Source of the DNA: an uncultured Pelagibacteraceae bacterium
GTDB taxonomy: Bacteria > Pseudomonadota > Alphaproteobacteria > Pelagibacterales > Pelagibacteraceae
Direction of reading: 5' to 3'
Assembly: GCA_902520685.1 (NCBI GenBank)
Contig: CABYPE010000002.1
Span: forward strand, 1 to 64,000
Length of the DNA: 64,000 bases
Shown: piece by piece, positions 1 through 64,000 of the stretch
Layout: each line of letters opens with the position of its first letter
How positions within the stretch are numbered: the stretch's first letter is position 1
Translations under genes and position numbers: made by a program
Notes under the pieces: model-generated
What the model was told of the DNA's origin: nothing
The model's database searches: none
What the model saw: the letters and a program-made list of their open reading frames with translations, nothing else

Positions 1-1
1 C

Positions 2-2983
2 GAAGCAATTACAGAGATTTATAAGATGTTAAGACCCGGTGAACCACCAACAATAGAAATTGCTACTCAAATATTTAATAATCTATTTTTTAGTTCTGAT
101 AGATATGATCTATCTGATGTAGGTAGAGTTAAGATGAACTCAAGATTAAATCAAGAATGTTCTGATAAAATTACGATTTTAAGAAATGATGATATTATAG
201 CAATTATACATAAAATGTTAGATTTAAGAGATGGTAAAGATGAAGTTGATGATATTGATCACTTGGGAAACAGAAGAGTGCGTTCAGTTGGTGAACTAGT
301 TGAAAATCAAGCTAGAATTGGTGTTTATAGAATGGAAAGAGCCATCAAAGAAAAGATGACTACACTCGACGTTGAATCAGCAATGCCACAAGATTTAATT
401 AATGCAAAGCCCCTAACCGTTTCATTAAAAGATTTTTTTGCAAGCTCACAACTGTCCCAATTCATGGATCAAACAAATCCTTTATCTGAAATTACACATA
501 AAAGGAGGGTTTCAGCTTTAGGTCCAGGTGGTCTGACTAGAGAGAGAGCTGGTTTTGAAGTTCGAGACGTTCATCCTACTCATTATGGAAGAATTTGTCC
601 GATCGAAACCCCAGAGGGACCAAACATTGGATTGATTAATAGTTTATCTACTTATGCAAAAATTAACAAATATGGATTTATAGAAAGTCCATATAAGAGA
701 GTTAAAGATGGAGTTGTACAAGATAAAGTTGAATATTTGTCAGCAATGGAGGAAACAAAATTTAATATTGCTCAGGCAAATACCAAAATAGATAAAAATG
801 GTAAAATTATAGAGGAGCTAGTTTCTTGCAGACAAAATTTGAACTTTTTATTATCTAAACCTGAAACTATTGATTACATTGATGTATCTCCAAAGCAGCT
901 AGTTTCAGTTGCAGCCTCTTTAATTCCATTTTTAGAAAATGATGATGCTAACAGGGCTTTAATGGGCTCAAATATGATGAGACAAGCAGTTCCATTATTA
1001 AAACCAGAATCTCCATTAGTTGGAACAGGAATTGAAAGCGATGTAGCACTTGATTCTGGAGTAACCATTGTTGCTAAAAGAGATGGTATTGTTGATAAAA
1101 TTGATGGAAAAAGAATTGTTGTAAAAGTTACTGAAGAAACTGATTTCACAAAATCAAGTGTAGATATTTACAATTTGCAAAAATTTAAAAGATCAAATCA
1201 AAATACATGTATTAATCAGAGACCATTAGTAAGAGTTGGTGATAAAGTTAAACCTGGAGATATAATTGCTGATGGACCATCAACTAGATTAGGTGAATTA
1301 GCATTAGGTAAAAACGTAACTGTAGCGTTTATGCCATGGCAAGGATATAATTTTGAAGACTCAATTTTAATTTCTGAAAGATGTGTAACTGATGACGTAT
1401 TTACATCTGTTCATATCGTTGAGTATGAAATTATGGCTAGAGATACAAAATTAGGTGAAGAAGAAATCACAAGAGATATACCTAATGTTAACGAAGAAGC
1501 ATTAAAAAATTTAGATGAGTCTGGAATTGTTTACATTGGTGCAGAAGTTAATGCCGGTGATATTTTAGTGGGAAAAGTTACACCAAAGGGAGATTCAGCA
1601 TCTGGCCCTGAAGAAAAATTATTAAGATCAATTTTTGGGGAAAAGGCAATAGATGTAACAGACACTTCTTTAAGAATGTCGAGAGGTAGTAGTGGTACAG
1701 TTGTAGATGTTAAAGTTTTTAACAGACATGGAATTGAAAAAGATGAAAGATCAATAACAATTGAAAGAGCAGAAATTGATCAAGTTCAACAAGATAAAAT
1801 TGTTGAGGAAGAAATTTTAGAAAGAAGTATTAAACAAAGAGCTGCGCAAATTTTATCGGGTACTTCATTATCGAAGAAACTTAAAGATCTCGATGCTGGG
1901 GCAAAGCTTGATTTTGATAATATAAATAAACTTGGAATTAATGATGTATTTAAAATTACTGTTAGTAACACAAAAGATGAAGCTACTTTAGCTCAATTAA
2001 AGGATCAATATAATAAAGCTAAACAAGATATTACTGAAAGATTTGAAGATAAGGTATTAAAAATTAGAAGTGGAGATGATTTATTACCAAGTGTAATGAA
2101 GATGGTTAAAGTTTTTGTTGCAATTAAAAGAAGATTAAGACCTGGTGATAAAATGTCTGGAAGACATGGTAATAAGGGTGTTGTTAGTAAAATTGTTCCA
2201 GTTGAAGATATGCCATACAGAGAAGATGGTAGACCTGTTGATATAGTTCTTAACCCGCTTGGAGTTCCAAGTCGTATGAATGTGGGTCAAATATTAGAAA
2301 CACATTTAGGTTGGGCTTGTAAGGAATTTGGCGAAAAAGTTAAAAAACTGGTAAATGAAAATAATAAAAAAATTGAAAAGACTGAAAAAATTTCAAAATT
2401 CTTAGAGTCTGTGTATGGAGAGGAAATTTTTAATGAAAAAGTTGATAAATTAAACAAAACTGAATTTAGAGATTTATGTGAAAATCTTCAAAGTGGTATT
2501 GCTATTTCAACTCCAGTATTTGATGGTGCTAAAGAAAAAGATGTTTCTGAAATGCTTGAATTAGCAAATCTTCCTGGTTCAGGTCAAACTTACTTGTGGG
2601 ACGGAAGAACAGGTGAACAATTTGATAGACCTGTAACTGTTGGAATTATTTATATGCTTAAACTGCACCATTTAGTCGAAGATAAAATTCATGCTAGATC
2701 AACAGGACCTTACAGTTTGGTAACACAACAACCTCTTGGTGGAAAAGCTCAATTAGGTGGTCAAAGATTTGGTGAGATGGAAGTATGGGCACTTGAAGCA
2801 TATGGTGCTTCTTATACATTACAGGAAATTTTAACTGTTAAATCAGATGATGTAGCTGGACGTGTAAAAGTTTATGAAACAATTGTTAAGGGTGAAGAAA
2901 ACTTTGAGTCTGGAATACCAGAGTCATTTAATGTTTTAGTAAAAGAAATTAAATCATTAGCATTAAACGTGGAGCTTAATTAG
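2..2983 (+). CDS. rpoB: DNA-directed RNA polymerase subunit beta (5' truncated by window edge)
   Basis: Open frame from base 2; conserved RpoB motifs ([56 protein letters not shown]); directly followed by rpoC. Confidence 0.98.
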
Positions 2984-2985
2984 TT

Positions 2986-5900
2986 ATGAAAAAAGAATTA
3001 ACAGATCTTTTCAAAAACAATGAAATTTCAGAAGCTCAAAATTTTAATAGTATAAAAATTTCTCTAGCAAGTCCTGAAAAAATAAAATCATGGACTTATG
3101 GTGAAATTAAAAAACCAGAGACAATTAATTATAGAACATTTAGACCTGAAAAAGATGGTTTATTTTGTGCGAGAATTTTTGGGCCAATTAAAGATTATGA
3201 GTGTTTATGTGGAAAATATAAACGTATGAAGTTTAGAGGGATCATTTGTGAAAAATGTGGAGTTGAAGTAACAAGATCAAATGTGAGAAGAGAAAGAATG
3301 GGTCACATTAATTTGGCAACACCAGTTGCGCACATATGGTTTTTAAAATCACTTCCTAGCAGAATAGCTCTGGCAGTTGATATGAAATTAAAGGAGATTG
3401 AAAGAGTACTATATTTTGAAAATTTTATAGTTATTGAACCTGGATTAACTGGATTAAAGAAAAATCAGCTTTTAAACGAGGAAGAGTTAGCAAAATTTCA
3501 AGATGAGTTTGGTGAAGAGGCCTTTACTGCGGGGATTGGTGCTGAAGCTGTACTAGAGATGTTAAAAAATTTAGATCTTGAGTTAGAAAGAAAAAATTTA
3601 GTTAACTACATCAAAGAAACAAAATCTAAAGTCAATGAGGAAAGAGCTATCAAAAGATTAAAACTTATAGAGTCTTTTGTAGAAACGGGCCAAAAACCAG
3701 AGTGGATGATAATGACTGTTGTGCCTGTTATTCCACCTGAACTTAGACCACTTGTACCTTTGGATGGTGGAAGATTTGCCACTTCAGATCTAAATGATTT
3801 ATACAGAAGAGTTATTAATAGAAATAATCGTCTTAAAAGATTAATGGATCTTAAGGCTCCCGATATTATTGTAAGAAATGAAAAAAGAATGCTTCAAGAG
3901 TCTGTCGATGCATTATTCGATAATGGAAGACGAGGAAGAGTAATTACTGGAACAGGAAAAAGACCTCTTAAATCCTTAGCTGAAATGTTAAAAGGTAAAC
4001 AAGGTCGATTTAGACAAAATTTATTAGGAAAGCGTGTAGATTATTCAGGTAGATCTGTAATTGTTGTTGGACCAGATTTGAAATTACATGAATGTGGTCT
4101 TCCTAAAAAAATGGCATTAGAATTATTCAAACCATTTTTATATGCAAGATTAAACAAATTAGGTTTAGCTTCAACAATTAAACAAGCAAAAAAATTAGTA
4201 GAAAAAGAGACTAATGCGGTTTGGGACGCACTTGAGTTAATTGTTAGAGAACACCCTGTATTGTTGAATAGGGCACCAACTCTTCATAGACTTGGAGTAC
4301 AAGCTTTTGAACCAAAATTAATTGAAGGTGATGCAATAGAACTTCACCCTTTGACTTGTGCAGCTTTTAACGCAGATTTTGATGGTGATCAAATGGCTGT
4401 TCATGTGCCTTTAAGTTTAGAGGCACAATTAGAGGCAAGAATTTTGATGCTTTCGACAAATAATATTTTATCCCCTTCAAATGGAAAACCAATCATAGTT
4501 CCAAGTCAGGATATGATTTTAGGAATTTATTATTTATCTCAAGAACCATTAACAGATAAGCCTTCTGGATATTTTGTTGATGCAGATCAAATTGAATTTG
4601 CCTTATCTTCTGGACAGATAAAAGTTCATAGCACTATTATCTCAAGATTTGAAACGATTGATGAAAAAGGCGATAAAAAATTTGAAAAATATACTTCAAC
4701 AGCTGGAAGATTTTTATTAGCAAATCTTTTACCAAAAAATAAAGATATTAAGTTTTCTTTAGTTGATAGATTATTACCTAAAAAAGTTGTTTCAGAAGTT
4801 ATTGATATAGTATTTAGATTTTGTGGACAAAAAACTACAGTTATTTTCTGTGATAAATTAAAAGATTTAGGTTTTAAACACGCATTCAAAGCTGGTATTT
4901 CATTTGGAAAAGATGATCTTGTTATTCCTGAGAGTAAAACTCAATTGATAGATGATACAAAAAAATTAATTGCAGATTATGAAACACAATATGCAGAAGG
5001 ATTAATCACTAGAGGTGAAAAATATAATAAAGTAGTAGATGCTTGGTCAAAATGTACAGACAAAGTTGCTGGCGAAATGATGAAAGGTATATCTGCTACA
5101 GAAAAAACACCTGAAGGATTAAAAATAAATTCAGTATTTATGATGGCTGATAGTGGAGCCAGAGGTTCTGCAGCCCAGATGAAGCAATTGGCTGGTATGA
5201 GAGGCTTGATTGCAAAACCATCCGGGGAAATTATTGAAAGTCCAATTATATCTAATTTTAAAGAGGGATTGACTGCTTTAGAATATTTTAATTCTACTCA
5301 CGGGGCTAGAAAAGGATTAGCTGATACAGCTTTAAAAACTGCAAGTTCAGGTTATTTAACTAGAAGACTTTGTGATGTGGCTCAAGATTTAACAATAACA
5401 AAAGTTAATTGCGAAAATCCTGGATTTATTGAATTATCAGAAATATTAGAGGGTGGTAATGTTGTGGTTAGCTTATCTGAAAGAGCATTAGGAAGAGTTA
5501 CTGCTGCTGATGTAAAAAATCCCATAACTGGAGAAGTTATAATTAAAAAATCTTCTATGATAGATGAGTCATCTTGTGATAAAATTGATGCCGCAGGTAT
5601 TAAATCAATAAAAGTATTTTCAGTTATGACTTGTAGCTCTAAAGAAGGCGTTTGCTCAACTTGTTATGGAAGAGATTTATCTAGGGGTAAAATGGTCCAT
5701 GTTGGTGAAGCTATTGGAATGATTTCTGCTCAATCCATAGGTGAGCCTGGAACACAGTTAACAATGAGAACGTTTCACGTAGGAGGTACAGCATCTGTAA
5801 AACAAGATTCTCAAATTGTTACAAAAAATGAGGGTACTTTAAAAATTATTAATTCAAATATTTTAGAAGATTCTAAGAAAAATTTAATTGTTATGGGAAG

Positions 5901-7149
5901 AAATACTCAGCTTTCAATTGAAGATGATAATGGAGTTCAAGTTGCAGTTTATAAAGTTGCTTATGGATCAAAATTATTCTTTAAAAATGATGATAAAGTT
6001 AAATCAAATACAAAAATTTGTGAATGGGATCCTTACACAACACCTGTTATTGCAGAAAAAAGTGGTATAGCAAGTTTTGTAGATTTAATTGATGGTGTTT
6101 CTATTCAGGAAACTACAGACGATGCAACTGGAATATCGTCTAAATCAGTAATTGACTGGAGAGCACAATCTAAAAGTACAGATTTAAAACCAAGAATAAC
6201 TTTAAGAGATGAAAAAGGTAATGTAATTAAAAAAGCAGATGATAATGAAGCAAGATATTACTTAGTCCCTGACTCAATTTTGTCTGTAAAAGATGGACAA
6301 AAAGTTTCAGCTGGAGACGTGATTGCTAGACTTCCTAAAGAAACAACAAAAACTAAAGATATTACTGGTGGGCTACCAAGAGTAGCAGAATTATTTGAAG
6401 CTAGAAAAGCAAAAGACAGTGCTATTATTGCTGAAAATGATGGACAAGTAGTTTTTGGTAAAGAAGTAAGAGGAAAACAAAGAGTTTCAATTGTTCCTGA
6501 AGATGGAGCTGAACCATCAAATTATTTAATTCCAAAAGGCAAACATATTAACTTTAATCAAGGTGAAAAAATTAAAAAGGGTGAGTATCTCCTAGATGGA
6601 CAACCTTTACCGCATGATATTTTAAGAATTATGGGGATTAAAGATTTAACTGAATATTTTGTTAACCAAGTTCAAGAGGTTTACAGATTACAAGGTGTTA
6701 TAATTAATGATAAACATATTGAAACAATCCTAAGACAAATGCTTAAAAAAGTTGAAGTTAAAAACTCAGGAGATTCGTCATATTTACCTGGGGAGATTAT
6801 TGATAGAATTAAATTTGATATTTTAAATGAAAAACTTAAAGCAGAAGGAAAAACACCAGCTGTAGGAGAAAGAGTGCTCATGGGTATTACTAAGGCATCT
6901 TTACAAACTGAGTCATTTATTTCAGCAGCTTCATTTCAGGAAACAACTAGAGTTTTAACAGATGCAGCAATTAAAGGAAAAGTAGATCCTCTAAACGGTT
7001 TAAAAGAGAATGTTATTGTTGGTAGATTAGTGCCAGCAGGAACAGGTAATATAAAGAACAAATGGAACAAAAAAGCTCTTGAAGATGATAATCAATTTTT
7101 ATCAGAACAGGATAAAATTGAAGCTTCAGAAACCCCTGTAAATCAATAA
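2986..7149 (+). CDS. rpoC: DNA-directed RNA polymerase subunit beta'
   Basis: [12 protein letters not shown] catalytic motif; zinc finger [23 protein letters not shown]. Confidence 0.98.
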
Positions 7150-7173
7150 AATTTCATCATTCAATTACTAGTT

Positions 7174-7279
7174 TTAGTTTGACAAAGTCAAATTAATTAG
7201 TATTTTGGCGGTGTTTTTGGTTGGAATGTAGTGTTATTCATAGACACTAAACGCTGCCACTAATAACCTGTCAGTTATT
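7174..7279 (+). promoter_or_regulatory. Structured rpoC-rpsL intergenic leader with three predicted hairpins and a sigma70-like promoter (TTGACA 7179-7184, N16, TATTTT 7201-7206)
   Basis: Hand-folded inverted repeats: 7174-7183/7187-7196, 7206-7216/7249-7259 enclosing 7230-7234/7244-7248, and 7262-7267/7274-7279. Confidence 0.5.
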
Positions 7280-7314
7280 TCTTTCAAAAACAATTATTAA
7301 AAATTTAAAAAATT

Positions 7315-7686
7315 ATGCCGACTATTAATCAGTTATTAAAAAATAAAAGAGTAAAACAAAGTAAAAGAAATAAAGTTCCAGCTCTTCAAAAACAACCTTT
7401 GAAAAGAGGTGTTTGTGTAAAAGTTTATACAACTACACCAAAAAAACCAAACTCGGCACTAAGAAAGGTTGCAAGAGTAAGATTATCAAATGGTTTTGAA
7501 GTTACAGCTTATATTCCTGGTGAAGGACATAATTTACAAGAACACTCGGTTGTTTTAATTCGTGGTGGACGTGTTAAAGATTTACCTGGAGTTCGTTATC
7601 ATATTCTGAGGGGTAATCTAGATACCCAAGGTGTTGCTAATAGAAAAAAAAGAAGATCTTTATACGGTACAAAAAAAGGTAAATAA
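7315..7686 (+). CDS. rpsL: 30S ribosomal protein S12
   Basis: Canonical S12 sequence ([55 protein letters not shown]). Confidence 0.98.
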
Positions 7687-7689
7687 TTT

Positions 7690-8160
7690 ATGTCTAGAAA
7701 AAAAACTCAACCAAAAAAAAATATAGTTCCCGACCCAAAGTTCAAATCTACAATTATCCCAAAATTAATTAATAATATTATGTATGATGGTAAAAGGGGT
7801 GTTGCTGCTAAAATAGTTTATGATGCAATAGATAAGATTAAAACAAAAAGTAAAGATGAACCAATTAATATTTTTAATGAAGCAATTAATAACATTAAAC
7901 CAACTGTTGAAGTTAGATCCAGAAGAGTAGGTGGAGCGACTTATCAAGTACCAGTAGAGGTAAAAAGTAAAAGAGCTCAAGCATTAGCAATTAGATGGTT
8001 AGTAGATTCAGCAAGAAAAAGAAAAGATAAACATATGTCAGATAAAATTTTTAATGAACTTTATGATGCATATGAAAAAAAAGGTGCGGCAGTGAAAAAA
8101 AGAGAGGATGTTCATAAAATGGCAGAGTCAAATAAAGCATTTGCTCATTTTAGATGGTAA
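7690..8160 (+). CDS. rpsG: 30S ribosomal protein S7
   Basis: S7 motifs (VEVRSRRVGGATYQVPVEV); str operon position. Confidence 0.97.
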   Translation: MSRKKTQPKKNIVPDPKFKSTIIPKLINNIMYDGKRGVAAKIVYDAIDKIKTKSKDEPINIFNEAINNIKPTVEVRSRRVGGATYQVPVEVKSKRAQALAIRWLVDSARKRKDKHMSDKIFNELYDAYEKKGAAVKKREDVHKMAESNKAFAHFRW

Positions 8161-8166
8161 TAAATT

Positions 8167-10245
8167 ATGGCTAGAACTCATACTTTAGATAAATATAGAA
8201 ATATTGGTATCATGGCCCACATAGATGCTGGTAAAACAACAACAACTGAAAGAGTTCTATACTATACAGGTAAAAGTCATAAAATTGGAGAGGTCCACGA
8301 TGGTGCAGCTACAATGGACTGGATGGAACAAGAGCAAGAAAGAGGTATCACAATTACTTCAGCTGCTACAACATGTTTTTGGCAGGATCATAGGATAAAT
8401 ATTATAGACACACCTGGTCACGTTGATTTTACAATAGAGGTAGAGAGATCTTTAAAAGTTTTAGACGGCGCGGTAGCAGTTTTTGATGGTGTTGCTGGTG
8501 TGGAGCCTCAGTCTGAAACAGTCTGGAGACAAGCAGATAAATATAAAGTTCCAAGAATTTGTTTTGTTAATAAATTAGACAGAACAGGTGCAGATTTTTT
8601 TAGATGTGTAGATATGATTAGGGATAGACTAGGTGCTAAACCGTTACCAATCCAAGTTCCAATTGGTATTGAGTCCTCTTTAACTGGAGTTGTGGATCTA
8701 GTTAAAATGAAAGCCCAAGTATGGAAAAATGAAGCTTTGGGAGCTGAATGGGAATATAAGGATATACCAGAAGATCTTAAGGAAATATCACAAAAATATA
8801 GAACAGAATTAGTTGAGATGGCAGTTGAGCAAGATGAACAATTAATGGAGTCTTATTTAAATGGTGATGAGATTAAAGAAGAAGATTTAATAAAATGTAT
8901 TAGAAAAGGCACGCTTAATTTTAGTTTTGTGCCAATTTTAACTGGTTCTGCATTTAAAAACAAAGGTGTTCAACCTTTACTTGATGCTGTAATTAATTAT
9001 TTACCAAGTCCAATAGATATTGGTTCTATAAAGGGAACAAAACCTGATTCTGAAGAAGAAATAGAAATGAAATTTGAGGATGGAGCAGGTTTTTCTGCTT
9101 TAGCTTTCAAAGTAGCAAACGATCCATTTGTTGGTTCTCTGACTTTTATAAGAGTTTATTCAGGTACTATTAAAACTGGAACAGGAATTTATAATTCATC
9201 TAAAGAAAAAGAAGAAAGAGTTGGCAGAATGCTTCTAATGCATGCAAACTCAAGAGAAGATATCAAAGAAGCTAATGCAGGTGATATCGTGGCTTTGGCT
9301 GGTTTAAAATACACTATTACAGGTCACACCCTGTGTGATGAAGAAAAACCTGTTTTATTAGAGCCAATGGAATTTCCTGATCCAGTAATTGAAATTGCCG
9401 TTGAACCAAAAACTAAAGCTGACCAGGAGAAAATGGGTGAAGCTTTAGGCAGATTAGCTAAAGAAGATCCTTCATTTAGAGTAACGTCAGATGAAGAGTC
9501 CGGACAAACAATAATTAAAGGAATGGGTGAACTCCATTTAGATATAATTGTAGATAGAATGAAAAGAGAATTTAAAGTTGAGGCTAATGTTGGAGCTCCT
9601 CAAGTAGCTTACAGAGAGACATTAGAAAATGCTTCTGAGGTTGAATACACTCACAAAAAACAAAGTGGTGGTGCAGGTCAATTTGCTAAAGTTAAACTTT
9701 TAGTTGAACCTCAAGAGCCAGGTGCAGGTAGATCTGTTGAAAGTAAAATCAAAGGCGGAGCTATTCCAAAAGAATTTATACCTGGCGTTGAAAAAGGAAT
9801 TGAAACTGTTTCTGATAATGGAATTTTAGCCGGGTTTCCAATGATTGATTATAAAGTAACAATTTTAGATGGATTACATCACGATGTAGACTCAAGTGTC
9901 TTAGCATTCGAGTTAGCTAGTAGAGCGTGTTTTAAAGAAGCATGTACCAAAGGAACTCTTAAATTATTAGAACCGGTTATGAGAGTTGAGGTTGTAACGC
10001 CTGAAGACTATATGGGAGATGTAATTGGAGATTTAAATAGTAGACGAGGCCAAATCAGCACTCAAGAGCAAAGAGGAAATGCCACTGTAATAACAGCTAT
10101 GGTTCCTTTAGCAAATATGTTTGGATATATTAATAATTTAAGATCTATGTCTCAAGGTAGAGCTCAGTATTCAATGTTTTTTGATCATTACTCAAAAGTG
10201 CCTCAAAATGTTCAAGATGAAGTAACTAAAAAGATTGCGGGATAA
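8167..10245 (+). CDS. fusA: Elongation factor G
   Basis: GTPase motifs [25 protein letters not shown]; 692 aa. Confidence 0.98.
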
Positions 10246-10247
10246 TT

Positions 10248-10556
10248 ATGGAAAAACAGAACATTAGAATTAAATTACGGGCATATGATAATAAGATTTT
10301 AGACGCATCTACTGAAGAAATTGTAAATACTGTAAAAAGAACTGGTGCAACAATCAAAGGCCCAATACCATTACCAACTAAGATTGAGAGATATACAGTG
10401 TTACGATCACCACATATTGATAAAAAAAGCAGAGAACAATTTGAGTCAAGAACTCACAAAAGATTAATAGACATAGTTGAACCTACTCCCCAAACAGTTG
10501 AAGCTTTAATGAAATTAGACTTAGCTTCTGGTGTTGATGTGGAAATTAAAATTTAA
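10248..10556 (+). CDS. rpsJ: 30S ribosomal protein S10
   Basis: S10 family sequence; head of S10 operon. Confidence 0.97.
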
Positions 10557-10559
10557 ATT

Positions 10560-11270
10560 ATGAGTGAGATAGCTTTAATTGGAAAAAAAATAGGTATGAC
10601 AAGAGAGTTTTATAAAACTGGTCAGATAGTACCAGTGACTGTTTTGAAAATGGAAAAAGCTAGGGTAATTCAAGTAATTGATAAAGAAAAAAGAGGTTAT
10701 GCAGCAGTGCAACTTGGTTATGGAAAAATTAAAAATTCTAAGCTTACAAAAGCTATGAAAGGGTTTTTTGCAAAAAAAAATACTGAAGCCAAAAAATTAT
10801 TGAAAGAGTTTAGAGTAGGTAAAACAGAAACTTTTAAAGAAGGTAATGAGTTTGGATTAGAAATTTTTAAAGACATCAAATTTGTTGATACTAAATCAAA
10901 AACAATTGGAAAAGGATTCGCTGGGGCGATGAAAAGACATAATTTTGGTGGTTTAAGAGCTACGCACGGTGTATCGGTATCTCATAGATCTCATGGATCA
11001 ACTGGTCAGAGACAGGATCCAGGTAAAGTATTTAAAGGTAAAAAGATGGCAGGTCATATGGGTGACAAATTAAGAACAATGCAAAATATTGAAATTATTA
11101 GGGCAGATATTGAAAATGAATTACTTTATTTAAAAGGATCTATACCAGGTCCAAAAAACTCAGAAATTTTAGTTAAAAAATCAGTAAAAAATACAAGCAA
11201 ATTAACAATTGAAGAAAAAATTAAAGTTGTGGAAGAAGCTAAAAAAACACCTGAGAAAAAGAAAAAATAA
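10560..11270 (+). CDS. rplC: 50S ribosomal protein L3
   Basis: GLRATHGVSVSHRSHGSTGQRQDPGKVFKGKKMAGHMG motif. Confidence 0.97.
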   Translation: MSEIALIGKKIGMTREFYKTGQIVPVTVLKMEKARVIQVIDKEKRGYAAVQLGYGKIKNSKLTKAMKGFFAKKNTEAKKLLKEFRVGKTETFKEGNEFGLEIFKDIKFVDTKSKTIGKGFAGAMKRHNFGGLRATHGVSVSHRSHGSTGQRQDPGKVFKGKKMAGHMGDKLRTMQNIEIIRADIENELLYLKGSIPGPKNSEILVKKSVKNTSKLTIEEKIKVVEEAKKTPEKKKK

Positions 11271-11893
11271 TGAAATTAGATAAATTAAACTTAGATGGAA
11301 AAAAAGACTCTATTGAAGTCTTAGATAAAATATTTTCAGCTAAAATAAATAAAAAATTAGTTAATGGTGTCTTGTATAAAACAAATGCAAATTATAAAGG
11401 AAGGCACGCAAAAACAAAACAACAGAATGAAGTATCAGGACCAACTTCAAAAATATATGCACAAAAAGGAACAGGTGGAGCAAGACATGCTAGTAGAAAA
11501 GCACCAATTTTTGTAGGTGGTGGTGTAGCTCACGGTCCAAAAGGTGAACTTTCATACAAAAAAAGAAAGTTAAATAAGAGTGAAAAAAAATTAAGTGTTG
11601 CATCTTTAATAACAGAAAAAAATAAAAACAAAAATTTACTAATTTTTAATGACTTTAATAATGAAATTAAAAAAACTAAAGAAATGAACTCAATAATAAA
11701 AAAATTTGAAATTACTAACTCTTTAATAATTTTAGATAAAAACTCTAAAGAGAAAATAGAAAAATCAGTTAGGAATATTCCTAATGTTAAAGTTACTGAT
11801 GTAAATCATTTTAGTGCTTTTGACATAGTAAAATTTAAAAAAGTAGTTTTTACAGAAAGTTCAATAAAAGAATTAGAAAAGAGATACTCATAA
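11270..11893 (+). CDS. rplD: 50S ribosomal protein L4
   Basis: L4 motif QKGTGGARHASRKAPIFVGGGVAHGPK. Confidence 0.96.
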   Translation: MKLDKLNLDGKKDSIEVLDKIFSAKINKKLVNGVLYKTNANYKGRHAKTKQQNEVSGPTSKIYAQKGTGGARHASRKAPIFVGGGVAHGPKGELSYKKRKLNKSEKKLSVASLITEKNKNKNLLIFNDFNNEIKKTKEMNSIIKKFEITNSLIILDKNSKEKIEKSVRNIPNVKVTDVNHFSAFDIVKFKKVVFTESSIKELEKRYS

Positions 11894-12186
11894 TGGAAAA
11901 GTTACATTTATACGATAAAATTTTATCTCCATTGGTAACAGAAAAAACAACCAATTTGTCTGAACAAAATAAAGTAATTTTTAAAGTTCCAGCATCTGCA
12001 AATAAAAAAAATTTAAAAACAAATATTGAAAAAATTTTTAAAGTAAATGTTACTAAGATTAATATTATTAATAAACAAAACAGGACTAAATTAACTAGAG
12101 GAAAAAAAGTAAAAGTATCTGGTTTTAAAAAAGCAATAATCACATTAAAAAAAGGTCAAAGTATTGATTTGACAACTGGAGTTTAA
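11893..12186 (+). CDS. rplW: 50S ribosomal protein L23
   Basis: L23-like sequence; operon position. Confidence 0.95.
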   Translation: MEKLHLYDKILSPLVTEKTTNLSEQNKVIFKVPASANKKNLKTNIEKIFKVNVTKINIINKQNRTKLTRGKKVKVSGFKKAIITLKKGQSIDLTTGV

Positions 12187-12190
12187 TTAA

Positions 12191-13024
12191 ATGGCATTAA
12201 AAACTTTTAAACCTTATACAAAATCTACTAGAGGCACAATTCTTGTTGATAGAACAGGCTTATGGAAAGGTAAACCCTTTAAAACTTTAGTTTCACCAAA
12301 AAATTCAATGAAGGGCAGAAACAACAATGGACATATAACATCTGTCAATAGAGCAGGTGGACATAAAAAAATGTATAGACATGTAGATTTTTACAGAAAA
12401 AAGTTTGATATGCCTGCATCAGTTGAAAGAATTGAATACGATCCAAATAGATCTTGTTATATCATGTTAGTAAAATTTAAGGATAATACACATGCTTACT
12501 ATCTTGCTCCACAAAAAATTAAAGTTGGAGATATAGTTGAAAATGGCACAAAAAAAGAGATTAAAGTTGGAAATTGTATGCCATTACAAGATATCCCTGT
12601 TGGTATAAATATTCATAATGTTGAAATCCAACCAGGCGCAGGAGGTAAAATTGCTAGATCTGCTGGAACTTCGGTAACTATTAGTGGTTTAGATGGTAAC
12701 TACAGTTTAATCAAACTTGCTTCAGGGGAAGTAAGGAAAATAGATTCACGATCTTTAGCTTCAATCGGTGTTTTAAGTAATCCTGATCAAAAAAATATCA
12801 AGATAGGTAAAGCTGGTAGATCTAGATGGTTAGGCAGACGTCCTCATACTAGAGGTGTAGTTAAAAATCCAGTTGATCACCCTCACGGAGGTGGAGAAGG
12901 TAAAACAGCTGGAGGTCGACACCCAGTTTCACCTACTGGTCAATCTGCAAAAGGATTAAAAACTAGAGATAATAAAAAAACTGATAAATTTATTATTCGT
13001 AGAAGAAAGAAGAGAAAGGATTAG
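12191..13024 (+). CDS. rplB: 50S ribosomal protein L2
   Basis: NPVDHPHGGGEGKTAGGRHPVSP motif. Confidence 0.98.
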   Translation: MALKTFKPYTKSTRGTILVDRTGLWKGKPFKTLVSPKNSMKGRNNNGHITSVNRAGGHKKMYRHVDFYRKKFDMPASVERIEYDPNRSCYIMLVKFKDNTHAYYLAPQKIKVGDIVENGTKKEIKVGNCMPLQDIPVGINIHNVEIQPGAGGKIARSAGTSVTISGLDGNYSLIKLASGEVRKIDSRSLASIGVLSNPDQKNIKIGKAGRSRWLGRRPHTRGVVKNPVDHPHGGGEGKTAGGRHPVSPTGQSAKGLKTRDNKKTDKFIIRRRKKRKD

Positions 13025-13027
13025 ATC

Positions 13028-13327
13028 ATGGCAAGAGCAGTTTGGAAAGGACCATTTGTTGAAGATAGCTTAATGAAAAAAGTTGATAAATACAAAGTAG
13101 ATCCAAAAAAGATTCCAATCAAAACTTGGTCACGAAAATCAACAATAATACCTGATTTCGTTGGGGTAAGCTTTTTAATTTATAATGGTAAAAAATTTAT
13201 TCCAATTACTGTTTCTGAGGACATGGTTGGACATAAGATGGGCGAGTTTGCACCTACAAGAACTTTCTTTGGCCATACACCTGCAGATAAAAAAGCAAAA
13301 CCAGCAGAGGCTGGAGAGAAGAAATAA
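13028..13327 (+). CDS. rpsS: 30S ribosomal protein S19
   Basis: S19 motif [40 protein letters not shown]. Confidence 0.97.
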
Positions 13328-13331
13328 TATT

Positions 13332-13730
13332 ATGAGTAAAAAAAAGAAAATTGATAATAAAAAGGATAAAATCGTTAGGTCTATTAATAACAATATAAGA
13401 TCTAGTGTAAGAAAACTTAATCCAATTTTAAAAGGGATTGTTGGAAAAAAAGTTGATGTAGCAATTAGAGATTTACAATTTTCTGAAAAAAGAATCACTA
13501 GGGATATTAAAAAAACAATAAGTTCAGCAGTAGCAAATGCAGAGAATAATTTTCAATATGATATTGATAGTTTAATAGTTAAGGAAGCTTATTGTGGAAA
13601 GAAAATAACAATGAAAAGATTTAGACCGAGAGCCAAAGGTAGAGCAGCTCCAATTCTAAAACCTTATTCAAGTGTAACAATTATATTATCAGAGGCAAAA
13701 AAAATGGAGAGTCATGGGACAAAAAGTTAA
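13332..13730 (+). CDS. rplV: 50S ribosomal protein L22 (ORF track extends upstream to 13185; ATG at 13332 preferred)
   Basis: C-terminal L22 signature ([22 protein letters not shown]); start chosen because the upstream extension lies within rpsS in another frame. Confidence 0.93.
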
Positions 13731-14394
13731 TCCAGTAGGTTTTAGATTAGGTGTGAATAGAGGCTGGGATTCCGTTTGGTATGCTAAGAAAAAAGATTTT
13801 GGAAATTATTTAATCGAAGATTTTAAAATTAGAGAATATATCAAAAAAAATGTAATTAATTCAGGTGTATCAAAAGTAATGATAGAAAGAACATCAAACA
13901 AATGCTATGTAACTATTTACACCTCAAGACCTGGTTTCGTAATCGGAAAAAAAGGCAGTGATATTGATAAAATCAAGAACAGTTTATCAAAATTTACCAA
14001 AAATGAAGTTACTTTAAATATTAAAGAAGTAAAAAAACCTGAGACAAACGCATATTTAGTTGCTGAAAATATTGCACAACAACTTGTCAAAAGGATTTCA
14101 TATAGAAGAGCTATGAAAAGAGCAATGCAGTCATGTATAAGGCTTGGTGCTAAAGGTATAAAGGTTTCATGTAGTGGTAGACTTGGTGGTAATGAAATTG
14201 CGAGAACAGAATGGTTAAGAGATGGTAGTATTCCATCACATACACTTAGAGCTGATATCGATTATGCTGAAGCAGAAGCGTTAACTACATACGGTATTAT
14301 TGGGATTAAAGTTTGGATTTATAAAGGTGAGGTTTTTGCTAAGGAATTTAGTCAAGAGACAAATAAGGTAATCGCAAAAGAGGGTAAAGAATAA
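13714..14394 (+). CDS. rpsC: 30S ribosomal protein S3
   Basis: [13 protein letters not shown] start, KH motif VIGKKGSDI. Confidence 0.97.
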
Positions 14395-14395
14395 A

Positions 14396-14806
14396 ATGTT
14401 ACAACCAGTCAGAACTAAATGGAGAAAAGCTCACAAAGGAAGAATTCATGGTAATGCCTCTAGAGCTAACTTTATTAATTATGGTGCATATGCTCTAAAA
14501 GCTATGTCTCCTGAAAGAGTTACAGGTAAACAAATTGAAGCAGCAAGAGTTGCTCTAACAAGACATATGAAAAGACAAGGAAGAGTTTGGACAAGAGTAT
14601 TTCCAAATATTCCAGTTTCAAAAAAACCCATAGAAGTGAGAATGGGTAAAGGAAAAGGTTCACCAGAATATTATGCTTGTAGAGTTAAACCAGGAAGAAT
14701 TTTATTTGAAGTAGATGGTGTTTCTGAGCAAATTGCGAAAGAAGCTTTATATAAAGCATCAGCGAAATTACCAATTAAAACAAAAACCATAAAAAGATTT
14801 GTATAA
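14396..14806 (+). CDS. rplP: 50S ribosomal protein L16
   Basis: L16 sequence, [23 protein letters not shown]. Confidence 0.97.
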
Positions 14807-14997
14807 TGAAAAAACAAGAAATTAAGAAACTATCTAAAGATGAAATTCTAAAAAATATAGATAAATTAAAAAAAGATTTGTTTAACTTTAGATTTCAAAA
14901 AATTAATTCACAAGTAACTAATCCTGCTAAGATTGGTGAAACAAAAAAAACTATAGCTAGATTAAAAACAACTTTAAAGGGAAAAATTAATGCCTAA
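14806..14997 (+). CDS. rpmC: 50S ribosomal protein L29
   Basis: Size, composition and operon position. Confidence 0.93.
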
Positions 14998-15226
14998 AAA
15001 AATTTTAACAGGAATAGTTGTAAGTGACAGACCAAATAAAACAATAACAGTTATGGTCGAAAGAAAATTTTCTCATCCTATTTTAAAAAAAGTGATTAAA
15101 GTAAGAAAAAAGTATAACGCACATGATGAAAATAATAAATTTAAAAATGGTGATAAAGTCTCAATAATTGAGAGTAAACCATTCTCAAAAAATAAAAAAT
15201 TTCAAGTAATGGAGAGTAATAAATAA
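14990..15226 (+). CDS. rpsQ: 30S ribosomal protein S17
   Basis: [25 protein letters not shown]. Confidence 0.96.
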
Positions 15227-15594
15227 TGATTCAAGTTCAAACAGAATTATTAGTTGCAGATAACACTGGTGCGAAACGAATTGAGTGCATAAAAGTACTA
15301 GGCGGTTCGAAAAGACGATATGCTAGCATAGGTGATACTATTGTTATTGCTGTCAAAGAAGCGATACCTAAGGGTAAAGTAAAAAAGGGTTCTGTTCATA
15401 AAGCAGTTGTTGTTAGAGTAAAAAAAGGAATACATAGAGATGACGGCTCTAAGGTAAAGTTTGATAATAATGCAGCAGTTTTAGTTGATGATAAGGGTGA
15501 ACCAGTTGGTACAAGAATATTTGGTCCAGTTACAAGAGAATTGAGAAATAGAGGGCAGATGAAAATAATTTCATTAGCACCAGAGGTATTATAA
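15226..15594 (+). CDS. rplN: 50S ribosomal protein L14
   Basis: [27 protein letters not shown]. Confidence 0.98.
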
Positions 15595-15842
15595 TGATTA
15601 AAAAAGGTTTTAAAGTAATAGTTTTAGCAGGTAAAGATAAAAAAAAAGAAGGCGAAGTTATAGAAATAGATAGACCAAATAATAGAGCTAAAGTTAAAGA
15701 AATTAATATGGTTAAAAAACACATTAAGACAACTAAGGAAAAAAAGGGTGGAATTGTATCTAAAGAAAGCTTCATACATATTTCAAATTTAAAATTAGTT
15801 GAGAAAAAAAATGCAACCAAAAAATCTGAGGCTAAAAAATAA
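15594..15842 (+). CDS. rplX: 50S ribosomal protein L24
   Basis: KOW-type N-terminus and operon position. Confidence 0.95.
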
Positions 15843-16396
15843 TGACACCAAGGTTAAAAGATTTATTTTTCAAAGAAATTCAACCAAAATTAAAAAGTCA
15901 ATTTGGGCTAAAGAATGTTTATATGACTCCTAAAATTGAGAAGATTGTTCTTAACATGGGTCTAGGTTTAGATGGAAATGATTCAAAAATATTAAAATCT
16001 TGTGAAGAAGATATGGCTAAAATTACTGGACAAAAACCAGTTATTACAAAATTTAAGAAATCAGTTGCAAACTTTAAGACAAGAAAAGGATCAAACGCAG
16101 GTTTAAAGGTAACTTTAAGAAAAAATAAAATGTACGAATTTTTGGATAGATTAGTAAATATAGCTTTACCAAGAATAAAAGATTTTAGAGGTCTTTCAGC
16201 TAATGGTTTTGATAAATTTGGAAATTATACATTTGGTATTAAAGAACATATTATTTTTCCAGAAGTTAGCTTTGATAGAGCTGATAAAGTCAGAGGCCTA
16301 GATATAGTAATTGTTATATCTTCTCAAGATAGAGAGCACAGTTTTGCTTTATTAGAGAAACTGAATTTCCCATTTATAAAAAAAGGAGATAATTAG
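15842..16396 (+). CDS. rplE: 50S ribosomal protein L5
   Basis: L5 motifs (KIVLNMGLG, GLDIVIV). Confidence 0.97.
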   Translation: MTPRLKDLFFKEIQPKLKSQFGLKNVYMTPKIEKIVLNMGLGLDGNDSKILKSCEEDMAKITGQKPVITKFKKSVANFKTRKGSNAGLKVTLRKNKMYEFLDRLVNIALPRIKDFRGLSANGFDKFGNYTFGIKEHIIFPEVSFDRADKVRGLDIVIVISSQDREHSFALLEKLNFPFIKKGDN

Positions 16397-16398
16397 AA

Positions 16399-16704
16399 AT
16401 GGCTAAAATGAGTTCAATCAATAAGAATAATAAGAGAATAAAACTTTCAGATAAATTTTATAAAAAAAGAGAAAAATTAAAAAAGATTATAATGGATAAA
16501 AAAGTTACTTTAGAAGAAAGATTCAAAGCACAACAAAAATTATCAAAATTACCAAGAAATTCTGCAAAAAATAGAGTTATGAACCGTTGTCAGATAACAG
16601 GTAGACCACATGGTGTTTATAGAAAATTAAAAGTATCTAGAATTGCATTAAGACAACTTGGATTACAAGGAAAGATACCAGGTTTAGTAAAATCAAGTTG
16701 GTAG
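16399..16704 (+). CDS. rpsN: 30S ribosomal protein S14 (zinc-free type)
   Basis: NRCQITGRPHGVYRKLKVSRIALRQL; 101 aa without CxxC pairs. Confidence 0.96.
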   Translation: MAKMSSINKNNKRIKLSDKFYKKREKLKKIIMDKKVTLEERFKAQQKLSKLPRNSAKNRVMNRCQITGRPHGVYRKLKVSRIALRQLGLQGKIPGLVKSSW

Positions 16705-16714
16705 AAAGGATTAT

Positions 16715-17110
16715 ATGAGTTTAAGTGACCCAATTGGAGATATGATAGCAAGAGTTAAGAATGCTCAAGCTAGAAATCATAAGAAAGTAGAATTACCAGC
16801 ATCTAATTTTAAAACTAAAATTGCTGATATACTTAAAAATGAAGGATTTATTAAAAATTTTGAAGTGACTGAAGATGATAAAAAGCCAATATTATCTCTA
16901 GAGCTTAAATATCATTCTGGAAACCCAGTAATTAGTAATTTTGAAAGAGTATCAAAACCAGGAAGAAGAATTTTTTCTAGAGCAGATAGTCTTCCAAAAA
17001 TAAACAATGGTTTAGGTATTGCAATTGTTTCTACACCGAAAGGCGTTATGACAGATATGGATGCTAGAAAACAAAAAGTAGGGGGAGAAATAATCTGTAA
17101 GGTATTTTAA
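16715..17110 (+). CDS. rpsH: 30S ribosomal protein S8
   Basis: DPIGDMIARVKNAQ...; operon position. Confidence 0.97.
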   Translation: MSLSDPIGDMIARVKNAQARNHKKVELPASNFKTKIADILKNEGFIKNFEVTEDDKKPILSLELKYHSGNPVISNFERVSKPGRRIFSRADSLPKINNGLGIAIVSTPKGVMTDMDARKQKVGGEIICKVF

Positions 17111-17112
17111 TT

Positions 17113-17652
17113 ATGTCTAAAATTGGAAAAATAAGCATAACAATTCCTGAAAAAGTAAAAGTTGTTTTAGCAGGGAACATTTTAAATATTGATGGCCCAT
17201 TAGGTAAGAAGTCTTTAGACATTGATTTAGATATATTCAATCTTGATATAAAAGATGGAAAAGAAATTTTAATTAAACCAAAAAAAATTGATCAAAATAC
17301 TAAACGACTTTGGGGCATGAATAGAAGTTTAATTAATAATGCTGTAATTGGCTCGAGCACAGGATATGAAAAAGTTTTAGAGTTAGTTGGAGTTGGTTAT
17401 AGAGCATCATTAAAGGGTAACCAATTAAATTTACAACTAGGATATAGTCACGATATTAATTTCAATATACCTGAAGGAATAAAAATTGCTGTCGAAAAAC
17501 AAACGACTTTAAAGATCACAGGTTCAGATAAACAATTAGTAGGAGTTGTTGCTTCGAAAATTAAAACTCTTAGAAAAATAGAACCTTATAAAGGTAAAGG
17601 AATTAGAGAAAAAGGCCAATATGTTCTTAAAAAAGAAGGAAAGAAAAAATAA
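17113..17652 (+). CDS. rplF: 50S ribosomal protein L6
   Basis: L6 C-terminal [23 protein letters not shown]. Confidence 0.97.
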
Positions 17653-18008
17653 TGAAACTAACCACTGGAATAAGAAAACGATTTAGAGTTAGCAATAGAG
17701 TAAAAAAAGTTGCTCCTAAAGATAGATTTAGATTATGTATTTCTAGATCGGCTAAAAATATTTCTGCTCAGATAATAGATGATACAAAGAATATGACATT
17801 ATTGTCAGCTTCTTCAGTAGAAAAAGATATCAAATCTGGATCTAAAGTAAGTAAAACAGAACTTTCAAAAATTGTTGCAGAAAAATTGGCAAAAAAAGCA
17901 CAAGAAAAAAAAATAACTAGAATATTTTTTGATCGTGGAGTTTATAAGTATCATGGTCGAGTAAAGGTGTTTGCAGAAACTCTGCGTAAAAATGGAATGG
18001 AATTTTAA
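17652..18008 (+). CDS. rplR: 50S ribosomal protein L18
   Basis: L18 C-terminus [26 protein letters not shown]. Confidence 0.97.
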
Positions 18009-18010
18009 TT

Positions 18011-18523
18011 ATGGATAATAAAGATAAAAAAAATGATGATATTTTAGAAAAATTAGTTCATATAAATAGAATCACAAAAGTTGTAAAAGGTGGTAGGAGA
18101 TTTGGATTCTCTGCACTAGTTGTTGTAGGTAATCAAGCAGGTAGAATTGGAATAGCTCATGCTAAAGCAAAACAAGTACCTGATGCAATTAAAAAAGCAA
18201 ATGAGATGGCCAGAAGAAAACTTATACATATTCCATTAAGAGACGGAAGAACAATTCACCATGATGTAAAAGCAAAAGATGGTTCAGGTAGAATTGTTTT
18301 AAGAGCAGCATCTAAAGGAACAGGAATTATTGCTGGTGGTCCTGTACGAGCAGTTTGCGAAGTCTTGGGTGTTAGAGATATCGTAGCTAAATCAATGGGA
18401 ACATCTAATGCTCACAATGTTATAAGAGCTACAATTAAAGCACTAATGAAACAAAATTCACCCAAACAGATTTCTGCTATAAGAAATAAAAAGATATCTG
18501 AAATAATAGAAAAAAGAGGATAA
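18011..18523 (+). CDS. rpsE: 30S ribosomal protein S5
   Basis: RITKVVKGGRRFGFSALVVVGN. Confidence 0.98.
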   Translation: MDNKDKKNDDILEKLVHINRITKVVKGGRRFGFSALVVVGNQAGRIGIAHAKAKQVPDAIKKANEMARRKLIHIPLRDGRTIHHDVKAKDGSGRIVLRAASKGTGIIAGGPVRAVCEVLGVRDIVAKSMGTSNAHNVIRATIKALMKQNSPKQISAIRNKKISEIIEKRG

Positions 18524-18978
18524 TGACAACACAATTAAATAATAGAATCAAAATTAATAAAACTAAAATTAGAGTTGGTAGGGGTATTGGGTCTGGGAAA
18601 GGAAAAACTTCTGGACGTGGAGTAAAAGGCCAAAAATCAAGATCAGGAGTAGCTATTAAAAGTTTTGAGGGTGGACAAATGCCTTTATATAGACGATTAC
18701 CTAAAAGAGGATTTAATTCAATTTCAACAGAAAAGGTAGCAATTTTAAATCTGGATAAAATTCAACTGTTCATTGATAAAAAAAAAATAAATTCAAGTGA
18801 TCTACTTAATACAGATTTATTAAAAAAACTTAAAATAATAAATAAAAATTCAACCAAATTGAAAATTTTGGGCTCAGGTGAAATTAAAGTTAAGGTTAAT
18901 ATTGAGGCAAACTTAGCTTCAAAATCTGCTGTTGAAAAATTGGAAAAAATTGGTGGATCAATTCAATTGAAGAAATAA
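18523..18978 (+). CDS. rplO: 50S ribosomal protein L15
   Basis: RVGRGIGSGKGKTSGRGVKGQKSRSG. Confidence 0.97.
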   Translation: MTTQLNNRIKINKTKIRVGRGIGSGKGKTSGRGVKGQKSRSGVAIKSFEGGQMPLYRRLPKRGFNSISTEKVAILNLDKIQLFIDKKKINSSDLLNTDLLKKLKIINKNSTKLKILGSGEIKVKVNIEANLASKSAVEKLEKIGGSIQLKK

Positions 18979-18989
18979 ATCGTTGTAAT

Positions 18990-20270
18990 ATGAGCGCATC
19001 ATCTTCCTCAAATGATTTAAGAAATAGAATACTATTTACAATCGGTTTATTAGCTGTTTATAGATTTGGAACTTTTGTCCCATTACCAGGAATAGATCCT
19101 GAGCAACTTAAAATATTGATGGAAAGCAATCAAAAAGGATTACTAGGTATGTTCAATGTTTTTGCTGGTGGTGCTGTAAGCAGGATGGCAATTTTTGCTT
19201 TAGGAATTATGCCATACATATCATCTGCTATTATTGTTCAATTGTTAACTGGAGTAACTGATTATTTTAAAAACTTAAAATCTCAAGGTGAGACAGGTAG
19301 GGCAAAAATAACACAAATAACAAGATATGGAACTGTTTTGCTAGCTACTATTCAAGGATATGGTTTATCATTAGGATTAGAGTCCTCAGCAAATTTAGTT
19401 ATTAACCCAGGTTTATTTTTTAAAGTTTCAACTGTTACAACTATAGTTGCAGGTACTATATTTTTGATGTGGCTCGGAGAGCAAATCACTCAGAGAGGTA
19501 TTGGAAATGGAATATCATTAATTATATTTGCTGGTATAGTTGCTGAAATACCAAGAGCGTTAGTAACGACTTTTGAATTAGGTCGTACGGGTGCTGTTTC
19601 CACATTAATGCTACTTGCGATATTTGCTCTTTTAATTTTAACTATTCTTTTTGTTGTATTCATGGAAAGAGCATTGAGAAAAATTATTATTAATTATCCA
19701 AAGAGACAAATGGGTAATAAAATGTACGGTGGAGAGTCATCACATTTACCATTAAAAATAAATCAAGCAGGCGTTATTCCAGCAATCTTTGCATCTGCTT
19801 TATTGTTATTACCAGTAACATTTTCGAATTTTAATTTTTCAAATAATGACACTTTTTTAAATTTAAGTTCATATTTCACACAAGGACAACCTCTTTATAT
19901 GCTGCTTTACGCTTCAGGAATAATTTTTTTTACTTTTTTTTATACATCTATTACTTTCAATCCTACAGAAACAGCTGATAACTTAAGAAAATATGGAGGC
20001 TTTGTTCCTGGTATAAGACCTGGTGAAAGTACAGCTATTTATATTGAAACCATTTTAACTAGATTAACAACAATTGGAGCATTATATCTAACATTAGTTT
20101 GTTTAATGCCTGAATTATTGATAGCAAATTATCCAATACCTTTTTATTTAGGTGGTGCATCAATCTTAATTGTTGTTGTTGTTGCAATTGATACAGTAAC
20201 TCAAATTCAAACTAGACTAATGAGTGCACAGTACGAACAACTGATTAAAAAAACAAAATTTGGTAGATAA
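18990..20270 (+). CDS. secY: Preprotein translocase subunit SecY
   Basis: Polytopic protein, RFGTFVPLPGID..., GGIRPG-like loop. Confidence 0.98.
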   Translation: MSASSSSNDLRNRILFTIGLLAVYRFGTFVPLPGIDPEQLKILMESNQKGLLGMFNVFAGGAVSRMAIFALGIMPYISSAIIVQLLTGVTDYFKNLKSQGETGRAKITQITRYGTVLLATIQGYGLSLGLESSANLVINPGLFFKVSTVTTIVAGTIFLMWLGEQITQRGIGNGISLIIFAGIVAEIPRALVTTFELGRTGAVSTLMLLAIFALLILTILFVVFMERALRKIIINYPKRQMGNKMYGGESSHLPLKINQAGVIPAIFASALLLLPVTFSNFNFSNNDTFLNLSSYFTQGQPLYMLLYASGIIFFTFFYTSITFNPTETADNLRKYGGFVPGIRPGESTAIYIETILTRLTTIGALYLTLVCLMPELLIANYPIPFYLGGASILIVVVVAIDTVTQIQTRLMSAQYEQLIKKTKFGR

Positions 20271-20275
20271 TTTTT

Positions 20276-20839
20276 GTGAATATAATTTTATTTGGTCCTC
20301 CTGGTGCTGGAAAGGGTACTCAAGCTAAATATTTAGTAAAAAAATTAAATAACTTTCAAATTTCAACAGGCGAATTATTAAGAGACGAAATCAAAAATAA
20401 TACAGAAATTGGAAAAATCATCACAGAAGATATGAATAATGGGAAATTTATTAATGATGAAATAGTGAACAATTTAATTGAAAATATTATATTTGATCCA
20501 AACAAAAAAAGTAGATTAATCTTTGATGGATACCCAAGATCTATAAGTCAGGCAAAAAATTTGGATTTATTATTAGCAAACTCTAATCAAAAAATTGATT
20601 TTATTTTTTTTCTAAACGTAAACAAAGAAACTATAATTGAAAGAATTGAAAAAAGAAAAATTTTAGAACATAGAACTGATGATGCGACAAATACAATTTT
20701 AAAAAGATACGATACTTATATGCAAACAACCAAACCTGTTTTGGAATTCTATTCAAAAAACCCAAATTTTAAAGAAATAGATGGAAGTGAAAAAATTGAT
20801 CAAATAACAAGGAAAATTGACATTTTACTGAATGTTTAA
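20276..20839 (+). CDS. adk: Adenylate kinase (GTG start, short-LID form)
   Basis: GPPGAGKGTQ P-loop, DGYPRS motif; GTG at 20276. Confidence 0.96.
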   Translation: MNIILFGPPGAGKGTQAKYLVKKLNNFQISTGELLRDEIKNNTEIGKIITEDMNNGKFINDEIVNNLIENIIFDPNKKSRLIFDGYPRSISQAKNLDLLLANSNQKIDFIFFLNVNKETIIERIEKRKILEHRTDDATNTILKRYDTYMQTTKPVLEFYSKNPNFKEIDGSEKIDQITRKIDILLNV

Positions 20840-20843
20840 GACG

Positions 20844-20871
20844 TTGACTTTGAAAGATCTTCTTATATAAA
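20844..20871 (+). promoter_or_regulatory. Candidate sigma70 promoter for rpsM-rpsK-rpoA-rplQ
   Basis: TTGACT (20844-20849), N16, TATAAA (20866-20871), in the only sizeable gap between secY and rplQ. Confidence 0.55.
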
Positions 20872-20894
20872 AGGCTGAATTTATCACAAATATT

Positions 20895-21278
20895 ATGGCT
20901 CGGATCGCAGGTATTAACATTCCACAAAATAAGCTTGTTCATGTAGGCCTAACTTATATTTATGGTATAGGAGATCGATTTTCTCAACGAATTTGTTCGT
21001 CACTGGAAATTCCAAAACAAAAAAGAGTGAACGAACTTACTGATGATGAAATATTGAAAATTAGAGAATATATAGATCAAAATTTCAAAGTCGAAGGTGA
21101 TCTTAGAAGAGATTACTCACTAAATATAAAGAGGCTTATCGACTTAGCTTGTTATAGGGGTTCAAGACATAGAAAAAAACTACCAGTAAGAGGACAAAGA
21201 ACTAGATGTAATGCTCGAACTAGAAAAGGTAAAGCAATAGCTATTGCTGGAAAAAAATTAACACCACTTAAGAAATAA
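20895..21278 (+). CDS. rpsM: 30S ribosomal protein S13
   Basis: [10 protein letters not shown]..., GLPVRGQRT-like C-terminus. Confidence 0.98.
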
Positions 21279-21280
21279 TA

Positions 21281-21730
21281 ATGTCTAAAATAGATAAAGT
21301 TGAAAATAAAGATCAAAAGGTAGAAAAGTCTTCCAAAAAAATTAATAAAAGTTCCTACTCAAAAAAAAAGAAAATTAAAAAAAATATATTAAATGGTATT
21401 GCTTATGTACAATCTACTTTTAACAATACAATTATTTCAATAGCAGATACAAATGGAAATGTAGTTTCTTGGGCATCTGCAGGACAAAAAGGCTTTAAGG
21501 GTTCGAGAAAATCAACACCATATGCTGCACAAATTGCTGCCGATGCAGCAGCCTCTAAAGCTTTAGATTATGGAATGAAAACTTTATCTGTTGAGGTTAA
21601 AGGTCCAGGCTCAGGAAGAGAAACTGCATTAAGAGCACTTCAAGCAAGAGGTTTTAAAATTTTATCCATTAAGGATACAACACCAATGCCACATAATGGT
21701 ACACGTCCACCAAAAAAAAGGAGAGTTTAA
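21281..21730 (+). CDS. rpsK: 30S ribosomal protein S11 (Lys-rich N-terminal extension)
   Basis: S11 core [36 protein letters not shown]. Confidence 0.97.
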
Positions 21731-22758
21731 TGGAAACTGAAAATGTTAATGTTAAAAACTGGAAATCGCTAATAAAGCCTGCGAAACTAGATGTTAAGAT
21801 AAGTGATGATCTTACTCATGCAAAAATTATTGCTGAGCCATTAGAAAAGGGTTATGGATTAACATTAGGAAATTCTTTAAGAAGAATACTTCTTTCTTCA
21901 ATTCGAGGTGCAGCGGTTACATCTATTCAAATTGATAGTGTTTTGCATGAATTTACTTCTATTAAAGGTGTTAGAGAAGATGTTACAGATATAGTTTTAA
22001 ATGTAAAATCTTTAGCATTAAAATGTTCATCAGAAGGAACAAAAAAACTTATTTTAGATGCAAAAGGTCCTGGTGAAATTAAAGCCTCAGATATAACGTC
22101 AGTAGCTGATGTTGAAATACTAAATCCAGACTTAGTAATATGTAACTTAGATGAAAAAACTAATTTTCATATGGAAATGAATGTAAATACTGGAAAAGGT
22201 TATGTTCCAGCTGATCTCAATAAGCCTGAAGAACCACCATTAGGATTAATTGCTATTGACTCTTTATATAGTCCCGTGAAAAAAGTTTCTTACTCAGTAA
22301 GTACTGCTAGAGAAGGAAAAGCTCTTGATTATGATAAATTGACTATGGAAGTTGAAACTAATGGTTCAATTTCAGCTGAAAATGCTGTTGCATACTCTGC
22401 AAGAATTTTCCAAGATCAACTAAAAATGTTTGTTAATTTTGATGAACCTGTTGAAGCACCAATTAAAGAGGTATCAACTGAACCAGAATTTAATAAAAAT
22501 CTCCTAAGAAAAGTTGATGAATTAGAACTGTCTGTAAGATCAATGAATTGTCTTAAAAATGATAATATTATTTATATTGGTGATCTTGTTCAAAAGTCAG
22601 AAGGTGAGATGTTAAGAACACCAAACTTTGGAAGAAAATCACTTAATGAAATAAAAGAGGTTTTAACTGGTATGTCTTTATATTTAGGAATGGAAATTCC
22701 TAATTGGCCTCCAGATAATATAGCAGAAATGTCTAAGAAATTGGAGGAAGCTATCTAA
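21730..22758 (+). CDS. rpoA: DNA-directed RNA polymerase subunit alpha
   Basis: [31 protein letters not shown]. Confidence 0.98.
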
Positions 22759-23201
22759 TGAGACATGGAATGGCAAACAAGAAGTTAAATAGAACTTCTG
22801 AACATCGAAAAGCATTATTAAAAAATATGCTTAATTCTTTAATAAAGTATGAGCAGATTAAAACTACATTGCCAAAAGCGAAGTTTTTAAAACCACAAGC
22901 TGATAAAATAATTACTCTTGGTAAAAAAGAGACACTTCAAACAACTAAAACTCTAGTTTCAAAATTACAGGATATAAAATCAGCTAATAAAGTGAAAAAA
23001 ACTCTTTCAAAAAGATATGAAAAAAGAAACGGTGGATATACAAGAATAATTAAAGCGGGATTTAGATATGGAGATAATGCTCCTATGGCAATAATTGAGT
23101 TTGTAGATAGAGATGTAGAAGCAAAAAGAATTGATAAAAAGAAAAAAGACACAAAGAAAGATTCACTTAAAGCTGAAGAAAAAAAAATAAAAACAGCATA
23201 G
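22758..23201 (+). CDS. rplQ: 50S ribosomal protein L17
   Basis: [21 protein letters not shown]. Confidence 0.97.
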
Positions 23202-23211
23202 TTCTAAAACC

Positions 23212-24129
23212 ATGAAAAAGACTTATATCGTTGACTCAACGTGTAATGATATGCGTATTGATCGATGGATTAGACTTTCACTTGGTAAAATTCCTCAAAG
23301 TTTTATAGAAAAGCATTTAAGAGCAGGAAGAATTAAATTAAATAAAAAAAAGATTAAAAGTTCACACAAAGTTAAAATAAGTGATCAAATTGATCTGTTT
23401 AATATAGATTTTAAAGAAACAGTAATTAAAAAAAAAATAAAATTTGAGCCTTCAAAAAAAATTATAAAATCAAATGAAGATCTAATTATTGATAATAATG
23501 ATAAATTTATTGTCCTAAATAAAAAGTCTGGTATTTCTGTACAAGGTGGTACTAAATCTAAAAAAAATCTTGTTGATATTTTTGCTAAAAGTGAAATTTT
23601 TAAAAACACCAAGCCCTTTTCGGTTCATAGATTAGATAAAGATACATCAGGGGTTTTTATAATGGCAAAAACTAGGGAAAGCGCTCAACTACTTACCTCA
23701 TTGTTTAGATTACGCAAAGTTCATAAAACTTATCTAGCTATATGTCATGGCGAACTTCTTAAGGATAGAGGTGAATGGAATGATGACCTGATTAGGTATG
23801 ATGGAGAAAAAAAAATAGTAGAAAAAGCTAAAACATTATACAAAGTAATTGATAAAAATTCTGAAGCAAGTTTGATCGAGCTTAAACCTATAACAGGAAG
23901 AAAACATCAGTTACGAAAACAATTGTATGCAATAGGACAACCAATATTTGGTGATTTAAAATATAAACTTTCTAATTCAAGTAAAGGTCTTAACAAAAAT
24001 TTAATGCTACATTCATATCAAATTAGATTTATAATCAATGAAGTAAAACATACCTATACTGCTTTATTACCAGATTATTTTAAAAAATTGTTAAAAGTTA
24101 AACGTTTAAATTTTTCAAATTCGAAATAA
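23212..24129 (+). CDS. rluC: RluC/RluD-family 23S rRNA pseudouridine synthase
   Basis: S4-like N-terminus and catalytic motif HRLDKDTSGV. Confidence 0.85.
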   Translation: MKKTYIVDSTCNDMRIDRWIRLSLGKIPQSFIEKHLRAGRIKLNKKKIKSSHKVKISDQIDLFNIDFKETVIKKKIKFEPSKKIIKSNEDLIIDNNDKFIVLNKKSGISVQGGTKSKKNLVDIFAKSEIFKNTKPFSVHRLDKDTSGVFIMAKTRESAQLLTSLFRLRKVHKTYLAICHGELLKDRGEWNDDLIRYDGEKKIVEKAKTLYKVIDKNSEASLIELKPITGRKHQLRKQLYAIGQPIFGDLKYKLSNSSKGLNKNLMLHSYQIRFIINEVKHTYTALLPDYFKKLLKVKRLNFSNSK

Positions 24130-24727
24130 ATTTATTTATTAGAATTTCTTCAATTTTATTAAATTTTAGTTTTGAAATTTTTGATAAACTAGTAACTTCT
24201 TTATTTGAAATTCCACAAGGTATTATCTTTTTATATGGATTGAGATCATTTTTTATATTTAAACAAAAACCATGATAAGCAATCCATTTGCTTACTCGTA
24301 TACCTATAGCAGCAACTTTTTCCATTTTGCCTTTATTATTAAACCAAATACCAATGTTATTTCTATCAGCATGAGACTCTATTTTAAATTCTCTTAACGT
24401 TTCTATAATTGAATTTTCAATTACCGAAATAAATTTTCTTATATCCTTTTTTCTATTTCTTAAATCAATCACAAAATAAAACATTAATTGACCTGGTCCA
24501 TGATAAGTAATTTTGCCTCCACGATTTGTTTGATAAATTTCTATTGATTTATCTAAAATATCATTTGCTGAAGAACTTGAACCGGCAGTGAAAATGGGGT
24601 CATGTTCTAAAATCCATATTAGTTCTTTACTCTTATTTTTACTCACTAATTCCAATCTAGCTTCAAGCTGAGATATAGCATCATTGTATTTTATAGGTTT
24701 TGTTGACTTTTTAATCTCTATTTTCAT
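24098..24727 (-). CDS. lipB: Octanoyltransferase LipB
   Basis: RGGKITYHGPGQL, IAYHGFCLNIKNDL, PCGI motifs. Confidence 0.95.
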   Translation of the reverse strand: MKIEIKKSTKPIKYNDAISQLEARLELVSKNKSKELIWILEHDPIFTAGSSSSANDILDKSIEIYQTNRGGKITYHGPGQLMFYFVIDLRNRKKDIRKFISVIENSIIETLREFKIESHADRNNIGIWFNNKGKMEKVAAIGIRVSKWIAYHGFCLNIKNDLNPYKKIIPCGISNKEVTSLSKISKLKFNKIEEILINKFISNLKNLNV

Positions 24728-24787
24728 AAAAAAATTGTATTCTTTATATTATGTATTAAAAGTTCCGACTGAATAATAGGTAAATTT

Positions 24788-26161
24788 ATGACTTTAATTA
24801 AAAAAATCAAAGACAAAAAAGTCAATTTTGAATTTAATAAAGAGTACATTAAAGTAGTCACTGACAAGATTACAAGTAATGATGCCTTATTTATTACGAA
24901 CTCTTTTAAAGAAATGCATCCTGCAGATGCTGCTGATATTATCGAACATTTAGGTGAAAATGATAGAGAAAAACTAATTAAATTAAATAATTTCAAAATT
25001 AATCCAGAAGTTTTTATTGAATTAAATGAGTCTGTTCAATCAGAAATTATTAAATATCTTTCATCAGATGCTATTGTAGGAATACTTAAAAATTTAGAGT
25101 CAGATGATGCTATTTCAATTTTAGAAAACGTTGAAGAAAAAGATAAAAACACGATATTAAGTTCATTACCTCCAAAAGACCGTTTTGCCTTATTAGAAGG
25201 ACTTAGTTACCCAGAAGATAGTGCTGCTAGAATTATGCAGAGAGAATTTACAGCCATTCCTAGTAATTGGTCAGTCGGTCAAACTATAGATTATCTTAGG
25301 GAAAATAAAGACTTACCTGAACAATTTTTAGAAATTTATATTGTAGATGAAAATTTTAAGCCAATTGGTACTGTCCCATCTTCTAAAGTTTTAAGAACTG
25401 CTAGAGAAACAAAAATGTCATCTATTATGGATGACACTACTTTTTTAATACCTGTTGATATGGATAGAGAAGAGGTTGGTAATTTATTTGAGAACTATAA
25501 TCTTAATTCAGCATGTGTTGTAGATAAAGCAAATAAGTTGGTAGGTATGATCACTTCAGACGATGTTCTAACTGTATTAAAAGAGGAAGCAGAAGAAGAT
25601 GCATTAAGATTAGCTGGAGTAGGTGATGAAGAAATTACAGATGGTGTTGTAAAAAAAACAAAAAGAAGATTTAACTGGCTTTTACTTAATTTATTTACAG
25701 CCTTTTTAGCAACTTGGTGTATTAGTTTATTTGGGGCAACCATTGAACAAATGGTAGTATTAGCTTTCTTAATGCCTATTGTTGCTTCTATGGGTGGAAA
25801 TGCTGGTATGCAAACTTTGGCTGTAGCTGTAAGAACTATAGCAACTAACGATTTAACTCAAAATAATTTTTCATCAAATGTATTTAAAGAATTTTCTATT
25901 GGTATTTTAAATGGAATTATTTTTGCAATTATAAGTGCTATTATTGTTAAAATTTGGTTTCAAGATAACATTCTTTCAATTATTATTGCTATATCAATGG
26001 TGCTTACAATGATAATAGCAGGGCTATTTGGTATTTTAGTTCCATTTACATTAAAGAAAATGAATATAGATCCAGCTATTGCATCAAGTGTTTTTGTAAC
26101 AACAATTACAGATGTAATAGGTTTTGTTTCCTTTTTAGGGGTTGGAGCCTACTTTTTGTAA
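24788..26161 (+). CDS. mgtE: Magnesium transporter MgtE
   Basis: MgtE N-domain + CBS domains + C-terminal transmembrane domain (PIVASMGGNAGMQTL). Confidence 0.95.
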   Translation: MTLIKKIKDKKVNFEFNKEYIKVVTDKITSNDALFITNSFKEMHPADAADIIEHLGENDREKLIKLNNFKINPEVFIELNESVQSEIIKYLSSDAIVGILKNLESDDAISILENVEEKDKNTILSSLPPKDRFALLEGLSYPEDSAARIMQREFTAIPSNWSVGQTIDYLRENKDLPEQFLEIYIVDENFKPIGTVPSSKVLRTARETKMSSIMDDTTFLIPVDMDREEVGNLFENYNLNSACVVDKANKLVGMITSDDVLTVLKEEAEEDALRLAGVGDEEITDGVVKKTKRRFNWLLLNLFTAFLATWCISLFGATIEQMVVLAFLMPIVASMGGNAGMQTLAVAVRTIATNDLTQNNFSSNVFKEFSIGILNGIIFAIISAIIVKIWFQDNILSIIIAISMVLTMIIAGLFGILVPFTLKKMNIDPAIASSVFVTTITDVIGFVSFLGVGAYFL

Positions 26162-26163
26162 AG

Positions 26164-26979
26164 TTAAATATTATCAATTAATCGAACTTTGTTTAAGTAG
26201 TAAGCAACAAATAACCTCGAGTTATTACTTTTTTTTGTATACTTAAGATTTTTTTTATTTCTTAATTCCAAATAATCAATCTTAATTTTATAATTAATTT
26301 CAAGTTGTTTTTTTTGTTCTATTAAAAAATTAGAAATATTTTTTTTGTTATTAGTTCCCTTTTTTATATTTACTAGTTTTTTATATATATTGCCAGCTTT
26401 ATGTAAGTCAGATTCTTTCAATAATATATTTCTTGAAGATAATGCTATTTTATTTTTATCTCGTATCGTTTTGCAAGCAATAATTTTTGTAGGATATTTC
26501 TTTTCTAAAAAATTCTTGACTAAATATAGCTGTTGAAAATCTTTTTCACCCATAAATATTTTATTAGGATTAATAATTTTTGTTAGAATATTCATTACAT
26601 CTAAAACTCCTTCAAAATGACCTTTTCTAAATTTTGCACATAAAATTTTATCCTTATTATTTAGAGTAATTCTTGATTTTTTTTTATCTTTGTATACGTC
26701 TTTAAATTTTGGAAGGTAAACAAAATCCACTTTTTTTGTTTTTTTCAAAATTTTTAAATCTTTTTTAATATTTCGTGGATAAGATTTTAAATCCTTTTTA
26801 TTATTAAATTGTTTAGGATTTAAAAAAATACTTACTATAGTTTTTTTACAAAGTTTTTTTGATTTATTTATTAGTGATAAATGACCTTTATGAATGCCAC
26901 CCATCGTAGGAATAAAACCTAAGTCATTAAATGGCCTTAATGATTTAAATAATGATGTATTGTTTAATAAAATTTTCAT
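26164..26979 (-). CDS. panC: Pantothenate synthetase (likely Met at 26979 rather than 27009)
   Basis: GFIPTMGGIHKGHLSLI, GEKDFQQL, SSRN motifs. Confidence 0.9.
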   Translation of the reverse strand: MKILLNNTSLFKSLRPFNDLGFIPTMGGIHKGHLSLINKSKKLCKKTIVSIFLNPKQFNNKKDLKSYPRNIKKDLKILKKTKKVDFVYLPKFKDVYKDKKKSRITLNNKDKILCAKFRKGHFEGVLDVMNILTKIINPNKIFMGEKDFQQLYLVKNFLEKKYPTKIIACKTIRDKNKIALSSRNILLKESDLHKAGNIYKKLVNIKKGTNNKKNISNFLIEQKKQLEINYKIKIDYLELRNKKNLKYTKKSNNSRLFVAYYLNKVRLIDNI

Positions 26980-27013
26980 TTGTATTAAAATATTTAATAA
27001 GTAAAACATTTAA

Positions 27014-27829
27014 ATGATTAAACAAGCAATTATTCCTTTAGCTGGATTAGGCACAAGGTTACTACCTTTAACCAGTATTTTTGCTAAAGAACTTCTGCCT
27101 ATAAATGGTAAACCTGGAATTGAGTATATTCTTGATGAATGTATTAATGCCGGTGTTAAAGAAATAATATTTATAATATCATCGAAGAAAATGATGATAA
27201 AAAAATATTTTTATAGTGATCAATTTTATAAAAATATTATAAAAAAAAAGAAAGATAAAAGAATAGTTGGTGAGTATAAAAAAATTTTAAAGTATAAAAA
27301 TAAAATCAAGTTTGTATATCAAAACATTCCAAAAGGCACGGGTGATGCTGTCCTTAAAGCACAAAAATTTATAAAGAATAAATATTTTTTAATGTTATTA
27401 CCAGATGATTTAATAATTAAAAAAAATTGCTCAAAAGCTATGATTAATATTTATCAAAAACATAAAGTGTCAGTTATGGCTTCTATGACAGTAAAAAAAA
27501 ATACTGTTTCAAGATGGGGGATATATAAGATAAAAAAAAAAATTAATAGAAGAAATTTCCTCATTGATGGTGTTGTAGAAAAACCATCAATTAAAAAAGC
27601 ACCATCTAATAAAGCGGTAATAGGCAGATATATATTACCAAGAAAAATTTTTAAAAAAATAAAATCTTTAAAACCTAGCAAAGGAAATGAAATCCATATA
27701 ACGGATGCTATCCAGCAACTTATAAATGATAATGAAAAGTTTATAGCACATAATTTTGAGGGTAAGTATCTTGATTGTGGAACAATGAACGGCTACATCA
27801 ATTCTTCTAAAGAGATTGGCAAATTATGA
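27014..27829 (+). CDS. galU: UTP--glucose-1-phosphate uridylyltransferase
   Basis: IIPLAGLGTRLLPLTSIFAKELLPINGKPGIEYI. Confidence 0.95.
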   Translation: MIKQAIIPLAGLGTRLLPLTSIFAKELLPINGKPGIEYILDECINAGVKEIIFIISSKKMMIKKYFYSDQFYKNIIKKKKDKRIVGEYKKILKYKNKIKFVYQNIPKGTGDAVLKAQKFIKNKYFLMLLPDDLIIKKNCSKAMINIYQKHKVSVMASMTVKKNTVSRWGIYKIKKKINRRNFLIDGVVEKPSIKKAPSNKAVIGRYILPRKIFKKIKSLKPSKGNEIHITDAIQQLINDNEKFIAHNFEGKYLDCGTMNGYINSSKEIGKL

Positions 27830-29124
27830 AACTATGCATGATAGGAACAGGTTACGTTGGTTTAGTGAGTGGTGTTTGTTTCTCGGATTTAGGTAATGAT
27901 GTAATTTGTGTAGATAAGGATATCAATAAGATTAATAATTTAAAAAAAGGTATAATTCCAATTTACGAGCCAGGTTTAGAGGAATTAGTTTTAAAAAATT
28001 ATAAAAATAAAAGATTAAATTTTTCAACAAATTTAAGAGATTCAGTAAAAAAATCAGATATTGTCTTCATATGTGTAGGAACACCTACAAAAAAAAACAG
28101 TAATAGTGCTGATCTTACTCAGGTTTTTTCTGCGGGAAAAGAAATATCTAAATCTATAAATAAATTCAAAATTATTATAAATAAATCTACTGTTCCAGTA
28201 ACAACAGGCGATGAACTTGAAAAAATAATAGCTAAAAAAGTAAATAAAAAATATTTTTCTGTAGTATCAAATCCTGAATTTTTGAGAGAAGGAGAAGCAA
28301 TCAGAGATTTTATTTACCCAGATCGAGTTGTAGTAGGGTCAAATGATAAAAAATCTTCAAAAATATTAAAAAATTTGTACTCTCCATTAATTTCTAAAGG
28401 TGCAAAGTTTGTATCCACCAATAGAAGAGCAGCTGAATTAATTAAATATGCTTCAAATGCTTTTTTAGCAACAAAAATTTCATTTATTAATGAAATAGCA
28501 AATTTATGTGAAAAAACAGGTATTGATGTCGAGGATATTTCAATTGGTATCGGTCTTGATAAAAGAATTGGCAGCAGATTTTTGAGAGCTGGCCCAGCTT
28601 ATGGAGGCTCATGTTTTCCAAAAGATACCAAGGCTATTGTTTCTACTGCTGAAAAATTTAAGATAAACTTATCTATAATTAAAAGTGTAATCAAATCAAA
28701 TAATCTTAGATCACATTTATTACTAAAAAGATTAACATTAATAATGAAAAATAAAATTAAAAATAAAAAAATTTCATTTTTAGGTGTAACTTTTAAAGCA
28801 AATACTGATGATATGAGAGACTCTTCTAGTTTAGAATTAATTCCTTATCTTTCAAAAAAAGGAGCTAAAATAAAATATTACGATCCTACTGGTTATAAAA
28901 AAGAATTTAAAAATCTAAAGAATGTTGAGTTTTCAACTTCAATAGGGGAGTCTATTAAAGGTTCGGATATTGTAATTATTCATACCGAGTGGAATGATTT
29001 CAAATCCATCAATTTTAAAAAGTTTTCAAAAAATAAAAAATTAATTATATACGACATGAGAAATATTTTTTCTTCATCCAAAATCAAAAAAATTGGTTTT
29101 AAATATTTTGGTATTGGTAGATAA
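27826..29124 (+). CDS. ugd: UDP-glucose 6-dehydrogenase
   Basis: Rossmann GTGYVGLVSG; GGSCFPKDTKA catalytic Cys motif. Confidence 0.96.
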   Translation: MKLCMIGTGYVGLVSGVCFSDLGNDVICVDKDINKINNLKKGIIPIYEPGLEELVLKNYKNKRLNFSTNLRDSVKKSDIVFICVGTPTKKNSNSADLTQVFSAGKEISKSINKFKIIINKSTVPVTTGDELEKIIAKKVNKKYFSVVSNPEFLREGEAIRDFIYPDRVVVGSNDKKSSKILKNLYSPLISKGAKFVSTNRRAAELIKYASNAFLATKISFINEIANLCEKTGIDVEDISIGIGLDKRIGSRFLRAGPAYGGSCFPKDTKAIVSTAEKFKINLSIIKSVIKSNNLRSHLLLKRLTLIMKNKIKNKKISFLGVTFKANTDDMRDSSSLELIPYLSKKGAKIKYYDPTGYKKEFKNLKNVEFSTSIGESIKGSDIVIIHTEWNDFKSINFKKFSKNKKLIIYDMRNIFSSSKIKKIGFKYFGIGR

Positions 29125-29125
29125 T

Positions 29126-29587
29126 TTAATTTAATTCAAAAATTGCATCAACTTCCACAGATACTCCAAGTGGCAAACTATTTGTACTCACAGCAGCTCT
29201 AGTATGCATTCCTGCATCACCAAAAATAGAAGCAATAAGATCAGAAGCGCCATTAATTACTTTTGGTTGATCAGTAAATTCTTCAATTGAATTAACAAAA
29301 CCAGTTAATTTCACACAAGATTTAATTTTAGATAGATCTTCATTACATGCTATTTTAGCTTGCGCAACTATACTTAAACCACATCTTTTTGCAGCATTAT
29401 ATCCTTGTTCTGTTGTAAGTTCTTTACCAATTTTACCTTTTATTAATTCTCCATTAGCTGAAATTGAAATTTGTCCTGAAATATAAAGTAATTTACCAAC
29501 TATTTTTGTTGCAACATAATTACCTGCTGGAGCTTTTGCCTCAGGCAATTCTAATCCTAATTCTATAATTTTTTTTTCAAAACTCAT
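29126..29587 (-). CDS. RidA/YjgF-family protein
   Basis: RAAVSTNSLPLGVSVEVDAIFE signature. Confidence 0.9.
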   Translation of the reverse strand: MSFEKKIIELGLELPEAKAPAGNYVATKIVGKLLYISGQISISANGELIKGKIGKELTTEQGYNAAKRCGLSIVAQAKIACNEDLSKIKSCVKLTGFVNSIEEFTDQPKVINGASDLIASIFGDAGMHTRAAVSTNSLPLGVSVEVDAIFELN

Positions 29588-29595
29588 TTTTAAAA

Positions 29596-32178
29596 TTATT
29601 TTTTCTTTTTTCTTTTTTTTTTACTTCTATCGTATTCTTTTCTTTTCTCAATAAGAATTAAAGCCTCTTCCATTGTTAATTCTGTAGGATCTTTTTCCTC
29701 TGGAATGGTAGCATTTAAAGTTTTATATTTAATATAAGGTCCATATTGACCCTTCATAACTCTAACTGGTTTTTTATCCTCTGGATGTTCTCCTAAGTCT
29801 TTTATAATAGAGGATGACATTCTTCCGGGCTTTGCCTCAGCAATTAAAGTAATTGCTCTATTAAGTCCTAAAGAAAAAATTTCTTCAACATTTTCAATTC
29901 TTGCTGATTTATTATCACATTTTAAATAAGGCCCAAATCTTCCAGTATTTAAAAATATATCTTTTTGATTTTCTGGATTAATTCCAAGTGATTTTGGAAG
30001 TGAACAAAGAAATTTAGCTTTATCAATATCAATATTTTCTAATAAAATTCCTTTTGGAATTGAAACATTTTTAAGTAATTCATTTACGTTAGATTTAGGC
30101 TTTTTTGTTCTTTTCTTTTTTTTTGGTTTTTCTTCATCTAAATTATCCTCTAAGATTTTTTCATATTGTAAGTATGGTCCAAATCTTCCATTTTTTAAAA
30201 AAATATCATTTCCATTTTCATGCTTGCCAATAAATTTAGGTTCTGCTAATTGAGATTGAGCTGCTGCTTTTGCTTTAGATAATGGTCTTGTAAATTTGCA
30301 TTCAGGATAATTTGAGCATCCAATAAAAGCTCCTCCTCTAAAACTATTTTTTAAACTAAGAGATCCTGTTTCACATAATTGGCATTTTCTAACAACTTTA
30401 CCATCTGCATCTTTATCAAAAATTAAAGTACCCAAACTATCATTCAACAAATCTAAAACTTCTCTCGTTCTTTTTTCCTTAACTTCAGAAACATTAATAT
30501 TAAAATCTTTCCAAAACATTTCCAAAACTTTTATCCAGCTTTCTTTACCTGATGTAATTTCATCCAGTTGATCTTCTAATCCAGCTGTAAAATTATAATC
30601 AACATATTTAGAAAATAATTTCTCCAAAAAAGCTGAAATAAGTTTTCCTCTATCTGTAGGAAAAAATCTTTTATTAACTATTTCAGCATATCCTCGATTA
30701 GCTATTGTTGAAATTATACTTGCATATGTAGATGGTCTTCCTATACCAAGCTCTTCTAATTTTTTTACGAGACTAGCTTCGGAGTATCTTGGAGGTGGTT
30801 GTGTAAAATGCTGTTCATCAAAAAGTGCCTCAATGTTAATTGGGCCTTTTGACATTTCTGGAAGTATTCCCTCATCATCATCTTTATTTGGACTTGGAAA
30901 TACTTTCAAGTAACCATCAAATTTTAAAACAGAACCACTTGTTTTGCAGATTGTTTGATTATCTTCTGAAGAAATTGTAATTGTGTTTCTATCAAATTTT
31001 GCAGTTTCCATTTGAGAAGATAAGGCTCGACTCCAAATTAAATTATATAGTTTATGTTGATCTGAACTTAAATACTTTTTAACTGAATCAGGTGATCTAA
31101 TAATATCTGTAGGTCGAATAGCCTCATGAGCTTCTTGTGCATTTTTAGCTTTTTTGCCAGAATAATTTAAAGGATTTTCAGGTAAGTAATCTTTACCATA
31201 TTTATTCTTTATGAAATTTCTAAAATCTGAAATTGCATCAGCAGATAAGTTTGTACCATCTGTTCTCATGTAGGTAATTAAACCTATTGTTTCACCATCA
31301 ATTTCAATACCTTGATATAATTTTTGTGCAATTTGCATTGTTCTTGATGCACCAAAACCTAGTCTGCTTGAAGCAACTTGTTGAAGGGTAGAAGTTGTGA
31401 ATGGACCAGATGGATTCCTACTTACTACTTTGGATGAAATATCAGTAATTTGAAATTTTTTATTTTTAATTTCTGAAATTGCAGCATCTACATCATTCTT
31501 ATTTTTAAAAGAAAATTTTTCTATTTTTTTTCCATTAAGTTGAGAGATGCTAGCTGATATCTTATCATTTTTATCATTTTTAAAATTGACAGTTACTGTC
31601 CAAAATTCATCTGGCTGAAAAGACTCAATTGCATGTTCACGTTCAGTAATCAATTTTAAAGCAACAGATTGAACTCTTCCAGCAGATTTAGAACCAGGTA
31701 GTTTTGTCCATAATATTGGTGAGATATTAAATCCAACTAAATAATCTAGTGCTCTTCTAGCCATATAAGCATCAACCAATAAAGGTTCAATTTGTCTTGG
31801 ATTTTCAATTCCATGAGTTACCGCTTTTTTTGTTATTTCATTAAAAACAACTCTTTCAATTTCCTTGTCTTTTAAAAGTTTTTTTTCATTTAAATATTCT
31901 TTTACATGCCAAGCAATTGCTTCTCCTTCACGATCTGGGTCAGTAGCTAAAATAATCTTAGAGGATTCTTTTGCAGCATCAGTAATTTCTTTTAGATATT
32001 TTTTTGAAAAGCTATCAACTTCCCATTCCATCTTAAAATTTTGCTCAGGATCTACCGAACCATTTTTAGATGGTAAATCTCTTATATGACCATAGCTAGC
32101 TAAAACAGTATAATTATCACCTAAATATTTATTTATTGTTTTAGCTTTAGCAGGACTTTCAACTATGACCAGATTCAT
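29596..32178 (-). CDS. topA: DNA topoisomerase I
   Basis: TOPRIM VESPAKAKTI, YMRTDGTNLS active-site Tyr, C-terminal zinc finger CQLCETG...CSNYPEC. Confidence 0.97.
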   Translation of the reverse strand: MNLVIVESPAKAKTINKYLGDNYTVLASYGHIRDLPSKNGSVDPEQNFKMEWEVDSFSKKYLKEITDAAKESSKIILATDPDREGEAIAWHVKEYLNEKKLLKDKEIERVVFNEITKKAVTHGIENPRQIEPLLVDAYMARRALDYLVGFNISPILWTKLPGSKSAGRVQSVALKLITEREHAIESFQPDEFWTVTVNFKNDKNDKISASISQLNGKKIEKFSFKNKNDVDAAISEIKNKKFQITDISSKVVSRNPSGPFTTSTLQQVASSRLGFGASRTMQIAQKLYQGIEIDGETIGLITYMRTDGTNLSADAISDFRNFIKNKYGKDYLPENPLNYSGKKAKNAQEAHEAIRPTDIIRSPDSVKKYLSSDQHKLYNLIWSRALSSQMETAKFDRNTITISSEDNQTICKTSGSVLKFDGYLKVFPSPNKDDDEGILPEMSKGPINIEALFDEQHFTQPPPRYSEASLVKKLEELGIGRPSTYASIISTIANRGYAEIVNKRFFPTDRGKLISAFLEKLFSKYVDYNFTAGLEDQLDEITSGKESWIKVLEMFWKDFNINVSEVKEKRTREVLDLLNDSLGTLIFDKDADGKVVRKCQLCETGSLSLKNSFRGGAFIGCSNYPECKFTRPLSKAKAAAQSQLAEPKFIGKHENGNDIFLKNGRFGPYLQYEKILEDNLDEEKPKKKKRTKKPKSNVNELLKNVSIPKGILLENIDIDKAKFLCSLPKSLGINPENQKDIFLNTGRFGPYLKCDNKSARIENVEEIFSLGLNRAITLIAEAKPGRMSSSIIKDLGEHPEDKKPVRVMKGQYGPYIKYKTLNATIPEEKDPTELTMEEALILIEKRKEYDRSKKKRKKKK

Positions 32179-32215
32179 AATTTAACAAACTACTTAAAAG
32201 GGTCTGATAGTCAAA

Positions 32216-32794
32216 TTAATAAATTTTGGACTTACTTTCTTCTTTATTTTTCAGTCTTTTGATATTTTCTCTATGTGTGAAAAAAATCAATACAAACATA
32301 ATTATAAAAAAAATAACAATATCTATATTACCTTTTATCAAGAGATAAACAGGAACAGAAAGAGAAGCAACTATGGATGAAAGAGAAGAGTACTTAGATA
32401 ATAAAAAAATAATTATCCAGGATAATATGAAAACAATCCCTAATAAAATGTTTATTGAAAATAATATTCCAACATAAGTAGCAACTCCTTTTCCACCTTT
32501 AAATTTTAGCCATATTGGAAATACATGTCCCAAAAAAGCACATAATGAAGCAATATATATTAGTTCAGGAAAATTAATCTTAACATAAATCACTGGTATT
32601 ATAGCTTTAGTTATGTCTAGGACTAAGGTTAAATATCCAATAAGTTTATTTCCAGTTCTTAAGACATTTGTAGCACCAATATTACCTGAACCTATATCTC
32701 TAATATCCTTTTTTAAAAAAATTTTTGTTAAGATTAAACCAAATGGAATAGATCCCATTAGGTATGATGCTATACCTACAATTAAGTATTCCAT
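32216..32794 (-). CDS. plsY: Acyl-phosphate glycerol-3-phosphate acyltransferase
   Basis: GSIPFGLIL, GSGNIGATNVLRTG, GGKGVATYVG motifs. Confidence 0.95.
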   Translation of the reverse strand: MEYLIVGIASYLMGSIPFGLILTKIFLKKDIRDIGSGNIGATNVLRTGNKLIGYLTLVLDITKAIIPVIYVKINFPELIYIASLCAFLGHVFPIWLKFKGGKGVATYVGILFSINILLGIVFILSWIIIFLLSKYSSLSSIVASLSVPVYLLIKGNIDIVIFFIIMFVLIFFTHRENIKRLKNKEESKSKIY

Positions 32795-32796
32795 TA

Positions 32797-34083
32797 CTAT
32801 ATTTTAAATAATTCCTTACCTTTTACAAAGGTATTAGTTACTTTACCCTGAAGTTTTTTGTCCTCTATAGAGGTGTTTTTAGACTTTGAAACTAATTTTT
32901 CTTTTTTTACAATCCACGGTTTATATAAATCAACAATACATAAGTCAGCATCATTTCCAATTGAAAGGTTGCCCTTATTGATTTTAAGTATTTTGGCTGG
33001 ATTAGATGTTAGTGCTTTTATTATAGTTTCCAATTTAAGAGATCCATTATGATAAAGTTCTAAACTTAAAGAAAGAAGAGTTTCTATTCCAGAAGCTCCA
33101 GTTGCAGCCTGAGAAAAGGTTAGTCTTTTTGATTCTTCATCTTCTGGTTTATGATCTGAAACGATAACATCGATTAATTCATCTTTTAATCCTTGAACCA
33201 AAGCTTCACGGTCTTCCTCTCTTCTTAAAGGAGGAGATAATTTTAAAAAAGTTCTAAAGTCACCTATATCATTTTCATTTAATGAAAGATTATTTATAGA
33301 AACTCCAGAGGTAAATTTAACTACTTCTTTTCTTTGTTTAATGACATCAATAGATTTTTGAGAGGATAATTGGGATATGTGATATCTGCACTTTACTTTT
33401 TCTAATAAAGTTAAATCTCTTTCAATTAAAATTCTTTCAGCTATTTCTGGTATTCCAGATAAACCCAATTTTGAGGCTATAATTCCTGAATTTATCATAC
33501 CATTTTTTGCGAGTTCATAATCTTCTGCGTGTTGCATTATTAAACATCCGAGGTCTTTCGCAGAATTCATTATCCTGGACATTAGTCTTGGGTTTTGTAT
33601 TGTTTTAATACCATCCGTAAATGCAATTATTCCTTTTTTTTGTAATAAACCAAATTCTGTCATATTAGTTCCCTCAATATTTTTTGTAAGAGAAGCACAA
33701 GGGAAAATATTAATTTTAGATTTATCTCTTCCTCTTCTTTTTAAAAAATCTACAATTGAAACATTATCTATAATTGGATCTGTATTAGGCATTGTAACCA
33801 CAGAGGTGACACCACCTGATAAAGCAGCATTACTAAGTGTTTTAAAGTTTTCTTTATATTCGTAACCAGGCTCACCTACAAAAACTCGCATATCAACAAG
33901 CCCTGGAAATATATATTTCCCTTTTAAATCAATTGGTCTTTCTCTTGTAGGAAGATTTTTTGTATTGACCTTTTTTCCAACAGCTTCAATTTTGCCATCC
34001 TCTCCAATAATTAAACCACCAACTTCGTTAATTGAGTTATAAGGATCAATTATATTAGCGTTTATAAAATATTGTTTTTTCAT
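32797..34083 (-). CDS. Dihydroorotase-like protein adjacent to pyrB; HxH metal motif replaced, likely non-catalytic (PyrC'/PyrX type)
   Basis: Amidohydrolase/DHOase family (GGVTSVVTMPNTDP, HAEDYELAKNG, SDHKPEDEESK, GASGIETLL) but DMRVFVGEPG in place of DxHxHLREPG. Confidence 0.85.
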   Translation of the reverse strand: MKKQYFINANIIDPYNSINEVGGLIIGEDGKIEAVGKKVNTKNLPTRERPIDLKGKYIFPGLVDMRVFVGEPGYEYKENFKTLSNAALSGGVTSVVTMPNTDPIIDNVSIVDFLKRRGRDKSKINIFPCASLTKNIEGTNMTEFGLLQKKGIIAFTDGIKTIQNPRLMSRIMNSAKDLGCLIMQHAEDYELAKNGMINSGIIASKLGLSGIPEIAERILIERDLTLLEKVKCRYHISQLSSQKSIDVIKQRKEVVKFTSGVSINNLSLNENDIGDFRTFLKLSPPLRREEDREALVQGLKDELIDVIVSDHKPEDEESKRLTFSQAATGASGIETLLSLSLELYHNGSLKLETIIKALTSNPAKILKINKGNLSIGNDADLCIVDLYKPWIVKKEKLVSKSKNTSIEDKKLQGKVTNTFVKGKELFKI

Positions 34084-35034
34084 CTATATACAAAACATTT
34101 TTAAACAAGCCATTCTTACTGCTACCCCAAGTTCGACTTGTTCTTTAATTACACTTTTATTAATGTCATCTGCCAATATTGTGTCAATTTCAATACCTCT
34201 GTTCATTGGACCTGGATGCATAATTAAAGCATCAGATTTAGCGTTTTCCAACTTGTCTGGAGTTAAACCGTAATACTCATAATATTCTCTATTTGATGAA
34301 AGATAAGAGCTAGTCATTCTCTCATTTTGTAATCTTAACATCATCACGATGTCACAATCTTTTAATCCTTTATTCATATCGGTGAAAGTATTTACACCAA
34401 ATTTCTCTATTTCTTTTGGCATTAAGTTTGTTGGTGCTACAATATTTACTTCAGCACCAAGCATATTAAGTAAATAAATATTTGATCTTGCGACTCTTGA
34501 ATGGAGAATATCTCCACAAATTGCTATTTTAAGACCTTCAATTTTCTTTTTTCTATTTATAATTGTTAAAGCATCTAATAGTGCTTGAGTAGGGTGTTCT
34601 CTTCTGCCATCACCAGCATTTAGAACTGAACAATTAACTTTTTGAGATAACAAGTTACAAGCACCAGAGTCTTGGTGCCTTACAACAATAATATCTGGAT
34701 GCATGGCATTTAAAGTCATTGCCGTATCTATTAACGTTTCACCTTTCTTGATAGCCGAATTAGCCATGTTCATTGACATTACATCAGCTCCTAACCTTTT
34801 TCCTGCTAATTCAAATGAACTTTGAGTCCTGGTTGAGGGTTCGAAAAATAAATTTATTTGAGTTTTACCTCTAAGGGTATCAATTTTTTTATTTTTACTT
34901 TGGTTAAGTTTTATAAATGATTGTGCTTCATCTAATATTAAATTAACATCATTAATCGATAAATCTTGGATACCTAACAAATGTTTTTGGGAGATTTTAA
35001 TAGCTTTATTGGTTTTAATTGCCATTAAAACCAA
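34084..35034 (-). CDS. pyrB: Aspartate carbamoyltransferase catalytic subunit
   Basis: [31 protein letters not shown]. Confidence 0.96.
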
Positions 35035-35067
35035 CTCTATAACTATAAACCTCTATAATAGCAAGTA

Positions 35068-35523
35068 TTAATTATTTAAAAAATCTATTGCCCCTTGCAA
35101 TATAAATGCAGCAGCGTTTTCATCTATTTTTTTTTCTCTTTTACTAACATTAACATCAAGTTGACTAGATAAATTGAAAGCCCCTACAGTTGATAATCTT
35201 TCATCCCATAAACAAATAGGTAAATCAATATTTTTTTCTATATTGTCAGAGGTATCTTTTACAGACTGAGTCGAGCTACTGGACGATCCATCCATATTAA
35301 GAGGATTTCCTATAATAATCCCTTTTATATTATTTTCTTCAATTATAATCCTAAGTTCGTTTATGAGATCTTTAGCGCTGGTTCTATTTATAGTTTTAAA
35401 GGGTGTAGCTATTAATTGTTTTTCATCACATATCGACACACCAATTCTTTTAGAGCCAAGATCCAAACCTATTAATCTAGACTTATCTGACTGTTTTTTT
35501 TTGAATTCCTCTAAGGTGATCAT
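35068..35523 (-). CDS. ruvX: Holliday junction resolvase-like RuvX (YqgF)
   Basis: GLDLGSKRIGVSICD, WDERLST, DENAAAFILQ. Confidence 0.92.
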   Translation of the reverse strand: MITLEEFKKKQSDKSRLIGLDLGSKRIGVSICDEKQLIATPFKTINRTSAKDLINELRIIIEENNIKGIIIGNPLNMDGSSSSSTQSVKDTSDNIEKNIDLPICLWDERLSTVGAFNLSSQLDVNVSKREKKIDENAAAFILQGAIDFLNN

Positions 35524-35573
35524 ATTGTATAATTTAAACTTAAGTGATAGTTTGCGTCATATTTAAATATCAT

Positions 35574-35861
35574 ATGAACATAGATCTTAAAACAATAAAG
35601 CATATATCTAAACTATCAAGAATATCAGTTGATGAACAAAAAGCAGAGAAATTAGCTGATGATTTAAACTCAATTTTCAAATTTATCGAAAAACTTAATG
35701 AATTAAAAACAGACAACGTTGTGCCTCTGACATCAGTTGCCGAAACTACTCTTAAATTAAGATCTGATGAGATTAAAAGTGAAGATATTCGTAAACAAAT
35801 ATTAAAAAATTCACCTCAAGATAATGAAGATTATTTTGTTGTGCCAAAAGTTATTGAATAA
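35574..35861 (+). CDS. gatC: Glu/Asp-tRNA(Gln/Asn) amidotransferase subunit C
   Basis: GatC-like sequence directly upstream of gatA; Met at 35574 preferred over 35544. Confidence 0.92.
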
Positions 35862-37318
35862 TGTCAGATATTACAAAACAATCACTTTCAGAATTAGTTA
35901 AAAATATAAAAGATAAAAAATTATCCTCAGAAGAAGTTACAAAAGCTTTTATTAATAGGTCAGAAAAATCTAAAGAGTTGAATGCATATATTACTGAAGA
36001 TTATTCATCTGCATTAGAAAAAGCTAAAAAATTTGATCAAAAACCAAATCTTGAATTAAAGTTACCAGGTATACCTATGGCAGTTAAAGATTTGTTTTGT
36101 ACAGACAGTATTCGCACAACTGCTGGAAGTAAAATCTTAAATAATTTTGTTCCTACTTATGAGTCTACTGTTACACAAAATATTTGGAACGAGGGAGCTA
36201 TACTTCTTGGAAAACTAAATTGTGATGAATTTGCAATGGGATCATCAAATGAAACTAGTTTCTTTGGTAATGTTCAAAATCCAATTGATAAAAATTTGGT
36301 CCCTGGAGGTTCTTCAGGAGGTTCAGCATCAGCAGTTGCTGGTCAATTAACTCCAATAACTATTGGAACAGATACAGGTGGTTCCATTAGACAACCAGCT
36401 TCTTTTACAGGAACAGTAGGTCTTAAACCAACTTATGGAAGTTGTTCACGATATGGTATAGTTGCATTTGCATCCTCTTTAGATCAAGCAGGTCCTATGG
36501 CGCAGAACGTAAAAGATTGTGCATTGCTTCAAGAAGTAATTAGTACTTATGATCCTAAAGATTCTACTTCAATTGACTTTAAAAGAAATGAATACAGTAA
36601 AGAATTATCAAAAAATATTAAAGGTAAAAAAATTGGAATACCAAAAGAATATCGAGTTGACGGAATGCCACAAGAAATTGAAGAACTTTGGCAAAAAGGT
36701 ATTCAGTATGCAAAAAACTGTGGAGCAGAAATAGTAGACATATCACTTCCTCACACAAGTTACGCATTGCCAACTTACTATATTGTTGCACCGGCAGAAG
36801 CCTCATCTAATTTAGCTAGATATGATGGTGTAAAATATGGATTTAGAGCTAAAGGAGAGAACCTTACAGACATGTACGAAAAAACAAGGTCAGAAGGTTT
36901 TGGGGCAGAAGTTCAAAGACGAATAATGATTGGAACTTATGTTTTATCATCTGGTTACTATGATGCTTATTACCTTAAAGCTCAAAAAGTTAGAAAATTG
37001 ATTAAAAATGATTTTGATGAGGCATATAAAAAAGTTGATGCAATATTAACTCCTTCAACACCAAGCTCAGCATTTAAAATTGGAGAGAAGAAAGATGATC
37101 CAGTCTCAATGTACTTAAATGATATCTTTACTGTACCAGTTAATTTAGCCGGTTTACCTGGAATTTCTATTCCCGCAGGTCATGATGCCAAAGGATATCC
37201 ATTAGGTTTACAAATAATTGGTAAAGCTTTTGATGAACAAAACATATTAAACATTGCATATGCAATGGAAGAAAAGATTAATTTTAAAAATAAGATAACT
37301 GATTGGTGGATTAAATGA
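35861..37318 (+). CDS. gatA: Glu/Asp-tRNA(Gln/Asn) amidotransferase subunit A
   Basis: Amidase signature [34 protein letters not shown]. Confidence 0.98.
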
Positions 37319-38790
37319 GTAAAAATAAATCAGAATATCTGATTAATAGAAAAGATAATCAATATGAAGTTGTAATTGGATTAGAAGTACATGCCCAAGT
37401 CACTTCAGAATCAAAATTATTTTCAGCATCGTCAACTAAATTTGGTGCTGAGCCAAATACCCAAGTAAGCTTAGTTGATGCTGCATTTCCAGGAATGCTA
37501 CCTGTAATAAATGAGTTTTGTGTAAAACAAGCAATTAAAACTGGCATTGGCCTAAATGCAAAAATCAATAATCGTTCAGTATTTGATAGAAAAAATTATT
37601 TTTATGCAGATTTACCTCAAGGGTATCAGATTTCTCAATTTAAAGATCCAATAGTAGGTGAGGGTAAAGTTATTTTAGATATGCCTGAAGGCCAGAAAGA
37701 AGTTGGCATAGAAAGATTACATTTAGAACAAGATGCAGGAAAAAGCATACATGATCTTGATCCACAAAATACTTTTGTAGACTTAAATAGATCTGGAGTA
37801 GCTTTAATGGAAATTGTAAGTAAGCCTGATCTAAGATCACCTGATGAAGTGAGTGCCTATATTAAGAAATTAAGATCAATAATGAGATATTTAGGTACAT
37901 GTGATGGAAATATGCAAGAAGGATCGTTAAGAGCTGATGTTAACGTTTCAGTTAGAGCAAAGGGATCAAAAGAATTTGGAACAAGATGTGAGATTAAAAA
38001 TGTAAACTCTATCAAATTTATGCAAATGGCTATCGAATATGAAGCTAATAGACAAGTTGATTTAATAGAAGAAGGAAAATCAATTGATCAAGAAACAAGA
38101 TTATTTGACACAAAAAAAAATGAAACAAGATCTATGAGATCAAAGGAAGATGCTCATGATTATAGGTATTTTCCAGATCCAGACTTATTACCATTAGAAG
38201 TTTCCGATGAATTTATTAATCAACTTAAAACTGATATTCCTGAATTACCAGATGACAAAAAGAAGAGATTTATAGAAGAGTTTAAACTATCACCATATGA
38301 AGCAAATATTTTAGTCTCAGATATTGATACAGGAAAATATTTTGAAGAAGTTGTGGCTAAGATGGGAAAAAACAAAGATATAAAATTAGCAGTCAACTGG
38401 ATTACAGGCGAGTTGTTTGCTGTTTTAAATAATAAAAATTTGGAAATCTCTCAAAGTCCAATAAGTGCCAAGAATTTAGCAATACTAGTGAACTTAATTA
38501 AAAATGGAACAATCTCTGGAAAAATAGCTAAAACAGTATTTGAATTAATGATGGATGGAGATAAGGACCCTCAAAAAATTGTTGAAGAAAAAGGGTTAAA
38601 ACAACAAAGTGATCCTAAAGCACTAGAGGCTCTAATAGATAAGATTATTAATGACAATAGAGACAAAGCCATTGAATATAAACAAGGTAAGGAAAAACTA
38701 TTTGGATTCTTTGTTGGTCAGGCAATGAAAGTTTCTGGTGGTAAAGCTAATCCTCAATTAATAAATGAGATATTAAAGAAAAAGCTTTAA
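37315..38790 (+). CDS. gatB: Glu/Asp-tRNA(Gln/Asn) amidotransferase subunit B
   Basis: VIGLEVHAQ..., [30 protein letters not shown]. Confidence 0.98.
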
Positions 38791-38794
38791 CACA

Positions 38795-39445
38795 ATGGGT
38801 GCAAACCTTGATATCACAGAGAAATTACAAAATTATATCAATGATTTTGGTTTAAAGCTAAATCCAGTTCAAGAAGAAATAATTAATTACAATAAATCAT
38901 TAGGAGACATTAAAAGAATGCAAGTTGATCCTACTCAGTGTTACTTTCTTCATCTATTGATAAAGGTTTCAAATATTAAAAATGTTCTTGAAATAGGAAC
39001 TTTTACAGGACTTAGTGCTCTTTCAATTTTACTTGCTTTACCAGATGATGGAAAATTAATTGCATTAGATAAAAATGATGAAACTAATAAAATAGCACTA
39101 AGCTTTTTTGAAAAAGCAAAACAAACTCATAAAATTAAAACCATAATTAAACCTGCACTTAAGAGCTTAGAAGAATTAAAAGATAAAAAATTTGATATGG
39201 TTTTTATTGATGCAGATAAAATGAATTATAAAGAATATTACGAAAAATCTTTAAGAATGCTTAATCAAGGAGGATTAATTATAATAGATAATGTTTTATG
39301 GCACGGTGAAGTAGCTGATGAAAAAAATAACGATAAATTTACTGTCTATATTAGAGAATTTAATAAATTTGTATCAGAAGATAAAAGAGTGGAGCAAATT
39401 ATTATACCATTGGGTGATGGAATGACTATTTGTAGAGTTTTATAA
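38795..39445 (+). CDS. O-methyltransferase family 3 (class I SAM-dependent)
   Basis: VLEIGTFTGLSALSILLALP; DMVFIDADKMNY; IIIDNVLWHGEV. Confidence 0.88.
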   Translation: MGANLDITEKLQNYINDFGLKLNPVQEEIINYNKSLGDIKRMQVDPTQCYFLHLLIKVSNIKNVLEIGTFTGLSALSILLALPDDGKLIALDKNDETNKIALSFFEKAKQTHKIKTIIKPALKSLEELKDKKFDMVFIDADKMNYKEYYEKSLRMLNQGGLIIIDNVLWHGEVADEKNNDKFTVYIREFNKFVSEDKRVEQIIIPLGDGMTICRVL

Positions 39446-40353
39446 TGTTTAAAGTTTTTGGCTTTTATAAATTTATTAAGATTAAATCATTAAAAAAAAA
39501 CAAAGCTCTTCTACAAAAATTTCTTACACTAAATAATATAAGTGGAACAATAATTATTGCCAAAGAAGGATTAAATGGGACAATATCTGGTCATATCAAA
39601 GATATAGATAAAACAATTAAAAAACTTAAATTTTTATTTTCATTTAAAGGCTTCGATAATAACAACGAGTCTAGATCTAAATTTCAACCATTTCATAAAC
39701 CTAAAGTAAAAATTAAAAAGGAAGTTGTCCCAATGAATTTGATATTAAATTCTAGAGAGAGAAATATTAAATCACATTTGGACCCAAAAGAATGGAATAA
39801 ACTAATTAAAGATAAAGACACATACATTATTGATACTAGAAAATCTTTTGAATACAAAGTTGGAACATTTAAAAAGTCGGTAAACCCAAATGTTAATAAT
39901 TTTAGAGATTTTCCAAAATACTTAAATAAACTTAAAAAAAATAAACCTGTAGCAATGTTTTGTACTGGAGGAATACGTTGTGAAAAAACTTCAGTTTATC
40001 TAAAAAAGAAGGGTTTTAAAAATATCTATCAATTAAATGGTGGGATCTTAAACTATCTCAAAAAAATTAACAAAAAAGAAAGTTTGTGGAAAGGTGAGTG
40101 TTTTGTTTTTGATAACAGAATTAGCCTTAAACACGGTTTAGAAATAGGCTCATATTCTATATGTAGCGGGTGTAGAATGCCAATTTCACCAAAAGACAAA
40201 AGATCTAAAAAATTTGAAGAAGGTGTTTCTTGTCCAAACTGCTATAACAACTTAACTGAGTCTCAAAAATCACGTTTTAGAATGAGACAAAGTCAGGTAT
40301 ACAAAGCAAAACAATCTGGAAAAAAATATATTTTTCAAAAAGAATTTAAATAA
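39445..40353 (+). CDS. trhO: Rhodanese-domain tRNA uridine hydroxylase (TrhO/YceA family)
   Basis: Rhodanese active site MFCTGGIRCEKTS; EGLNGTISG N-domain. Confidence 0.9.
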   Translation: MFKVFGFYKFIKIKSLKKNKALLQKFLTLNNISGTIIIAKEGLNGTISGHIKDIDKTIKKLKFLFSFKGFDNNNESRSKFQPFHKPKVKIKKEVVPMNLILNSRERNIKSHLDPKEWNKLIKDKDTYIIDTRKSFEYKVGTFKKSVNPNVNNFRDFPKYLNKLKKNKPVAMFCTGGIRCEKTSVYLKKKGFKNIYQLNGGILNYLKKINKKESLWKGECFVFDNRISLKHGLEIGSYSICSGCRMPISPKDKRSKKFEEGVSCPNCYNNLTESQKSRFRMRQSQVYKAKQSGKKYIFQKEFK

Positions 40354-40361
40354 GGATATTT

Positions 40362-41732
40362 TTGTCTACTTCATACAAGCTTACTAAAGATCCAATATGG
40401 TTTTTACTTCGTAAAGTCACAATACCTGCAAGTGTAGGGTCTCTATTTCAAACATTTTACAATCTAGTTGATACTTGGTTTGCAGGAAAAATCTCAGCAG
40501 AAGCAATAGGTGCGATAGCTAAATCATTTCCAATTTACTTTACTATAATTGCTGTTGGTGTTGGAATAGGTGCTGCTACTAATGCAATGATTGGTAATTC
40601 TATCGGTGAAAAAAAAGAGAGAGTTGCATCTATGTATATTGCACAATCTTTAATTTTTGCTTTGGTAATTTCAGTTTTAGTAACAATTTTTGGTTTAAAT
40701 GCATCAGATTATCTTCTGGGTATTATGGGATCAGACGCTGATGGAATAATATTAACTAGAGAATATTTGGATATCATATTTTATGGAACTTTCATTGTAC
40801 TGATCCAGATATCTTTGAATGGAACCTTAAACGCTCAAGGTGACACTAAAAGTTATAGAAATGTTTTAATATTTAGTTTTTTCTTAAATATTTTTTTAAA
40901 CCCTCTTTTTATATGGGGATATGGAATAATTCCTGCTTTTGGTATAGCTGGACTTGCTATAGCAACAGTAATTTCACAACTGATCGGAACAATCTATTTA
41001 GCTTATAAAGTTAATAACTGTAAAATTAGAGAATACTTAAAGATAGTATGTTTTATTCCTAAGTTTGAATACTTAAATCCTTTAACAAGGCAGTCGGTCC
41101 CTGTTATGTTTAGTATGTTATTTATTGGAGTAGGTATATTTAATATTCTATATTTCATTGGTCAGTTTGGTGATTTAGCAACAGCTGGTTATGGAGCAGC
41201 GTTAAGAGTGGAGCAAGTATTTTTACTTCCAGTTATTGGATTGAATACGGCAGTTCTTTCTATTGGTGGTCAAAACTTTGGAGCTAAGGCTTATGATAGA
41301 ATTAGAGAACTCTATACAAAGGCTCTGTTATTTGGTTCTTCATTTATGGTAATTGCTGGAATAATAATTTTTTTTGGTGCAGAATTTTTTGTCTCTTTAT
41401 TTACTGATAATCAAGAAGCAGTAAAACATGGTGCAATTTATTTAAAAGTTGCAGCTTTAATTGGACCAATTTATCCAGTGTTCTTTATTACTACAGCTGT
41501 ATTTCAGGCTGTTAAAAAACCACTATATAGTCTTTATTTAAGCATATTAAGATTAACTGCGTTTCCTTTTTTAAGTTTGTGGTATGTAATTAATATAAGA
41601 GGCGGCGACTATGAGGATATATTTTATACAATTATGGCGACTAATTGGGCAATGGGAATTGTTGTTTTAATATTTATTGGTTATTTTTTAAATAATGTAT
41701 TTAAACAAAATAAACCTCTTTTTAGTTATTAG
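40362..41732 (+). CDS. MATE-family efflux transporter (TTG start)
   Basis: Polytopic MATE sequence (PASVGSLFQTFYNLVDTWFAGKIS); TTG at 40362 preceded by AAGGA. Confidence 0.92.
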   Translation: MSTSYKLTKDPIWFLLRKVTIPASVGSLFQTFYNLVDTWFAGKISAEAIGAIAKSFPIYFTIIAVGVGIGAATNAMIGNSIGEKKERVASMYIAQSLIFALVISVLVTIFGLNASDYLLGIMGSDADGIILTREYLDIIFYGTFIVLIQISLNGTLNAQGDTKSYRNVLIFSFFLNIFLNPLFIWGYGIIPAFGIAGLAIATVISQLIGTIYLAYKVNNCKIREYLKIVCFIPKFEYLNPLTRQSVPVMFSMLFIGVGIFNILYFIGQFGDLATAGYGAALRVEQVFLLPVIGLNTAVLSIGGQNFGAKAYDRIRELYTKALLFGSSFMVIAGIIIFFGAEFFVSLFTDNQEAVKHGAIYLKVAALIGPIYPVFFITTAVFQAVKKPLYSLYLSILRLTAFPFLSLWYVINIRGGDYEDIFYTIMATNWAMGIVVLIFIGYFLNNVFKQNKPLFSY

Positions 41733-42174
41733 TATTTGTCTAATATTTTTTTTCCTTACTTACAATGATGTTAAATCATATAAAATAAAAATTATTGATG
41801 GTGATACCATTCATTTAAATGGGGAAAAAATACGATTTACGGGTATAGACACTCCAGAACTTAAACAAATCTGCAATAAAGACAATAAAGTTATCCCATG
41901 TGGAATGGAAGCTAGACAACTATTAATTGATAAAATTGGCAAAAGTAAAGTAAGCTGTATAAGAGAAGGCAAAGATCAATATAAAAGAACTTTAGCTGAA
42001 TGTTTTGTAAATAATCTTAGTTTGTCATCCTATTTAGTAAGAAATGGTTATGCTTTTGCTTATAGAAAATATTCTAAAAAATTTATAGAAGACGAAAATT
42101 ATGCAAGAGTAAATAATCTTGGTATGTGGTCTATGAAGTTTGAATATCCATGGGATTATAGAAAAAAAAATTAA
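41695..42174 (+). CDS. Staphylococcal-nuclease-like thermonuclease with N-terminal signal/TM segment
   Basis: IDGDTIHLNGEKIRFTGIDTPELKQ; MWSMKFEYPWDYR. Confidence 0.88.
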   Translation: MYLNKINLFLVISICLIFFFLTYNDVKSYKIKIIDGDTIHLNGEKIRFTGIDTPELKQICNKDNKVIPCGMEARQLLIDKIGKSKVSCIREGKDQYKRTLAECFVNNLSLSSYLVRNGYAFAYRKYSKKFIEDENYARVNNLGMWSMKFEYPWDYRKKN

Positions 42175-42902
42175 TCTTTTTTTAACTTCTTCTCGAGTTT
42201 CCTTACAAAATAGGAAACTATTAATATCAAAATAAGATATTCTAGTATCAAAAAAGTGTATATTTCAAGTGGTCTATAAGTTGTAACTACTAACTCATTT
42301 GCTTTCCTGGTTAGATCCCCAATACCAATTATTGATACCAAAGAGGACATTTTTAATACATAAACAAATTGATTTCCAATAGCTGGTAAAATATTTTTGA
42401 TAGCTTGAGGTAAAATGACTAATCTCAATTTTCTAAAAAAATTTAAACCTAAAGAGCTTCCAGCTTCCCATTGAGCTTTTTTAATTGAATTTATTCCAGC
42501 TCTAAATATTTCAGCTTGAAATGCACTCTCGCTTATTGATAGAGCAATAATGCCGGAGACAAAAGGGCTAAAGCTTATTCCGGTCATTATTGGAAGACCA
42601 TAATAAATCCATAGGATTAAGACTAGAAGAGGGATTGCTCTTACAATTTCAACATATCCAATATTTAGGTAAGTTAAAAATTTATTTTTTGCTAAAGAAG
42701 GAACAGCAACGATAAAACCAATGACCATTGAAATAGTTATTGAAACAACAGAAATATAAATTGTTGTAGTTAGCCCACTTAACAAAAATTTAAGATTTGT
42801 TAATCCCTCAACATTATTTGGAGATAGAATTAACCAATTAAGCTCATTTTTACCGCATGAGGTTAAAGGTAGTATCAGAAGTAAAAAAAATAAATTTTTC
42901 AC
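42171..42902 (-). CDS. Polar amino acid-type ABC transporter permease (HisM/GlnP family) with lipobox-like N-terminus
   Basis: EAA loop ESAFQAEIFRAGINSIKKAQWEAGSSLGLNFFRKLRLVILPQAIKNILPAIGNQFVYVLKMSSLVSIIG. Confidence 0.93.
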   Translation of the reverse strand: MKNLFFLLLILPLTSCGKNELNWLILSPNNVEGLTNLKFLLSGLTTTIYISVVSITISMVIGFIVAVPSLAKNKFLTYLNIGYVEIVRAIPLLVLILWIYYGLPIMTGISFSPFVSGIIALSISESAFQAEIFRAGINSIKKAQWEAGSSLGLNFFRKLRLVILPQAIKNILPAIGNQFVYVLKMSSLVSIIGIGDLTRKANELVVTTYRPLEIYTFLILEYLILILIVSYFVRKLEKKLKKD

Positions 42903-42942
42903 TCTCCGATTTATAAAGAATTAAAAATTAATTACTAATTGA

Positions 42943-43710
42943 TTATAAACTTTTTAAATTATATTTAGCTAGTAATTTAGTAAAGAAGCCCGATGTTTTT
43001 TTCTTCTTTATCCAGTCATTAACATAATTATTCCATTTATCATCACCTTTTGGAACCATCATTGCTAAGAAAGCTGGATTTTTTTCTCCATCAGGAACTA
43101 TGGCTAATTGCTGGTATTTGATTATTAATTTATTTGCTTCAGTTGAACTTGTAATATTTCCATCTGCTCTTCCAGCTAAAACTTCTTGAAAGTCTCTTGC
43201 TGGTGCTTCAACTGAATTCAATTTGGATTTTGGAAAGAATTCTTTTGCCTTTTCTTCTTGAGAAGTACCAAGTGTTGTAGCAATTGTTACATTAGAATTG
43301 TTAAGCGAGTCCCAAGTTGAAAATTTATTTAAATTCTTTTTAAGAACTAATGGAACAGTTCCATATTTATAATAAGTATCTGTAAATCCAGCTACTTCAG
43401 CTCTTTTTGGAGTTTTTGTTACACTTGTTGATATATCATATCTTTCGGATGTGATGCCAGAAACTATAGTTTTCCATTCTGCAGGTACAAACTCAACTTT
43501 AACACCCATATCTTTCGCCAGTTCGTTCATTACATCAATATCAAATCCTTTATATTTATTGGTTGCTGGGTCTTTCATTGTCATTGGATCCCAGTCTCCA
43601 GTTGTACCAACTTTTAAAACTCCATTGGATAAGATTTTATCTAGATTTGACTCAGCGTTTAAAGAAAAGGGTAAAAGAGCAAATATTGCCAATATTAATA
43701 ATTTTTTCAT
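42943..43710 (-). CDS. ABC transporter substrate-binding protein, SBP family 3
   Basis: Signal peptide; [44 protein letters not shown]; adjacent permease. Confidence 0.92.
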
Positions 43711-43744
43711 ACTTATTGTTAACTGATTTAGAAATGAATTGTGA

Positions 43745-44308
43745 CTATAATCTTGACGCAGCGTCGTTCATCCAAGAAAACAAATGTTGTGAAAATGAAC
43801 GTCTAACAAATAAATTTAGAGTATTTTTATCTTGATTATGAACAATTATATCAATTTTAGACAAGATTGTTTGTGTTACAGCACCTTTTTTATTTTGAAA
43901 ATCATTAAAATTAAATGGTGAACCGGTCTGAAATAATTCATAAATCTTATTTCCTTTAAGATTAATCATAACAAATTGATCAGTAACATCTGTAACAGCA
44001 CCAAGATTTAATTTTGAAATACTTTTATTTAATAGTTTTTCAGTTTCATAAGTATTCGTGTTTTCATCAACAGGTTCATTAGAAAAAATCATCCACTCAT
44101 CAGGACTTAACCAAAGAGCAGTTAATTTATCACTTTGAGTAGAGGTATTTGCTTCAGTTGGTAAAATAATATTTAATGATTTACCAATTGCAGAAATAAA
44201 TTCTCTTTTTTTACCCCTTATAACCAATTTCATTATTGGTTTAATTTCTTTCATCTGAAGATCTTGTAATAATGTTTGTTCAGGTAGAGCTTGATTATAA
44301 TTAAGCAT
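43745..44308 (-). CDS. soxG: Sarcosine oxidase gamma subunit
   Basis: Position after sox[12 protein letters not shown] and [15 protein letters not shown]. Confidence 0.9.
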
Positions 44309-47306
44309 TTAATCTTTTGTTCTCCTTATCTAAGAAAACTGGATCAGCAACAGTTACATTTATATTCTTTTTTTCCATCGGTATTATCAATTTTTGTCCC
44401 ATCATATTTTTTCCACCTCTAACAACACCTAAAGCTATAGATTTTTTAAGGTTGGGACTGTAATAGCTCGATGTTACATGACCTAACATTTCTATAGGTG
44501 ATTTATTTATATCAGCAACTATTTGTGCTCCTTCTTCTAATACTTCATTAGGATTATCAGTTAATAATCCAACTAGTTGTTTTCTATCTTTTCTAATAGT
44601 GTCTGATCTATATAATGATCTTTTCCCAATAAAATCGTACTTCTTTTTACTTACAATCCAATCCATTTGTAAATCAATTGGTGTCATAGTTGCATCTGTA
44701 TCTTGACCAACAATTATAAAACCTTTTTCAGCCCGAAGTAAGTGCATTGTCTCAGTTCCGTATGGTGTAATATTAAAATCTGTTCCTGCTTCCATACATT
44801 TTTCCCAAACTGATTTACCATAATTAGCCTGGACATTAATTTCATAACTATGTTCTCCTGTGAAACTAATTCTCATAACTCTGCAATTAATTTTACCAAT
44901 TTTTGCATTCTTAAATGACATATGTGTAAAGCTTTCGTCTGAAAAATCTAAATCTGGAATAACCTCACTTACAATTTTTTTACTATTTGGACCACAAACA
45001 CTCACTGTTGCAAAATGATCTGTTACCGAAGTTAAATAAACATCTAATTCAGGCCATTCTGTTTGTAGGTAATCTTCCAATTTACCCATTACATTAGCTG
45101 CCCCACCTGTTGTTGTTGTCATAATATAATGATTTTCACCTAATCGAGTAGTAACACCATCATCGTAAACCATACCATCATCATTGAGCATCAGACCATA
45201 TCGACATTTACCAACTGCAAGTTTTGACCAAGCATTTGTGTAAACACGATTTAAAAATTCAGAAGCATCAGTTCCTTGAATATCAATTTTACCAAGAGTA
45301 GACGCATCCAAAATTCCAGCACTTTCCCTTGCTGCTTTACTTTCTCTTTGGACAGCTTCGTGCATACTTTCATTTTCTTTTGGATAATACCAAGCTCTTT
45401 TCCATTGGCCTACATTTTCAAACTCTGCTTTATGTTCAGCATGCCAATCGTGGATTGGAGTTTTTCTAAATATATCAAAATATTCTCCAATATTTCTTCC
45501 AACTATAGTTCCGAATGTTAAAGGAGTGTAGGGTGGTCTAAAAGTTGTAGTACCTAGCTCACCCATTTTAGCTCCAGCAATTTCTGAAATAATTCCAAGA
45601 GCATGCATATTTCCTAGTTTACCTTGATCTGTTCCCATTCCTGTGGTTGTGTATCTTTTAACGTGTTCGATTGATCTAAAACCTTCTCTTAAAGCTAATT
45701 TAATATCTTTTGCGGTTGCATCATTTTGATAATCTACAAAAGATTTTGTTTTACCCAAAATTTTATCTGATGGTAATAGCCAAATGTTTCTTTTTGATTT
45801 GTTAGTCGAGGATGAAATCTCTAAGTTATCATATTCAGTATTTTCTATATTTAAATAATCAATTAATGATTTTGGAGTATTTATTAAAATTTCATCTAAA
45901 GTAAAATCACCATTACATGCCCCAATACTTAATTGATCTGATGGATAAATATTTGGTATAAACACTTGATCATCTTCTCTAAATTTTAATTTTCCTCCAG
46001 ATTGAGTAAATAAATGAACTGCTGGTGTCCATCCTCCAGAGACACCTAGACAATCACAAGATAAAACTGTTTTAGAACCTACAACTTTTTGTCCATCTTT
46101 AGAAAGGGGCATTATAGAAATTTTATTAATTCTCTTATAACCAGAAGTATCTGTTACTGTGTAACCTTTAAAAATCTTAATATTATTTTTTTCTACTTCA
46201 TAAATAAGTTTAGAATTCACTTCCTCTCTATTATCAATTATAGCCTCAATATTAATTCCTTTTTGAATAAGACTAATAGCTGTCTCATATGCACTATCAT
46301 TATTAGTAAAAAGGATATTTTTTTCACCACAAGCTACTCCAAAATAGTCAGAATATCTTTTAATTGCTGAAGAAAGTAAGATTCCTGGACGATCATTGTT
46401 ATCAAATATCATAGGCCTTTCTATTGATCCCGTAGCTGTGATTACTTTTTTGGCTCTTATTTTAAGTAGCTTGTGTCTTGTTTTATCTTTTCTTTGATTA
46501 ATAGGTAAATGATCAGTCAAACTTTCACGTGCCAATAAGAAATTATAACCATGATAAGCAGCAACACTTGTCCTTGTTTTTATCTCTAAATTTTTTAATT
46601 TCTTTATTTCATTGATTTCTTTTTCTAACCAAGAACCTGAATTCTGATTATTAATTTTAAAATGATCTGAATCTTGGTATATAGTAGAACCTCCAAGATT
46701 TGGTTTTTCTTCTAATAAGATTGTCCTTAAACCATTTTTAGCAGCTACTTTAGCAGCCATGATTCCTGAAATACCAGCTCCAATTATCAAAACATCACAA
46801 TGAATATATTTATGCTCATAAATATCTGGATCTGGTTTAGTTGGTGATTTACCTAAACCTGCAGATCTTCTTATGAAATATTCATATTTTTCCCAAAAAC
46901 TTGCAGGCCACATAAAAGTTTTATAATAAAATCCCGCAGGCAGTAGCGGTGATAAAAGATTGTTAATTCCACCAATATCAAAGTTTACACTTGGCCAGCA
47001 ATTTTGACTTGAAGCTTCTAACCCTTCATATATTTCAATTTCAGTTGCTCTGACATTGGGTTCTGTTCTAGATGAATCATTATGTAGTTGGACAATAGCA
47101 TTTGGTTCCTCTGAACCAGCAGTCATAATACCTCTTGGTCTATGGTATTTAAAACTTCTTCCAACTAAATGAATATTATTTGCTAAAAGAGCAGAGGCTA
47201 GTGTATCACCTTTAAAACCATAATAAGTTGATCTATTAAATTTAAATGAAATTCTATAAGTTTCATCGATTGCTTTTCCTGTTTTTACTCTTAAATTTTT
47301 TGTCAT
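44301..47306 (-). CDS. soxA: Sarcosine oxidase alpha subunit
   Basis: 1001 aa; NAD/FAD GAGISGIMAAKVAAKNG; C-terminal aminomethyltransferase (GcvT-like) domain. Confidence 0.96.
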   Translation of the reverse strand: MTKNLRVKTGKAIDETYRISFKFNRSTYYGFKGDTLASALLANNIHLVGRSFKYHRPRGIMTAGSEEPNAIVQLHNDSSRTEPNVRATEIEIYEGLEASSQNCWPSVNFDIGGINNLLSPLLPAGFYYKTFMWPASFWEKYEYFIRRSAGLGKSPTKPDPDIYEHKYIHCDVLIIGAGISGIMAAKVAAKNGLRTILLEEKPNLGGSTIYQDSDHFKINNQNSGSWLEKEINEIKKLKNLEIKTRTSVAAYHGYNFLLARESLTDHLPINQRKDKTRHKLLKIRAKKVITATGSIERPMIFDNNDRPGILLSSAIKRYSDYFGVACGEKNILFTNNDSAYETAISLIQKGINIEAIIDNREEVNSKLIYEVEKNNIKIFKGYTVTDTSGYKRINKISIMPLSKDGQKVVGSKTVLSCDCLGVSGGWTPAVHLFTQSGGKLKFREDDQVFIPNIYPSDQLSIGACNGDFTLDEILINTPKSLIDYLNIENTEYDNLEISSSTNKSKRNIWLLPSDKILGKTKSFVDYQNDATAKDIKLALREGFRSIEHVKRYTTTGMGTDQGKLGNMHALGIISEIAGAKMGELGTTTFRPPYTPLTFGTIVGRNIGEYFDIFRKTPIHDWHAEHKAEFENVGQWKRAWYYPKENESMHEAVQRESKAARESAGILDASTLGKIDIQGTDASEFLNRVYTNAWSKLAVGKCRYGLMLNDDGMVYDDGVTTRLGENHYIMTTTTGGAANVMGKLEDYLQTEWPELDVYLTSVTDHFATVSVCGPNSKKIVSEVIPDLDFSDESFTHMSFKNAKIGKINCRVMRISFTGEHSYEINVQANYGKSVWEKCMEAGTDFNITPYGTETMHLLRAEKGFIIVGQDTDATMTPIDLQMDWIVSKKKYDFIGKRSLYRSDTIRKDRKQLVGLLTDNPNEVLEEGAQIVADINKSPIEMLGHVTSSYYSPNLKKSIALGVVRGGKNMMGQKLIIPMEKKNINVTVADPVFLDKENKRLNA

Positions 47307-47309
47307 TAA

Positions 47310-47585
47310 TTATTCTATAGGTGGTTTTTCACCCATCTTATAAACTGCTTTTATTTCATCATTTGAAGTATCACGAACCATATTAAACCACTTTCTACAT
47401 CCATGTGAATGGTTCCATCTTTCAAACTGTATTCCTTTAATATTTTTTCTCATAAAAAGATATTCTGCCCACTCATCATCACTAAGTTCAGTAGGCTGTT
47501 TAGGTCTTACGATATGTGCTTCACCACCAGCTTTAAATTCACTTTGTTCTCTTTCTCCACAATACGGACAATTAATTATAAACAT
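47310..47585 (-). CDS. soxD: Sarcosine oxidase delta subunit
   Basis: CPYCGEREQSEFKAGGEAHIVRP. Confidence 0.95.
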   Translation of the reverse strand: MFIINCPYCGEREQSEFKAGGEAHIVRPKQPTELSDDEWAEYLFMRKNIKGIQFERWNHSHGCRKWFNMVRDTSNDEIKAVYKMGEKPPIE

Positions 47586-48838
47586 TAGTGTGCTACAGCT
47601 GCTGCACCATGTTCGTCCACAAGATCACCACTAACGAATCTGTTTATGTTAAAAGCAGCATTTAGTTTGTGAGGTTCATCATTAGCTATAGTATGAGCAA
47701 ATAAATCACCTGATCCAGGTGTTGCTTTAAACCCTCCAGTTCCCCAACCACAATTAAAATACAAACCTTTAATAGAAGTTTTGCTTATTATTGGACTAGC
47801 ATCAGGACAAATATCAACAATTCCTCCCCATTGTCTTAACATTCTCATTCGACTGAATATTGGATATAATTCTAAAATCGCATTTAAAGTTCCCTCAACA
47901 ATGTCATGACTTCCTTTTTGAGAGTAAGACACATAATCATCAGTTCCAGCGCCAATCACCAGCTCTCCCTTGTCAGATTGACTAACATAAGCATGAACAG
48001 CATTAGACATAACAACAGTATCAATAATTGGTTTAACAGGTTCAGAAACTAAAGCTTGTAAAGGTTTACTTTCTAGTGGAAGTTTTAAACCTGCCATATT
48101 TGCAATAACACTTGAATGTCCAGCTGCAGCAACACCAATTTTATTTGTTTTTATAAAACCTTTTGTTGTTTCTAAGCCTTCAACAGTATCGCCATTTCTT
48201 TTGATACCCTTAACTTCACAATTTTGAATAATATCAACACCCATTTCATCAGCACCTCTTGCATAGCCCCAAGCAACAGCATCATGCCTTGCAGTACCAG
48301 CTCTTCTTTGTAAAGTTCCTCCTAAAACAGGATATCTTATGTCTGGAGATGTATTAATTATTGGGCAAAATTTTTTAACTTCATCAGTTGATAAATAGAC
48401 AGCATCAATACCATTCAATCGATTAGCATGAGTTCTTCTTTTTAAATCTCTAACATCCTGAAGGTTATGAGCTAAATTCATAACTCCTCTTTGACTAAAC
48501 ATTATATTATAATTTAATTCTTGTGATAATCCTTCCCAGATTTTTAAAGCATGATCATAAAGACCTGCACTTGCATCCCATAAATAATTTGATCTTATAA
48601 TTGTTGTATTTCTTCCAGTGTTACCACCACCAATCCATCCTTTTTCTAAGACAGCAATATTTTTCATATTATGCTTTTTTGCTAAGTAATAAGCAGTAGC
48701 TAAACCATGACCTCCACCACCAACAATAACAGCTTCATATTCTTTTTTAGGTGTAGGATCTTTCCATGCTTTCCCCCAATTCTCATGGTAAGAAAATGCA
48801 TTTTTGATAAGTGAAAAAATTGAGTATTTTTTTTTCAT
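47585..48838 (-). CDS. soxB: Sarcosine oxidase beta subunit (Met at 48838 preferred over 48871)
   Basis: [52 protein letters not shown]. Confidence 0.96.
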
Positions 48839-48901
48839 ATAATTTTGAATAATTACTTTATAAATACACAATATTCAATACAATCAAAAGTACCAAAATA
48901 T

Positions 48902-48993
48902 GGAAGAGTGGGTGAGAGGCTTAAACCAGTCGTTTGCTAAATGACCGTGCGAGGAAACTTGTACCGAGGGTTCGAATCCCTCCTCTTCCGCCA
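48902..48993 (+). tRNA. tRNA-Ser (anticodon GCU), CCA encoded
   Basis: 7-bp acceptor GGAAGAG/CTCTTCC, anticodon stem GTCGT/ATGAC with loop TTGCTAA, long variable arm, T-arm GGTTCGAATCCC, 3' G + CCA. Confidence 0.95.
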
Positions 48994-49059
48994 GTAAATT
49001 ACTTTTTAATCTCAAAATTGAAAAAACAATAATTTAATAAAAAATTAAAAAGTCGATTT

Positions 49060-49072
49060 TAAATTTCAAAAT
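49060..49072. repeat. 13-bp direct repeat TAAATTTCAAAAT, left copy
   Basis: Identical to 52731-52743; the two copies bracket the asnB/NTase/Ppd cassette. Confidence 0.5.
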
Positions 49073-49087
49073 GATACAACGATCATC

Positions 49088-50956
49088 ATGTGTGGAATTG
49101 TTGGTATAGTTGATCCTTTAAACAAATTTGAGAATAAGAAAAGATTAATAAAAGAATTAAATGATTCACTAATTCATCGTGGTCCAGATGACTCAGGATA
49201 CTATAGTGATCATTTGTTGAGTTTAGGTTTTAGAAGATTATCAATAATTGATCTAGAAAATGGAAATCAACCAATTATTAAACATAACATAGTCACTATT
49301 TTCAACGGTGAAATATACAATTATATCCAATTAAGAAATGAATTAATTGAATTAGGTGCAGAATTTTATTCTAAAAGTGATAGCGAAGTTGTTGCTAATG
49401 CTTTTTTATTTTGGGGAATAGAGTGTTTAAAAAAATTTGATGGGATGTTTGCGATTTGTTTTTATGATCGAAATAAAAAAAAAATTTTTCTCGCAAGAGA
49501 TAGAATGGGTATAAAGCCACTTCATTATACCATCGTAAACGATACATTATTTTTTTCTTCAGAAGTATTAACTTTAAGTAAAATTCCTGGATTTAAAAAA
49601 GAAATTAATTTGAATGCAGTATCTTCATATTTATCATTTAGATATCCTGTAGATGATGACAATTTATTTTTTAAAAGAATTTATAGAGTACAAAGTGGAT
49701 CTTATATAAAAGTTAATTTAGACAACTCAATAACTTTGAAAAAACAAAAATATTGGGACATACCTCAAAATAATAATGAGTATAATTCATCAGATACAAA
49801 ACATAATGAAGAAAAGTTAGATAGTTTGCTTCAAAACTCAGTAAATAATCAGTTAGTTAGTGATGTACCATTAGGAGTTTTGCTATCGGGTGGTCTTGAC
49901 TCATCATTAATAGCATCAATTGCCTCAAAATATAAAGAACAATTAAACACATATTCAGTATCGTTTCTTGAAAAAGATTATGATGAAAGTAATAAAGCTA
50001 AACTGGTATCAAAGCATATTGGATCTAAACATTATGATTTAAAAATTGATAAAAATTTTTTTTTAGAAAATTTACAAACTATAATCGATATAAAAGGTTC
50101 TCCAGCATCTATTCCACATGAGTTTGCACTTTATTGTTTATGTAAAGAAATTAAAAAAGAGGTTTCAGTTCTACTTAGTGGAGAAGGCGCTGATGAATTT
50201 TTTGGTGGTTACTCTAGAGTTCAAAAATCAGCTTTTGATTTTAATAAGACCAATCTTTTTTTTGGAAATTTTAATAAGAAGAAATTTTTTAATTTTTTTT
50301 TAGATCGCTATAAATGGTTTTCTGTTAAAGAAAAAAATATATTATTTTCTACTGATTCAAAAAAAATAATTGATAATGAATTAGTTTATAGGCCATTTGA
50401 AAATATTTTTAAGAAATCAAACAAAAATCAAACCTATAATATAATTCTAGAGTCTTTTCAGACAAATCATATTAAAGCTCTTTTAGATAGACTTGATTTA
50501 ATGTCGATGAAATCAGGAATAGAGGCAAGAGTCCCTTTTTTAGACCATAAAATAATAGAGTTTATTAACAGTTTATCATTTAATAATAAAATTAAATGGA
50601 AGTCTCCAATACATAAATATTTAAGTTTTTTATCATCAAGTGAAAAATATACAGAAATAAACGACACAAATAAATTTTTGTTAAGATCATGCTCTAAAAA
50701 ATACTTACCCAAGAGTACTACCAGTGAAAAAAAACTTGGTTTTCCTCTCCCAATGAACGATTGGATGAAAGATGAAAAGATAAAGCAAATTTATATGGAT
50801 AATGAGACATTAAATAGAGGAATTTTTGATAAAAAATTTTTATTAGAACTGTTTGATTTTAACAATAAGAAAAAAACAAATTCAAATTTTGATTTTTCAG
50901 GAAAGAAAATTTGGATGTTAGTTAATATAGAGTTATGGATTAGAAAATTTTTATAA
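49088..50956 (+). CDS. asnB: Asparagine synthase (glutamine-hydrolysing) family protein
   Basis: MCGIVGIVDP class II glutaminase; LSGGLDSSLIASIA PP-loop. Confidence 0.9.
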   Translation: MCGIVGIVDPLNKFENKKRLIKELNDSLIHRGPDDSGYYSDHLLSLGFRRLSIIDLENGNQPIIKHNIVTIFNGEIYNYIQLRNELIELGAEFYSKSDSEVVANAFLFWGIECLKKFDGMFAICFYDRNKKKIFLARDRMGIKPLHYTIVNDTLFFSSEVLTLSKIPGFKKEINLNAVSSYLSFRYPVDDDNLFFKRIYRVQSGSYIKVNLDNSITLKKQKYWDIPQNNNEYNSSDTKHNEEKLDSLLQNSVNNQLVSDVPLGVLLSGGLDSSLIASIASKYKEQLNTYSVSFLEKDYDESNKAKLVSKHIGSKHYDLKIDKNFFLENLQTIIDIKGSPASIPHEFALYCLCKEIKKEVSVLLSGEGADEFFGGYSRVQKSAFDFNKTNLFFGNFNKKKFFNFFLDRYKWFSVKEKNILFSTDSKKIIDNELVYRPFENIFKKSNKNQTYNIILESFQTNHIKALLDRLDLMSMKSGIEARVPFLDHKIIEFINSLSFNNKIKWKSPIHKYLSFLSSSEKYTEINDTNKFLLRSCSKKYLPKSTTSEKKLGFPLPMNDWMKDEKIKQIYMDNETLNRGIFDKKFLLELFDFNNKKKTNSNFDFSGKKIWMLVNIELWIRKFL

Positions 50957-51651
50957 TGCAAGCAATAATATTAGCAGCAGGAGTTGGTTCTAGAATAAAG
51001 AAATTTAGCCTAAAAAAACATAAATCTTTAATTAAAATTGGAAATAAATCTTTGTTAACTCGAATGGTAGATTATTTAGTTGATATAAACATAAATGACA
51101 TTTTAATTGTTACAGGATACAAAAGTGAACAAATAAAAAGTGAAATTAAAACAAAAGCAAAATATATTTATTTTCCAAGATATAGATCGTCTAATAATCT
51201 ACAAACATTATTACATGTAAGAAATAAAATAAAGGGTCCTTTTTTATGCTTATTTTCAGATATTTTTTTTGATAAAAAAATTTTGTTGAATTTAAAAAAC
51301 AATAAAAAGGATATTTGTTTAGCTATTGATACTAGAAAAGTAAGAAAAGACACAATGAGAATTATAAAAAAAAATGATAAAATAATTGATATAGGGTCAC
51401 AAATTGATGTTTCAGATGGTGATGGAAATTTTATAGGTATTGCAAAATTTTCTAAAATGGGTGCAACAAATCTAAAAAAGAGTTTAAATTATTATAAAAA
51501 TAATTATAAAGATTATTATACTTTAGCGTTAAAACGATTGATTAAAAAAAAGAAAAAAGTTAATTATCTAGATGTTAAATCTTTATTTTGGACTGAAATT
51601 GATTTTTATAAAGATTATTTAAAATTAAAAAAAAAATATGAAATCAAGTAA
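50956..51651 (+). CDS. Nucleotidyltransferase, resembling the PEP-mutase-associated CTP/phosphonate nucleotidyltransferase (PntC-like) group
   Basis: IILAAGVGSRI N-terminus, FLCLFSDIFFDKKIL, GDGNFIGIAKFSKMGA; translationally coupled to asnB and the ThDP decarboxylase. Confidence 0.7.
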   Translation: MQAIILAAGVGSRIKKFSLKKHKSLIKIGNKSLLTRMVDYLVDININDILIVTGYKSEQIKSEIKTKAKYIYFPRYRSSNNLQTLLHVRNKIKGPFLCLFSDIFFDKKILLNLKNNKKDICLAIDTRKVRKDTMRIIKKNDKIIDIGSQIDVSDGDGNFIGIAKFSKMGATNLKKSLNYYKNNYKDYYTLALKRLIKKKKKVNYLDVKSLFWTEIDFYKDYLKLKKKYEIK

Positions 51652-52726
51652 ATTTTTAGATGTATTTTATAAAAATAAAATAAGATATTTTTCTGGTGTT
51701 CCAGACTCTTGCTTATCTGAATTAATTAATTCCCTGATGTCAAAAAGATATAATAAAAAATTTAAACATACTATTGCTCCTAATGAAGGAATTGCCATCT
51801 CTTTAGCTGCTGGTAATTATTTAGCTACTAATCAAGTTCCTTGTATTTATTTACAAAATTCAGGTTTTGGGAATGCTACAGATCCAATTACAAACCTTTG
51901 TTCACGAAATGTTTATGATATTCCATTAATTTTGATAATAGGTTGGCGTGGTAAACCAGGAACAAAAGACGAGCCTCAACACATAATGCAAGGTACAAGT
52001 ATACGTAAGTCGCTTAAGAATTTTAACATAAGTTATTATGATTCTGCAAAAATAAATTTAAATAAATTATCAAAAATTATTAATCAAACTAAAAAAAAAA
52101 ATAGAATTACAGCAATATTAGTGGCTAAAAATTATTTTGATAAAATTAATCAAAAATATAGAAAAAAAAATTTTATTAAGAGATCTGAAGCTATCAATTC
52201 ACTGCTAACCAATTTAAAAATAGATTATAAAATTGTTTCATCTACAGGTTTTAATTCAAGAGAGATTTTGTTACAAAATTCTATTAAAAAAACTGCTTTC
52301 TATTTAATTGGTGCTATGGGTCATACTTTGGGTGTATCTTTGGGGTCTCTTAATCATAAAAATAAAACTCTTGTATGTGTTGATGGTGATGGATCTTTTT
52401 ATATGCATCAAGGAAGTTTTGCTCTTTTAAAAAAAAATCATAGGTTAGTTTATTTACTTTTAGATAACTCATCACATGAAAGCGTAGGAGTAGTAAATAT
52501 TGATTATAAATTAAAAAGTTTTAAAGATTTCGCTAAATCTGTAGGTTTCAAAAAATATGTGAAAATAGATAAATTAAGCCAACTTGATAAGTGTTTTAAG
52601 AGTTTAGTATTAAAAAATTTACCAATTTTTATCCATGTTAAAACCTCGATTGAAGTTAACAAAAATTTACCAAGACCTACTCTAAAAGAACTTCAAAAAT
52701 TTAAGAATGATTTTATAAAAGAATAA
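51638..52726 (+). CDS. Phosphonopyruvate decarboxylase-like ThDP enzyme
   Basis: SGVPDSCLSELI, NEGIAISLAAGNYLAT, GWRGKPGTKDEPQHIMQG, DGDGSFYMHQGS...LLLDNSSHESVG (ThDP motif). Confidence 0.82.
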   Translation: MKSSKFLDVFYKNKIRYFSGVPDSCLSELINSLMSKRYNKKFKHTIAPNEGIAISLAAGNYLATNQVPCIYLQNSGFGNATDPITNLCSRNVYDIPLILIIGWRGKPGTKDEPQHIMQGTSIRKSLKNFNISYYDSAKINLNKLSKIINQTKKKNRITAILVAKNYFDKINQKYRKKNFIKRSEAINSLLTNLKIDYKIVSSTGFNSREILLQNSIKKTAFYLIGAMGHTLGVSLGSLNHKNKTLVCVDGDGSFYMHQGSFALLKKNHRLVYLLLDNSSHESVGVVNIDYKLKSFKDFAKSVGFKKYVKIDKLSQLDKCFKSLVLKNLPIFIHVKTSIEVNKNLPRPTLKELQKFKNDFIKE

Positions 52727-52730
52727 ATTG

Positions 52731-52743
52731 TAAATTTCAAAAT
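52731..52743. repeat. 13-bp direct repeat TAAATTTCAAAAT, right copy
   Basis: Identical to 49060-49072; just after the cassette and touching the end of slt. Confidence 0.5.
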
Positions 52744-54959
52744 TAATATAGCGGTTCATCTTTAAAATAATTTTTCATTTTGATTGGTTTTTGTTCAAGT
52801 ATATATCTATAAACATTGTAATTTTCTAAAACTCTTTGAACATAATTTCTTGTTTCTCTAAATTTTATTAGCTCAATCCAATCAACGTAATTAATTTTTC
52901 TTTTTTGAGGATCACCATTAATCTTTCTCCAATATTTAACTCTATTAGGTCCAGCATTGTAAGCAGCAATGGCATAAGGATATGCTCCATCATAATTCAA
53001 TATTAAGCCTGCAATATAATGTGAACCTAAATTGATATTATATTCTGGATCTGTAGTAAGTCTTGATTTGACATAAGGTAACTTTGCCTGTTTAGCAACT
53101 AGCTTAGCTGTATACGGCATTAATTGCATTAATCCTTTTGCTCCTGCATGGCTATTCGCACTTAAATCAAATTCACTTTCTTGTCTTATTATTGATAAAA
53201 TAAACGCACTATCTGGAATTTTTCTTCCATTTATGTATGTGGGCGTACTTATAATCGGATAATTATATTTATTATGAAATCTTTTTTCATAAGAAGCAAT
53301 TTTTGCAATTTGTATTGCAAAATCAAATCTCTCTATATTAGTAGAAAGTTCAGATGCAAGAATTTCACTTCCTTTCTCTACATTATCATTTGCTAGATGT
53401 CTTAAAATAAATTTAGTATATTTATCTTCTTTAAGTTCATCCAAAAGGTAAACTATTTTTACTAATTCTTTAGAATAAAAATCAATTCTGTATTTTTCAT
53501 CAACCTTCATGTCTGTAGAAAGTTCAAAATTTTCATTTGGATTAAGTTCTAGGAAGGCAAGTTGACCATAATATGTTGTAAGATATTTAGAAGCTTCGTT
53601 AAACCATTTAATTGAATTTTCATCGTCTCCAAGAGATCTATAAGATTTTGCAAGCCAATAAGCTCCTCTTGATGTACTAATTGGATAACTTACATTGTTA
53701 TAAAAATTTTGAAAATGTTCTTTAGATAATAACGGATCTTCTAGGAAACTAAGAGCAATCCAACCACTCATCCATTCAGCCGCGGCATAATCTGCACCTT
53801 CGGTCATACCATGATTGCTTGATATTTTATATGCAAGTTCATATTTTTTCTTATAAATTAATGATCTTGAAATAATTTCTCTTTCAACCCACCACCTATC
53901 TGGTCTTACTAAATAATCTTTTGTATTCTTGATCTTAAGTAAAATTTCCGTAGAATCATCAACCCGACCTCTTTTTCGTCTCCATTTAAGTCGATCATAA
54001 TTTAAACCTGAATCATTTTTAAATTTTTGTGGAACATTTTTTATAGCTTGATCAACTCCATAAGATTTACTCATTAGTAATTGTCTTGCATTATAAAGAA
54101 GTTCATAATCTTTTGGTAAATATCGGAGCATTCTTTTTAGATCCCAATATTTATTTTCCCAAGCTAGGTAATCTGCTCTTTTAATATAATCATCGGCATT
54201 AAGATATTTTCTAAATTTTTTTCTAAAAAATCTTAGATCACTTTTACTTAATTCTGCAGTTATCCAGCCATCTTTGATAAACTTTTTACCTTTTTCAACT
54301 TGTCCTGATAAAATATAACTTTCACCTAATATCATTTTACCAAAACCACTTAACGGATCAGTATAAGAAAATGATTCTATAATTTTTTTTGCTGAAACAT
54401 TATTTGTTGATAGCTTATGTTCTGCTAAATATTTTATACGTCCTATTCTTGGATAATCCTTATTTTTATCGATAAATATTTTATAATCATAATAAGAGGC
54501 TTTATTTCCTTTTGTAAGAAGGTGTCTCCATTGAATAAAATCGTATATAGACTTATCTTTAGCTTTTTTGGAAATTTTTAAAGCAGAAGACCATTGTCCT
54601 TTTTTCATTTCTGAAATTGCTCTTTTCGCTAAACTGAAGTCTTTTTTATTATAGTATTTTGATATTTTAATATCTTTGGTTTTTTGAGATCCTGCAATTA
54701 ATGGTTTCTTTTTTGGTACTAAGAACTTAGGTTTAATATTTTTTTCTTGAACTATTTCCTCAATAGGAATTTTCTTATCAATAACAATTGGTTTTGCTAT
54801 TGGTTTAATAATATTTATTAAAATTTTCTTTTTTAATTCCTGATCTGTCAAAGAAGGTTTTTTAATTGGTATTATATTGCTTTCGTTGGAAGCTGTAATA
54901 TTGAGATTTAAGAAAATAAATAATATCGTGCTAATAAATAATCTTAACTTTTTAGGCAT
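52743..54959 (-). CDS. slt: Soluble lytic murein transglycosylase
   Basis: SLT domain IIRQESEFDLSANSHAGAKGLMQLMPYTA; AYNAGPNRV. Confidence 0.93.
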   Translation of the reverse strand: MPKKLRLFISTILFIFLNLNITASNESNIIPIKKPSLTDQELKKKILINIIKPIAKPIVIDKKIPIEEIVQEKNIKPKFLVPKKKPLIAGSQKTKDIKISKYYNKKDFSLAKRAISEMKKGQWSSALKISKKAKDKSIYDFIQWRHLLTKGNKASYYDYKIFIDKNKDYPRIGRIKYLAEHKLSTNNVSAKKIIESFSYTDPLSGFGKMILGESYILSGQVEKGKKFIKDGWITAELSKSDLRFFRKKFRKYLNADDYIKRADYLAWENKYWDLKRMLRYLPKDYELLYNARQLLMSKSYGVDQAIKNVPQKFKNDSGLNYDRLKWRRKRGRVDDSTEILLKIKNTKDYLVRPDRWWVEREIISRSLIYKKKYELAYKISSNHGMTEGADYAAAEWMSGWIALSFLEDPLLSKEHFQNFYNNVSYPISTSRGAYWLAKSYRSLGDDENSIKWFNEASKYLTTYYGQLAFLELNPNENFELSTDMKVDEKYRIDFYSKELVKIVYLLDELKEDKYTKFILRHLANDNVEKGSEILASELSTNIERFDFAIQIAKIASYEKRFHNKYNYPIISTPTYINGRKIPDSAFILSIIRQESEFDLSANSHAGAKGLMQLMPYTAKLVAKQAKLPYVKSRLTTDPEYNINLGSHYIAGLILNYDGAYPYAIAAYNAGPNRVKYWRKINGDPQKRKINYVDWIELIKFRETRNYVQRVLENYNVYRYILEQKPIKMKNYFKDEPLY

Positions 54960-55002
54960 AATCTTTTTGTATGTGAATCAATAATTTATGTTATAAGTAT
55001 TT

Positions 55003-55887
55003 ATGTTTAAAGGTTCAAATGTTGCTTTAATTACGCCATTTAAAGATGATAGGCTTGATATAGACAGCTATATAAAGTTAATACATTTTCATATAGAAAA
55101 TGGAACCTCTGGTTTAGTTCCTGCTGGAACAACAGGAGAATCACCCACCTTAAGTCATGAAGAGCATCAAAAAGTAATAGATTTGTGCATTCAAGAGAGT
55201 GGTGGAAAGCTACCTGTAATAGCTGGAACTGGTTCTAATTCAACTCAAGAGGCAATTTCTCTGACAGCTCATGCAGAAAGAGCTGGAGCAAACGCAGCTC
55301 TTATAGTTACTCCTTATTATAACAAACCAACTCAAGAAGGACTATATCAACATTATAAAGCAATTAATGATAAATGTGGTTTACCAATAATAATATATAA
55401 TATTCCTGGAAGATCAGTAATTGATATGTCGGTAGAAACCATGACAAGACTCTTTGAATTAAAAAATATAGTTGGGGTTAAAGACGCAACAGGAGATCTT
55501 GATAGAGTTGATAAACAATTAAAAGCAATGGGAAAAGAATTTATTCAATTAACTGGTAATGATGATAATGCCTTAGAGTTTAATAAAAGAGGAGGTGTTG
55601 GAACAATAAGTGTAACTGCAAATATAGCACCTAAACTTTGTTCTGAGTTTCAAACATTATCAGTTCTCTCAGATGATAAATCAAAAAAAGAGGCTAAAAA
55701 TTTTGATAAAATTTTACAACCACTTCATAATGCAATGTTTATTGAAAGTAATCCAAGTCCAGTAAAATTTGCTGCGAAACAATTAGGTTTATGTGATGAT
55801 GAGGTTCGATTACCTTTAGTAAAAGTAACTGAACAATCAAAGGAAATAATTAATAAAGCTTTGTGGTCCACTAAATTAATTAAATGA
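55003..55887 (+). CDS. dapA: 4-hydroxy-tetrahydrodipicolinate synthase
   Basis: [41 protein letters not shown]. Confidence 0.96.
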
Positions 55888-56354
55888 TCAAAAAAGCCAA
55901 TTCTGGTTTAAAAATTGTTTGTTTAAATAGAAAAGCAAGTTTTAATTATTTTTTTGAAGATTTAATTGAAGCTGGAATTGTTCTTAAAGGATCTGAAATA
56001 AAATCAGTTAGAGAAGGGAAAGTAAATATAGCAGACTCATATGCTGTTGAAAAAAAAGGAGAGTTATTTCTAATTAATTCCCATATTGCTAAATATAAAC
56101 AAGCAAATATTTTAAATCATGACCCTAAAGATGAAAGAAAATTACTACTCAATAAAAAAGAAATTAATAAGTTAATTGGAAAAATGCAAAGAGATGGATT
56201 TACAATAGTTCCGACTAAGATGTATTTTAGAAAAGGTAAGGCCAAAGTTGAGATAGCTGTCGCTAAGGGAAAAAAACATTATGATAAGAGAGCTACAAAG
56301 AAAGATAGAGATTGGAATCGAGATAAAGCAAGATACATAAGAAAATCAAGCTGA
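55884..56354 (+). CDS. smpB: SsrA-binding protein
   Basis: [50 protein letters not shown]. Confidence 0.97.
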
Positions 56355-56831
56355 ATGTTATATATTGGAATAGGATCAAATCTAGGAAATAGAATTAATA
56401 ATATTGAAAAAGCAAAATACTTATTAAATCTGAATGGTGTCAATATTATTAAATCTTCCTCTTATTATGAAACCTTATCTTGGCCAGATTCAAGTAAACC
56501 AAAATTTATTAATATAATACTTCAATCTGACACAAAATTTTCACCTAAAAAATTTCTCAAAATATTTAAATCAATTGAAAAAAAACTTGGTAGAAAGAAG
56601 AGTAAAAAAAATTCACCTCGTATATGTGATATTGATATTATTTCTTACTCCCAAAGAATTATATCAGGTAACATCACAATACCTCATAAGAGAATGCATA
56701 AAAGAAACTTTGTATTAATACCATTATATGAATTAAATAAAACTTGGCAGCATCCAAAAATGAAAAAAAACATAAAAAAATTAATTTTTTCCTTACCAAT
56801 AAAGGATATTACGTCTATTAAACAAATTTGA
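56355..56831 (+). CDS. folK: 6-hydroxymethyl-7,8-dihydropterin pyrophosphokinase
   Basis: YIGIGSNLGNR; RICDIDIISY; PHKRMHKRNFVLIPLYEL. Confidence 0.9.
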   Translation: MLYIGIGSNLGNRINNIEKAKYLLNLNGVNIIKSSSYYETLSWPDSSKPKFINIILQSDTKFSPKKFLKIFKSIEKKLGRKKSKKNSPRICDIDIISYSQRIISGNITIPHKRMHKRNFVLIPLYELNKTWQHPKMKKNIKKLIFSLPIKDITSIKQI

Positions 56832-56851
56832 TTTAATGTTATACTGCTTAA

Positions 56852-58597
56852 ATGATCAATTCAGATGAATTACTAAATAAAATCAAAGGTTACAACAAAT
56901 TTGTTAATCTGGATCGTTTAAATAAAGCTTATGATTTTGCAGTAAAGGCTCATTCAAATCAAAAACGAGCTTCTGGAGATCCTTATTCAGTTCATCCGAT
57001 TGAAGTGGCAAATATCTTAACCGACTTGAAATTAGACTCTGCCACAATTGCAACAGGTTTATTGCACGATACAATAGAAGATACATTTGCAACATACGAA
57101 ATTATCAAAAATGAATTTGGTGAAGAGGTAGCTGAACTTGTTGATGGTGTAACTAAGATATCAGTATTTGAAAATACAGCTGCAGCAAATTCAAAAGCAG
57201 AAAATTTTAGAAAATTAATTTTAGCAACATCAAAGGATATTAGAGTTCTACTTGTAAAATTAGCAGACCGACTACATAATATGAGAACGATCAAGTCTAT
57301 TAAAAATGAGGACAAAAGAAAAAGAATTTCTCAAGAAACAATGGAAATTTATGCTCCACTAGCAGATAGAATGGGCATGCATCGTATAAGAGATGAATTA
57401 GAAGATTTATCTTTTGAAATATTAAATCTTGACGCAAGAAAACTAATTCAAACTAGACTAAATGAAATTAAAAAAGATAAAGAAGATATATTTGAAAGTC
57501 TTTCTTCAGAAATTAAAGATCTATTATTTGAAAATGATATAACAGCATCAATTTATGGAAGAGAAAAAACACCTTTTTCTATTTGGAGAAAAGTTCAAAA
57601 AAAAAGAGTTTCATTGGAGCAAATAACTGACATTATTGGTTTTAGAATTATTGTGAAAAATTTTGATCAATGTTATCAAACATTAGGAGCTTTACATAAA
57701 AAATGGAATTGCATACCTGGTAAATTTAAAGACTACATATCTTCACCAAAGATAAATGGTTACAAATCTCTTCATACATCAGTTATTGGGTCTTATAAAA
57801 AACCAATTGAAATTCAGATTAGAACATCTGAGATGCATGATTTCGCTGAAAGAGGAATAGCATCACATTGGAAATATAAATCATCAGAAAAATTAAGCAC
57901 CCTTCAATGGAAAGAATATGATTGGCTAAAAGATTTAGTTGAAATTATTGAAAAAAATGAAAATCCAGAACATTCATACGAATATACAAAACTCCAAATG
58001 TTTCAAGAAAATGTATTTTGTTTTACACCGAAGGGGTCAGTAATTAAATTACCAAAAAATGCCACTTCAATAGATTTCGCATATGCTGTTCATACTAAAA
58101 TAGGAAATACTGCAATTGGTTGTGAAATCAATGGAAATAAAAGTGAATTACAAACAATCTTGAGAAATGGTGACACGGTTCATATCACAACATCAAAAAA
58201 TCAATCTCCTTCTTTACACTGGATACCAGTAACCAAAACAGGCAAGGCAAGAGCTGCTATACGAAGATACTGGCATGACAAAGGAGAAGAAAAAGAGCAA
58301 AAATTAAAAAAATATAACACTACTCTTTGGATTTCTTTGCCAGATAAACCTGGTCAATTGGGTAGTATAAGTTCACTTATTGGTCATCATAAATTGAACA
58401 TTTCAAACTTAGAAATGGCAGGTAAAAATCCAAATTATATAAATTTCAAATTTCAGCTGATAATTAGAAATTTAAAAAATTTTACTAATTTTATTGCGGA
58501 GTTAAAACAAAAAGGTATAAAATTTAAAATAATTAGACACGAAGATAAAAGAAATGCTTTCACTCAAAAAATCCTTAAATATTTTAAAAAAGACTAA
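56852..58597 (+). CDS. RelA/SpoT homolog (HD + synthetase + TGS + ACT), compact form
   Basis: LLHDTIEDT HD motif; KTPFSIWRKVQKKRVSLEQITDIIGFRI; TGS FCFTPKGSVIKLPKNATSIDFAYAVHTKIG; ACT LPDKPGQLGSISSLIG. Confidence 0.94.
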   Translation: MINSDELLNKIKGYNKFVNLDRLNKAYDFAVKAHSNQKRASGDPYSVHPIEVANILTDLKLDSATIATGLLHDTIEDTFATYEIIKNEFGEEVAELVDGVTKISVFENTAAANSKAENFRKLILATSKDIRVLLVKLADRLHNMRTIKSIKNEDKRKRISQETMEIYAPLADRMGMHRIRDELEDLSFEILNLDARKLIQTRLNEIKKDKEDIFESLSSEIKDLLFENDITASIYGREKTPFSIWRKVQKKRVSLEQITDIIGFRIIVKNFDQCYQTLGALHKKWNCIPGKFKDYISSPKINGYKSLHTSVIGSYKKPIEIQIRTSEMHDFAERGIASHWKYKSSEKLSTLQWKEYDWLKDLVEIIEKNENPEHSYEYTKLQMFQENVFCFTPKGSVIKLPKNATSIDFAYAVHTKIGNTAIGCEINGNKSELQTILRNGDTVHITTSKNQSPSLHWIPVTKTGKARAAIRRYWHDKGEEKEQKLKKYNTTLWISLPDKPGQLGSISSLIGHHKLNISNLEMAGKNPNYINFKFQLIIRNLKNFTNFIAELKQKGIKFKIIRHEDKRNAFTQKILKYFKKD

Positions 58598-59141
58598 TGC
58601 ACTTTTGGAAGGACATTTTGTTTTGTCGTCAGGTTTGCACTCACCTAAATATATTCAATGTGCAAAACTTTTAAGTTATCCTCATAAAGCTGATTTAATT
58701 TGTAAATCCTTAGCAAATAAGATTAAAAAAAATTTTAAAAAAATCGATGTTATATTAGCTCCAGCAATAGGTGGTATAGTAATAGGTTATGAAATTGGTA
58801 AGCTTTTAAAAAAAGAGACAATTTTTTGTGAAAGAATAAATGGTAAATTCAAATTAAGAAGAGGTTTTAGTATAAAGAAAAATTCAAGAGTTTTAATAGT
58901 TGAAGATGTTATCACTACGGGTAAATCAAGCTTAGAATGTGTGCTATTAATTAATAAATCTAAGGCAAAATTGGTAGGGTTTGCTTCAATAATAAATCGA
59001 TCAACAAAAAATAATTTAAAAATTAAACAAAAAATTATTTCTCATTTAAAAATTGAGGTTCCAACTTATAAATCAAATCAATTACCAAATGAATTAAAAT
59101 CAATTCCAATAACTAAACCTGGAAGTAGATTTATAAAGTGA
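58554..59141 (+). CDS. pyrE: Orotate phosphoribosyltransferase
   Basis: PRPP motif VLIVEDVITTGKSS; GHFVLSSGLHSPKYIQ. Confidence 0.93.
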   Translation: MLSLKKSLNILKKTNALLEGHFVLSSGLHSPKYIQCAKLLSYPHKADLICKSLANKIKKNFKKIDVILAPAIGGIVIGYEIGKLLKKETIFCERINGKFKLRRGFSIKKNSRVLIVEDVITTGKSSLECVLLINKSKAKLVGFASIINRSTKNNLKIKQKIISHLKIEVPTYKSNQLPNELKSIPITKPGSRFIK

Positions 59142-59857
59142 AACGTTTAGGTGTAAATATAGACCATATTGCAACACTTAGGAATGCAAGAGGTGAGTTT
59201 CATCCAGATCCTTATTTTGCCGCTAAATTTGTAAAAAAACAAGGCGCAGACTCAATTACAATTCATTTAAGAGATGATAGACGTCATATCAATGATTTAG
59301 ATGCTAAAAATATCTGCTCTATCAAAAATTTATTAGTTAATTTAGAAATTTCTATTAAAGATGAAATAGTTAAAAATGCTCTTAAAATAAGACCAAATTA
59401 TATTTGTATTGTTCCTGAAAATAGAAAAGAAATAACTACAGAAGGTGGATTAAATTTAAGAAAAAATAAAAATCAAATTAAAAAAATTATTAAAAAATTC
59501 AAAGAAAAAAATATACGAACTAGTCTTTTTATCAATCCATCACAAAAAGATGTCTTAATTTCAAAAGAATTCAATGTTGATTGTATTGAGATACACACTG
59601 GTAAATTTGCTAATTTAGTCAAATCTCAAAAAAAAATCAAAAATGAATTAGATAGAATCGGTAAAGCTTGCAAACTTGCAGATAATTTAGGTTTAGAAGT
59701 TCATGCCGGACATGGTTTAGATTATAGATCAACTAAAATTTTATCTAAAATAAAAGAAATTAAAGAATTCAATATTGGACATTTTATAATAGGAGAGTCA
59801 ATTTTTTTAGGTATTAAAACAGTTATAAGAAAATTTAAAAAAATTATTAAATCATGA
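59138..59857 (+). CDS. pdxJ: Pyridoxine 5'-phosphate synthase
   Basis: LGVNIDHIATLRNARGEFHPDP; VHAGHGLDY. Confidence 0.97.
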   Translation: MKRLGVNIDHIATLRNARGEFHPDPYFAAKFVKKQGADSITIHLRDDRRHINDLDAKNICSIKNLLVNLEISIKDEIVKNALKIRPNYICIVPENRKEITTEGGLNLRKNKNQIKKIIKKFKEKNIRTSLFINPSQKDVLISKEFNVDCIEIHTGKFANLVKSQKKIKNELDRIGKACKLADNLGLEVHAGHGLDYRSTKILSKIKEIKEFNIGHFIIGESIFLGIKTVIRKFKKIIKS

Positions 59858-60240
59858 AAACAATAGGTATTGGGGTTGATATAGTTAGAAATGATAGAAT
59901 TAAATCATTAATAAAGAATAAGAATTTTATCAATCGCACATTTAGTAAAAAGGAAATCTCTATATCAAAAAAAATTTTAAACAAAACAAATTTTTTTTCT
60001 AAACGATTTGCTGCCAAAGAGTCTTTTGCTAAAGCTTTGGGAACCGGTTTTCGCAATAATCTCTCCTTCAAAGATATAGAAATTATTAATGATAAATTAG
60101 GTAAACCCTATTATTTAACAAATGATAAGATTAAAAAACTTATTAAAAAAAAAAAGAAAATTAATAAATTTGAATTGTTTCTTTCAATTTCTGATGAAAA
60201 AGATTATTCAGTATCATTCACTATTATTCAAAAAATTTAA
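59854..60240 (+). CDS. acpS: Holo-[acyl-carrier-protein] synthase
   Basis: IGIGVDIVRNDRI; FAAKESFAKALGTGF. Confidence 0.94.
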   Translation: MKTIGIGVDIVRNDRIKSLIKNKNFINRTFSKKEISISKKILNKTNFFSKRFAAKESFAKALGTGFRNNLSFKDIEIINDKLGKPYYLTNDKIKKLIKKKKKINKFELFLSISDEKDYSVSFTIIQKI

Positions 60241-60974
60241 TGATATCAAAAAAAGTAATAACAGATAATTTAAAAACCCTTTTTTATGCTCTTATTATTG
60301 CCGTTTTTATAAGATCTTTACTTTTACAACCATTTTATATCCCATCTTCATCAATGGAACCAACACTTTTAGTTGGTGATAGGCTATTCGTTACTAAATA
60401 CTCTTATGGTTATAGCAAACACTCTTTTCCTTTTAGTCCACCAATATTAAGTAAAAGAATAATCTTTTCTAAGCCTAAACGTGGAGATGTGGTAGTATTC
60501 AAAACACCTGCTGATAATAGAACGGACTATATAAAAAGATTAATTGGATTACCAGGTGACAAAATTCAATTTATAGATTCCAATCTTTACATTAATAGTA
60601 ATGAAGTACCTAAATCTCGTTTATCAAAATCAGATAAAATTTTTTGTGGAAATAAAACAATTGATGTATTTACTTTTGAAGAGAAACTTCCAAATAATAG
60701 ATTACATAAATCAGCATATTTAAAAAGCTACTCCTTTGACAATTCAGATCTTTTTATTGTGCCAAAAGATCACTTTTTTTTTCTTGGAGACAATAGAGAT
60801 TGTTCAAAGGATAGTAGATTTTTATCTAGTGTTGGATATGTTCACAAAGAAAATCTTGTAGGGAAAGCCCAATTTATTTTTTTTTCATCTGATAAAACAA
60901 TTGGAAGTTTTTTTAAATTTTGGAAATGGAATAAATCGATTAGATTTAAAAGATTCTTTAAGAAAATTATTTGA
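60240..60974 (+). CDS. lepB: Signal peptidase I
   Basis: IPSSSMEPTLLVGDRLFV; GDVVVFKTP; FLGDNRDCSKDSR. Confidence 0.96.
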   Translation: MISKKVITDNLKTLFYALIIAVFIRSLLLQPFYIPSSSMEPTLLVGDRLFVTKYSYGYSKHSFPFSPPILSKRIIFSKPKRGDVVVFKTPADNRTDYIKRLIGLPGDKIQFIDSNLYINSNEVPKSRLSKSDKIFCGNKTIDVFTFEEKLPNNRLHKSAYLKSYSFDNSDLFIVPKDHFFFLGDNRDCSKDSRFLSSVGYVHKENLVGKAQFIFFSSDKTIGSFFKFWKWNKSIRFKRFFKKII

Positions 60975-61642
60975 TGAAAATAGACTATTCAAATTTAGAA
61001 ATTAAAATTGATTATAAGTTTAAAGATAAAAAACTTTTAATTAAATCACTAACACACAAAAGTTATGATAAAATCAAAAATAATGAAAAAATAGAATTTT
61101 TAGGTGATAGAGTTTTAGGTTTAATAGTAGCTAAAAAACTTTTAGAAATTTATCCTGATGAAAAAGAAGGTATACTAGACAAAAAATTTGCATCTTTAGT
61201 AAACAAAAAAACTTGTTTACAAGTTGGTAAAAATATCAATCTTGAAAAATATATTTTAACATTTAATCCTAAAAATAAAAAAATTAAAGTTGAAGATAAA
61301 GTAATTGCTGATTGTTGTGAAGCTTTGATAGGTGCTATATATTTAGATAAAGGTTTTCAAGCTGCAGAAAATTTTATACTTACTCTTTGGGAAAAAAATA
61401 TTAAAGATAGTATTATTACTCAAATCGATGCCAAAACTAAATTACAAGAATACTCACTTAAGAAATTTAAAAAACTTCCAACATATAAAATAATTTCAAA
61501 TACTGGACCTAGACATAAACCTGTTTTTAGAATGGGTGTGAAACTACCAGGTTCAAAACTTTATATAGGACAAGGTTCTTCTAAAAAAGATGCTGAACAA
61601 AATGCAGCAATTTCATGTTTAAATAATAATTTAAAATTATGA
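60971..61642 (+). CDS. rnc: Ribonuclease III
   Basis: NEKIEFLGDRVLGLIVA; C-terminal dsRBD. Confidence 0.96.
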   Translation: MMKIDYSNLEIKIDYKFKDKKLLIKSLTHKSYDKIKNNEKIEFLGDRVLGLIVAKKLLEIYPDEKEGILDKKFASLVNKKTCLQVGKNINLEKYILTFNPKNKKIKVEDKVIADCCEALIGAIYLDKGFQAAENFILTLWEKNIKDSIITQIDAKTKLQEYSLKKFKKLPTYKIISNTGPRHKPVFRMGVKLPGSKLYIGQGSSKKDAEQNAAISCLNNNLKL

Positions 61643-62319
61643 ATTGGGATGATATCGGTTACCTGTTGTCAAAAAATAGATATAATGAAAATTCTTTAAT
61701 AGCAGAAATTTTCACTGAAAAGCACGGAAAAACCTCAGGAATAATATTTGGTGGTACCTCAAAAAAGATTAAAAACTATCTTCAAATAGGAAATAAATTA
61801 TATACAACTTTTAACTCTAAATCTGAAAATAAGATTGGTTATTTTAAAATTGAAATTTTAAATGCGTTTTCACCAAATTATTTTGATAATTCTAACAAAT
61901 TGAACTGCATCTCATCCGCAATGAGTTTGATAAAGATATTAACTGCTGAGTCTCAAACAAATGAAAGTGTCTTCAATTTAATTGATGAATTTTACCAATT
62001 ATTAAAAAAACCTGATTGGTTAAAGAAATATATTTTTTGGGAATTAGATCTTTTAAGTATTATTGGCTTCGATTTAGATCTTAAAAAAATTGTTAACAAA
62101 GAATTTATTGATAATAAGATTTTATATGTAGCAAAGTCCTCTACTGATCAAAAAATAGTACCTAATTTTCTTATTGAAAAAAATGATAAATCAGAAAATA
62201 TTAAAGATCTTTTAAGTGGCCTTAAATTGGTTGGAGATTTTATGGATAAAACTATTCTAAAACCAAATAATGTAAGTTATCCAATTAGTAGAAATCAATT
62301 TATAAATTCTTTAGGATAA
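61639..62319 (+). CDS. recO: DNA repair protein RecO
   Basis: RecO-like N-terminal OB fold (NENSLIAEIFTEKHGKTSGIIFGG) and position downstream of rnc. Confidence 0.82.
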   Translation: MNWDDIGYLLSKNRYNENSLIAEIFTEKHGKTSGIIFGGTSKKIKNYLQIGNKLYTTFNSKSENKIGYFKIEILNAFSPNYFDNSNKLNCISSAMSLIKILTAESQTNESVFNLIDEFYQLLKKPDWLKKYIFWELDLLSIIGFDLDLKKIVNKEFIDNKILYVAKSSTDQKIVPNFLIEKNDKSENIKDLLSGLKLVGDFMDKTILKPNNVSYPISRNQFINSLG

Positions 62320-63309
62320 TTAAAATAAAATCTTATCTAATCTATCTGCGTAATATGTTACAATTGCATTAGCACCAGCTCTCTTAAATGCAACTAAACT
62401 TTCATATATAGCGTTTTTATTGATCAATTTTTTAGCAATGGCCGTCTCAATCAAACTATATTCACCTGATACTTGATATGCAAGGACAGGTAATTTGAAT
62501 TTTTCTTTTATAGATTTTATTATATCCAAGTAAGGCATACCAGGTTTAACCATTACCATATCAGCACCTTCCTTTATATCTAAAGCTACTTCTCTTAATG
62601 CTTCATTAGAATTTCTAAAATCCATCTGATATGTTTTTTTATTCCCTTTTAATGAACCCTTGGATCCAACCGCGTCTCTAAAAGGACCATAAAAACTAGA
62701 AGCATACTTTGCTGCATAAGATAATATTTGGACGTTTTGGAATTTATTTTTATCTAAAGCTTTTCTAATTTTACCAATTCTACCATCCATCATGTCTGAT
62801 GGTGCAAGAACATCACAACCCATTTCTGCCTGAAGTAATGATTGATTAATCAAAACTTCAATAGTTTCATCGTTTAGAATGGTATTTGATCTGATCAAGC
62901 CGTCATGACCATGTGAAGTGTAAGGATCTAAAGCTACGTCGCACATTATTCCTATTTGATTTTTATATCTTTTTTTAATTTCTTGTATAGCTCTACAAAC
63001 TAAATTTTTCTCATTGAGTGATTCTGTGCCCAATTCATCTTTAAGTAATTTTTGTGTTTTTGGAAAAAGGGCAACCATTGGTATTTTTTTACTAATAGCT
63101 CTGTCTACAATTTGGCTTAATCGATTGATTGTATATCTATAAACACCTGGCATAGACGAGATCTCTTGTTTTTTATTAGAGCCCTCTATTAAAAAAATAG
63201 GTAATATAAAGTCATTTGGACTTAAAGAATTTTCTTGAATTAGTCTTCTAGACCAAGACTCTTTTCTACCTCTTCTTAATCTCAGACTAGGATATTTTCC
63301 AATAATCAT
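62320..63309 (-). CDS. hemB: Delta-aminolevulinic acid dehydratase (non-cysteine metal-site type)
   Basis: DVALDPYTSHGHDGLI; MVKPGMPYLDII; YQVSGEYS. Confidence 0.96.
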   Translation of the reverse strand: MIIGKYPSLRLRRGRKESWSRRLIQENSLSPNDFILPIFLIEGSNKKQEISSMPGVYRYTINRLSQIVDRAISKKIPMVALFPKTQKLLKDELGTESLNEKNLVCRAIQEIKKRYKNQIGIMCDVALDPYTSHGHDGLIRSNTILNDETIEVLINQSLLQAEMGCDVLAPSDMMDGRIGKIRKALDKNKFQNVQILSYAAKYASSFYGPFRDAVGSKGSLKGNKKTYQMDFRNSNEALREVALDIKEGADMVMVKPGMPYLDIIKSIKEKFKLPVLAYQVSGEYSLIETAIAKKLINKNAIYESLVAFKRAGANAIVTYYADRLDKILF

Positions 63310-63328
63310 GTTTTAATTTACATTTAAA

Positions 63329-63357
63329 TTGCGACAAAAGTAATATACACATATACA
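63329..63357 (+). promoter_or_regulatory. Candidate sigma70 promoter for the gene starting at 63383
   Basis: TTGCGA (63329-63334), N17, TATACA (63352-63357). Confidence 0.35.
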
Positions 63358-63382
63358 ATAAAAAAGGTACAAAGCAAACTCG

Positions 63383-64000
63383 ATGACAATAGAAAATTCA
63401 AAAGTAGTAGATCTAAATATTAAAAAAGAAGACAGGGTTTTAGACTTTAGTGATTTTCAAAAGCAAGAAATTAAATTTGATATTAAAGAATTACAAGAGG
63501 CTTATCACCAGATAGTAAAAATTAAAAAATTTGAGGATGCAGGAGTCTCCCACTTTGGAGCTATATCATTAACTCAAATACCTGGAGATCCAGATTCAAT
63601 TAAAGGCAGTAAAGCTCGAGGTATATTTTGGACAAAACCTGATAGATCAGGAAAAGAAGTTGTTCGAGATGAATCTTTAAATGAGTCGGCTTATTCAGAA
63701 TTTATTAAAGATTATGAAAATACTTATTTTAAAGAAGTTTATGATGTTCTTTCATCTAGATATAAACTTGGAAGAGTAAGAGTTCTTTTAAAAGAACCAA
63801 GATCAACTTTGAGTTGGCACAGAGATCCTGAACCAAGATTGCACATACCTATAATTACAAACCCTGGTTCAATAATGGTAATTGATAATGTAGCAAAACA
63901 TATGCCTGCTGATGGATCAGTCTGGATTACTAATAATACCAAATATCATAATGCATTCAACGGTGGAGAAGAAAATAGAATACATTTAGTTGCTTGTGTT
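63383..64000 (+). CDS. Aspartyl/asparaginyl beta-hydroxylase-like 2-oxoglutarate/Fe(II) oxygenase, 3' truncated by window edge (absent from ORF track)
   Basis: Open frame of 206 codons to the window end; STLSWHRDPEPRLHIPIITN (HxD) ... AKHMPADGSVWITNNTKYHNAFNGGEENRIHLVACV (distal H and R). Confidence 0.72.
   Translation, partial: MTIENSKVVDLNIKKEDRVLDFSDFQKQEIKFDIKELQEAYHQIVKIKKFEDAGVSHFGAISLTQIPGDPDSIKGSKARGIFWTKPDRSGKEVVRDESLNESAYSEFIKDYENTYFKEVYDVLSSRYKLGRVRVLLKEPRSTLSWHRDPEPRLHIPIITNPGSIMVIDNVAKHMPADGSVWITNNTKYHNAFNGGEENRIHLVACV

Follow-up and report, generated by a model that had tools for sequence, protein, structure and literature searches.

The three overlapping, co-directional genes at 49088-52726 of the window (the whole stretch of 64,000 nucleotides that was analysed, from an uncultured Pelagibacteraceae bacterium) very probably constitute the downstream half of an island by which SAR11 bacteria make and tailor phosphonates, with PEP mutase (PepM) provided in trans from another contig, C18, of the same genome. 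The original prediction had likened them to a phosphonate pathway without PEP mutase, leaving a choice between a PepM at a distant locus and an atypical pathway acting on another substrate, e.g. a sulfopyruvate-like or other 2-oxo acid. The absence of PEP mutase stands for the window, where a reading by eye of the listed open reading frames (ORFs) recognised no PepM, AEP transaminase or phosphonoacetaldehyde reductase; it fails for the genome, and it is the distant-locus branch that is supported.

Gene layout and the location of pepM

The predicted coordinates and overlaps of the three genes proved exact on re-check: asnB and the nucleotidyltransferase (NTase) gene share the single base 50956 in a stop/start overlap, and the NTase gene and ppd overlap by 14 nt. 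The assignments to AsnB-like, PntC-like and phosphonopyruvate-decarboxylase-like (Ppd-like) proteins were upheld by profile scores and, for the NTase, by a fold match. The features are the following.

48902..48993, + strand: tRNA-Ser(GCT) (ARAGORN, Rfam), with the cassette inserted immediately 3' of it
49060..49074, + strand: left copy of a direct repeat of 15 bases, TAAATTTCAAAATKA (match count against shuffles)
49088..50956, + strand: AsnB-like glutamine-dependent amidotransferase, 622 aa (TIGR01536, 434.7 bits; motifs intact)
50956..51651, + strand: PntC/LicC-type nucleotidyltransferase, 231 aa (full-length match to Tde-PntC 6pd1; fold match to PntC 6pd2)
51638..52726, + strand: Ppd-like ThDP decarboxylase, 362 aa (TIGR03297, 285 bits; in a clade with PepM-linked Ppds)
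52731..52745, + strand: right copy of this repeat, located where the relative G685 has 3.75 kb holding pepM and a CptA-like gene

The repeat that brackets the trio has two matches in the window against 0.03 expected, a number reached in none of 100 shuffles. A promoter scan gave no excess over chance.

The assembly from which the window comes is 73% complete (0.9 Mb in 47 contigs). The search of this whole genome with profile models, which the prediction had proposed as a check, revealed a PepM on contig C18 (G000:C18:1725-2576) that scores 391.8 bits with TIGR02320, for a curated cut-off of 319.55, and carries EDKKGLKKNS, a form of the EDKX5NS motif. It is fused to a cytidylyltransferase (434 aa for the fusion). 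Its neighbours are a gene for a 327-aa PhnW-like aminotransferase (57.9 bits with TIGR03301, far under the cut-off), a second small cytidylyltransferase gene and a CDP-alcohol phosphotransferase gene running to the contig end, where C18 stops mid-cluster. The oddity of the missing PepM is therefore explained by a pepM located elsewhere: in this assembly ppd and pepM lie on different contigs and are not adjacent, and the Ppd of the window is the sole one. Contig C5 has two further PEP_mutase matches; of these, the one examined is of the methylisocitrate-lyase type, lies beside genes for a citrate/methylcitrate synthase and a PrpD-like protein, and is not PepM. Beside the C18 pepM cluster there is also an aspartyl/asparaginyl beta-hydroxylase-like gene (L004:3543-4454), a distant homologue of which (32%) adjoins the AsnB-NTase-PepM-Ppd operon of another SAR11 genome, G376.

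Insertion site and a pepM-bearing relative

The cassette has been inserted into the genome at the 3' end of the tRNA-Ser gene. A synteny survey of the tRNA-Ser/slt interval found the site empty in 20/20 relatives examined, slt ending about 6-20 nt from the tRNA gene, and an island at this position was seen only in the window and in the single cell AG-447-B20 (G685, L129/L133), the closest cassette-holding relative. There the order is AsnB-NTase-Ppd-(cytidylyltransferase-PepM)-(799-aa CptA-like protein) (L129), so that pepM is the very next gene, an arrangement which, according to the prediction itself, would make the cassette routine. Blastn aligns the window with G685 in two collinear stretches, 48835-52735 and 52741-56397 of the window, and the sole break between them corresponds to the ∼3.75 kb of G685 that hold pepM and the 799-aa gene and are absent from the window. 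Of the repeat, G685 has the left copy only (its 13-base core), the right copy being absent at the corresponding point. An att-type repeat of the tRNA end was looked for at the opposite end of the island and none was found; carriage by a phage was also considered and rejected, the matches being distant ones only (26-34% identity).

The gene for the 799-aa protein, which adjoins pepM in G685 (L129:13056-15455), encodes an N-terminal CptA/EptA-like phosphoethanolamine-transferase domain of the sulfatase fold, followed by a C-terminal region that resembles, by eye, glycerophosphodiester phosphodiesterase; this protein is a candidate phosphonate transferase.

What the window lacks is exactly the block formed by pepM and the CptA-like gene, and the junction carries a direct repeat, which raises the question whether the trio is a decaying remnant: these two genes would have been deleted, the others would no longer be used, and C18, which ends mid-cluster, would represent another pathway, complete in itself, whose Ppd is unassembled. 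We consider this unlikely. The three ORFs are intact, with their catalytic motifs. Their products are 83, 81 and 68% identical to those of G685 (AsnB, NTase and Ppd, respectively), with pairwise dN/dS values, from a codon comparison, of about 0.10, 0.12 and 0.23, which indicate intact genes under selection; Ppd is admittedly the least constrained of the three, but by relative-rate tests against G685 the lineage of the window is not significantly accelerated (chi2 of 0.5, 3.5 and 3.3), on which ground relaxed selection on Ppd was rejected. Moreover, the 3.75-kb difference may reflect a gain of pepM in G685, because the sister relationship of the Ppds of G685 and G376 is not shared by their PepM genes.

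The decarboxylase and its association with PepM

With the Ppd profile TIGR03297 the window protein scores 285 bits (E 8e-85), which is below the curated cut-off of 312.5; the homologue of G685, encoded next to pepM, is also under it (281.6), and that of G376 passes (345.3). The profiles of the two sulfopyruvate decarboxylase subunits give it 64 and 62 bits only, and identity as a sulfopyruvate decarboxylase was rejected. The translation contains the ThDP GDGS...DN motif (VDGDGSFYMHQG...LLDN), and the best solved structure is 9iz3, a putative phosphonopyruvate decarboxylase. Judged by its sequence, the enzyme is closer to Ppd than to sulfopyruvate decarboxylase. In the Ppd tree it falls in one clade with the Ppds of G685 and G376, both of them PepM-linked (support 100/99). 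The members of this clade have Asp82, Asn86, Ile122 and Asp276, against Asn, Ser, Thr and Asn in at least 46 of the 47-49 other SAR11 Ppds; at the first three positions it is from nearly all of the 49 others that they differ.

A survey of 397 genomes of the family Pelagibacteraceae found Ppd in 51, PepM in 52 and both in 48, where 6.7 would be expected (Fisher p 2e-53, computed ignoring shared ancestry). In 35 of the 48 the two genes lie within 150 bp of each other, the usual third gene being that of an iron alcohol dehydrogenase or of an aminotransferase of the C18 type. G376 (AG-430-J04) has AsnB-NTase-PepM-Ppd contiguous in one operon, and G692 (AG-920-C15) has AsnB-NTase-PepM, then the contig end.

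These observations bear on the possibility that the cassette acts on a different, sulfopyruvate-like, 2-oxo acid, independently of any phosphonate pathway. Such a substrate would suit a locus devoid of pepM, and it could be read into the clade-specific substitutions, but G685 and G376 have these substitutions too, and there ppd directly adjoins pepM. Since, in addition, PepM is present in the genome, Ppd is almost never found without PepM in the family, and the profile scores strongly favour Ppd, this reading is poorly supported and we regard it as highly improbable. The atypical PepM-free pathway is rejected along with it.

The C18 PepM groups with aminotransferase-linked PepMs (support 99/97), apart from those of G685 and G376. 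Because the window Ppd belongs with the Ppds of the latter two, the ppd and pepM of this genome are, from the trees, of different ancestry and at two loci. This genome is also the only one seen here to combine an AsnB-type cassette with the C18-type aminotransferase, for which G685, G376 and G692 have no match. A different combination is found in G043, a 99%-complete SAR11 genome in one contig: it has a pepM (G043:C1:785167-786018, L124), no Ppd detected with the window protein at E 1e-20, and three asparagine-synthase homologues, and it is a candidate for use of phosphonopyruvate without decarboxylation.

AsnB and the nucleotidyltransferase

AsnB scores 434.7 bits with the asparagine synthase model TIGR01536 (cut-off 267.1), and its catalytic motifs are intact: an MCG N-terminus (Cys2 of the glutaminase), the SGGLDSS P-loop and SGEGADEFFGGY, as in the asparagine synthase superfamily. 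It is the only full asparagine synthase of the genome, and five of the seven relatives checked have none; a role as housekeeping asparagine synthetase is therefore unlikely.

The NTase has the PF12804/PF00483 fold and belongs to the NTP_transferase / MobA-like NTP transferase families. It matches Tde-PntC (6pd1) over its full length by phmmer, and its AlphaFold model (pLDDT 79) has PntC 6pd2 as best PDB fold match (E 6.5e-15), many sugar nucleotidyltransferases ranking close behind; the predicted likeness to PntC is thus sustained. Its nucleotide motif, GVGSR-X8-HK, has His for the Pro of the consensus GXG(T/S)RX4-8PK, G376 having PK. Across four family members there is no variation at Arg13, Lys23 or the acidic residues Asp102, Glu214 and Asp216. 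In Tde-PntC the amine of AEP is contacted by two glutamates (PMC6697681). These residues (Glu104 and Glu196) align here with Phe100 and Lys193 in a phmmer alignment of low identity, a tentative correspondence which hints that the substrate may be other than AEP.

When the genome collection was scanned for this NTase family, the only matches came from five species of Xanthomonas, three SAR11 cells and a single contig of Candidatus Magnetomicrobium. Four of these five Xanthomonas loci encode PepM and Ppd near the NTase and AsnB. The genes of the Xanthomonas loci (L137-L141) are pepM, ppd, an AurF-like N-oxygenase gene, the NTase gene, asnB, an aldehyde dehydrogenase gene and a TauE-type exporter gene, with PepM and Ppd outside the L141 stretch; in X. 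hortorum, which has the N-oxygenase, dehydrogenase and exporter genes, two IS-like insertions break the ppd region. A literature search found no description of asnB in phosphonate clusters, nor of such a Xanthomonas cluster. With AsnB and the NTase beside PepM/Ppd in both SAR11 and Xanthomonas, the two look like a recurring phosphonate-tailoring pair. That they are ordinary sugar-nucleotide/LPS genes, the one amidating uronic acids and the other a sugar-1-phosphate nucleotidyltransferase, is hardly credible: the NTase does match sugar nucleotidyltransferase profiles and AsnB homologues do occur in polysaccharide loci, but in SAR11 as in Xanthomonas the pair is strictly linked to PepM, to Ppd or to both, and PntC is the top fold match.

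Proposed pathway

We infer a route in which the C18 PepM, acting in trans, would convert PEP into phosphonopyruvate and the window Ppd would convert the latter into phosphonoacetaldehyde. This could then yield 2-aminoethylphosphonate, by the PhnW-like aminotransferase of C18, or an acid or amide made with AsnB. AsnB most likely amidates a carboxylate, either of the phosphonate or of an acceptor glycan. Activation of the product to a CMP-phosphonate, for attachment to a surface glycan or lipid, would fall to the PntC-like NTase, to the cytidylyltransferase part of the PepM fusion, or to both, plausible last enzymes being the CptA-like transferase in G685 and the CDP-alcohol phosphotransferase in the genome of the window. 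The predicted activation of a phosphonate for a surface polymer by the NTase is supported, as is the PepM at a distant locus. Surface phosphonoglycoproteins have been shown for Prochlorococcus and proposed for SAR11, which includes pepM producers (PMC8931226), and nucleotidyl activation predominates in PepM clusters (PMC6697681).

Three points count against this scheme: the score of the window Ppd under the TIGR03297 cut-off, the alignment of the NTase without the AEP-amine glutamates, and the lineage of the C18 PepM, which is other than that of the window Ppd and normally travels with its own Ppd. Such a Ppd could be encoded in the 27% of the genome that the assembly lacks. We also entertain, as a speculation with the odds against it, that AsnB and NTase (with Ppd) form a mobile phosphonate-tailoring module which moves independently of PepM, makes an activated phosphonate amide (e.g. 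CMP-phosphonoacetamide-like) rather than CMP-AEP, and in this cell depends on a PepM from a different lineage, encoded at a second locus.

SAR11 are among the ocean's most abundant cell types and a leading candidate for the origin of marine phosphonates, compounds that feed the release of methane. The AsnB/NTase pair suggests that something other than plain 2-aminoethylphosphonate is made. As to surveys, the absence of pepM from one contig should not be taken as a PepM-free pathway, and split pathways can escape those relying on adjacency only.

Comparison with known systems

The cassette represents a known kind of island, the SAR11 phosphonate (phosphonyl-tailoring) island, in rearranged form. 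Two features are still unusual: the pairing of AsnB with the NTase, and the presence in one genome of a ppd and a pepM that differ in ancestry and occupy two loci. The G685 island has the same insertion site, gene order and overlaps, and differs by the extra pepM and the 799-aa CptA-like (sulfatase-fold) gene. The SAR11/Prochlorococcus clusters (Acker et al. 2022, PMC8931226) come from the same order of bacteria, likewise have pepM with ppd, lie in islands and are thought to decorate surface glycoproteins; here, in contrast, ppd and pepM are at two loci and of different lineages, AsnB and a second NTase accompany ppd, and the island is at tRNA-Ser. With the phosphonyl-tailoring cytidylyltransferases of the PntC type (Rice et al. 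2019, PMC6697681; PDB 6PD1/6PD2) the NTase shares the fold, the GXG(T/S)R...K nucleotide motif and, in relatives, linkage to pepM, whereas it has His for the motif Pro, lacks the amine-contacting glutamates in sequence alignment and is paired with AsnB. The combination of a fusion between PepM and a PF01467 cytidylyltransferase with another NTase nearby, of the PF12804 type, has already been described (PMC6697681), and it is the same here. Finally, the Xanthomonas pepM-ppd-AurF-like-NTase-asnB-aldehyde dehydrogenase-TauE cluster (L137-L140) also has AsnB and the same type of NTase beside PepM/Ppd, but identities are 31-36% and its N-oxygenase-like, aldehyde dehydrogenase and exporter genes are all absent from the SAR11 cassette.
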